Virus record (IMG/VR): IMGVR_UViG_3300030102_004693
Span: 1-33,005 of that record
Length of the DNA: 33,005 nt
Strand: one strand, 5' to 3'
From: a virus
The position numbers and the translations under genes are program-made. Of this stretch, positions 1-33,005 are shown in pieces. How positions within the stretch are numbered: position 1 is the first letter of the stretch; each line of letters opens with the position of its first letter. The notes under the pieces were generated by a model. The model saw only the letters and a list, made by a program, of their open reading frames with translations. It had not been told where the DNA came from and made no database searches.

Positions 1-2053
1 CCCAGTTCTTGTTTATAAAATTGTAAATGAGAAGTGTGTTGTTTGTTGTTGAGCTTCCAGTTGGAAGAGCTATGAAATATCTGTTATCAAAATATACAGC
101 TACAGCATTCTCTGCATGATCTTTGTTTATGTTTTCAATGGTTGCTTCAATAGTTGCAGATAGTGGAAGATCTCTTCCACGCAAGTTGTACAAATCCTGA
201 AAGTCTACACCATAAACACCATTGTCAGATAAGAATATGAGATTGTTGGCTACTTGAATGATTGTTTTTCTAGCCAAACAACCCACCTCATCTGTAATCA
301 ATGTGCTTCTTGCTTCTCTTAATTTAAGACTGTTTCCAATTATGTGTATGCTGTTTCTATTAAAAACTACCAAATTATCTTCGGAAAAAGAATGAAGTCC
401 AACAATAAAATCTGAAGTTCCTGCATTCAGTCTGAACTGGCCAAACATATAATCGTAGGTGTCGCTATCCAGTATCTGAGAAAATATAATCTCGTCATGT
501 ATGTTCCTATCGGTAATAGTTGTACCGCTAGTGTTCTCATCCATGTCATATTCATAGGGAACTACAATTCTCTTCTGGTGGTATGCACCAAATGGAGGAG
601 CTGGCATGTGTGTGTAACCAGCACCTTCTGATGCTTTTTCTAAGAAGGTGGGAGTAGCCGTCAGTGTATCCTTTGATGTTTTCCTTCCATCTGTACATTC
701 AACAGGTACTGAGAACGTAAAACCTTTTTTAAGTCCTACTTCCCGATTCGTTCCCCCTGATTGACCACTCAATGTTCCAGATATATAAATTGAGAATGTT
801 GTGGTGCTTCCCACTTCGGCTACTATCCTGTTTCCATCAACTGAAGCATGATAGTCGTATATTTCTATTGGATCTCCAACCTTTAGATCGTGTCCTGATG
901 ATGTAGTAAACGTGGCTTTGTTGTACCCAGTAAAAGACCCTGTTCCGGGTGTTGTACTAAGACTATTTGTAGAAATAGCCGTAGGACTAGTATCTGTAAC
1001 AAAAACTTCTTTTACAGAGAACTCAAAGTCAAGGCTGCCATCATCCCTTGGAACAGGTTGTCTTAGTCCAGACCCACTAATGTCATACCCAGTTTCATCA
1101 GGGTCTGTAATATCTGCATTTACCCCATTTTTTATAAATATGGAAGTACCCTGGCTAAGTGATCCAGTATCGGATACTACCGTTGCTAGCTGGTTTACTA
1201 TCTGAAAACTACCAGCAGGAACTATAATGTCTTCTGGTTCTGTAAAAGATCCGTTTGCTACTCTGGTAAATTCGGGAGTTCCGGTTAGTATGCCATTCCA
1301 TTCTAAGGCTATCTTGCCTTCTCTAAAAATAAATACCTTGTTGAACGCCTGTAGTGCTTGTCCTCCGGCTGCATCTAATCCGCTTGGGTATTCAATATCT
1401 ACAGTTGAGCTATCCGACGTTTTTACAACAGATGCCTTATTAGTTCCTACGCACAATACATAACTTTCCGAATCGTTATTTGGGTCGCTGTATTCTATCG
1501 CATCTTCAATATCGTTAATAGCTGAATCATCAAGGAATGGACCTCTGGCGGTACCCACTGTAGATATATTCGTGAGTCCAGTAATGACCACTGTTATTCT
1601 GTCATTGGTTGGAGCAGATGCTATAGCGTAGTTACCGTCTATCGGAATGCTAGTACCTGCTGCATTGGTTCCGGCAAATCCAGTAAGATTCACTACTTGA
1701 CCAACCCAATTTGCAGCCGCTTGACCTTCGTAGGGAAATGCGTCGGTAGCAAAAGATATTGTCACTGTGCTACTACTAATAGATGGTGTTCCAGAAATAG
1801 AAGGCCATGCCCCGTCGTGCAATCGAGTAGACCCCACTTTTAATGGAGCTGGTTGGAATGGAGATGCTAGGAAGTCTATGGGCTTCCTGGTTTGCCACTC
1901 TCCATTTAAACCCAATCTTCCATTATTGGATTCCCTCAAAACACCAGACTGAAGTTGGTCGGGACGCAAGCGGTTGTTAAATCCAACAAACCCAGTGTCG
2001 AATTCTTCAGCTATTCGGTCATCCTGTTGACCATATGTATCGTACCTTGCCAT
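1..2053 (-). CDS. Tail nozzle / tail tubular protein B-like, C-terminus outside window
   Basis: The minus strand is open from the ATG at 2053 to the window edge, giving 684 codons without a stop, so the C-terminus is missing. The protein starts MARYDTYGQQDDR and is rich in Ser, Thr, Gly and Asn, as expected for a beta-rich structural protein. Near residues 600-684 it has a pattern typical of podovirus nozzle proteins (T7 gp12 type): a stretch reading NNLIFLSDNGVYG, then a YFIALPTG strand and YNFINKNW at the edge. In that family the protein closes the distal end of the short tail. Its ATG overlaps the stop of the preceding small basic gene as TAATG, so it is probably translationally coupled. 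The adaptor gene at 4433-5059 supports the role. The family call is inference from motif and context. Confidence 0.72.
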   Translation of the reverse strand, partial: MARYDTYGQQDDRIAEEFDTGFVGFNNRLRPDQLQSGVLRESNNGRLGLNGEWQTRKPIDFLASPFQPAPLKVGSTRLHDGAWPSISGTPSISSSTVTISFATDAFPYEGQAAANWVGQVVNLTGFAGTNAAGTSIPIDGNYAIASAPTNDRITVVITGLTNISTVGTARGPFLDDSAINDIEDAIEYSDPNNDSESYVLCVGTNKASVVKTSDSSTVDIEYPSGLDAAGGQALQAFNKVFIFREGKIALEWNGILTGTPEFTRVANGSFTEPEDIIVPAGSFQIVNQLATVVSDTGSLSQGTSIFIKNGVNADITDPDETGYDISGSGLRQPVPRDDGSLDFEFSVKEVFVTDTSPTAISTNSLSTTPGTGSFTGYNKATFTTSSGHDLKVGDPIEIYDYHASVDGNRIVAEVGSTTTFSIYISGTLSGQSGGTNREVGLKKGFTFSVPVECTDGRKTSKDTLTATPTFLEKASEGAGYTHMPAPPFGAYHQKRIVVPYEYDMDENTSGTTITDRNIHDEIIFSQILDSDTYDYMFGQFRLNAGTSDFIVGLHSFSEDNLVVFNRNSIHIIGNSLKLREARSTLITDEVGCLARKTIIQVANNLIFLSDNGVYGVDFQDLYNLRGRDLPLSATIEATIENINKDHAENAVAVYFDNRYFIALPTGSSTTNNTLLIYNFINKNW

Positions 2054-2280
2054 TAGCAGTTCCAAGCCCTTCGGCTCCAGTAGTTAGCTGATAGTTTATT
2101 ATTCTTACCTTTTATTCCCCCTGACCTAGCACAATAGGATCTCTTCCTAGCTGGGTTATTTTTTTTGATGGACATGTTGGCATCGCCAAAACGTACGATC
2201 TTTTCTCTTCCGCCCTGACACGCCTTTACAACAAACTTTTTCCCACCAGACACTTGTCTTCGAGGGACGTTGCATTTCAT
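2053..2280 (-). CDS. Small basic phage protein, MKCN family, 75 aa
   Basis: Begins MKCNVPRR and has a basic body with the segment VVKACQGGREKIVRFGD, then KLSANYWSRRAWNC at the C-terminus. It contains four cysteines. Small proteins with this MKCN start, a V-K-A-C-x-x-G-x-E-K-I segment and a K-L-S-A-x-Y-W end occur in many environmental phages; their role is unknown to me. An in-frame GTG at 2301 would add seven residues, but I prefer the ATG at 2280 because it matches the usual start of such proteins. The gene lies between another basic protein and the tail nozzle gene, whose ATG overlaps its TAA. It is the last member of a chain of eight small Lys/Arg-rich genes. Confidence 0.7.
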   Translation of the reverse strand: MKCNVPRRQVSGGKKFVVKACQGGREKIVRFGDANMSIKKNNPARKRSYCARSGGIKGKNNKLSANYWSRRAWNC

Positions 2281-2287
2281 TTTTTTC

Positions 2288-2536
2288 TTATCTACTGCCA
2301 CTTCTTACCTTTGCTTTAGGTGTGTTAGCCACAACTGTTTTGCCCTTAGATCCTGCTCTTTTCTTTTTCTTTGCGGTGGCAGCTCGTTCAGCCTTAGTTA
2401 GGCTTAGGGCTTTGCGTCTAGGCAAACATCTGTCCGGCCTCTTCTTGTTAGGAGAAGTGCCGCACTTACCCTTGATAGATCCATCTGTACCTATCCTAAC
2501 CCAGTCTTGTTTTAGCCACTGTTTGAGTTGAGCCAC
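2288..2536 (-). CDS. Small basic phage protein with CGTS and RCLPR motifs, 82 aa
   Basis: Uses a GTG start whose G is shared with the TAG stop of the preceding gene (TAGTG). The N-terminal half reads W-x-R-I-x-T-D-G-S-I-K-G-K-C-G-T-S, followed by DRCLPRRKA and a Lys-rich tail containing AERAATAKKKKRAG. This arrangement (W-R-I-x-T-x-G-x-I-x-G-x-CGTS, then RCLP, then a basic tail) is a recurring small-protein type in environmental phages. The two cysteines about 20 residues apart could bind metal or form a disulfide; that is speculation. Its neighbours on both sides are other small Lys/Arg-rich genes in the same coupled chain. Function is unknown. Confidence 0.75.
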   Translation of the reverse strand: MAQLKQWLKQDWVRIGTDGSIKGKCGTSPNKKRPDRCLPRRKALSLTKAERAATAKKKKRAGSKGKTVVANTPKAKVRSGSR

Positions 2537-2709
2537 TAGCGTCCTTTCCTTCTGCCTCCCTTTGACTTCTTAGCGTAGTTTGGATCTTTACAATACTTAG
2601 ATGCAGCTAGGTTGGCGTACGCAGAAGGGTACGTGTCAAACGTCCTTCTGGCCCAAGCCTTACCTTCTGGGCAAATTTTGCCTCCACTTTTAGCTCTTTT
2701 TCTTGGCAT
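2536..2709 (-). CDS. Small basic phage protein with YPSAYAN motif, 57 aa
   Basis: The open frame extends to 2781, but the credible start is the ATG at 2709 (MPRKRAKSGG), since the upstream 24 residues overlap the preceding 42-aa gene in another frame. The protein has KICPEGKAWARRTFD, the motif TYPSAYANLAA and a C-terminal Lys/Arg tail ending KSKGGRRKGR. A G-K-I-C-P-x-G followed by F-D-x-Y-P-S-A-Y-A-N is a recognisable small phage family of unknown function, resembling DUF5872-type proteins. It overlaps the preceding gene by 20 bases and ends in TAGTG with the next. Two Cys are spaced about 30 residues apart. Confidence 0.75.
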   Translation of the reverse strand: MPRKRAKSGGKICPEGKAWARRTFDTYPSAYANLAASKYCKDPNYAKKSKGGRRKGR

Positions 2710-2818
2710 TTTTTCTGCGTTTTCTAAGCACTGCAAAATCAGCACCTGTAATCTTTCTACGAGGTGCAGCAATAGCAGCAATCCGTTTTTGAGCTGGGCT
2801 ATATTTACTAAAAGGCAT
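2690..2818 (-). CDS. Small basic protein, 42 aa
   Basis: ATG at 2818 shares its A with the TAA of the preceding gene (TAATG). The 42-residue product starts MPFSKYSPAQKRIAAIAAP and ends in an Arg/Lys-rich helix with RKRRKNAKKKS. It has no cysteine and no recognisable catalytic motif. The strong positive charge suggests nucleic acid or capsid-interior binding, but this is inference from composition. The last 20 bases overlap the start of the YPSAYAN protein in another frame, which is compact even by phage standards. I do not recognise the family. Support comes from the coupled start, the shared MP- beginning and the uninterrupted chain of basic genes. Confidence 0.65.
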   Translation of the reverse strand: MPFSKYSPAQKRIAAIAAPRRKITGADFAVLRKRRKNAKKKS

Positions 2819-3000
2819 TATGATTTCCAAGACTTTCTAGCTTTGTTCTGTGCAGTTTTAGACAGTTCTCCGTAATGAAACAATCGCTTGGAAGATTTAC
2901 CATGCGTTTTACCAGAATGTAGCTTACCATTGGGCATCTTATGAAGACCCCCTTTGTGCTCCTTTCCATCCTTAAAATAATGTTTTACTCCCATTGGCAT
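2818..3000 (-). CDS. Small His/Lys-rich protein, 60 aa
   Basis: The start chosen is the ATG at 3000 (MPMGVKHYFKDGKEHKGG), which forms TAATG with the preceding gene; the longer open frame to 3042 lies inside that gene. The product is rich in Lys, His and Gly, with repeated H-K-x-P-N-G-K-L-H-S-G-K-type segments, and then a helix ending TAQNKARKSWKS. The many histidines are unusual and could coordinate metal, but no standard zinc motif is visible. Small MPMG- or MPKG-starting basic proteins are common in marine phages and have no known role. It is the fourth member of the basic chain, and its TAA overlaps the next ATG. Confidence 0.68.
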   Translation of the reverse strand: MPMGVKHYFKDGKEHKGGLHKMPNGKLHSGKTHGKSSKRLFHYGELSKTAQNKARKSWKS

Positions 3001-3065
3001 TATCGTACTCTTCTCCTTCCCATGCAACTTGTGCAGCCACAAGATTTCTTTTTACCTTTTGGCAT
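3000..3065 (-). CDS. Micro-protein with CxCxxC motif, 21 aa
   Basis: This is a 21-residue reading frame: MPKGKKKSCGCTSCMGRRRV plus Arg. It starts and ends in TAATG junctions with its neighbours, which is the main reason to believe it is translated. Three cysteines in a C-x-C-x-x-C pattern between two Lys/Arg blocks could make a small metal site. Inside the gene the sequence GGAAGGAGAAGAG would serve as the ribosome binding site for the next gene. No family is recognised. Alternatively the peptide only keeps ribosomes moving into the next start. Confidence 0.55.
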   Translation of the reverse strand: MPKGKKKSCGCTSCMGRRRVR

Positions 3066-3130
3066 TAGTAACTCTTCCTAGTAGATGTTCTTTTACCGCC
3101 TTTTTTAGGTTTCCTTTTGTATCCCGGCAT
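3065..3130 (-). CDS. Micro-protein, very basic, 21 aa
   Basis: The 21-residue frame reads MPGYKRKPKKGGKRTSTRKS followed by Tyr. About half of the residues are Lys or Arg. It shares its start A with the upstream TAA and its stop A with the downstream ATG, so both ends are TAATG junctions. No motif beyond charge can be read, and no family is recognised. It belongs to the tandem chain of MP-starting peptides. Translation is likely from context but not proven. Confidence 0.52.
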   Translation of the reverse strand: MPGYKRKPKKGGKRTSTRKSY

Positions 3131-3201
3131 TATCGTTTTCCTTTCTTTTTCATGGTTTTACCCATTGGGCAGGCTTTTCGTTTTCCGTATTTCTGCATCA
3201 T
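3130..3201 (-). CDS. Micro-protein, very basic, 23 aa
   Basis: Two ATG codons follow each other at 3201 and 3198; the product is MMQKYGKRKACPMGKTMKKK plus GKR. It begins one base after the TAA of the coiled-coil membrane protein at 3203-3553, whose terminal codons provide AAGGAAT as a possible ribosome binding site. The ending AAAGGAAAACGATAATG offers both a ribosome binding site and the TAATG junction for the next gene. No family is recognised. It is the first of the chain of tiny basic proteins. Confidence 0.52.
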   Translation of the reverse strand: MMQKYGKRKACPMGKTMKKKGKR

Positions 3202-3202
3202 A

Positions 3203-3553
3203 TTATTCCTTAACGTCTAGGTAATTTTTGTCGCGTAGTTCAAAGTTGACACTACCATAGCTTTTTAGTTTTTCTACAGTGCTGCCAATTTCTTCCATGT
3301 TTTTTTCAAGGTATTGTAACCTTAAATTCTGTTCTGCATCATCGGGCAAAGCTCCCAGTTCTCCTCTAGGCCATTTGATTCGGAACTCTGTGTTCATCCC
3401 TATCTCAACGTCCCGGATGTTCTGAGCGTTCTCTAAGCTAGCTATACGGCTCGTCATGTTCACGTATCCAGTTACCGAGACAACGGTAAAACCTATCAAC
3501 GCAATCAAGTTTCGTAGGGGTATAGTCACTGCTGTCTTGTCGCTTATATCCAT
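3203..3553 (-). CDS. Membrane-anchored coiled-coil protein, spanin-like candidate, 116 aa
   Basis: Residues 13-31 form one hydrophobic segment (LRNLIALIGFTVVSVTGYV) after a short cytoplasmic-type N-terminus. A predicted alpha-helical, charged region follows, with a central E-F-R-I-K-W-P-R-G-E-L-G-x-L-P-D-D-A-E-Q block and a heptad-like C-terminal helix. One N-terminal membrane segment followed by a coiled coil is the layout of an inner-membrane spanin (Rz type). The KWPRGELG-LPDDAEQ block recurs in environmental phages next to holins as far as I know. The ATG directly follows the holin-like gene (shared base at 3553). No outer-membrane spanin partner with a lipobox is visible, so this role is tentative. 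Confidence 0.55.
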   Translation of the reverse strand: MDISDKTAVTIPLRNLIALIGFTVVSVTGYVNMTSRIASLENAQNIRDVEIGMNTEFRIKWPRGELGALPDDAEQNLRLQYLEKNMEEIGSTVEKLKSYGSVNFELRDKNYLDVKE

Positions 3554-3963
3554 TACTTAACTTGTGAACTTCCAAAGTAAAATCCCAGTAGAGCCAGCAT
3601 CCCTTGCCTAACTTCAGGCAATAATACAAACCCCTCTAGATTCTTCCATTTATCTGCTCCTATTCCTAAAAATTTAAAGATGCCCAGTTTCTGTGCTTCA
3701 ATGGTTACTGGTATGTCGAAGAAGGCCATGATGAAGGGAGCAAATACCACTGAAAACAAGATGCACATGGCGATGAGCTTACGCACCCATGCTCCACTTT
3801 CTCCTGATCGTTCTGCTGCTCTGTCTGCTGAAGCATCTGAAACTTGCTGCTTCTGAATCATGGACTTGATAGCATTTGCCTGGATGTTCATTTGAGCCGA
3901 GATTAGTTTCATTACAAATCCCGTGACTCCACCTCCAAGCATTGCCACTAGTTCACCACTCAT
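3553..3963 (-). CDS. Holin-like membrane protein (GTA holin/3TM type), 136 aa
   Basis: The N-terminus has an amphipathic hydrophobic stretch (VAMLGGGVTGFVMKLI). A charged linker with several Gln, Asp and Arg follows, then a membrane segment at about residues 64-82 (LIAMCILFSVVFAPFIMAFF) and a C-terminal one at about 115-132 (MLALLGFYFGS). The order of amphipathic N-terminus, charged middle, W-V-R-K-x-I and two C-terminal segments matches the 3TM holin family first described in gene transfer agents. Holins permeabilise the inner membrane at lysis. The gene sits in a block of membrane proteins with a 54-aa membrane protein upstream and a coiled-coil membrane protein downstream. The start ATG overlaps the preceding TGA. 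Confidence 0.68.
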   Translation of the reverse strand: MSGELVAMLGGGVTGFVMKLISAQMNIQANAIKSMIQKQQVSDASADRAAERSGESGAWVRKLIAMCILFSVVFAPFIMAFFDIPVTIEAQKLGIFKFLGIGADKWKNLEGFVLLPEVRQGMLALLGFYFGSSQVK

Positions 3964-4124
3964 CGCTTTCTTAACTCTACTATTGTTTTATATATCCAAA
4001 GACCCATATATGCTATCGTGCATACCGAAGCGATAATAGACATCACCTCGCTAATTCCTTGAAAAGAAACGGCAAGTATTGATCCTGTCGCTCCCAGTCC
4101 AAGCTTGTTTAGCTCAGGGTTCAT
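3960..4124 (-). CDS. Small membrane protein, holin-like, 54 aa
   Basis: This frame is bounded by a TAATG junction at 4124 with the preceding gene and an ATGA junction at 3963 with the next. The product begins MNPELNKLGLGATGSILAVS and has hydrophobic stretches at about residues 10-20 and 28-46, ending in basic residues ELRKR. A short protein with one or two membrane segments and a basic tail beside a 3TM holin-like gene could be a second holin, an antiholin or a pinholin; sequence alone does not decide. The class of start, tight junctions and hydrophobic profile make it very likely real. Confidence 0.66.
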   Translation of the reverse strand: MNPELNKLGLGATGSILAVSFQGISEVMSIIASVCTIAYMGLWIYKTIVELRKR

Positions 4125-4432
4125 TACACAAATTGTGAACCGTGAACTATTGCGGTACCTGATACACCTAAAAACTTAGCAGCCGCAGCAGCTTGAAAGC
4201 TAAGTGTAATAAGACCCTTCTCCTTGAGTAGGAGATGACCATTCGATGCGGTAGGAGTGCTACCATCAAACGTAACAATGACATTATTGTCTTGTACATC
4301 TATCATAACGTACTTGGTGTCGCTATCAAAAGCCGCAAAAGAAACTCCAGATCCTGATGTTGAACAGGATAGGTTTTCTCCAGCAATCGTTGAATTTGGA
4401 CGAGGATATAAGTTTGTGACTAATTGATTCAT
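4124..4432 (-). CDS. Predicted beta-rich virion protein, 102 aa
   Basis: Starts MNQLVTNLYPRPNST. The middle reads YVMIDVQDNNVIVTFDGSTPTASNGH, and the end has an Ala-rich helix (SFQAAAAAKFLG) followed by TAIVHGSQFV. The V-Q-D-x-x-V-x-V-T-F-D-G-S-x-P-T-x-x-N-G-H pattern recurs in small phage structural proteins encoded near tail adaptors. I do not know its exact place in the virion. It lies directly between the tail adaptor gene and the membrane/lysis genes, with 1-base spacing to the adaptor stop. It has no signal peptide or membrane segment. A minor head or tail component is the best guess. Confidence 0.6.
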   Translation of the reverse strand: MNQLVTNLYPRPNSTIAGENLSCSTSGSGVSFAAFDSDTKYVMIDVQDNNVIVTFDGSTPTASNGHLLLKEKGLITLSFQAAAAAKFLGVSGTAIVHGSQFV

Positions 4433-5059
4433 TTATCGTGATTGTTGTGATACGTGCGTTCTAAAACGCTTTCCTACGGTGTTGTTGTTTGCTACTTGCT
4501 GTGGGTTATCCATTTCTTCTCCTAGATAGTTTTCGGCGATCTGTTCTTCGAAACCAGCCTTTTGATGTTGTCCATCCATTCTAAGAAAGTCAGCGTAAGT
4601 GGCGTGTGCCATGAAGTAGAAATATTCTTGTGGAACCTGAGTCAAAGATCCAGATCCATCAATATCTAAGCTTGTTAGCAAGGTGATGGGTTTTTTGTAT
4701 GTAACGTATACGCTGGTAGCATCCGCAGTGGTGAGGTTCATTACATGTGCACCATCGCTTTCCACAAAAAATTCAAACTCAATAGTTGAGTTTTTGAGAA
4801 AAGGTTCTTCCCTGTGTATTCTTAGAAATTCTGCAATATCGGTTTTACTGGTTTGTGTAAAAGGAACTATTGAATTTGTTATAGTTCTTTCTTCTCCAGT
4901 TGTTAAAAACCTTACCCAGTACGGAGTGCGGTTGTACGCTTCGTACATCCGGCGATTTGCTAAAGCTAATAGATGAGCATTTTCAGCGGTGGTAAAATCG
5001 GACGTACCCGCAAGAGCGGATATTAGATCATACAAGTCTTTATTAGCTTTGTCCTGCAT
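4433..5059 (-). CDS. Head-tail adaptor / tail tubular protein A-like, 208 aa
   Basis: The N-terminus is helical (LYDLISALAG, then ENAHLLALANRRMYEAYNRTPYW), followed by a beta-rich middle (TITNSIVPFTQTSKTDIAEFLRIH and SVYVTYKKPI) and a helical C-terminus. Helical ends with an inserted beta region, and a length near 200 residues, fit T7 gp11-type adaptors, which sit below the portal and connect to the nozzle. Position after the capsid genes and before the nozzle gene supports this. The ATG overlaps the preceding stop at 5059. The fold assignment is from pattern and synteny, not alignment. Confidence 0.68.
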   Translation of the reverse strand: MQDKANKDLYDLISALAGTSDFTTAENAHLLALANRRMYEAYNRTPYWVRFLTTGEERTITNSIVPFTQTSKTDIAEFLRIHREEPFLKNSTIEFEFFVESDGAHVMNLTTADATSVYVTYKKPITLLTSLDIDGSGSLTQVPQEYFYFMAHATYADFLRMDGQHQKAGFEEQIAENYLGEEMDNPQQVANNNTVGKRFRTHVSQQSR

Positions 5060-5364
5060 TATGCGTTATTGGGTGAGAGGTCCTTGAACCTCTTGTTGTA
5101 ATCTTGTATAAATTCCTTAGAATGAACGGTATCGTTCCCGTACTTCTGTGTCAGTCTAAAGAACTCTCTGTGTGGCATGACTGCTACCGGCTTTCCAAGA
5201 ACTGGATGTTCCCTGCCCTTGAGTTCAGCAGCCTCCTTCCTAGCAATATTTGTCCGGGATTCTTCAGTAGCTTTTTCAAACTTCAGCCCGGTCATAATCT
5301 CACGCATGAACGCTCGATTTACTTCTCCGTCACTGTACCTTGGGAGGGATGTAATAATATTCAT
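5059..5364 (-). CDS. Conserved-type phage head-region protein, 101 aa
   Basis: The product begins MNIITSLPRYSDGEVNRAFM and is charged and helical, with FEKATEESRTNIARKEAAELKG and then PHREFFRLTQKYGND. It lacks Cys and membrane segments. Similar short proteins are found between capsid and tail adaptor genes in podovirus-like phages, but I cannot name the role. The start ATG overlaps the TGA of the 53-aa gene upstream, and its own stop overlaps the adaptor ATG, so it is part of a tightly coupled block. Possibilities include a connector-associated protein or an assembly cofactor. Confidence 0.6.
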   Translation of the reverse strand: MNIITSLPRYSDGEVNRAFMREIMTGLKFEKATEESRTNIARKEAAELKGREHPVLGKPVAVMPHREFFRLTQKYGNDTVHSKEFIQDYNKRFKDLSPNNA

Positions 5365-5522
5365 TTCTTCTTTAAGAACAAACAGCTTTTAAAAAATTTG
5401 TGAAGGCTTTTTGCTACAACAATAAATGATTGTCCTTCTTCAATAGATACCCCCAGGGGGTAATATCTATAGCACGATGACTTAACATCACAGTTTACTC
5501 CTTGGCATTTAATAATATTCAT
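5361..5522 (-). CDS. Small cysteine-containing protein, 53 aa
   Basis: The frame starts at the ATG at 5522 and ends in ATGA with the next gene. It begins MNIIKCQGVNCDVKSSCYRYYP and ends in a basic segment (HKFFKSCLFLKKK). The three N-terminal cysteines (C6, C11, C17) followed by Y-R-Y form a compact cluster that could bind a metal ion. The initial seven bases (ATGAATA) repeat at the start of the next gene. No family is recognised, but the coupled junction and good fit between neighbours support it. A palindrome ACCCCCAGGGGGT lies inside the coding region at about 5451-5463. Confidence 0.62.
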   Translation of the reverse strand: MNIIKCQGVNCDVKSSCYRYYPLGVSIEEGQSFIVVAKSLHKFFKSCLFLKKK

Positions 5523-5525
5523 CTA

Positions 5526-5831
5526 TTACTTCTTTGCTTTTCTCGCAGCTTTTTTTGCTGTCTTAAATGCTTCTTGAGCTTTCCGAATATCAAGCCTTCG
5601 AGAGTTTGCTCTTAGTCGAGAACTATGTCGAGCAATTGGGGATGAAAGCTCTCCAATAGGATATTCTTTTTTCATATCCTTATGAAAACCTCTTTCGGCT
5701 TTTATCTTTAATTTTTTCTCAAGCAAATCAGAAGATAATTTTCTTTTCTTAGATTTAGTCTTCCCGCCTGCATTCCCGACACTAGTGCCAATGTTTATAA
5801 TTTTTCTCCCAAATGGGTTTAATGAATCCAT
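5526..5831 (-). CDS. Basic Lys/Arg-rich phage protein, 101 aa
   Basis: The product begins MDSLNPFGRKIINIGTSVGN and is strongly basic. It has KTKSKKRKLSSDLLEKKLK in the first half and ends with RKAQEAFKTAKKAARKAKK. No domain is recognised. It is the first gene after the terminator that follows the capsid/decoration pair, with an AT-rich leader of about 20 bases between the T-run and the start. High positive charge in a head-region gene suggests a DNA-binding internal head protein or an assembly factor; this is inference. Its composition resembles the tiny basic proteins at 2053-3201. Confidence 0.6.
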   Translation of the reverse strand: MDSLNPFGRKIINIGTSVGNAGGKTKSKKRKLSSDLLEKKLKIKAERGFHKDMKKEYPIGELSSPIARHSSRLRANSRRLDIRKAQEAFKTAKKAARKAKK

Positions 5832-5852
5832 ATTTTAAAAATATAAAAGGTT

Positions 5853-5886
5853 AAAAAAAGGGAGGCCAGAACTGGCCTGACCTCCC
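5853..5886 (-). terminator. Rho-independent terminator after capsid/decoration genes
   Basis: On the minus strand the RNA would fold GGGA, GG-TCA bulge, GGCCAG/CTGGCC stem and closing TCCC, followed immediately by seven U residues (plus-strand A-run 5853-5859). It lies between the stop of the putative decoration protein (5910) and the next start (5831). A terminator here would keep capsid and decoration transcripts more abundant than distal tail genes; partial read-through must occur unless another promoter serves the downstream genes. Confidence 0.72.
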
Positions 5887-5909
5887 CTTGAAATGATAAC
5901 TTAGTTCAG

Positions 5910-6389
5910 TTAAGATCCGTATACTTCACCAGCAGTTGGGTAGTAAGCTACAAGGATTCTAAATTTACCCTTGGTAGCGTTACCAAAACCGTTGCCAGTT
6001 CCATTGGAGTCAATATTTACTGCACTCACAAGATGAGAAGTAGACGTTGCTCCATTTAGAAGTGCACCAGTATTCTGATAGATCAGATTAGCAGTGTCGC
6101 CTGTGAAGCAATTTACTTCAGCAACAAAACCATTGTCGTCTCCATCATCGCCAAGTGCAATAGTAGCATCACTGATAGCACTGCCCGTGCTAACACCAGC
6201 AGTTACTAGTTCGTCAACGATAATTGCTGCTTTAGCAACAACTCCAGCCATTGCAGATCCGCCAACTTGAACGGCGGTCGTTTGTGATCCTGTTGAGGCC
6301 GACAAATCTGAAGCTTCAAATGATGCTTCGTGAGTGTAGCCCAACGCTAATGTTTGGATGTCGCCAATTCTTTTTAGTTCGATAGCCAT
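5910..6389 (-). CDS. Putative capsid decoration / head protein, 159 aa
   Basis: The product begins MAIELKRIGDIQTLALGYTH and is rich in Ala, Ser, Thr and Gly, with many predicted beta segments (VVAKAAIIVDELVTAG, FRILVAYYPTAGEV). It has a single Cys and no membrane or signal segment. It directly follows the major capsid gene with a short gap containing a GGAGG-type ribosome binding site, and is followed by a terminator, so it would be made at a level close to that of capsid protein. Abundance and position suggest a decoration/cementing protein. No specific family motif is visible, so the function is inferred from context only. Confidence 0.6.
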   Translation of the reverse strand: MAIELKRIGDIQTLALGYTHEASFEASDLSASTGSQTTAVQVGGSAMAGVVAKAAIIVDELVTAGVSTGSAISDATIALGDDGDDNGFVAEVNCFTGDTANLIYQNTGALLNGATSTSHLVSAVNIDSNGTGNGFGNATKGKFRILVAYYPTAGEVYGS

Positions 6390-6403
6390 TATAGTTTACC
6401 TCC

Positions 6404-7396
6404 TTATGCGATTGCGGTGATTTTACCATGTGCACCGGGATGGTAAACTGCGAGCGTAAGCGCGCAATCAACGAATCCACGCTCTCCGCCACCTTGATTA
6501 GGTAGACGAGAACTGCCCATTGGGATTAGCTCTCCGATACCAGCGTACTCAGGATTGACAAAATAGCCAGTATCCTTGTTTGTGGTGTCAGGTGCACAAT
6601 CAGGGTTCATGTTGATAACGGAAACAATTCCGTGGTCAGACTGATAAAGCTCAACAGAGAGCTTAATCTTAGCGGATTCGCCGTTGTAACTTACTGAACG
6701 TACACCATCGTCAGTAGTGCTTCCATCTACACCAGTGCGAGCGAAGTCGCTTATGATACGGCGAAGAGCTGTATCAGCAACCAACGTCAAAGAGTTGGTC
6801 GTTCCGCTAACGCGGTAGATAGAAGTAATGATGTTGTTCATTACAGTTTCGGTGAATGCACCACTAGAGTGAATGCTATCGGCTGGAGTGCGAAATGCCG
6901 AAGGAACGTCAGACGGTCCAGAGGAATCAAGCCAATCTCCAAGTCCACGTAGCTTATAAACAGTACCAGCTCCGTCTTCTACGGTTTTGTCGTTATTTGA
7001 AAGCAAAGTAGCTTCAACATCACGCTTTAGTTCACGAATCGCTTTAGCTTCAGCTTGAGCAATCTTAGCAGGTCCAACAGAATCAACAGCCTCTTGGAGG
7101 TCGCTAACCATGAAGTCCCGGCGGAACTTTTGAGTGTTGTTGCCAAGACGAGCACGGCCACTGAACTGATCAGTGAAAGTGGTAACGTCGGCTCCTTCAG
7201 CAATACCCGCTGTCGTGGGAGCTGAAAGAGAATCTACAGTCCATTCGTGAAACGTGCCAGTAGCACGTACTTTTGGTAGTGATGACAGGACGGGAGTTTC
7301 CTCGGGTGCCAAGATGGTTAGAACATCGCTAAGATCTTCGCGGTTGGAAACAGCCGAACCTGGATTAGTAGTATCGTATGTATTTGATAGTGCCAT
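6404..7396 (-). CDS. Major capsid protein, SU10-like HK97 fold, 330 aa
   Basis: The N-terminus carries the pattern typical of SU10-type capsid proteins: LTILAPEETPVLSSLPKV, then T-F-H-E-W-T-V-D and an A-E-G-A-D-V segment. Later come KFRRDFMVSDLQEAVD, a helix AKAIRELKRDVEATLLSN (spine-helix candidate) and, near the C-terminus, CALTLAVYHPGAHGKI. Length of about 330 residues fits the family, which forms icosahedral heads without a separate protease in many phages. The gene follows a scaffold gene, as usual. The start ATG at 7396 follows an AAGGTG-like sequence in the intergenic gap. Confidence 0.85.
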   Translation of the reverse strand: MALSNTYDTTNPGSAVSNREDLSDVLTILAPEETPVLSSLPKVRATGTFHEWTVDSLSAPTTAGIAEGADVTTFTDQFSGRARLGNNTQKFRRDFMVSDLQEAVDSVGPAKIAQAEAKAIRELKRDVEATLLSNNDKTVEDGAGTVYKLRGLGDWLDSSGPSDVPSAFRTPADSIHSSGAFTETVMNNIITSIYRVSGTTNSLTLVADTALRRIISDFARTGVDGSTTDDGVRSVSYNGESAKIKLSVELYQSDHGIVSVINMNPDCAPDTTNKDTGYFVNPEYAGIGELIPMGSSRLPNQGGGERGFVDCALTLAVYHPGAHGKITAIA

Positions 7397-7410
7397 TGTA
7401 AGGTGTTAGG

Positions 7411-8481
7411 TTATACGAAGTCACGCGACCAGCGTGCTTCTCTTAGTTTCTGGAAGTCGTCTTTGTTACCAGATTCCCTAAACCGTAATGACAAATCTTT
7501 CAGTGCTTTGGACGAACTGTCCTCAGACTTATCGGACTTGGCTCCAGCCGGAGACGGACTTTTGGGCGGAGATGGCTTGAATGCATCTTGTGCATTTGTA
7601 GATGGCTTGGACTTACCGCCATACATGCTATTAACCGAATGGGCCAATAGGTAAGGCAGCTGCCAGCTCAAATCAGGATTTTGCTCATAAGCCTTCTGGA
7701 GTGCGGGTTGGCTGGCTAGCTGCACAAACTGTTTTGTCTGCTCGCTTTCTTTGTCGCCTAGCCACTTAAACTCCTTTATTGCTTTCTGACCATATTCTCT
7801 GCGTAGCTTAGTTGCATCCTCCACCTTCTTTACCGTGCGGAATTGATCCGGTAGGTATTTATCACGAGACTTCCTGGCTTGTTTCAGCGCTTCACGCACC
7901 TGAGATTTTGTCATGGCCTGCCCATTTGATTCGGTAACCTGTTCATCAGGTCCGTAATCGGCAGACTCAAATAGGACATCCTCAGCCCATTCAATCACAT
8001 CATTGATTTCTTTGGCTTTGTTTTGGATGTCTTGGACACTCTTCAGATCGTTGTAGGGATTGTTCTCGATATCAGAAGTGGCCGAAAGAACCTGCTCTTG
8101 CTGGGTCTTCAAGCTATCCTCAAGATCTCTTGCCTTCTCTTCGGCAGCTTTAGCCCTTGCAGTGAGTTGACCAAAACGATCAACCGCCCGGCTGGACAAT
8201 GCCTCGGAGAGTTGCTTTATTTCCGTCTCGGATAAATTATCCAAGTCGATATTTGAAAGAACATTTGTCTGGCCTTGAACTTCTTCTTCCTCCTGGGGTT
8301 GGGACTCAGTCTCAACATCCTCAGAAATGGAAGACTCCTCAGCCTCCGGTTCAGGTGTAGGAGGAGCAGCTCGCTCTTCCATTTGCCTGGCACGTCTAAT
8401 TTCAAAGTCAGACGCGGATATATTAGTGTTTTCCGCTGTGTTTTGAGAGGCATCAGCGATCGCCTCGACTACTTCACTCAT
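7411..8481 (-). CDS. Scaffolding protein, 356 aa
   Basis: The protein is acidic and helical. The first 80 residues are dominated by Glu, Ser and Pro (PEPEAEESSISEDVETES), followed by coiled-coil-like stretches (LTARAKAAEEKARDLEDSLK) and a Lys/Arg-rich C-terminus (LKDLSLRFRESGNKDDFQK and ARWSRDF). Low sequence complexity, negative charge, helical middle and basic C-terminus, together with placement immediately before the capsid gene, are standard for scaffolding proteins. The basic C-terminus would be the capsid-binding part by analogy with other phages. There is no sign of a fused protease domain. Confidence 0.8.
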   Translation of the reverse strand: MSEVVEAIADASQNTAENTNISASDFEIRRARQMEERAAPPTPEPEAEESSISEDVETESQPQEEEEVQGQTNVLSNIDLDNLSETEIKQLSEALSSRAVDRFGQLTARAKAAEEKARDLEDSLKTQQEQVLSATSDIENNPYNDLKSVQDIQNKAKEINDVIEWAEDVLFESADYGPDEQVTESNGQAMTKSQVREALKQARKSRDKYLPDQFRTVKKVEDATKLRREYGQKAIKEFKWLGDKESEQTKQFVQLASQPALQKAYEQNPDLSWQLPYLLAHSVNSMYGGKSKPSTNAQDAFKPSPPKSPSPAGAKSDKSEDSSSKALKDLSLRFRESGNKDDFQKLREARWSRDFV

Positions 8482-8547
8482 GTGTTTTGCTGTTTCCGCT
8501 TATTACGCCTAGCGATGGCGAGCCGTGATTATATCACGCGAAACAGC

Positions 8548-8775
8548 TCATTCCACATGGGCATGCCATTTTTTTAATAGATCTTCGTAGTTGCAATCTT
8601 GGAGGATATCATCGTAAGCCGATATCTCCCCAGATATTTGCATCACCTCATCGGGAGAGGACCCGCGAAGCCGGGATATTGATTCTTCCCGGCGTTGTTT
8701 GATGATGTTAATGAAGCGAGCAAACTGCTCATACTTCGAAAGAAAAGCTACATCATTACCTTCGGGCATTTGCAA
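8548..8775 (-). CDS. Small helical phage protein between lysozyme and scaffold, 75 aa
   Basis: Starts MQMPEGNDVAFLSKYEQFAR; the ATG at 8775 lies inside the 3' end of the lysozyme gene (20-base overlap), and a second ATG two codons later is possible. The rest is helical: FINIIKQRREESISRLRG, then VMQISGEISAYDDILQDC. The pattern of an R-E-E-x-I-x-x-L helix followed by Q-I-S-G-x-I-x-A-Y-D-D-I recurs in short proteins encoded beside portal genes in tailed phages. It may take part in portal or scaffold assembly, but no function is established to my knowledge. Confidence 0.65.
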   Translation of the reverse strand: MQMPEGNDVAFLSKYEQFARFINIIKQRREESISRLRGSSPDEVMQISGEISAYDDILQDCNYEDLLKKWHAHVE

Positions 8776-9265
8776 ATTTAATTAGTTCCTCAGAAACTCT
8801 TTCCATCCTAGGACGAATACCGGGTATTCCGTCAGCTTCAGCAGTTCTGTACTGATCGTTGTCCAAAAACTCATCAGCAGCTTCTCTGTACTTTCCTTCG
8901 TTTATTAAGCGTCTTGTCTTGGGACTTTGCATAATAGAACCTCTGTAATGCTCACTAAAGATAGCATCTTGCAAAGACTCCGGAAAAGTTGAAAAATTAG
9001 GAAGAGCTTTTCTTATACTTTTAATCCTAGTTCTTACATCTCTGTCCAAAAGACGTTCAGCAGTATCTTTATCAATGGACATACCTAGCTTTACATCGGG
9101 TCCATAATGACCGTACCCTATGGTAAAATATTCCTCTTTGGGATTGGGCTTATACGGCTCAGGTTCAAAACCTTCTTCTTTTCTCAAAGTGTTTTTGAAC
9201 ACATTAACTAGTCTTTCTTCCGCAAGAAATCGACCGTAGTCTGTTGTGCTTAAATTGTCTACCAT
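8756..9265 (-). CDS. GH24 (T4-type) lysozyme-like protein, 169 aa
   Basis: Residues 29-53 read RKEEGFEPEPYK, then FTIGYGH, matching the active-site region of T4-type lysozymes: Glu31 aligns with the catalytic Glu of T4 lysozyme and Thr48 with its Thr26. The position of T4 Asp20 holds Pro40-Asn41, so the usual second catalytic Asp seems missing. Later segments (TAERLLDRDV, LQDAIFSEHYRGSI, GIPGIRPRMERVSEEL) fit the C-lobe, including a G-I-x-x-R-R/P-x-x-E-like end. It probably cleaves peptidoglycan, either at lysis or as a virion enzyme during entry. It is placed between portal and scaffold, away from the holin block. It has no signal peptide. Confidence 0.78.
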   Translation of the reverse strand: MVDNLSTTDYGRFLAEERLVNVFKNTLRKEEGFEPEPYKPNPKEEYFTIGYGHYGPDVKLGMSIDKDTAERLLDRDVRTRIKSIRKALPNFSTFPESLQDAIFSEHYRGSIMQSPKTRRLINEGKYREAADEFLDNDQYRTAEADGIPGIRPRMERVSEELIKFANARR

Positions 9266-9300
9266 ATTAAAAAATAGTATAGAAGAAAATAACAGGGCTA

Positions 9301-11391
9301 TTACTGCTGCATGCCTTGAGTTTGCATCTGCCCCATCTGGGCGGGTTGTGTACCGATACGACCTATTTGGGCGTTTTGAGCTTGCTGCATAGCGAATTGA
9401 TATTGGCCAGCATACTTTTGAAGACGGGCAGCAAACGCTTCATCTTGCTGCAAACGCTCTTGGACATCCGGTTGCTGCGTATATTGTTGAATAATTTGAA
9501 TAGCCGCTTGAGAGCCATTCGGCCTTGCTGGAACTTCGATACCTGCATAAATTTTAGATAGGTCATCTGTTATGTCTTTTAACATTTGGTCTTGTGCCGC
9601 TTCTACTGGCCTCATCACACCATCCGCTAAAACCGGATCGATGGAAGAAGCTATTGCAGATAGGAGTTTGTCCATATCTATGCGGCCATTCCTGTCCATT
9701 TGGACTAAGGAAAGTAGTTGATTCATTTTAGCTTCCTGCTTTTCGCCATCGGCATTGAGAACGTCAAAACTAATGGTAACATCAAAGTTTTCGTCAGGGT
9801 TTCCCTTGCTAAACATTTGAGGGTCAGGAACTCCGGTAACATTAAAGAATATTCTATCCTGCCCAAAGCGTTGGAAGTTGCGATAGCACAATGCTATCAC
9901 CTCGGCCATGTGCTGTAAATATTTGTCTACAAGAAACTGACGCCTTATACCAGACAGTGGAGATTGTTCATCAAGTCCAACCATGCGATCGGCTTGACTC
10001 TGGAGGTTATTCTCCATCTCAACAGATCCAGAATTGAATCCAGGTCCTTGCATAAACCTTATTTCACCAGCTCTCACCTCAGGGATAAATCGTCCTGGAC
10101 CTATCTCCTCGGGTTTGCGTCCCTTCGGGTGTGTAACGGCAGGAAGGGTGGACAAGCTGTTGCTGTCTATCCGACTATCACGTTCGACCTTCACCTGGCT
10201 TTGTATTCCTCGCAAAAGCGATGGAACACTCATGGTGTCATATAAACGCTTAGTATCTTCGCTAAAACGTGTGACTACCACTGGATAGTCCTCATAGCCA
10301 TTGAGCAATTCAAACTTAGCATAACCGGGTATGCCCAAGCCCTTATCGCCCGAAAAAGATTCGTGGAACACTGTCTCATAGATCCCTTCTGACCCGTCGG
10401 CCTCATCGATCAATCTCTGGTATCCGTGTATTATTTCGACTAGTTCCTCGGCCTCGTAAGCATCGTCAGTTAGTGATGTGCTACGCCTTCCCTCCTGTTC
10501 CCTCTCCAAGGAGTTTATGTTTACTCCAGAGAAGTTAGAGACTATGTGTTCCACGAAATTCTCATCCCACCCGTCTGTGATCACCTTGTTTTGCAACTCT
10601 TGTGCGGTGTAGTAAGTACGCCAGAAACAATATGGTGCACGTTGGGGATCTGTGACATATGCAGGGAAAATGAAATCACCATCGGGAGCCAATGTCTTTA
10701 CTTCAGGTGCATTGATCTGCCTCCTCACCGTAGGTACTTCGGCCATTCCAAACTCCCTCAAGTCCTTCAGGGCTTTACGGGCATTTTCCTTTGTCACCTT
10801 GATTACCGCTTGCATTTGAATGACCACCTCATCATCTTGAGTGCCATCCAATATCATTTGGGCTAGGTTGGGGTCAGCAGCAGCTATACGCTGCATGTCA
10901 AATTTTTGCTTGAAAGTTCGGTCTTCCATTAACCACCCACAATAGGTGATCATTACTCCACGCTCTAAAAAGTAGTTGGCTGCTAGCTCTGCCTCACGCT
11001 TGAAGCGTGGGATATAGCCGGAGGTAGTCATCCACTTCAAGAAGTTACTGACCACCTTCGCCCTCGGGACATCGGCCACCTCAACAGGGAAAGCTTGGAT
11101 GTTCGCTCGGTTGAGTGCAGACATAAACAAAGATACTAGACGAGTAACACGCTCATCAATGACATGGCTTTCCAGGTCGGATGCACCATCCCAAGGAAAC
11201 GCATCGGCACCATGTTTACGCAAATCGCGGCTCTTGCCGGGCCACCAGTTGCGGCGATCGTCGTAGGACGTGCGGCACAAGTGGTAATAAGACTCAAGCT
11301 CAGTGTCGGTAGTTTGGTATGCTTGACGCAAAGCCTCTATGTCCGGCTCCTTTGCAACATATGTAATAGCTTTGGAATAGTCTGTTTCCAT
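9301..11391 (-). CDS. Portal protein, 696 aa
   Basis: The N-terminal third has motifs of large podovirus-type portals: ADAFPWDGASDLESHVIDER near residues 60-80, and then LVSLFMSALNRANIQAFPVE. A central crown/wing region follows (GDFIFPAYVTDPQRAPYCFWR, YDTMSVPSLLRGIQSQVKVERDSR). The C-terminus is Gln-rich (QQAQNAQIGRIGTQPAQMGQ), like the barrel/extension of long portals. A length of about 700 residues fits. The portal forms the dodecameric ring for DNA packaging and exit. It follows TerL and two small genes and precedes lysozyme and scaffold. The start ATG at 11391 is one base from the stop of the 79-aa gene. Confidence 0.88.
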   Translation of the reverse strand: METDYSKAITYVAKEPDIEALRQAYQTTDTELESYYHLCRTSYDDRRNWWPGKSRDLRKHGADAFPWDGASDLESHVIDERVTRLVSLFMSALNRANIQAFPVEVADVPRAKVVSNFLKWMTTSGYIPRFKREAELAANYFLERGVMITYCGWLMEDRTFKQKFDMQRIAAADPNLAQMILDGTQDDEVVIQMQAVIKVTKENARKALKDLREFGMAEVPTVRRQINAPEVKTLAPDGDFIFPAYVTDPQRAPYCFWRTYYTAQELQNKVITDGWDENFVEHIVSNFSGVNINSLEREQEGRRSTSLTDDAYEAEELVEIIHGYQRLIDEADGSEGIYETVFHESFSGDKGLGIPGYAKFELLNGYEDYPVVVTRFSEDTKRLYDTMSVPSLLRGIQSQVKVERDSRIDSNSLSTLPAVTHPKGRKPEEIGPGRFIPEVRAGEIRFMQGPGFNSGSVEMENNLQSQADRMVGLDEQSPLSGIRRQFLVDKYLQHMAEVIALCYRNFQRFGQDRIFFNVTGVPDPQMFSKGNPDENFDVTISFDVLNADGEKQEAKMNQLLSLVQMDRNGRIDMDKLLSAIASSIDPVLADGVMRPVEAAQDQMLKDITDDLSKIYAGIEVPARPNGSQAAIQIIQQYTQQPDVQERLQQDEAFAARLQKYAGQYQFAMQQAQNAQIGRIGTQPAQMGQMQTQGMQQ

Positions 11392-11392
11392 G

Positions 11393-11632
11393 TTAAATGT
11401 GTTTCATTTTCTCGCAGACTCTATCCACGACTACCTGGGTGTAATTTTTATTAACGCCTATTCTATCACAAAAATCAATGGGATCCATAACAGCATGCCA
11501 ATTTCCTGTTGCGAAAGTCCTCCAGACCTCCCATCCAAGCAATCGATCGATTTGTTCAGACTGCCAGCTACGGCATAGAACCAACGAATCCAGCCTACGC
11601 TCTTCGGTATCTGTAAGACGTTCCAATGACAT
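11393..11632 (-). CDS. Small phage protein between TerL and portal, 79 aa
   Basis: The product begins MSLERLTDTEERRLDSLVLC and continues with LGWEVWRTFATGNWHAVMDPIDFCDRIGV, ending in a basic helix (VDRVCEKMKHI). Three Cys and four Trp are present in 79 residues. The start at 11632 overlaps the end of the 123-aa gene by 38 bases in another frame. A shorter start is not obvious, so the start is only moderately sure. No family is recognised. It could be a packaging or portal-assembly accessory, based only on position. Confidence 0.5.
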   Translation of the reverse strand: MSLERLTDTEERRLDSLVLCRSWQSEQIDRLLGWEVWRTFATGNWHAVMDPIDFCDRIGVNKNYTQVVVDRVCEKMKHI

Positions 11633-11966
11633 CCCGTATAGCCTCTATCAAAATAGTTTTGCCCACTAGCTTTTGAGCCAACTTCCTTGGCACAAGAACT
11701 GGAACCTTCATGGTTTTCTCCCTAATGTAAGCATATACATAATTCTTATTTGGAGCCACCTTAATAACCTGTCCCTTATAATGGGTAGGAGTAGCTTCTG
11801 GGACATCAATAGCATCCGCTAGGATGTCTTGGCCTTCCTCACTAATCCAGGTGTTCTTACCCACACCAGTTATCATATCATCGGACAGTTTTTCCTTGGC
11901 CAATGCCAATAGTTCATCCCACTGATAATGCCCCTGCCGGGCTAATTCGCTTAGTCTTATCTTCAT
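11595..11966 (-). CDS. Phage protein of unknown function after TerL, 123 aa
   Basis: The N-terminus is helical with LSELARQGHYQWDELLALAK; the C-terminal half is beta-rich and basic (GQVIKVAPNKNYVYAYIREK, VPVLVPRKLAQKLVGKTILIEAI). A possible OB- or SH3-like small barrel can be guessed from the alternating V/I/K strands, but this is weak. No Cys. It starts one base before the TerL stop, giving a tight junction, and overlaps the next gene by 38 bases. No family is recognised. Confidence 0.6.
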   Translation of the reverse strand: MKIRLSELARQGHYQWDELLALAKEKLSDDMITGVGKNTWISEEGQDILADAIDVPEATPTHYKGQVIKVAPNKNYVYAYIREKTMKVPVLVPRKLAQKLVGKTILIEAIRDVIGTSYRYRRA

Positions 11967-13625
11967 TTAATATCCTCCCATAGCTCGACGAGTGACGGCC
12001 AAGTCGAGAGCAGTTACGTGGACAGGACCTTCTCCACCATTCGCCATTCTCAAATAGCGGATGACATCAAAGAAATCCTTCAGGGGTTCGTCCATTTTCC
12101 CCTTTGAGTTGTAGTTGATGAGGCTATCAATCAAATTGCGACAGCTCTCGTGAATGTAGCACCTCGGGCGGTTGGCAGCATCAATCGGCTCATTTGGGTT
12201 ATAATTGAACCACTCATCCAATGCAGACAATCCCACCTCCTCCATCCGGCCATCGGATGGAACGAATGTAAATCCATACTCCTCGAAGGACATAAACAGG
12301 TCCTCGTTGTTTTCATTTTCCTTTGCAAAGAACCTAGAGTCGCCGATTCGCTCAAAAACCTCTACACCAAGCTCATCCTCCACCTCGTCAAACAACTCAC
12401 AATATCCATGGACACTTAGCCCTATCTTCTTGGAAGCAGGACCATACCTCCATTTAGGATCCCCAAAATCAGCCCATTCCCCATAGGTGTCCCAATCGGG
12501 CCACTCCCGGCAGATGTAAACATTATCCCTCTCATCCACAGCAGCCCATATCGAGACGTAGTTTCTAGCACCCGCAGGGTCCACCACCTGATAAACTGTA
12601 TACCTAGCCTTGTTGGACACATCGGGAAACTTCATCCCATACTTGTTCTCCTTATCATCACTCAAAACATTCACCTCAGTGTTGAAAAGAGGAAGGAGAG
12701 ATGTCATGCTTTTGACCGGAACACCATATGCACGGACAAGTATTTCCTCTTGCGGTCTGCCCCTCAAATCTTTTGCTATACGATCGTACCCCCCGAATGG
12801 GTTCTCGTCGGAATGCAAATAGACCACAGAAGCGTCCCTAGAGGGGCTGTACTGCCGCACAGGGACTTCCCGACCCTTGATGAGGGACGCATCCCTAGTT
12901 TCCAATGTTTCGACGTTCTTGAGGTAATCAGAGATGAAAGGTGTGTAGCCATCTATGGGTGTAAATCCAACACCCATCACCGCATCTCGGGTGGCTAAAC
13001 GAAACCTCAACGTGTTTACCAGCGTAGCATCACCCAAATATTCATCCAACCAAGCACCAATATTGATGCCGTAAGGATCCGGAAACCCATATTCGAACCC
13101 TTCAAGGATGGTTTGGTTGTTACTAAACTGAGTGTATGTCTTAAAATCGACTCGCGTACGGGTGTCGGGGAAGATGAAGCTTTTACCAGTGAAGCCATTT
13201 TGCATGGAAAAGTTGATGTAACCATCCATGCTTTTTGTCTTCTTCTTCATCTCCCGGGGCATCATTTCCCATATAGCAGCTTGCTGCACCTTAATGGAGG
13301 TGTCCTCGTTCTGGCTGAAGCATACCACATGGCCATCCCGACTCTCCGTCACAGCCTCCATCACTATCTTTGCGAAACCAGTGGTCTTACCAGACCTGTT
13401 CCCCCCGAGAGCCAAACACTCATTATAGCTTTGTAACCCCTCGCGGATGCGTTCCCAACCCGGCAGATCAAACCCATAACGAATGGGATCGCTGACACTT
13501 GCCTCTATCCGACCCTCATGTGCCTTGTGAAGCTGTTTTAGCAGGGGAAGGTTGTTGTCATACAGCCAAACTATTTCCTCCGCTGTTGGGGCTTCCAGAA
13601 ATGGATGCTCAGTAAAACTAATCAT
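11967..13625 (-). CDS. terL: Terminase large subunit, 552 aa
   Basis: The ATPase Walker A is at residues 74-81 (GGNRSGKT) preceded by LAL. Walker B with its catalytic Glu is at about 190-195 (IGAWLDE). A coupling-motif candidate is GVGFTPIDG at about 218-226. The nuclease domain begins near residue 345 with VVDPAG, where Asp349 fits the first RNase H-like metal-binding residue, followed by the strand YVSIWAAVDERDNVYI. The protein drives DNA into proheads at the portal and cuts concatemers. Its start ATG overlaps the previous gene's stop by 8 bases. Length and domain order are complete. Confidence 0.92.
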   Translation of the reverse strand: MISFTEHPFLEAPTAEEIVWLYDNNLPLLKQLHKAHEGRIEASVSDPIRYGFDLPGWERIREGLQSYNECLALGGNRSGKTTGFAKIVMEAVTESRDGHVVCFSQNEDTSIKVQQAAIWEMMPREMKKKTKSMDGYINFSMQNGFTGKSFIFPDTRTRVDFKTYTQFSNNQTILEGFEYGFPDPYGINIGAWLDEYLGDATLVNTLRFRLATRDAVMGVGFTPIDGYTPFISDYLKNVETLETRDASLIKGREVPVRQYSPSRDASVVYLHSDENPFGGYDRIAKDLRGRPQEEILVRAYGVPVKSMTSLLPLFNTEVNVLSDDKENKYGMKFPDVSNKARYTVYQVVDPAGARNYVSIWAAVDERDNVYICREWPDWDTYGEWADFGDPKWRYGPASKKIGLSVHGYCELFDEVEDELGVEVFERIGDSRFFAKENENNEDLFMSFEEYGFTFVPSDGRMEEVGLSALDEWFNYNPNEPIDAANRPRCYIHESCRNLIDSLINYNSKGKMDEPLKDFFDVIRYLRMANGGEGPVHVTALDLAVTRRAMGGY

Positions 13626-13836
13626 CTATCCAATCGATGTTCTGCAACTCCTGTTGAGATTTCTTCGCAACAAGGGCTAACAACACAGCTAGGTTTTCTT
13701 GGAAATGATCATTATCCACCTTGTTAAAGATGTCGTATTCAAACCCATGGTCTGTGATGGACGCCACCATCACCGTTTCCCATTCTGGGACAATGGTGTC
13801 CAAGGACTTCTCAACAAGCTGCATGTTTTTGTTCAT
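13618..13836 (-). CDS. Small phage protein before TerL, 72 aa
   Basis: The product is acidic and begins MNKNMQLVEKSLDTIVPEWE, with IFNKVDNDHFQENLAVLLALVAKK and an Asp-rich end (NIDWIDD). An in-frame TTG at 13845 would add SN and one more residue to the start; it is nearer the AAGGA-like site, so the choice is open. The 3' end overlaps the TerL start by 8 bases. No Cys and no membrane segment. No family is recognised; a packaging accessory role is only positional. Confidence 0.58.
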   Translation of the reverse strand: MNKNMQLVEKSLDTIVPEWETVMVASITDHGFEYDIFNKVDNDHFQENLAVLLALVAKKSQQELQNIDWIDD

Positions 13837-13837
13837 G

Positions 13838-14065
13838 TTACTCAATGATCCTTCTTATCCCATGTCTGATTGGAGGAACCCTGAATGGGCTACGCTCAAT
13901 GGTGGAGGCAGTGGGAGTTGCACCCACGTCCGAATGTGGTGACACTGTGACAGGTGACACTGTGACACCCACTTTCGTCGAATCTGTTTCACCCCCAAAA
14001 ATACGTTCCCAGCCCCGATTGTATGCATCCCGATCGGTGGTTCTGTCTTTGTTACCCTTACCGTT
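13838..14065 (-). CDS. Small phage protein with GWERIFG motif, 75 aa
   Basis: The start chosen is the ATG at 14065, with GGAGG seven bases upstream; the longer frame to 14143 lies inside the TerS gene. The N-terminus reads MNGKGNKDRTTDRDAYNRGW, then ERIFGG. Short phage proteins of the M-x-G-K-G-x-x-x-R...W-x-R-I-F-G type are common near terminase genes and have no known role. The middle contains a duplicated segment (TVSPVTVSPHS) encoded by a 15-base tandem repeat, and the C-terminus is basic. It overlaps the end of TerS by 8 bases. Confidence 0.62.
   Translation of the reverse strand, partial: NGKGNKDRTTDRDAYNRGWERIFGGETDSTKVGVTVSPVTVSPHSDVGATPTASTIERSPFRVPPIRHGIRRIIE
13938..13967. repeat. 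15-bp tandem duplication GGTGACACTGTGACA x2
   Basis: Two exact adjacent copies of GGTGACACTGTGACA fill 13938-13952 and 13953-13967, followed by CC. The unit is partly palindromic (GTGACAC / reverse GTGTCAC), so the tract can also fold. It lies in the 75-aa gene before TerL and adds five codons in frame. It is probably a recent slippage duplication; a protein-binding role cannot be excluded. Confidence 0.85.
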
Positions 14066-14615
14066 CATCAACCACCTCCGCAGGTATAGCCTCATTAGCC
14101 ATCTGGCTACGAGCTTGCTCCATAAGCTTTTTGTAATCGTCATCCGTCCACACCTTCTCCTCGCGGCTGATACTAGTTGCCTCTCCTCGGGCCAGCATAG
14201 CTTCGCGGCTACTGTTGGCCTTAGCGATGGAGATGTCCTTGATGTCCTTGAAGGTGGGTTTTAGTTCACCACTATCCATGCCATCACGCACACTCTCAAT
14301 CATGTCCTCCTCTAGGCTAGTGATGTTGAGGTAAGAGTAGGAGGCTAGCTTGCCCCCGAGTTCACGCCATTTACCCAACTGGTCAGCATAGGTGGAGATG
14401 ATGCGTATCACCGTCGCCCGGTCATACTTGTACTTCTTGACCAAGCAGGTTTGGGACTTCCCTTGAGAATGCAGGAATAGAATGTGGGCAGCCTTCTGAG
14501 GATCGTATCGCTCCAACAGCTTGACGTGTGGAGGAGCAGCAGCCTCAGCTCGACGGAGTTCGTCTTCAATGGATGCTAACAATTCGTGCTTTATCGCTGC
14601 TTTATCGTCCTCCAC
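14058..14615 (-). CDS. terS: Terminase small subunit-like, 185 aa
   Basis: The protein starts from GTG at 14615. Residues 42-78 form a helix-turn-helix-like segment (ILFLHSQGKSQTCLVKKYKYDRATVIRIIS), preceded by an acidic helical N-terminus. A central helical region (LGKWRELGGKLASYSYLNITSLEEDMIESV) and a helical C-terminus follow. DNA-recognition HTH at the N-terminus with a helical oligomerisation core, a length near 180 residues and position upstream of TerL fit a small terminase that recognises the packaging site. A sigma70-like promoter places the expected transcript start at about the GTG, so the message could be leaderless; a GGAGG sits just inside the frame. An upstream in-frame TGA rules out a longer form. 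Confidence 0.7.
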   Translation of the reverse strand: MEDDKAAIKHELLASIEDELRRAEAAAPPHVKLLERYDPQKAAHILFLHSQGKSQTCLVKKYKYDRATVIRIISTYADQLGKWRELGGKLASYSYLNITSLEEDMIESVRDGMDSGELKPTFKDIKDISIAKANSSREAMLARGEATSISREEKVWTDDDYKKLMEQARSQMANEAIPAEVVDER

Positions 14616-14872
14616 GATGGGAGAATATCAAAATGGGGCATTGGAGTCAACAATTTTTTGAGGGGCAGTTTATGAGTAGTAGTACAACCCCAGTCATAAG
14701 TAGCATCCCCTCCCCCCTCTGCTGCCAGCGGCAGCGGTGACAATCTAGCGACGAGCGTAGCGAGGAGACAATTTTTCAGTCGGTTTATAGTTGGCATGGA
14801 TTTTGAACGGGTCGCGCGTGGGTGGTCAATTTGCTCTTTGGTTGGGGGATGAATCGCGGGCGGGTTGTGACA
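14616..14872. other. Non-coding region: late promoter and possible packaging site
   Basis: I see no convincing gene here. A 99-codon minus-strand frame covers it but has no ribosome binding site and runs through both the promoter and the terminator. The region holds the late promoter at its left end, a perfect 15-base palindrome GCTGCCAGCGGCAGC at 14721-14735, a GACAAT repeat (about 14739 and 14767), and a T-rich tract. Being next to TerS, it is a reasonable place for a pac or cos site, but nothing in the sequence proves that. Confidence 0.5.
14622..14650 (-). promoter_or_regulatory. Sigma70-like late promoter in front of TerS
   Basis: On the minus strand TTGACT (14650-14645) is followed by a 17-base spacer and TATTCT (14627-14622), with TGA immediately before the -10. 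Both boxes are close to consensus and the spacing is ideal. It would start transcription near 14615, the GTG of TerS, and drive the late operon toward position 1. No phage RNA polymerase gene is visible, so recognition by host sigma70 is expected. Confidence 0.65.
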
Positions 14873-14904
14873 CAAAAAAGCCGCAACCATTTACGGCTGC
14901 GGCT
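14873..14904 (-). terminator. Rho-independent terminator of the small minus-strand operon
   Basis: On the minus strand AGCCGCA (14904-14898), a 12-base loop and TGCGGCT (14885-14879) form a 7-bp GC-rich stem, followed by six T residues (plus-strand A-run 14873-14878). It lies 24 bases after the stop of the 34-aa membrane protein and upstream of the late promoter, so it separates the early minus operon from the late operon. Confidence 0.78.
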
Positions 14905-14928
14905 GGTTTCCGATCGTGTTCTTTGTCG

Positions 14929-15033
14929 CTAGTATCCGAGCAAGAGAAGGATGATGAAGATGATCGGCGCTAAGAGTAGGCAAATTCCAACTATGAAGGC
15001 GGCGGCGGTTTCTTCCTCCGGTGTCCGTCTCAT
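14929..15033 (-). CDS. Micro membrane protein, 34 aa
   Basis: The frame starts MRRTPEEETAAAFIVGICLL and continues as an unbroken hydrophobic helix (LAPIIFIILLLLGY) to a TAG. A charged N-terminus of nine residues precedes a membrane segment at about residues 10-33. The ATG overlaps the TGA of the HhH protein (ATGA), and GGGAGGCGGAA just upstream is a strong ribosome binding site. The same site arrangement precedes the second micro membrane protein at 15979-16110. No family is recognised; possible roles are superinfection exclusion, membrane targeting or an early holin regulator. Confidence 0.68.
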   Translation of the reverse strand: MRRTPEEETAAAFIVGICLLLAPIIFIILLLLGY

Positions 15034-15632
15034 TGTTCCGCCTCCCATTTCACCACGTCAACGTGGAATCGGCTCACTGCGTCCGCGGTCGGTAGTTTCC
15101 TGTTCTGGCGGTTTCCAGCTACGTGTTCACACCATTCATTCCACCATTTTTCCGATCCGTTCCGCTGGCAATATTCAACGTATCGCGCAACGTGCTTTCG
15201 CTGTGTGGCGGGCTTCGCCTTCTTGTTTAACCTCACGAATGTCGCTGGCAGGTTCTCGCGTCGTAGGTTATGCACGTCGAGGCAGGCGACGTCAAATCCC
15301 ATTAGCTGACACAGAAAACCCGCTTTCGGTAATCCAAGACAAGGAATCGATGTTGCAAGGGTAACGGCTTCCTCGGTGGCGTCGCGGCTTTTCAAGCGTT
15401 CAAACTCCGGAAGTAGTCGGTCGGCGTGTTCGCGTCCGTATTTCAAACCATCCGCTTTTTTTCCCCAAAGGCAAGCGGCTTTTAATCCGTCGCGGGCGAT
15501 TTGTCGGCGTTGGCGGCGGCAGGTCGATAATCCGGCTTGGATCGTCGTCAATACGAACTCAAGGCAGTCGATAAAGCCCGCCGGGCTTGCGAGGGCGTGG
15601 CTCTCGATTTCGGGCTGGTCGCGGCTATACAT
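15030..15632 (-). CDS. Helix-hairpin-helix DNA glycosylase-like protein, 200 aa
   Basis: The central region (about residues 92-125) reads ATSIPCLGLPKAGFLCQLMG, then ACLDVHNLRR. This resembles the HhH-GPD core of base-excision glycosylases: a hairpin of the L-P-G-x-G type, a Lys near its end, and about 16 residues later an Asp before H-x-x-R, matching the V-D-T-H of endonuclease III. The Lys is one position off the usual place and the first Gly of the hairpin is Cys, so catalysis is uncertain. The rest is helical with Lys/Arg-rich parts (RLNKKAKPATQRKHVARYVEYCQ), and no iron-sulfur cysteine cluster is seen. It may be a DNA-binding or base-processing protein. It overlaps both neighbouring genes. 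Confidence 0.55.
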   Translation of the reverse strand: MYSRDQPEIESHALASPAGFIDCLEFVLTTIQAGLSTCRRQRRQIARDGLKAACLWGKKADGLKYGREHADRLLPEFERLKSRDATEEAVTLATSIPCLGLPKAGFLCQLMGFDVACLDVHNLRRENLPATFVRLNKKAKPATQRKHVARYVEYCQRNGSEKWWNEWCEHVAGNRQNRKLPTADAVSRFHVDVVKWEAEQ

Positions 15633-15975
15633 TAGCTTCGCCTCCTTCCTCGAGCGGCATTTCGTCGACTCGTCCGCAAATCTTCACTGCTTCGCGAATT
15701 CGCTCCACTGCTTCCTCTAGGGTGTTGCGGCGGGTCATCTGTTCGAATCTGTCCGCAAGTAGTCCGATCGCCTCTTTTCGGGTTCTTCCGTGTCCGGTTC
15801 CGACCGTGCGTCCGGTTTCAAGCTCGGTTGCAATCCATCGGTCTGCTCGGGTGGATCTTGTTTTCGATTTGGCAACACCAAAACGGATGCCGTTCATTTC
15901 GAAGGCGTATCCTTCAACTTCTCGGCGGTGTCCATTGTATAGGGCTATGCTGAATTTTTGCTTGGTCATGTTCAT
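15625..15975 (-). CDS. Small early-operon protein, 116 aa
   Basis: The product begins MNMTKQKFSIALYNGHRREV, with beta-like segments (GYAFEMNGIRFGVAKSK, WIATELETGRTVGTGHGRTR) followed by a helix (RKEAIGLLADRFEQMTRR) and an acidic C-terminus. The pattern of strands followed by K-E-A-I-x-x-x-A-x-x-R suggests a small alpha/beta protein, but I do not recognise the family. The ATG has GGAAAG upstream and its stop overlaps the start of the HhH gene by eight bases. It is transcribed from the divergent control region toward the 14873 terminator. Confidence 0.6.
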   Translation of the reverse strand: MNMTKQKFSIALYNGHRREVEGYAFEMNGIRFGVAKSKTRSTRADRWIATELETGRTVGTGHGRTRKEAIGLLADRFEQMTRRNTLEEAVERIREAVKICGRVDEMPLEEGGEANV

Positions 15976-15978
15976 GAT

Positions 15979-16110
15979 CTATCTTTCCTTTGGTTGTGGG
16001 TTAGTGGGGTGGTTGCGGATTCGGTCGGCTGTTCGTCTTCCTGCTATTGCTCCTGCTATTGCTCCGGCAATGGCTAAAGCGGCGGCGGCAGTTATAAGGG
16101 CGGCGTTCAT
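15979..16110 (-). CDS. Micro membrane protein, Ala/Gly-rich, 43 aa
   Basis: The frame starts MNAALITAAAALAIAGAIAG and continues AIAG, then a basic hydrophilic tail (RRTADRIRNHPTNPQPKER). One membrane helix at about residues 3-23 is clear, containing tandem AIAG repeats. The ATG overlaps the preceding TGA, and GGAGGCGGAAGC upstream is a strong ribosome binding site. It pairs in style with the 34-aa membrane protein at 14929-15033. Topology would leave the basic tail in the cytoplasm by the positive-inside rule. Function is unknown. Confidence 0.65.
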   Translation of the reverse strand: MNAALITAAAALAIAGAIAGAIAGRRTADRIRNHPTNPQPKER

Positions 16111-16436
16111 GCTTCCGCCTCCTTTTCTGCTTTCAATCTTTCGATCAAATCTTGGATATGCTTTACGTCCTCCGACAGGTCGGCGGATAGTTTTTCGTTG
16201 TATATTTCACCAACGTCATCGAGCAGACATGCTACATCAATTGAAAGCTCGCGGATAATTTCGCTTGTAGCGTCCGCCTCCTTTCTAGCTTTCAACCTGT
16301 CAACGGTTCGAGCCATTGCCAGTAGTTCTTCCTTAGCGGCAATGGTCGGCCCGGCTCGTGATCCAGGGTCTTGCAGAACATCGATGTAAATTGAGGCGGC
16401 AAACTCCCAAGAGGGTGCGAGGTCAATCGAGTTCAT
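16107..16436 (-). CDS. Helical early-operon protein, 109 aa
   Basis: The first 55 residues (SWEFAASIYIDVLQDPGS, AAKEELLAMARTVDRLKA) match a common small phage protein pattern, W-x-x-A-x-x-I-Y-x-x-x-L followed by A-x-E-E-L-x-x-M-A-R-x-x-D, whose role is unknown. The second half is an acidic helix ending IQDLIERLKAEKEAEA, and a coiled coil is likely. Its ATG overlaps the preceding stop (ATGA at 16433-16436), and its TGA overlaps the ATG of the 43-aa membrane protein. Confidence 0.62.
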   Translation of the reverse strand: MNSIDLAPSWEFAASIYIDVLQDPGSRAGPTIAAKEELLAMARTVDRLKARKEADATSEIIRELSIDVACLLDDVGEIYNEKLSADLSEDVKHIQDLIERLKAEKEAEA

Positions 16437-16765
16437 GCGTTCACCTCCTCTTCTAGTCTTTTGATCTCTTTTGAGATAGAATGAAAAATCACCTCCTCAA
16501 AATCATCGTGCATTTTTGCAGCTGCGGGTCGGCTCAAGAAGTCCGGCATTTCAATTTCGAATCCGAGTTGGTCGGCAGCTACTTGAACAAACCCAGTAAA
16601 GCTGGCCTTGATCATCAACTGTTTCAACTCGACTAGTCTTTCTATCGTTTCGACAGCATTTTTGGCGGTGTCGATTTCCGCGTTTTTGATTTGGTCTATC
16701 ATCTCGGCCATCCTCTCTCGTTTTCCGTCGATTTTCCAGCTTCCGTCTGCTTTACGGTAAAACAA
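16433..16765 (-). CDS. Helical protein opening the minus-strand early operon, up to 110 aa
   Basis: The longest form uses TTG at 16765, but that start lies within one of the palindromic operator copies and has no ribosome binding site. An ATG at 16702 (MIDQIKNAEIDTAK) has GAGAGG nine bases upstream and is a plausible true start, giving 89 residues. The product is helical with DTAKNAVETIERLVELKQLM, then a less charged part (FTGFVQVAADQLGFEIEMPD) and a basic/acidic C-terminal helix. No family is recognised. It is the first gene on the minus side of the divergent region. Confidence 0.55.
   Translation of the reverse strand: MFYRKADGSWKIDGKRERMAEMIDQIKNAEIDTAKNAVETIERLVELKQLMIKASFTGFVQVAADQLGFEIEMPDFLSRPAAAKMHDDFEEVIFHSISKEIKRLEEEVNA
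16748..16763. promoter_or_regulatory. Operator-like palindrome copy A (TGCTTTACGGTAAAAC)
   Basis: The core TTTACGGTAAA-like sequence is a near-palindrome of the form TTTACNGTAAA. It sits at the upstream edge of the minus-strand operon and overlaps the longest possible start of its first gene. Two further copies lie at 16797-16813 and 16878-16890. Such repeated dyads in a divergent region are typical repressor sites. Confidence 0.6.
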
Positions 16766-16796
16766 AAATGGTTTTAAAAAAAAAATTTGAATTTTT

Positions 16797-16813
16797 TGCT
16801 TTACTGTAAAGCA
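16797..16813. promoter_or_regulatory. Operator-like perfect palindrome copy B (TGCTTTACTGTAAAGCA)
   Basis: This 17-base sequence is perfectly symmetric around the central T at 16805 (TGCTTTAC-T-GTAAAGCA). It is the best of the three copies and lies between the two divergent transcription units, close to an A/T-rich tract (16771-16797). The winged-helix protein at 17143-17412 or an unlinked repressor could bind it. Confidence 0.7.
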
Positions 16814-16832
16814 CGCCGGGTAAACGGGGTCT

Positions 16833-16929
16833 ACTAGGGGAGTGTGCCTAAACTAGGGGAGTGTGCTTAGACATCATTGCTTTACTGTAAGAAAACAAAC
16901 TCGTTTGACAGGTGGGGGAGTGTGCTTAG
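16833..16929 (+). repeat. Three direct repeats GGGGAGTGTGCYTA (iteron-like)
   Basis: Copies start at 16837, 16856 and 16915 (GGGGAGTGTGC followed by CTA or TTA). The first two share a longer unit ACTAGGGGAGTGTGC at 16833 and 16852, 19 bases apart; the third is 59 bases further. The third copy lies between the -35 and -10 of the plus-strand promoter. They are either operator sites or replication iterons, or both. Confidence 0.75.
16878..16890. promoter_or_regulatory. Operator-like palindrome copy C (TGCTTTACTGTAA)
   Basis: Identical to the left 13 bases of copy B, with the right arm diverging into GAAAAC as in copy A it runs into AAAC. It lies 15 bases upstream of the -35 box of the predicted plus-strand promoter, a good place for repression or activation of the replication operon. 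Confidence 0.6.
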
Positions 16930-16932
16930 TGT
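16905..16932 (+). promoter_or_regulatory. Candidate promoter of the replication operon
   Basis: TTGACA at 16905-16910 is a perfect -35 box; with a 16-base spacer the -10 would be TAGTGT (16927-16932), matching only three of six consensus positions. Transcription would start near the ATG at 16940. The weak -10 and the direct repeat occupying the spacer suggest regulated rather than constitutive use. Confidence 0.45.
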
Positions 16933-16939
16933 GGTGGGG

Positions 16940-17176
16940 ATGACTAACAAATATACAGATGGTTTGGGACGCAAGTGGGAGTTTGAGTACATCATGGACT
17001 TCTATAGCAATGGGATGGACTACGTCGAAATAGAAAGGGTCTGGCAAGTTGTAAAACAGACCCAGTCGAAGAAGGAAATGTTCGAGGTTCATTTCGATGT
17101 CCTCGATCCCGATTGGATCAAAGAACAGGAGGACCGAATCGAATGCGAGGCATTTGGGTTCCAAGTACACTCCTAA
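16940..17176 (+). CDS. First gene of replication operon, unknown, 78 aa
   Basis: The start chosen is ATG at 16940 (MTNKYTDGLGRKWEFEYIMD); an in-frame TTG at 16877 would place the promoter and an operator inside the gene and is unlikely. The product is acidic and helical, with FYSNGMDYVEIERVWQVVKQ and EVHFDVLDPDWIKEQEDRIE. No domain is recognised. The next gene starts inside its 3' end. Its place as first gene beside the repeats suggests a regulatory or initiation-related job, without direct evidence. Confidence 0.6.
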   Translation: MTNKYTDGLGRKWEFEYIMDFYSNGMDYVEIERVWQVVKQTQSKKEMFEVHFDVLDPDWIKEQEDRIECEAFGFQVHS

Positions 17177-17412
17177 ACGGAACCCTCGGTCCAGCCGAGG
17201 CACTACTCGCCGGGTATATCGGCGGGTGGCCTGATGGCTGTTTTGCTTCCAATCAGCGTATTGGAGAGGACATCGGATTGTCTGAACATTACGTTCAGGA
17301 ATTGATTGGCCGCTTGGTTAAGCGGGGCGTCATCCAGAAGATGGGACGCAACCATACAAGGAAGATGCGCCTCTCAAAAAGGTACGCGCCTGATGCTATA
17401 GCCCAAGGCTAA
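17143..17412 (+). CDS. Winged-helix DNA-binding protein, possible replication initiator or regulator, 89 aa
   Basis: The start ATG at 17143 has AGGAGG nine bases upstream, so the longer frame from 17113 is not preferred. The product begins MRGIWVPSTLLNGTLGPAEA. A helix-turn-helix follows at about residues 35-65 (CFASNQRIGEDIGLSEHYVQELIGRLVKRG), then a wing-like VIQKMGRNHTRKMRLS. This is the layout of helix-turn-helix domains in phage replication proteins and MarR/GntR-type regulators: S-N-x-x-I-x-x-x-x-G-L-S followed by L-x-x-R-G-x-I and a basic hairpin. It may bind the direct repeats or palindromes just upstream. The stop lies between two copies of a 16-base repeat. Confidence 0.68.
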   Translation: MRGIWVPSTLLNGTLGPAEALLAGYIGGWPDGCFASNQRIGEDIGLSEHYVQELIGRLVKRGVIQKMGRNHTRKMRLSKRYAPDAIAQG

Positions 17413-17428
17413 TGATGCTATAGCCCAA
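17391..17428 (+). repeat. 16-bp direct repeat TGATGCTATAGCCCAA x2 flanking a stop codon
   Basis: Exact copies at 17391-17406 and 17413-17428, 22 bases apart (about two helical turns). The first copy encodes the last residues of the winged-helix gene, whose TAA falls in the six-base spacer. A 46-base, strongly A/T-rich stretch with several ATATAAC and ATAATA units follows (17429-17474). The combination looks like a duplicated binding site next to an unwinding-prone sequence. Confidence 0.8.
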
Positions 17429-17474
17429 CATATAACATAGATAACATATACCTATAATAATAATAATAACTAGT

Positions 17475-17723
17475 ATGACTAACAAAGATAATAAGATTGG
17501 TTTAGCGTCAGAGGTGTCTGACGCTTTCGGCTCCGCCGTTCAGCCCGCCCTCGGCGTAGGCTTTTTTATTAACCCTCCATCCTATCAACACTTCGTTCCC
17601 GAGATGGACGCGGCGTCGAAGATGGAACGCCTCTACATGGAGGAGTTGGAACGGCTCGAAAATGAGCCGACACCGGAACAGGTGGATGAGCTGTTCGCAG
17701 CATTGGGAGGAAGATTCAAATGA
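17475..17723 (+). CDS. Small replication-operon protein, unknown, 82 aa
   Basis: The product starts MTNKDNKIGLASEVSDAFGS, with a hydrophobic GVGFFINPP segment in the middle and an acidic helical C-terminus (MERLYMEELERLENEPTPEQ, VDELFAALGGRFK). The first four residues repeat those of the 78-aa gene, probably by chance. No clear ribosome binding site precedes the start; the upstream DNA is nearly all A and T. Its stop overlaps the next ATG (ATGA). No family is recognised. Confidence 0.6.
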   Translation: MTNKDNKIGLASEVSDAFGSAVQPALGVGFFINPPSYQHFVPEMDAASKMERLYMEELERLENEPTPEQVDELFAALGGRFK

Positions 17724-17992
17724 GTGAGTTTGTGGACGAAAAATTGTCCGACCTTTATATCCGAGCTGGGATAATGGTTGGCATCGCCATGTTAGAGGAA
17801 TCATTAAATCATGTGAACGTCCCGAATGGGATGTCTCAAGCTGCCTTTGATGCAGCCATTGAACCCCTAAGGCCATTGCTCGCTGAACTACGCGAGTCAT
17901 GCCTCGGATCCATCGATGAGAATGAGGACGAACTCATCGCCCATGTTAAACGGTCAACCCAAAAGGGATTGACGCAGGGATGGAGCACATGA
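17720..17992 (+). CDS. Small acidic protein, unknown, 90 aa
   Basis: The product starts MSEFVDEKLSDLYIRAGIMV and is mainly helical, with AMLEESLNHVNVPNGMSQAAFDAAI and an acidic segment (GSIDENEDELIAHVK). It has one Cys and no membrane segment. GGAGG lies in the 3' end of the upstream gene at a good distance from the start. No family is recognised. A gap of 11 bases separates it from the DnaA-like gene. Confidence 0.6.
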   Translation: MSEFVDEKLSDLYIRAGIMVGIAMLEESLNHVNVPNGMSQAAFDAAIEPLRPLLAELRESCLGSIDENEDELIAHVKRSTQKGLTQGWST

Positions 17993-18003
17993 ATCATTAA
18001 GAC

Positions 18004-18318
18004 ATGATATACAGACTAAAAAAAACAAGTAGATCCGAAATGGAAAAAGTGGTTACTGCCGCTCTCGAAGTATTTGGGGTAACCTACCATGACCTCACAA
18101 AGAAAAACCGATCCGAACCATTAGCGTCTGTCAGGGGATTAGTCGGAGCGGTCCTTTATGTGGACATGAAAATTAGTAGAAATGATGTCGCGGCCTTCCT
18201 ACACCGCAACCCCACGTTAGTGACTATTTATGGTCAAAACCACTTGGATCGGATGATTACCGATCGGCAATATTGCCAGAGCTACCACGCTCTCAAATCT
18301 AAATTGGAGGAATTATGA
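18004..18318 (+). CDS. DnaA domain IV-like DNA-binding protein, 104 aa
   Basis: The sequence resembles the C-terminal DNA-binding domain of DnaA. A helix with VVTAALEVFGVTYHDLTKK precedes an N-R-S-x-P-L-A-S-V-R-G-L-V-G-A-V segment like the DnaA R-x-x-x-x-x-x-A-R-x-x-A block. Then come ISRNDVAAFLHRNPTLVTIY (turn plus recognition helix, where DnaA has D-H-T-T-V) and a terminal helix. It has no ATPase domain, so it is an orphan DNA-binding module. It may bind a phage or host origin, compete with host DnaA, or act as a transcription regulator of the TrpR/DnaA fold. Its stop overlaps the ABC ATPase ATG (ATGA), so the two are co-translated. The similarity is by eye. Confidence 0.58.
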   Translation: MIYRLKKTSRSEMEKVVTAALEVFGVTYHDLTKKNRSEPLASVRGLVGAVLYVDMKISRNDVAAFLHRNPTLVTIYGQNHLDRMITDRQYCQSYHALKSKLEEL

Positions 18319-18935
18319 AAATTAGCATAAACGTAGAGCTAGACGATTTTACATCTAAGGTTGCTCACGCTTTTGATTTAGAGTTCGATGGCACGATCAC
18401 AACTGACATTCCAGATTTTTCACTACCTATGGCCGAGTTTAATATCGGCATGATTGTAGGATCAAGCGGAAGCGGTAAAAGTCAGATTCTAAATAACCAC
18501 TTCAGGGCCAAGAATGATAGTCCGTTTTGGTTTAGGGATAAGGCTATCGTTTCACACTTTGAAGCCCCAGAAGAAGCTATAGAAAAGCTGTTTGCTTGTG
18601 GTCTTGCCTCTGTTCCAACGCTGTGTAAACCTTTTCACGTTCTCAGTAATGGTGAAAAGTATCGTGCTGTTGTAGCCAGAAAGTTACAAAACGGTATGAC
18701 ACTAGATGAGTTCACCTCAGAGGTAAATAGAGAAACGGCAAAGAGCTTGTCGGTAGCTCTCAGTAGATATATCAGAAGTAAAGACATCAGGAATGTGGTT
18801 CTATGTTCTTGCCACAAAGATATAATCGACTGGATAGAACCTGATTGGGTTTTTGATTGTGATAGCGGCGAGCGTTTTATAAATTATGACCCACGTCAGC
18901 AATTAAAGAAGGTAGCAAATATAGAAATATACTGA
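18315..18935 (+). CDS. ABC-type ATPase of the ABC-acetyltransferase family, 206 aa
   Basis: All core ABC nucleotide-binding motifs are readable. Walker A is GSSGSGKS at 49-56, the signature is LSNGEKYR at 110-117, Walker B carboxylates are in LDEFTS at 130-135, and the switch His is in CSCHKD (His167). A D-W-I-E-P-D-W-V-F-D segment follows. There are no membrane segments, so it is a soluble ABC ATPase. LDEFTS-x-x-x-R and SCH-x-D-x-x-x-W-x-x-P-D-W-V are, as far as I recall, hallmarks of the ATPase half of COG2401, an ABC ATPase fused to an acetyltransferase domain. Here that domain is the next gene, one shared base away (TGATG). Likely role: ATP-driven partner of the GNAT enzyme, perhaps on DNA. 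The gene looks more A/T-rich than its neighbours. Confidence 0.75.
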   Translation: MKISINVELDDFTSKVAHAFDLEFDGTITTDIPDFSLPMAEFNIGMIVGSSGSGKSQILNNHFRAKNDSPFWFRDKAIVSHFEAPEEAIEKLFACGLASVPTLCKPFHVLSNGEKYRAVVARKLQNGMTLDEFTSEVNRETAKSLSVALSRYIRSKDIRNVVLCSCHKDIIDWIEPDWVFDCDSGERFINYDPRQQLKKVANIEIY

Positions 18936-19435
18936 TGTTCAAAAGACCAACCATACAATTAGAAGTCTACGAGGTTCCAAAAAAATACAAGGAGAGGTAC
19001 TGGAATCTTTTTAAGAAGCATCATTATCTTGGTGACTCTCTCAATAAAGCGGCAAGATGCTGGGTTGCATATCTTTGGAACAACCCTGTGGCATTTAACT
19101 CTGTGTTAGCCATGCCAAGCGGCTCTCTTAAAAACGCTTGGAGGGAACATAGGCTGGTAGTCCTGTCGGACTACCAAGGTATGGGTATTGGCAACAATAT
19201 ATCAGAATGTGTTGGCAAAATCTTAGTAGATGAGGGAAAAAGATTTTTCTCGAAGACCGCTAATATAAAACTAGGGGAAGCTCGTAGTCAGAGAAAATCA
19301 TGGAAACCAACGAGTAAAAATAAAAAAGCAAGGCCAGACAACATTGGAAGACAAAAGAATTACAACAACATGGTGAAGGAATCTCTTTCAATGAGAGTAT
19401 GCTATTCACATGAATATATAGGAGAAGTAAATTAA
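18935..19435 (+). CDS. GNAT-fold, Mom-like acyltransferase family protein, 166 aa
   Basis: The N-terminus contains KKHHYLGDSLNKAARCWVAY (about 27-46), then a strand (NPVAFNSVLAMPSGS) and the acyl-CoA-binding motif region HRLVVLSDYQGMGIG at 72-86, fitting the GNAT Q/R-x-x-G-x-G/A loop. The C-terminal part has FSKTANIKLGEARSQRKSWK and then a Lys-rich tail. The HHYL-AARCWVA and R-L-V-V-L-x-x-Y-Q-G-x-G-I-G combination is the one seen in phage proteins annotated as the Mom family (Mu Mom modifies adenine in DNA) and in the acetyltransferase half of COG2401. I infer DNA base modification protecting against restriction, but other acyl targets are possible. It is co-transcribed with the ABC ATPase and lies between initiator-like and primase genes. 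Confidence 0.7.
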   Translation: MFKRPTIQLEVYEVPKKYKERYWNLFKKHHYLGDSLNKAARCWVAYLWNNPVAFNSVLAMPSGSLKNAWREHRLVVLSDYQGMGIGNNISECVGKILVDEGKRFFSKTANIKLGEARSQRKSWKPTSKNKKARPDNIGRQKNYNNMVKESLSMRVCYSHEYIGEVN

Positions 19436-19442
19436 AAGAATA

Positions 19443-19790
19443 ATGGATATTGGAGCATACCTGACATTCCACCACTCCGATCGCCTTCTGTGCGGTCAGG
19501 TGGTGCGACTAAAAAAAACAGCCGACAGTCCCGAGGACTGGAAGCTCGAAGTGAGGGGTCGCAGTGGCCGCTCACTCATATTGGAAAGCTACATCGAGTC
19601 AGGATGTATGCTCTGGCCCAACTGGGAACACTGCGACCTGTTTATAACGGGGGGATGGGATGCCTTGGCTGATGCTGGGTACGTCCGCACCTACCATTTC
19701 GATGCGGTCGCTGCTAGAGAAAAGGACCGGAAGGATAGACTCGCTCGGAAGCCAAGCATGGTGAAGGAGGACCGGAAGTATGACACCTGA
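19443..19790 (+). CDS. Replication-operon protein, unknown, 115 aa
   Basis: The product starts MDIGAYLTFHHSDRLLCGQV and has a beta-rich first half (VVRLKKTADSPEDWKLEVRG, SLILESYIESGCMLWPNW), followed by a basic/acidic C-terminal helix rich in Lys, Arg and Asp. A small barrel domain of the SH3/OB type is conceivable from the strand pattern. The base composition returns to the higher G/C of the operon right after the GNAT gene. Its 3' end overlaps the primase-helicase start by 11 bases, and contains the GGAGG used by that gene. No family is recognised. Confidence 0.6.
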   Translation: MDIGAYLTFHHSDRLLCGQVVRLKKTADSPEDWKLEVRGRSGRSLILESYIESGCMLWPNWEHCDLFITGGWDALADAGYVRTYHFDAVAAREKDRKDRLARKPSMVKEDRKYDT

Positions 19791-21564
19791 TGATCTAAAC
19801 AAACACCTCTCACAGCACATCGATGCTGTCATGAAAACCTATTTCCCGAACGCCAAAAGGCGTGGCTCTAGCTACGCCATGGGTGACTTGGATGGAAGCG
19901 AAGGCCAATCCACCGGGGTGTATCCCGGCAGAGGTGGTGTCTACCTCGCCAAGGATAAATCGACCGGGGAGTCTACCAACATCCTTAAGTTGGTTATGCG
20001 GCAGGTGGGTAACTACCACGAAACACAGGCTGAGATCAAGGCGTTGCTTGGTATTACTGATGTTCAAACCGTGGCCGCTGCACCCAAGCCGGAGGAACCC
20101 AAGGTGCAGATCAAGCCTCTCACCGGATCTTGGGCGATGGATTACCTAACCAAGACCCGTGGTCTATCCACCAACACGCTCCGCAAATATGGTGTTAGGA
20201 GCCATAGCCGGAATAGCAGCTACAATACGGATTTCTATGCATTCAAATTCGTGTCGCCCGATGGCGACTATGTGATGCTAAAGAGTGTGGGTGTAAATAA
20301 ATGTGAGAAGGGGAGGAAGGACATCTGGTCCACCGCTGCCTATGCTACCTTGTGGGGATGGCCCACCGTTGATGATACCGCCGACCAGATCACCATCTGT
20401 GAGGGGGAGATAGATGCAATGTCCCTCGATGACATGGGAGCCGACATGCCTGTGATGTCTGTCCCGAGCGGGTGTTCTAACATGGGCTGGATCGAGAATG
20501 ATTACGAAGCTCTTGAACGATTCGAAACCATCTACCTCTGCTTCGATAATGATGAAGCCGGAGAGAAGGCAGCAAATGATGTGGCAAAGCGACTGGGTAT
20601 CACTCGATGCAAGCGGCTCCGCGTCCCGTCTCCACACAATGATCTCAATGATCTGCTGCTCGCAGGGGATGGCTTTGGTCCTCTGTACGAGAACGCCGAA
20701 TCATATGATCCCAAGACACTCAAACCTGTCGATGGGATGGCAGCAGAACTTGCTGAAGAGATTGGTCGATACCAACAGGAGAATGAACACAACCCGTTCT
20801 TGTTCCCAGAACTTAAATACAGGTTCAGGAAAGGAGAGCTTACCATTGTAGGTGGATACCCAGGACACGGTAAAAGTCAGTGGCTTTACCAGAGTTGTAT
20901 GCATGAGATGTTGAATAATGATCGACGGTCTTGCATTGCTTCCTTTGAAATACCCAGTAAGTCTATGCTATTCAATATGTTATGGATGCATAATGGTCAT
21001 ATGCCAAAGGAGGAAGGTATCCAGTCTGATCTTACACAGTTTCAGGATCGATTGTGGTTCATCGAAGGCGTAGAGGGTGGAACAAATAGTTGGGAGAGTT
21101 TGCACCAAGACTTCCTGTATGCACATCGTAGATACGGTGTTGATTTATTCGTCATCGATGCACTTATGCACATTGCAGCCAAGGATGATTGGAGTGGCCA
21201 AGAACGCATCGCCAAGGATGCAGCTAAGTTTGCCATCGATAATGATGTCACTGTTCTTTTGGTCTGCCATGCCGACGCCAAGAAAGCCGGGTCTGGACAA
21301 GTGCCGGAGCTGGAGGACGTCTTGGGTGGACAAGGTATCGGGGCGGCAGCCCATGCAGCCGTCATGATCTGGAGAAATAAGGCCAAAGAAAAAGCCATCG
21401 AGGCCGGGGAGGATGTCTCTGATGAGATGCCCGATGGCAGAATGTACGTCCCGAAACAACGTGCAAATGGCGTCACTATCTACCGCGATTTATGGTTTGA
21501 CACCAAGCGTCGAACCTTTTCACTAGAACCTAAACCAATAGCGGGAGGGGATCTCCCATTTTAA
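19780..21564 (+). CDS. Primase-helicase, T7 gp4-like, 594 aa
   Basis: The N-terminal 100 residues should hold a zinc-binding primase module, but none of the usual Cys pairs is present. The TOPRIM core is intact: CEGEIDA at 207-213 and FDNDEAG at 255-261. A linker leads to a RecA-type DnaB-family helicase: Walker A GYPGHGKS at 359-366, Walker B LFVIDAL at 456-462, and a VLLVCHADAKK segment near 492-502 (H-motif). An R-finger candidate is in VMIWRNK near 530. The C-terminus ends in GGDLPF, an acidic-hydrophobic tip. It unwinds the fork and may prime lagging strands, though loss of the zinc site would change template recognition. GGAGG precedes the ATG at 19780 by about ten bases. Confidence 0.88.
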   Translation: MTPDDLNKHLSQHIDAVMKTYFPNAKRRGSSYAMGDLDGSEGQSTGVYPGRGGVYLAKDKSTGESTNILKLVMRQVGNYHETQAEIKALLGITDVQTVAAAPKPEEPKVQIKPLTGSWAMDYLTKTRGLSTNTLRKYGVRSHSRNSSYNTDFYAFKFVSPDGDYVMLKSVGVNKCEKGRKDIWSTAAYATLWGWPTVDDTADQITICEGEIDAMSLDDMGADMPVMSVPSGCSNMGWIENDYEALERFETIYLCFDNDEAGEKAANDVAKRLGITRCKRLRVPSPHNDLNDLLLAGDGFGPLYENAESYDPKTLKPVDGMAAELAEEIGRYQQENEHNPFLFPELKYRFRKGELTIVGGYPGHGKSQWLYQSCMHEMLNNDRRSCIASFEIPSKSMLFNMLWMHNGHMPKEEGIQSDLTQFQDRLWFIEGVEGGTNSWESLHQDFLYAHRRYGVDLFVIDALMHIAAKDDWSGQERIAKDAAKFAIDNDVTVLLVCHADAKKAGSGQVPELEDVLGGQGIGAAAHAAVMIWRNKAKEKAIEAGEDVSDEMPDGRMYVPKQRANGVTIYRDLWFDTKRRTFSLEPKPIAGGDLPF

Positions 21565-21569
21565 ATATT

Positions 21570-22049
21570 ATGATTACAGTAACCTCAAGAAAACGCCTAG
21601 GTGATCCCTGGGAAAGCAGTCAGGGAAACACCTATTTCCCTTTTGTCGTCAACTTGTCTGACGGCACCACAGTAATGGCCAACGGAGCTTCAGAAGATCC
21701 GTGGTGGAAGGAAGGTACCCCTGTAGTATTTAAGGACTCGGGCAACCGCACCAAAAAAGGTCTGCCCAAGGGCGGATTCGACAAAGCGGAGGGAGTCATC
21801 CCTTCAGCCACCCCTGCTGCCAATCGCACTATCGTGGCAAACGCCGATCGTGAGATTGGGATGCGTGTGGGTATGAGTATTAACAATGCTTGCAACCTTC
21901 TCAGGGGAGGGGATTATTCCGAGCAGGAGTTTGATGCCAAGCTGGAGCGTCTTGCTCGTTCCATCTACACGGTGGCCGAGAAGATCGCTGCCAATCCATC
22001 CGGGGATTCACCTGCCGCCACAACTGGCGACGAAGAAATTCCGTTCTAG
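21570..22049 (+). CDS. Single-stranded DNA-binding protein-like, 159 aa
   Basis: The N-terminal 60 residues have short beta segments (TYFPFVVNLSDGTTVMANG, TPVVFKDSG) with aromatic residues, compatible with an OB fold. The middle is helical (MRVGMSINNACNLLRG, FDAKLERLARSIYTVAEKI), and the C-terminus is low-complexity, ending GDEEIPF. The acidic tip with a final Pro-Phe is the classic protein-interaction tail of bacterial SSB (D-D-D-I-P-F). Position directly after the primase-helicase and before the recombination nuclease supports the SSB role. The OB domain is diverged, so the assignment rests mainly on the tail, size and context. Confidence 0.7.
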   Translation: MITVTSRKRLGDPWESSQGNTYFPFVVNLSDGTTVMANGASEDPWWKEGTPVVFKDSGNRTKKGLPKGGFDKAEGVIPSATPAANRTIVANADREIGMRVGMSINNACNLLRGGDYSEQEFDAKLERLARSIYTVAEKIAANPSGDSPAATTGDEEIPF

Positions 22050-22051
22050 GT

Positions 22052-22813
22052 ATGCACATCTACCGCCGATACAAGAATGGTTCGATTCGTCTATTGAAGA
22101 CGGTCGATACGCTCGCCAAAATGCGTAAAGCAAAAGGCGACTTGGCGGTGTCTATCACCACCAAACTCGGGATAGCACCCAACCCATTCTTGGATCGCTG
22201 GCGGATGGAAAAAATCTATCACATCACCCGCTCCAATCCAGGGCTGTCGTTCGATGTTGTCGAGCGGCAGTCTTGGGGGATGCGGACTGATCTCGATGGG
22301 TGTTTAGTGGAGAGTAGTGTATTTGGTACACGCATCCACGCCGAAATCGAACAGGCTGTCTTGCACCTCATGGATGGTGCTGACTACAATAGTCAATACG
22401 CACCGTACTATCGACCATTCCTGAAATGGATGTACGAGAACCAGGTGGTTCCCACTGCCGCCGAGAGGATGATATTTGATGTCGATTTGATGTTGGCGGG
22501 TACGATGGATCTCATCGCTGACATGGATGGACAGGTATGCGTATTCGACTTTAAGACGAGGGAGTGCAGGGGAGCGGATCCCAAGACAAAGACCTACCCC
22601 AAAGACGCGATGCAGTTAGCAATCGGAGCTGACATTATCCGCCGTCAGCTCAGTGCTGATTACAATTTGCCCATATATTCGGTGATCATCGATACGGAAA
22701 CATGCCAGACTGGCGTGAAACGGTGGACTGAAAAGGCACAAATGAAACACCTCAAAAAAGCCCTCGCAACCAATCATTACTACAATGTCATGAACGACCT
22801 TTATGCCAATTGA
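22052..22813 (+). CDS. PD-(D/E)XK exonuclease, RecB/Cas4-like, 253 aa
   Basis: Motifs of the RecB nuclease superfamily are visible in order: G-T-R-I-H-A-E-I-E at about 92-100 (motif with His96), G-T-M-D-L at 150-154 (Asp153), V-F-D-F-K-T at 164-169 (D-x-K with Asp166, Lys168) and Q188 in MQLAIGADI. The N-terminal part is basic, and the C-terminus is helical with no iron-sulfur cysteines. It likely degrades one strand at DNA ends for recombination or concatemer processing, paired with the SSB encoded just upstream (2-base gap). The end overlaps the HNH gene by 11 bases. Confidence 0.8.
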   Translation: MHIYRRYKNGSIRLLKTVDTLAKMRKAKGDLAVSITTKLGIAPNPFLDRWRMEKIYHITRSNPGLSFDVVERQSWGMRTDLDGCLVESSVFGTRIHAEIEQAVLHLMDGADYNSQYAPYYRPFLKWMYENQVVPTAAERMIFDVDLMLAGTMDLIADMDGQVCVFDFKTRECRGADPKTKTYPKDAMQLAIGADIIRRQLSADYNLPIYSVIIDTETCQTGVKRWTEKAQMKHLKKALATNHYYNVMNDLYAN

Positions 22814-23219
22814 AAAGCCTTACAATGGAGGAGAATGGACCACAGCTAGGATGCGATCGTTTATCATGTCCGCCCTACGTCGGGCGATGTGGCCCGTCAA
22901 GTATAGGGCTATCCGAGATAGCTATGTTGAGGATGGCGTCAACCCCAAGACAGGCCGCAAGTGCCGCCTGCACCGCTGCTCAGAATGCGGCGATCTATTT
23001 CCACAGAATCAAATGCAAGCTGACCACATCGAACCAGTGGTTCCACTCGATGGATTTGATAATAAGGTGTGGCTGGAATACGATTGGAACCAATTATTGC
23101 AACGCCTCTACTGCGAGGCCGATGGATTACAGGCGGTTTGCAAGACCTGCCATAAGGAGAAAAGCCTAGAAGAGCGTAGGGTGCGGAACGAACATAGGAG
23201 GAATGTGAAAATAATTTAA
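22803..23219 (+). CDS. HNH endonuclease, 138 aa
   Basis: The protein carries a zinc-supported HNH fold: HRCSECGDLF (Cys-x-x-Cys), then M-Q-A-D-H-I-E-P-V-V with the catalytic His in DHI, an N in the DWNQLLQRLYC segment, and CKTCHKEKS with the second Cys-x-x-Cys and final His. The basic N-terminus (MPIEKPYNGGEWTTARMRSF, then RRAMWPVKY) fits T7-type recombination nucleases and HNH proteins found next to RecB-like nucleases. The fixed position in a tight operon (overlaps both sides by a few bases) suggests a working part of DNA metabolism rather than a free homing endonuclease. Stop at 23219, next ATG at 23221. Confidence 0.8.
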   Translation: MPIEKPYNGGEWTTARMRSFIMSALRRAMWPVKYRAIRDSYVEDGVNPKTGRKCRLHRCSECGDLFPQNQMQADHIEPVVPLDGFDNKVWLEYDWNQLLQRLYCEADGLQAVCKTCHKEKSLEERRVRNEHRRNVKII

Positions 23220-23220
23220 A

Positions 23221-23694
23221 ATGATAACATTAAACACAGCGGAACAAAGGCTAGCTAAATTCGTTGGGAAGGAACGCGACCTCAATGGTCGCCGGAACGG
23301 GTTCACCAATCGAAAGATAGGTCCTCAGTCAGATGAGCAAACCGACCTGGAGGGAATCGCCGCCGAGATAGCGTTTGCTAGGTACGTCAATGTTTACCCG
23401 GACATAGACATTGATTGCAAAGAATATCCACCTCACGACGTTGTGTTGCACGATGGAACGCTGGTTGATGTCAAGACTACCAAATATCCCAACGGCCGAC
23501 TCATAGTTTCCCCATGGAAAAACGTGGATGCCGTTGATATCTATGTACTGGTTGTTGGAGAGTTTCCCACCTACCGCATCGCAGGAGCCATGGAGAGCTT
23601 CAGACTTATGCGACCCCACCGCATGAAGGACTTGGGTCATGGCAAAGTTTTTGTTGCCACCCAAGATGAACTTAAACCATTATCAGAATTATGA
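23221..23694 (+). CDS. PD-(D/E)XK nuclease-like protein, possible Holliday junction resolvase, 157 aa
   Basis: A helical region with TDLEGIAAEIAFARYVNV (Glu44 and Glu49) is followed by a beta core: HDVVLHDGTLVDVKTTKYPN, where Asp73 and D83-x-K85 fit the PD-(D/E)XK triad, then RLIVSPWKNVDAVDIYVLVVG. An early E in a G-x-x-x-E helix followed by D and D-V-K is the order seen in small phage nucleases, including resolvase-like and endonuclease I-like enzymes. The N-terminus is Arg/Lys-rich. Substrate unknown. It overlaps the next gene's start (ATGA at 23691-23694). Confidence 0.62.
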   Translation: MITLNTAEQRLAKFVGKERDLNGRRNGFTNRKIGPQSDEQTDLEGIAAEIAFARYVNVYPDIDIDCKEYPPHDVVLHDGTLVDVKTTKYPNGRLIVSPWKNVDAVDIYVLVVGEFPTYRIAGAMESFRLMRPHRMKDLGHGKVFVATQDELKPLSEL

Positions 23695-23879
23695 CCTCCA
23701 TCACAATTGAAACACCACATGGCCATTGCTCAGTGGCCATGCAAGACGACGACCTGACGATCGATGAGATGATCGCCTTGTTTGAGCAATCACTATCAGG
23801 AATAGGCTACCATTGGAATGGCAACATAGAACTCGTTACAGAATATGATATTACGATCAGCCCCTCAGCACAAAACTAA
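23691..23879 (+). CDS. Small acidic protein, unknown, 62 aa
   Basis: The product begins MTSITIETPHGHCSVAMQDD and has LTIDEMIALFEQSLSGIGYH and a C-terminal strand-like NIELVTEYDITISPS. The DD-x-x-I-D-E-M-I-x-L-F-E-Q-x-L-x-x-x-G-Y/F pattern is common in very small phage proteins made in replication operons; no role is known to me. The ATGA junction upstream and the overlap with the next gene support translation. Confidence 0.62.
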   Translation: MTSITIETPHGHCSVAMQDDDLTIDEMIALFEQSLSGIGYHWNGNIELVTEYDITISPSAQN

Positions 23880-24159
23880 GATACTGCCCGAGGATAGTGC
23901 GGAGCGGAAGAAATTTCCCATCTATTCTGGGGTGCTGTCGCCATTCCCCAATGCCATCGCTGCGATCGCTCGCCAATCATATATGGGAAACGAGAAACAC
24001 TGCGATGAGTCTGAACCCATGCACTGGGAATTTGATAAATCTAATGACCATCACGATTGTTTGATGCGTCACCTCTTAGAAGAAGACTACGTTGCCGTAG
24101 CTTGGCGTGCCTTAGCTCTACTTGAAACCAAAATCCAAAACCAACACAATGAAACCTGA
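23845..24159 (+). CDS. dATP/dGTP diphosphohydrolase N-domain-like (DUF5664-type), 104 aa
   Basis: After a short basic leader the protein reads RKKFPIYSGVLSPFPNAIAA, then a helix IARQSYMGNEKH, W-x-F-D-K-S-N-D-H-H-D-C-L-M-R-H-L, and a last helix with AVAWRALALLET. The order R-K-x-x-P-I/L-x-x-G-V-L...F-P-x-A...A-x-x-S-x-x-G-x-x-K-H...D-x-L-x-R-H-L...A-W-R-A-L-A is that of the small all-alpha domain named dATP/dGTP pyrophosphohydrolase, N-terminal (DUF5664-like). Related proteins hydrolyse dNTPs or take part in nucleotide pool control. I see no PurZ- or DatZ-like gene here, so a diaminopurine genome is not indicated. The start ATG at 23845 overlaps the previous gene by 35 bases. Confidence 0.65.
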   Translation: MILRSAPQHKTKILPEDSAERKKFPIYSGVLSPFPNAIAAIARQSYMGNEKHCDESEPMHWEFDKSNDHHDCLMRHLLEEDYVAVAWRALALLETKIQNQHNET

Positions 24160-24385
24160 AGATATCACAGACGAACAACTAAAAACGAGAATGATCGAAA
24201 GCACCTTTCACGCTCAAAAGGTGCTGGATGTATTTGCATCCATGTCGAACAGTGCATTCATCGACTTTTCTCACCGGGTAGCGAAGGAGAAGGTTGATAA
24301 GATGTGGGAAACGATCACCGGAGCCAAAATCGATGAGCTAAAAGCTCAGATGGCCGCAGAGGAGAGGAATAATGATGAAGGTTGA
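24149..24385 (+). CDS. Small helical protein, unknown, 78 aa
   Basis: The start chosen is the ATG at 24149 (MKPEDITDEQLKTRMIESTF), 11 bases before the previous gene's stop; an earlier ATG at 24122 lies deeper in that gene. The product is helical with VLDVFASMSNSAFIDFSHRV, an amphipathic middle (AKEKVDKMWETITG) and an acidic C-terminus. No Cys. No family is recognised. Its stop falls 14 bases into the next gene. Confidence 0.55.
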   Translation: MKPEDITDEQLKTRMIESTFHAQKVLDVFASMSNSAFIDFSHRVAKEKVDKMWETITGAKIDELKAQMAAEERNNDEG

Positions 24386-24698
24386 TTGGGGGGAGATTGC
24401 TCAGTGGTCCAAGTTTTGGATGTCATCTGAGAGCGGGATATCTAGATCTATCTGTCCCATGATCGGTGGTCCAGAGCATCGAAGCATATTGCCACTAGAT
24501 CGCAATCAACTCACCGTTGAGCGAAGTGGGTGTGCTTACTATTTGCAAGAAATCAATGTCGATGGAGAAATATTCACCGCGTACCGGACGGACGGGCTTT
24601 CCGATAGGGATTATAAGACGATGCTTAAAAGCTGGATAATAGGTTATTACGAAGAAAAAATTGAAGAACTTCTTCAAGAAGAGGTGAAGATGACTTGA
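24372..24698 (+). CDS. Last gene of the replication operon, unknown, 108 aa
   Basis: The product starts MMKVDWGEIAQWSKFWMSSE; a second ATG one codon later is equally possible, with GAGGAGAGG upstream serving either. It has a mixed middle (CAYYLQEINVDGEIFTAYRT) and an acidic helical C-terminus (IIGYYEEKIEELLQEEVK). It contains several Trp and two Cys. No domain is recognised. It is followed by 136 bases holding hairpins and the operon terminator. Confidence 0.58.
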   Translation: MMKVDWGEIAQWSKFWMSSESGISRSICPMIGGPEHRSILPLDRNQLTVERSGCAYYLQEINVDGEIFTAYRTDGLSDRDYKTMLKSWIIGYYEEKIEELLQEEVKMT

Positions 24699-24784
24699 CT
24701 CTTCATTCTAACCTTATCTAATTGATTTTGTTTTTATTGGTCATCATCATATAGGTGGTTTTTATTATTTTTCCCACCTACAGC

Positions 24785-24816
24785 AAGGGGAACCCTTAAC
24801 AGGGTTCCCCTTTTTT
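24785..24816 (+). terminator. Strong rho-independent terminator between converging operons
   Basis: AAGGGGAACCCT (24785-24796), loop TAAC and AGGGTTCCCCTT (24801-24812) form a perfect 12-bp stem followed by a T-run (24811-24816) on the plus strand. It ends the replication operon and may also stop minus-strand transcripts leaving the 1396-aa gene, though that side has no T-run. A second, weaker hairpin TAGGTGG/CCACCTA with a 15-base A/T loop lies just upstream at 24752-24780. Confidence 0.88.
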
Positions 24817-24834
24817 CATTCTAACTGACGATGC

Positions 24835-27800
24835 TTACTGGCCCGTAGGCAAGTATGGGATCATGTCTCTTTCGAGTATGCCGATCCTTTGAAACTCTCG
24901 AATTAGAGGGGTATTCGATCGAGTTAAACGGTATGGACCATCGGGATCGGTCAACCGTCGGAGGCGTTCTTCCTTGTTCATCTTTCTTAGTAATGCAAGT
25001 GAAGATGGAAGCGTTGGTCCTTTCCGCAGGGATTTTCTCACCATGCGTTTGTGTATGTCTACGAAGCTTCTTATCTCTACGGGGTTCACTTGCCCCTTCA
25101 TGGCCTTTATGGCGTCTAGACGCTCCTTTGGGGTAGATCCCAAGGCTTCGTATTGTTCTGTCTTCGTTACAGGTTCATCATAAGGCATGGGGCTGTAATA
25201 CCCGGTGATGGTTTCAAATTTGTCATTAACAGAAAGTGCTGTTTCGTCTAACACATTTAATGCCTGTTCATCATCCAACCCCAATGTTTTAAGGTTTTCG
25301 TAATGCTTGGTAAGCTGCTGCAACACTCCCTCTCTGTCTTGGTTGAGCTTCAAATACTTTCTGTCATATTCTTCTTTGATGTCGTATTTGCGACTCACTC
25401 CCAACATTCCTTTAGCGTTATTCAAGGCGGTTGTTTGTGGAGCCATTCTTCTGGCAGCGTCTCGTTCTAGGTCAAACTCTTCATGCCTAAACCCAACTAA
25501 TCTGCCTACCAAAGCGAGCATCTCAAGTGAATTTTCCTGACCTCGTATGGTGTTGTTCCATCGGTCAAGTTCTCGTACCACTCCAGGTTCAAATGCTATC
25601 TTAATGAACTCCTGCAAGTTGTCTACCAGCCTGTTGGCAATGCCCGGTTCCACACTGATCTCTCTACCATTCTGATCTTTGCCGGATAGCAATGCTGGTG
25701 CAGCTTGTAAAAGAAATCCACCCTCTCCTAAGAAATTATCAGCTAACAACTTTGGCAAAAGCTCCATTCCCCTTTCATCTAACCCAGCTCTCATAGCTGA
25801 ATACAAAAGCGTTTGAGGAACAAGATATTCTGAGTCAAAGTATTTACCAGTTTTGCCATCCTCATTCATTAGGATGACCATTCGTTTTCCTTTGTGCCAC
25901 GACTTAGCAATAGTCTCGTTAAATGCCGTCTTCTCGTTTTCGTTCAAGTCCTTGTAGTTTCCAAACGGTAATTTGCTAGCATTGCTGGTTACAACGTCAA
26001 TCATTGCACCCCCACCACCAACGACGACGCCGAGGGTCGCGGCTCTTTTTAATCCAAGTTTGAACAATCCACTTTTCGCCTGCTCGCTCAAATTTATGTC
26101 GGAAAGACCTATCTCCGTCATAAATCCTTTTTGATCCCTCATCATTTTAGAAGCAAACCTTCCTTGGTTGTACATATTCCGCATCAGTTCTGCGGTGAAG
26201 TTGATGAACGGATTGGCTATACCCATCTGCGAAAGCTTCTTTAAAAGCTCTGGAACCTTGTCGTAATTCTGGAAGGTGTCGTTTACTATTCTCGCAGCAG
26301 CTCTTTCAAGTTTTCCCAAATTTGCTTCTTCCGCTAGTTCTGGTATGGCATTTATCAACTGCCTTTGAGTGCCTTTCCAGCTCACATAACGCATAGTTAC
26401 ATCACCAACATTATACAGCTTGCTGAAGGGGGCTGCAATGGCCTGTACGGTGTTTCCTAGTAATCCACCCTTACCAGCCCTACGCAACTCACTTGTTAAC
26501 ACGTTGCCACTTCCAAGACCCAATTCTTCAAACCTGTTTTTGTCTTTATTGAAAGCGGACCTAGCTTCGCCCTTACCATAAACAGCTTTTCTAAAACCAC
26601 CGAACTCAGAAAAAGCGAGGCCAAAGCCTCTCTTCATATCCTTAAACGGATTTATCCCAGACGCTGCAACAGAGGCAAAGTTTCCTATTAAGTTGGGAGC
26701 ATATGATGCGGGATTGAAAAGTGTTTTAGATATTTTAGTTAGGCCAGTCAATGCGGACATATTGTCCAAAACAAATTTGCCAACAGCGTTATTCATTAAC
26801 ACACCAGAGTCTGAATAGAATATGTCTTGCAACCCATCGTTTATTTCCTTTGGAACTAGTATTTTATTCGCAGTTTCTTTGCCTAAAGAAGTTTGCGTTA
26901 GTAAAGGTTGAAGGTTTAAATTGGGTGACTTACTGGATTTATTCTGTATGTTAAGTGCTTGTTGAATCTTTGGATCACTAAAAATTGAAATAAGTTTTTC
27001 GTCTGCCTTTAAGGCATTGGTTAGTCTGGCAGATTTGGCTAAAGTTTGACGCATGCTTTCTGCCGGGTCTTTTATTTCCCCCAAAAACTCTCTCATCTTT
27101 GGACCATATTCCGTCTTACCAGCCAAGATGCCTTCCGCCTGGAAGTTCATTTCATTGGCGTCCTGAATACGTTTTGCCCTCTGAGAGGGGTCGTTCATTG
27201 CCTTAGCCGAATATTCCATCCGGCGTTTCATTTCTTCTGTAGCTTGTGTTCTAGCAGCCCTTCTTGCTCCCCCCTTTGTCGTGTATCTTTTTTCACCGTT
27301 GGGAAGACTCTCATTCATCTTCTTTGCGGTGAGGCGTTCAATCTCTTCGTTTAATGCTGCCAATTGCAGCTTGCCTGTGTCTGGGGTAAATGTAGCATCT
27401 TCATAAAAACTATAAACCTTTGTAACGTAGTTTTTTTCTTTTATGCTTTTATCAATAGCCTCTATTAACCTATCAGATAGTGTTTTGTTGAGTTTAAATG
27501 TTTTAGATCCAAGCAATCCAAGGAGGTCATACTGAAGTTCTTGAACAGTATTTCTCCACTCAAACAAATCTTCTTTTACAGATTCAAAGAACTTAGGGTT
27601 TATGTTATTTACATCATTTAATATAAAATTGTTTATATCATCTATCAGGCTTTCTCTATCAGAAACCGATAGTTCCGCCCTCCTCAACGCCTTATCAACT
27701 GACTCACCCGTTCTAGCTGCTATGGCATCATACTTTTTAACATTATGTCCTTGTTCCTCAAGTATAGCCACTATCTCCCTTGGTATGCTAGTGGATGGCT

Positions 27801-29025
27801 TTACAAACCTGATAAACTTTGATCCAAATTTTCCAGCTATTGGAAATTTTTCTCCTAACTTACGAAGGGATGCACCAAATCCAGATGTGGCCTTTGGTAA
27901 ATTTATTGCGGCTTTTGCTGCTTGAAGTGCTTCATATGTCTCTACGGTATCTTGCTCTATTTTAGCAGTATGTGCTTTGACCCTTTGAGAATAATCTGCT
28001 TTGGCAGAACCAAATGCATTCTTAATCTCTTTCTTAAATGCGATAGCTTTAGGATCGGACTTGCTTGTAAATAACTTAGCCCCCTTTAGTTCATTAAGTG
28101 CCGTTATTGGTGGCCTCTTTATAACAGTTTTTCCAGATTGTTCCCTGATAATCCTATCAGTTATTTTGGGATCCCTGACCCCACTCGCACTATCTATAAA
28201 ACGATCAATAGTAAAATCGACATCATCTCCAACCGTCTTGGATATGTCTTCAGCAAACCTATCTATGATATTATCATTTATACCTAATTTGGGTTTGTCG
28301 AGATTGTTGACGATCTTTCTGGATATAAACCTCGATCTTCCCTCAAGTCCATCAGCCGGAGTTCCAACATCCACAAAAAGATCATTCATTTTTTCCCTAA
28401 GATCTTCTCTATATTTGGTGTCGGTTGCCACTTTCTCATCAACCTTCTCGGGCGTTAGTTTAGAAATTTTATCGAACACACCTTTCTGAGCGGCAATACC
28501 AATTCCGGTACCTGCCGCCGCACCAAACCCAGCACCAAAGGTGGCACTAGTTAAATACTCTTCAAAGGTGGGAAACCTGCCTTCATCTACAGCGGTCTGT
28601 ATCGTGCGTTCCCCAGCGGCTATGCCGCCACTACGGATGGCTTCAGTCCTTGCAAATTTTGCAAGTTGAGGAATGGCTAATCTTCCTGTTGCGGTGGCGG
28701 CCAATTTGCCAGCACCTGGTATTATGTTCAACGCACCAGAACCCAGCATTTGTCCCAGAGAAAATTCATTACCTATGGCCTTCTGTGCCAGATAGTTAGA
28801 GAACATACCTCCAGCAAAACTTAATACTGGGTAAGACAGCCCAAACGTATATGGTGCTAGTGCGGCACCAAGGGCTTGAGAAGCTACACCTCCAGTGACA
28901 TCAATACCCATGCCAAGGCCATATCGGCCAAGGCCAGGTCCGGCATCTAATGGCATGCCAGACATGCCTGTGCTTTGACGCTGCTCTTGTTCTTCTCTAG
29001 TGATATATTGCCTACTTAGAGCCAT
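24835..29025 (-). CDS. Very large internal virion / ejection protein candidate, 1396 aa
   Basis: This is the longest gene in the window. The first 200 residues have Gly/Ala-rich hydrophobic stretches (VASQALGAALAPYTFG, GAGFGAAAGTGIGIAAQ) that could cross a membrane. The middle is long and helical with many Lys and Glu. Around residues 760-960 comes FNPASYAPNLIGNFASVAAS, then YNVGDVTMRYVSWKG and NPFINFTAELMRNMYNQGRF, a pattern I associate with large phage polyvalent and internal proteins. A hydrophobic Gly-rich segment (GVVVGGGGAMIDVV) follows. No transglycosylase or protease motif is clear. In short-tailed phages such proteins leave the head with the DNA and form a conduit. It is last in its operon and overlaps the 467-aa gene by 14 bases. 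Confidence 0.65.
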   Translation of the reverse strand: MALSRQYITREEQEQRQSTGMSGMPLDAGPGLGRYGLGMGIDVTGGVASQALGAALAPYTFGLSYPVLSFAGGMFSNYLAQKAIGNEFSLGQMLGSGALNIIPGAGKLAATATGRLAIPQLAKFARTEAIRSGGIAAGERTIQTAVDEGRFPTFEEYLTSATFGAGFGAAAGTGIGIAAQKGVFDKISKLTPEKVDEKVATDTKYREDLREKMNDLFVDVGTPADGLEGRSRFISRKIVNNLDKPKLGINDNIIDRFAEDISKTVGDDVDFTIDRFIDSASGVRDPKITDRIIREQSGKTVIKRPPITALNELKGAKLFTSKSDPKAIAFKKEIKNAFGSAKADYSQRVKAHTAKIEQDTVETYEALQAAKAAINLPKATSGFGASLRKLGEKFPIAGKFGSKFIRFVKPSTSIPREIVAILEEQGHNVKKYDAIAARTGESVDKALRRAELSVSDRESLIDDINNFILNDVNNINPKFFESVKEDLFEWRNTVQELQYDLLGLLGSKTFKLNKTLSDRLIEAIDKSIKEKNYVTKVYSFYEDATFTPDTGKLQLAALNEEIERLTAKKMNESLPNGEKRYTTKGGARRAARTQATEEMKRRMEYSAKAMNDPSQRAKRIQDANEMNFQAEGILAGKTEYGPKMREFLGEIKDPAESMRQTLAKSARLTNALKADEKLISIFSDPKIQQALNIQNKSSKSPNLNLQPLLTQTSLGKETANKILVPKEINDGLQDIFYSDSGVLMNNAVGKFVLDNMSALTGLTKISKTLFNPASYAPNLIGNFASVAASGINPFKDMKRGFGLAFSEFGGFRKAVYGKGEARSAFNKDKNRFEELGLGSGNVLTSELRRAGKGGLLGNTVQAIAAPFSKLYNVGDVTMRYVSWKGTQRQLINAIPELAEEANLGKLERAAARIVNDTFQNYDKVPELLKKLSQMGIANPFINFTAELMRNMYNQGRFASKMMRDQKGFMTEIGLSDINLSEQAKSGLFKLGLKRAATLGVVVGGGGAMIDVVTSNASKLPFGNYKDLNENEKTAFNETIAKSWHKGKRMVILMNEDGKTGKYFDSEYLVPQTLLYSAMRAGLDERGMELLPKLLADNFLGEGGFLLQAAPALLSGKDQNGREISVEPGIANRLVDNLQEFIKIAFEPGVVRELDRWNNTIRGQENSLEMLALVGRLVGFRHEEFDLERDAARRMAPQTTALNNAKGMLGVSRKYDIKEEYDRKYLKLNQDREGVLQQLTKHYENLKTLGLDDEQALNVLDETALSVNDKFETITGYYSPMPYDEPVTKTEQYEALGSTPKERLDAIKAMKGQVNPVEIRSFVDIHKRMVRKSLRKGPTLPSSLALLRKMNKEERLRRLTDPDGPYRLTRSNTPLIREFQRIGILERDMIPYLPTGQ

Positions 29026-30415
29026 ATGGATTTATCGTTCTCGGATATGATCTTGACTTGATATTTGCTAGGGAAACACTCCTTCTTAGCTTTTCATCCC
29101 TAACTCTTTTTGTTTCCCTTCGGTCTTTAGACTCTTGAACCAAAATATCTTTAATCTGTGAAAAGTCATCTTCTGACAATCCAGAATTTGATGACCTAAA
29201 TGCAGAGAGAGCTTGATCTAACTCACCCATACTCAAATCACCTGTGGGAGATATTATGTTTTTGAGATTAGATAGTGACTCCGCTACGTCTAATGCGTTT
29301 TTGGTTGGAGCGGGTGTATCTGGTGCCTCTGGATCCGTAACGGGTGGATCACCCATTTTAGTTGGATCGACACCAAGCCCAGTAATTGGATCTGGGACAG
29401 AAGATGCTTGCTTACGAATCATAGCCATTCCCTGCTGGAATTCTTCTTGGCTTATTTCACCTGCATCCAATCTAAGTTTTAGTGCATTAGCCGCATCCTG
29501 AGCTGCCCGACCTAATCCACCTCCCGAATTAGCAGATTCCATTATTCTTAAATTTCCGTTTCCAGTAGGTATAGCATATCCAAGAATCTCTTCAGGATTA
29601 TTTGGATTTGGTATTGGTATCGCTTTAGGTGCTGTAGGATTTTCCTTTTCCAAAGCAGAAAAAATCTTACCTTGTTGCTCAACCGTAAATTTATCTAGGT
29701 TGGTAACTTCATCAATACTCTTAACGTCGCCAGTTGCTATTCCGGCAGTTACTTCGGATAAAAGTTTTCCTGATGCTATTTCTCCTTTAGTTGCATTTGT
29801 CAACGCCCTTTGTCTATCAAGCTCTGCACTCACCACTTGGGCGTCTAAACCAGTTCTGGATGATACAGTATTAACAAGGGTGGCGTAGTCGGTAGGTGTT
29901 AATTTTTCAACATTTGGATCTTCAAATATAGCTGTCGCATCACCACCAGCTTCAAGATTTATAGCTGTAGGTAAAAGACCTTGGAGTGCTTTTGCTGATT
30001 CTTTTGCCGTTTCCCTGTCTTCTTTTTGCCTTTCAAAATCGTCCATTCGGGCTTTAATCAATCGAATATTAGCATTAGCTTCCTTTGTAGCAAGATTGAT
30101 TTTTTGTTGTTCTCTTCCAAACTTAATAACCTCATCGGCACCAGTCAATTTTATCAAGCTAGCTGGATCAGTTATTCCGGGAACAGACTTTCTAAAACTA
30201 GGATCATTTAACAGACCCGTGGCTATTCCCATTGCAATTTCATTCTTCTCCTTAATCTGCTGCTGCTTTTTCTTTCTCTCCAAACCAGCACCTATCGTGT
30301 TGATTAGGCCGGAAATAGATTGTGATCTAGCGTTTCTAGCTGCCGCCAGATTGTTTATAGATGGAGCCAATGCGGCTAGGGCCGCTGGCGATGTTCCTCC
30401 TGAAAATGTAGCCAT
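29012..30415 (-). CDS. Helical internal virion protein candidate, 467 aa
   Basis: The N-terminus is Ala/Ser/Gly-rich (MATFSGGTSPAALAALAPSI) and followed by long charged helices (EFGREQQ-like repeats such as INLATKEANANIRLIKARMD, DFERQKEDRETAKESAKAL). A Pro-rich linker with DPPVTDPEAPDTPAPTK near residues 345-375 leads to a basic C-terminal helix with KDRRETKRVRDEKLRRSVS. No enzyme motif and no Cys. The coiled-coil composition and place before the 1396-aa protein fit the second of the three internal/ejection proteins of podoviruses. The start ATG lies 46 bases after the stop of the 488-aa gene. Confidence 0.6.
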   Translation of the reverse strand: MATFSGGTSPAALAALAPSINNLAAARNARSQSISGLINTIGAGLERKKKQQQIKEKNEIAMGIATGLLNDPSFRKSVPGITDPASLIKLTGADEVIKFGREQQKINLATKEANANIRLIKARMDDFERQKEDRETAKESAKALQGLLPTAINLEAGGDATAIFEDPNVEKLTPTDYATLVNTVSSRTGLDAQVVSAELDRQRALTNATKGEIASGKLLSEVTAGIATGDVKSIDEVTNLDKFTVEQQGKIFSALEKENPTAPKAIPIPNPNNPEEILGYAIPTGNGNLRIMESANSGGGLGRAAQDAANALKLRLDAGEISQEEFQQGMAMIRKQASSVPDPITGLGVDPTKMGDPPVTDPEAPDTPAPTKNALDVAESLSNLKNIISPTGDLSMGELDQALSAFRSSNSGLSEDDFSQIKDILVQESKDRRETKRVRDEKLRRSVSLANIKSRSYPRTINPYGSK

Positions 30416-30461
30416 GTTTTTTAAGTGTTTGTTGTTTTTAAATTAAGCACTAAATTAATAT

Positions 30462-31928
30462 TTAACCAAATTGTCTAGTTGTCGGCATCGGCATGTATTG
30501 GTTAAGGAAAGAATTTGCAAAGGGGTTAGAGGACACTTGACTACCTCCGCCCAAACCTGCATTTGGATTTAGTGGTCGATTTAAATAAGCTCCAAACGCT
30601 TGTCCCAGAATGTTAAGGTTTCCTGTTTGTTCAGCAACACGTAAAGCCTCTTGGTCCAACCCAAACTGACGTTCTGCTCCCTCTAGTCCAAACAATTCCA
30701 TTGGGCTTGGTGTGGCAGCAGATGCCTGTCTTGAAATGTCTCCGGCCAACCTCAATCCTGGAGTTAGGTCGGCTGCCTGTACGGCAGCTCCGGTAAATGG
30801 AGAAAGAGCATATGCTTCTCGCGTGGCCATGTCCGCAGTTAGCTCGCCAGCATCAAAAATGTTTTGCAGTCTTTGTCCACGCAAACCTTCGTCTGCTCCT
30901 ACCAAACTAAAAACTTCTTCGATTTGCTCCAAGTTTCCTCGCCTCTGTCCAGTTGCGGAACGGCCAGCCTCGATCGCATCTCTTCTCTGCCTTCCACTAA
31001 GCCCTTGGTCCAATCGTGCCATCTCCTGACTTCGGATGTTTTCCAAATCTTGGAAGGTGTCCCTCATTTGAGAAACGCCCTGCAATGGAGAAGCAAAAGC
31101 GTTAATCATATCTTCATAGGAAGCATCTGCTCCGGCTCCTGATGCTTCGCCTAATGCACCTGTCTGCTGTCTAGCCGTTTCTCTAGCAATATCAAATCCA
31201 GCAATTGGGTCATCTCCGGTCATGCCGAGTTGGCTTCGAGCAAAGGCATCAAGACCTGCTCCGGCAACGCCAGCCATGCCTCCTACAATGTCGGTAGCTG
31301 CTGGGGCGTAATCCCCCATGAAATCTGTTATTTCTGGCAATGCGCCAGTTTGTGTTGATGGAATAAGTCTTGTTGCCATGTTAGGTGGTGGTGGTGGTGG
31401 TGGTGGTGGTGGAGGTGGTGGTTCTTTTTTTTCGTTTGGAGGGAAAGTTATAGGTATTTGAGTTTCGTCGTCGTCGAAGTTAATAAATCCAAATGCTGCA
31501 CCAGGTCCTAGCCCTATGGAAGTATTGGGAAATCCTGGAAAACGAGTGCTTGGACCGAGTGGTCTATTAGTGGCTCGCTGAATGGTATTCTTGGGTTGTG
31601 TGTTTTTTTCTTCCTGCTTTTTTTGCTTCTGCTCTTTCTTGGCTTTTTCCGCGTCGTCAGCGATCTGTTTTCCGGTAGGATAGGCGGGTGTTTTTTTAGT
31701 TACGGAGTAGCCACCGCCACCTACATCTCCGAAGAAAAAGACATCGTCTGAGTCTTCGTCTGAGTCTTGTTCATAAGCGTCTAACCCTGGAAAATATTCA
31801 AAATCATAATCAATGTCGGTGTCGGCCCCAGAAGTTGAAAACGGATCAAGCTCAAAAATTTCGTCGGAACCCAACTCCAAGTCATCGTAGTATCCGTCGT
31901 CTTCGTATGGATCTATATCAGTAGCCAT
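30462..31928 (-). CDS. Internal virion protein candidate with acidic N-terminus and polyproline tract, 488 aa
   Basis: The first 80 residues are extremely acidic and Tyr-rich (DPYEDDGYYDDLELGSDEIF; EQDSDEDSDDVFFFGD), followed by a Lys/Gln block and a run of 13 prolines at about residues 169-181. The C-terminal 300 residues are helical and Ala/Gly-rich (AGVAGAGLDAFARSQLG, LSGRQRRDAIEAGRSATGQR). GGAAGGAT precedes the ATG. No known enzyme motif. It is encoded between the tail fibre and two internal-protein candidates, so a virion role is likely. The polyproline tract would stall ribosomes and needs EF-P in the host. An ATG follows the tract and could allow a shorter product, without further evidence. 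Confidence 0.55.
   Translation of the reverse strand: MATDIDPYEDDGYYDDLELGSDEIFELDPFSTSGADTDIDYDFEYFPGLDAYEQDSDEDSDDVFFFGDVGGGGYSVTKKTPAYPTGKQIADDAEKAKKEQKQKKQEEKNTQPKNTIQRATNRPLGPSTRFPGFPNTSIGLGPGAAFGFINFDDDETQIPITFPPNEKKEPPPPPPPPPPPPPNMATRLIPSTQTGALPEITDFMGDYAPAATDIVGGMAGVAGAGLDAFARSQLGMTGDDPIAGFDIARETARQQTGALGEASGAGADASYEDMINAFASPLQGVSQMRDTFQDLENIRSQEMARLDQGLSGRQRRDAIEAGRSATGQRRGNLEQIEEVFSLVGADEGLRGQRLQNIFDAGELTADMATREAYALSPFTGAAVQAADLTPGLRLAGDISRQASAATPSPMELFGLEGAERQFGLDQEALRVAEQTGNLNILGQAFGAYLNRPLNPNAGLGGGSQVSSNPFANSFLNQYMPMPTTRQFG
31384..31422 (-). repeat. Trinucleotide repeat encoding 13 prolines
   Basis: The plus strand reads nine GGT units, one GGA and three GGT units in a row (39 bases), giving CCA/CCT proline codons on the coding strand. 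Nine identical units in a row make this a slippage-prone microsatellite; length changes stay in frame and would vary the linker length of the 488-aa protein. Confidence 0.9.
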
Positions 31929-31930
31929 TT

Positions 31931-33005
31931 TTATCCTTCCAACGTCTGCACTCTAGCTTCCAAAGCCTCAATTTTAGCTACAGCTTCTTGCAATGCTGCG
32001 GTCAAAATCGGTACTAGTTTAGATTGGTCGATGCCTTGATAGTCAGGAACACTGCGAGTACCCATCACTGCTTCAGTGACAAGATCCCCTTCCTCGTTAT
32101 AAACCGCAGGAGACACTTCGTACTCCTCGTCCTTCATTGCATCTTTTTCCCCGCCTATAGCTTCAGGAACAACATCCGATACTTCATGAGCCAAGAACCC
32201 ATCCACAATCCGATCTTCACCAATAAAGTTAAATCGTACTGGATTGAGTTGCTTTACGCGATCAATGCCGTCTGAAACATCAACTACATTTTCTTTTAGT
32301 CGATAGTCCGAGGATGTTTGGTATGCCACAGATGTGGCCCCAGTAATTTCTATACTTCCAGCTTCTGTAACTGATCCAGATGTATTGCGGAACACAACAA
32401 CGTCTCCTGTACCTTGTCGAGCAAAATTTCCTGCTACATCATTAACTCGGCTAACATGAAGTGTGGAACCATTCGACCCTTGGCTTTCTAGCATGATACC
32501 ATGTGACGTGGTGTTTGTTATTCCCGGGAACACCCCTGATCCGGACTTGTTGTGATAAACATGATCGCTAGTACCAGTTCCATCCCCGATCTCAAGCCTA
32601 GAAGAAGGGCTTGTATTATTGAGTCCTACGTTGCCATCAGCTCGGATTTTTAACGCAACAGTATCTACCGTTCCATCTGTGTTTGCATCAGTAGCTACAT
32701 AAAATCCATCATTAGCATCATTAGCTGGAACTTCTACACCAACATGAAAAGCCCCACCTGATACACCTTTTGTAGTAATAATAGCTGCTTCGCTCGATCC
32801 TCCAACACTTACAGCAGGAGTAACTCCCCCCTTCAACACCATATCAGCTACAGAATCATCGCCAATTCTAATATTGCCAACAACCTGTAAAGCTTCATCA
32901 GGCGTCGAATGGCCTATGCCGACACGTCCATTACCCCTAACCAGCATTACTGGTGTAGCGGATTGTGTCCGACAAGCTAAAATATCGCCACCAGTTGTAG
33001 ATGAT
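31931..33005 (-). CDS. Tail fibre/spike with C-terminal S74 intramolecular chaperone, N-terminus outside window
   Basis: The frame is open upstream of the first in-window ATG (32947) to the window edge, encoding TTGGDILACRTQSATPVMLV before GNGRVGIG, so the true start lies beyond 33005. The visible part has fibre-type repeats (GRVGIGHSTPDEALQVVG, GNVGLNNTSPSSRLEIGDG). About 125 residues from the C-terminus comes TSSDYRLKENVVDVSDG, the hallmark of the peptidase S74 / endosialidase chaperone domain. There the Ser before Asp is the self-cleavage residue in the family. FIGEDRIVDGFLAHEVSDVVPEA and a coiled-coil end (AVAKIEALEARVQTLE) follow as expected. The domain trimerises the fibre and is then cut off. 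It is the host-recognition gene. Confidence 0.88.
   Translation of the reverse strand, partial: SSTTGGDILACRTQSATPVMLVRGNGRVGIGHSTPDEALQVVGNIRIGDDSVADMVLKGGVTPAVSVGGSSEAAIITTKGVSGGAFHVGVEVPANDANDGFYVATDANTDGTVDTVALKIRADGNVGLNNTSPSSRLEIGDGTGTSDHVYHNKSGSGVFPGITNTTSHGIMLESQGSNGSTLHVSRVNDVAGNFARQGTGDVVVFRNTSGSVTEAGSIEITGATSVAYQTSSDYRLKENVVDVSDGIDRVKQLNPVRFNFIGEDRIVDGFLAHEVSDVVPEAIGGEKDAMKDEEYEVSPAVYNEEGDLVTEAVMGTRSVPDYQGIDQSKLVPILTAALQEAVAKIEALEARVQTLEG

Follow-up and report, generated by a model that had tools for sequence, protein, structure and literature searches.

Mu Mom is a GNAT that acts on adenine in DNA, and TmcA and NAT10 combine an ATPase, not of the ABC type, with a GNAT that acetylates cytidine, in tRNA in the case of TmcA. 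In dnaX (tau/gamma) and in phage tail-chaperone genes, −1 frameshifting yields both a short and a long product. Closer still, GNATs coupled with an ABC ATPase have been predicted to place an acyl modification, as yet uncharacterized, on a DNA base: section 3.4.7 of PMC7824862, a paper on jumbo phages, gives this prediction with phage pT24 as an example and credits it to Iyer 2013. The DNA modification that a sequence-only reading of the present locus had put forward is thus already in print as a prediction, and the ParB or Com gene context described below may also have been described in Iyer 2013.

A split ABC-GNAT pair and its family

The window analyzed here is a 33,005-nucleotide stretch forming part of a 35.5-kb virus record (IMG/VR record IMGVR_UViG_3300030102_004693), and it carries adjoining genes for an ABC ATPase and a GNAT (Table 1). 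Motif and ORF checks agreed with the initial description of two ORFs overlapping by TGATG and encoding these proteins with all their motifs. The ABC catalytic motifs and the acyl-CoA loop of the GNAT are both intact, HHYL, AARCWVA, and YQGMGIG are all found in the GNAT, and this protein retains 10/10 of the columns that are invariant in a 43-sequence alignment. A reading of the pair as an ABC transporter was ruled out, with no permease part and a GNAT as the partner instead.

Table 1 Features of the ABC/GNAT pair, with positions counted along the window.
Feature	Position	Strand	Description
Soluble ABC ATPase gene	18315..18935	+	206 aa, without membrane part; phrog_11143 match at 5e-55
Walker A, GSSGSGKS	18459..18482	+	ABC residues 49-56
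ABC signature, LSNGE	18642..18656	+	ABC residues 110-114
Walker B, MTLDE	18696..18710	+	ABC residues 128-132
D-loop, SEVNR			ABC residues 135-139
H-loop, SCHKD	18807..18821	+	ABC residues 165-169
TGATG, ABC stop/GNAT start overlap	18933..18937	+	1-base ORF overlap; GNAT in the −1 frame
GNAT-fold acyltransferase gene	18935..19435	+	166 aa; phrog_11143 match at 1e-34
HHYL motif of the GNAT	19019..19030	+	Y31 invariant in 43 sequences
YQGMGIG, acyl-CoA pyrophosphate loop	19172..19192	+	Q81, G82, G84, G86 invariant in 43 sequences

The profile matched by both proteins, phrog_11143, is a fused phage family of 357 positions and unknown function. The window ABC aligns to positions 5-192 of this model and the GNAT to positions 199-351, and since these are consecutive parts of one fused model, in order, the pairing goes beyond chance. 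A survey of how often the two genes are adjacent, suggested by the sequence-only reading, pointed the same way: the ABC domain lies beside or fused to the GNAT in every viral locus that was found through its GNAT and is not truncated at the end of a contig, the exceptions elsewhere being two cellular loci with a GNAT and no detected ABC (L181, L191) and phage nickie (L091), with an ABC and no detected GNAT. The two domains therefore travel together, being fused, linked through an apparent −1 frameshift or, in the clade of the window, coupled stop to start. After deduplication, in-frame fusions accounted for 129 loci and a GNAT in the −1 frame for 75; a further 6 were arranged as in the window, 3 had the GNAT in the +1 frame, and 1 had an in-frame stop. 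On a phylogenetic tree built by a quick method, with many open forks, the window type formed one fully supported clade, and ~9 changes between the fused and −1 states were required.

Cultured phages with relatives include Lactococcus P335, Leptospira LE3/LE4, Gordonia Jace, and Streptococcus MismyG, and plasmids yielded a single, weak relative. The ABC-GNAT of Tenacibaculum phage pT24, the published example, is homologous to the window pair, with 39% identity in the GNAT and 36% in the ABC. The pT24 locus contains an in-frame TGA within the GNAT domain (L076, 4721-4723) and is annotated as two genes; this codon may be read as a nonsense change, an error, or recoding. Three further loci encode a second short GNAT-like ORF of about 90-105 aa, 1.3 kb downstream of the pair (L042:7369-7638, L043:7335-7652, and L055:7356-7619; matches 3e-18 to 3e-21). 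The window pair is real and was acquired horizontally; it belongs to a known predicted family, of which its split form is a variant: it has the two domains in common with the family of Iyer, Aravind and colleagues (phrog_11143; example pT24), whereas the window clade makes two separate proteins, coupled stop to start, with no ParB or other partner adjacent.

The TGATG/TAATG junction is kept across the window clade (L002, L004-L006, L064), and the window ABC and GNAT are likely coupled by termination-reinitiation at this overlap. No slippery heptamer is visible at the window junction and the ATG of the GNAT sits on the ABC stop, so that the window pair itself does not rely on a programmed −1 frameshift.

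The pair had also been proposed, from its A/T-rich composition, to have been acquired as a unit. The G+C counts quoted for this (22/60 and 33/60) were exact on recounting, and the module as a whole has 39.5% G+C (window, 45.5%), but composition alone is a weak sign of acquisition because ~5% of windows of the module's length have a G+C content as low. The stronger indication is DNA similarity, which ends at the module borders. The window shares 85% to 73% DNA similarity with L002-L006 and L064, confined to positions 18315-19425 with none in the flanks, and the stretch that is 85% identical to DNA of a 138-kb phage extends no further than the module genes. Because similarity is confined to the module, because the flanks of the locus in the 138-kb phage contig (L003) have ~41% G+C, near the module's value and unlike the window's, and because L002, L004, L005, and L006 have flanking DNA in common, the sequence comparison suggests that the 35-kb phage probably acquired the gene pair, delimited almost precisely at the gene borders, from a large-phage lineage. 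We infer the direction of transfer, from large phages to the 35-kb phage.

Apparent frameshifting at the domain junction of relatives

The most surprising result is the likely frameshifting in relatives of the pair. Of the 75 distinct loci whose GNAT is read in the −1 frame, 69 have no GNAT-frame ATG before the domain. A canonical slippery heptamer was present in 68/75 of these loci compared to 35/129 fused loci, although long runs are scored in these figures even when out of phase. The slip signals at the −1 junctions consist of nine-T (T9) runs, A-runs, and GTTTTTC followed by a hairpin. In one clade of large phages, GGTTTTTTTTT was found at the junction in 24/24 loci checked, with exactly nine T each time, and an in-frame relative (L032) reads GFFFKRP at the T9 spot, where a −1 shift would give GFFFVRP. 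In the clade of Lactococcus P335, Streptococcus phages, and relatives, the junction is mostly GTTTTTC or a TTTTTT run, then a hairpin whose arms vary among phages yet pair (CCCCAC/GTGGGG, GCCCAC/GTGGGC, CGCCACG/CGTGGCG). When arms were swapped between phages of this clade, 0/20,000 permutations equalled the pairing of the true arms; the folding z-scores averaged −2.94. A stimulatory hairpin was also sought downstream of the junction in the T9 clade and not found (mean z 0.18). Further −1 loci have A-runs as the slip site, and a Bathyarchaeota MAG (G001, L310-L316) carries seven ABC/GNAT copies, 7/7 with a −1 arrangement and A AAA AA-type slip sites. ParB-like ORFs lie upstream of the seven pairs of this MAG, which could represent many integrated viruses. 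Apparent −1 frameshift junctions were located in L078, L085, L086, L011-L060, and L198-L297.

On the basis of the −1 frame lacking an ATG, the slippery runs at the junctions, and the matching hairpin arms, relatives probably make both ABC and ABC-GNAT through programmed −1 frameshifting or slippage. Homopolymer runs are prone to error, and the three +1 cases together with the in-frame stop of pT24 would fit a collection of sequencing errors or decayed genes, yet this explanation is very improbable given the 75:3 bias towards −1, the constancy of T9 across its clade, the pairing of hairpin arms that permutation does not reproduce, the uniformly −1 archaeal copies with their A-run slip sites, and the integrity of both domains. 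Sequencing error as the source of the −1 frame was rejected on the first four of these. How the frames would be joined in the T9 clade is more evenly contested. Transcriptional rather than ribosomal slippage is a serious candidate there, at somewhat under even odds, because the hairpin is absent and the nine-T run is invariant with no stable downstream structure; against it, ribosomes also slip on such runs, and hairpins or A AAA AAG-type sites occur at the junctions of other clades.

The slippery run, often with a hairpin, is common to the ABC-GNAT relatives, dnaX tau/gamma, and tail chaperones, whereas here it falls at the junction of enzyme domains, and in the relatives rather than the window pair. 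No published account of frameshifting in the ABC-GNAT family was found in the literature searched, and the pattern appears to be new. If true, programmed frameshifting at an enzyme domain junction would place a non-structural phage gene among those controlled in this way. At present, gene callers split or misname ABC-GNAT genes, and public annotations include ABC iron siderophore transporter, DNA polymerase, and hypothetical protein.

Relation to Mom and TmcA

The window GNAT had been described as Mom-like, and this did not hold: the Mom Pfam model (PF25680), which Mu Mom itself matches at 2.4e-75, gave no match for the window GNAT, an hhalign comparison of its family profile with Mom reached a probability of 9%, and profile comparison detected no Mom homology outside the HHY region. 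The two proteins (PF25680; 8bv8 for Mom) share the GNAT fold and carry HY at similar positions; of the conserved Mom motifs HYS, ELNR, and SFAD..G..YQA.NF, the window GNAT has this HY alone. Mom in turn has neither the QGxGxG loop nor an ABC partner. Membership in the Mom family is therefore rejected on the Pfam, profile, and motif results. Structure prediction, proposed earlier for comparison with Mom, gave a GNAT fold for the window protein (AlphaFold2, mean pLDDT 86.6) whose nearest solved structures are generic GNATs, including the ribosomal-protein acetyltransferase RimI. The sequence-only reading had also invoked COG2401, and no paper naming COG2401 was found in the literature searched.

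Ranked by E-value, the first hit of the fused model was TmcA, but the TM-score of this match is low (0.27-0.28). The resemblance, an ATPase plus a GNAT acting on a nucleobase amine, is thus one of analogy only, with a non-ABC ATPase and an RNA substrate in TmcA and NAT10. By analogy, the window GNAT may work like Mom or TmcA. A Mom homologue and an ABC-GNAT occur together in Aeromonas phage PX29 (L079, hit H109), which suggests non-redundant roles for the two.

Gene neighbours, proposed function, and alternatives

The gene neighbourhoods of relatives point towards DNA modification. A Com zinc ribbon (PF10122, 9e-21) lies directly upstream of the ABC-GNAT in Pseudomonas phage Komp_PAO1_1, as it does upstream of mom in Mu, where Com is described as an activator of mom translation (PMC6483171). 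In four sets of loci, a ParB-like ORF sits immediately upstream of the module in 100/103, 45/69, 9/17, and 9/72 cases, or 163/261 loci when pooled, these sets being query-driven, with near-copies, and not independent samples. ParB-like genes of this kind stand at the head of DNA methyltransferases, and the ORF aligns with the N-terminal region of a type II methyltransferase model (3e-26). In some phages ParB-like genes also precede Mom, and in phage Appa one overlaps the Mom gene; the ParB-like DpdB serves the insertion of dPreQ0 into DNA (PMC12839542). Formyltransferase genes follow the ABC-GNAT in a single clade, made up of Komp_PAO1_1, Porphyromonas phages, and L065, and a terminase is close to the module in several phages, the module often lying just upstream of it with ParB. 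Two Planctomycetes loci (L156, L161) show a chromosomal row of ParB, ABC-GNAT, and a terminase-like gene, and are therefore probably prophages or gene transfer agents.

From these observations we infer, with a probability of about 0.6, that the two window genes encode a single enzyme divided between two polypeptides, a split ABC-GNAT that would acylate phage DNA bases against restriction. ABC subunits would dimerize around ATP and engage DNA as a motor or clamp, assisted in many relatives by a ParB-like loader; the attached GNAT would draw an acyl group from acyl-CoA via the YQGMGIG loop and transfer it to the exocyclic amine of a base in phage DNA, which host restriction enzymes would then no longer cut. 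In the window phage, the GNAT would associate with the ABC noncovalently. Mom and TmcA offer the nearest working analogies for such a reaction. The broader scheme, a new chemistry of DNA acylation by a ParB-like loader and an ABC-GNAT, with the ratio of ABC to ABC-GNAT set by programmed −1 frameshifting, at slip signals that differ among bacteriophages and one archaeal genome, or in the window lineage by stop-start coupling, stands at about even odds. If true, it would represent a widespread phage means of acylating DNA bases.

Base acylation is favoured by the domain pairing, by Com and ParB-like genes upstream and the ParB-like gene overlapping Mom in Appa, by the formyltransferases of one clade and the nearby terminases, and by the exchange of the cassette between unrelated phages, the published family prediction, and the DpdB parallel. 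The earlier proposal of a DNA-modification pair is accordingly supported in part, through the family prediction and the Com/ParB neighbours of relatives, without its Mom component. Base acylation is weakened by the generic fold matches of the GNAT, since GNATs acylate proteins and small molecules too, by the confinement of detected Mom homology to the HHY region, by the low TM-score of the TmcA match, and by the window clade itself, in which no ParB, Com, or formyltransferase gene adjoins the pair. Models for ParB and N6/N4 methylases found no match in the window genes or the 35.5-kb record, the whole record being covered with one methylase family, which agrees with the earlier statement that no methyltransferase is visible in the window.

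Acylation of a host protein, such as RNA polymerase or a ribosome-associated target, would instead make the module a takeover factor, with the ABC resembling a soluble ABC-F protein. Phage GNATs such as Rac are described in PMC7824862 as modifying RNA polymerase, the best PDB sequence match of the window ABC is EttA (0.0013), and RimI is among the GNAT fold matches. ABC-F proteins, however, carry two cassettes and the window ABC one, and the Com and ParB neighbours of relatives better suit DNA, so that we regard a host-protein target as rather unlikely. A role in replication or packaging, with the ABC as a DNA clamp near the terminase and the GNAT modifying a phage protein or polyamine rather than DNA, would fit the position of the module upstream of terminase genes with ParB, the primase-helicase gene that adjoins the window pair, and the weak match of the GNAT profile to diamine acetyltransferases. 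It is nonetheless quite improbable, as the movement of the cassette between unrelated phages suits an accessory trait, and the Com association also argues against it.

Two other genes were recorded around these modules. The window encodes a DUF5843/phrog_18407 protein of unknown function (23221-23694) close to the replication genes. In Gordonia phage Jace, an aspartate decarboxylase family gene (L083:3992-4417; PF02261, 2e-33) directly follows the ABC-GNAT and might supply an amine substrate.
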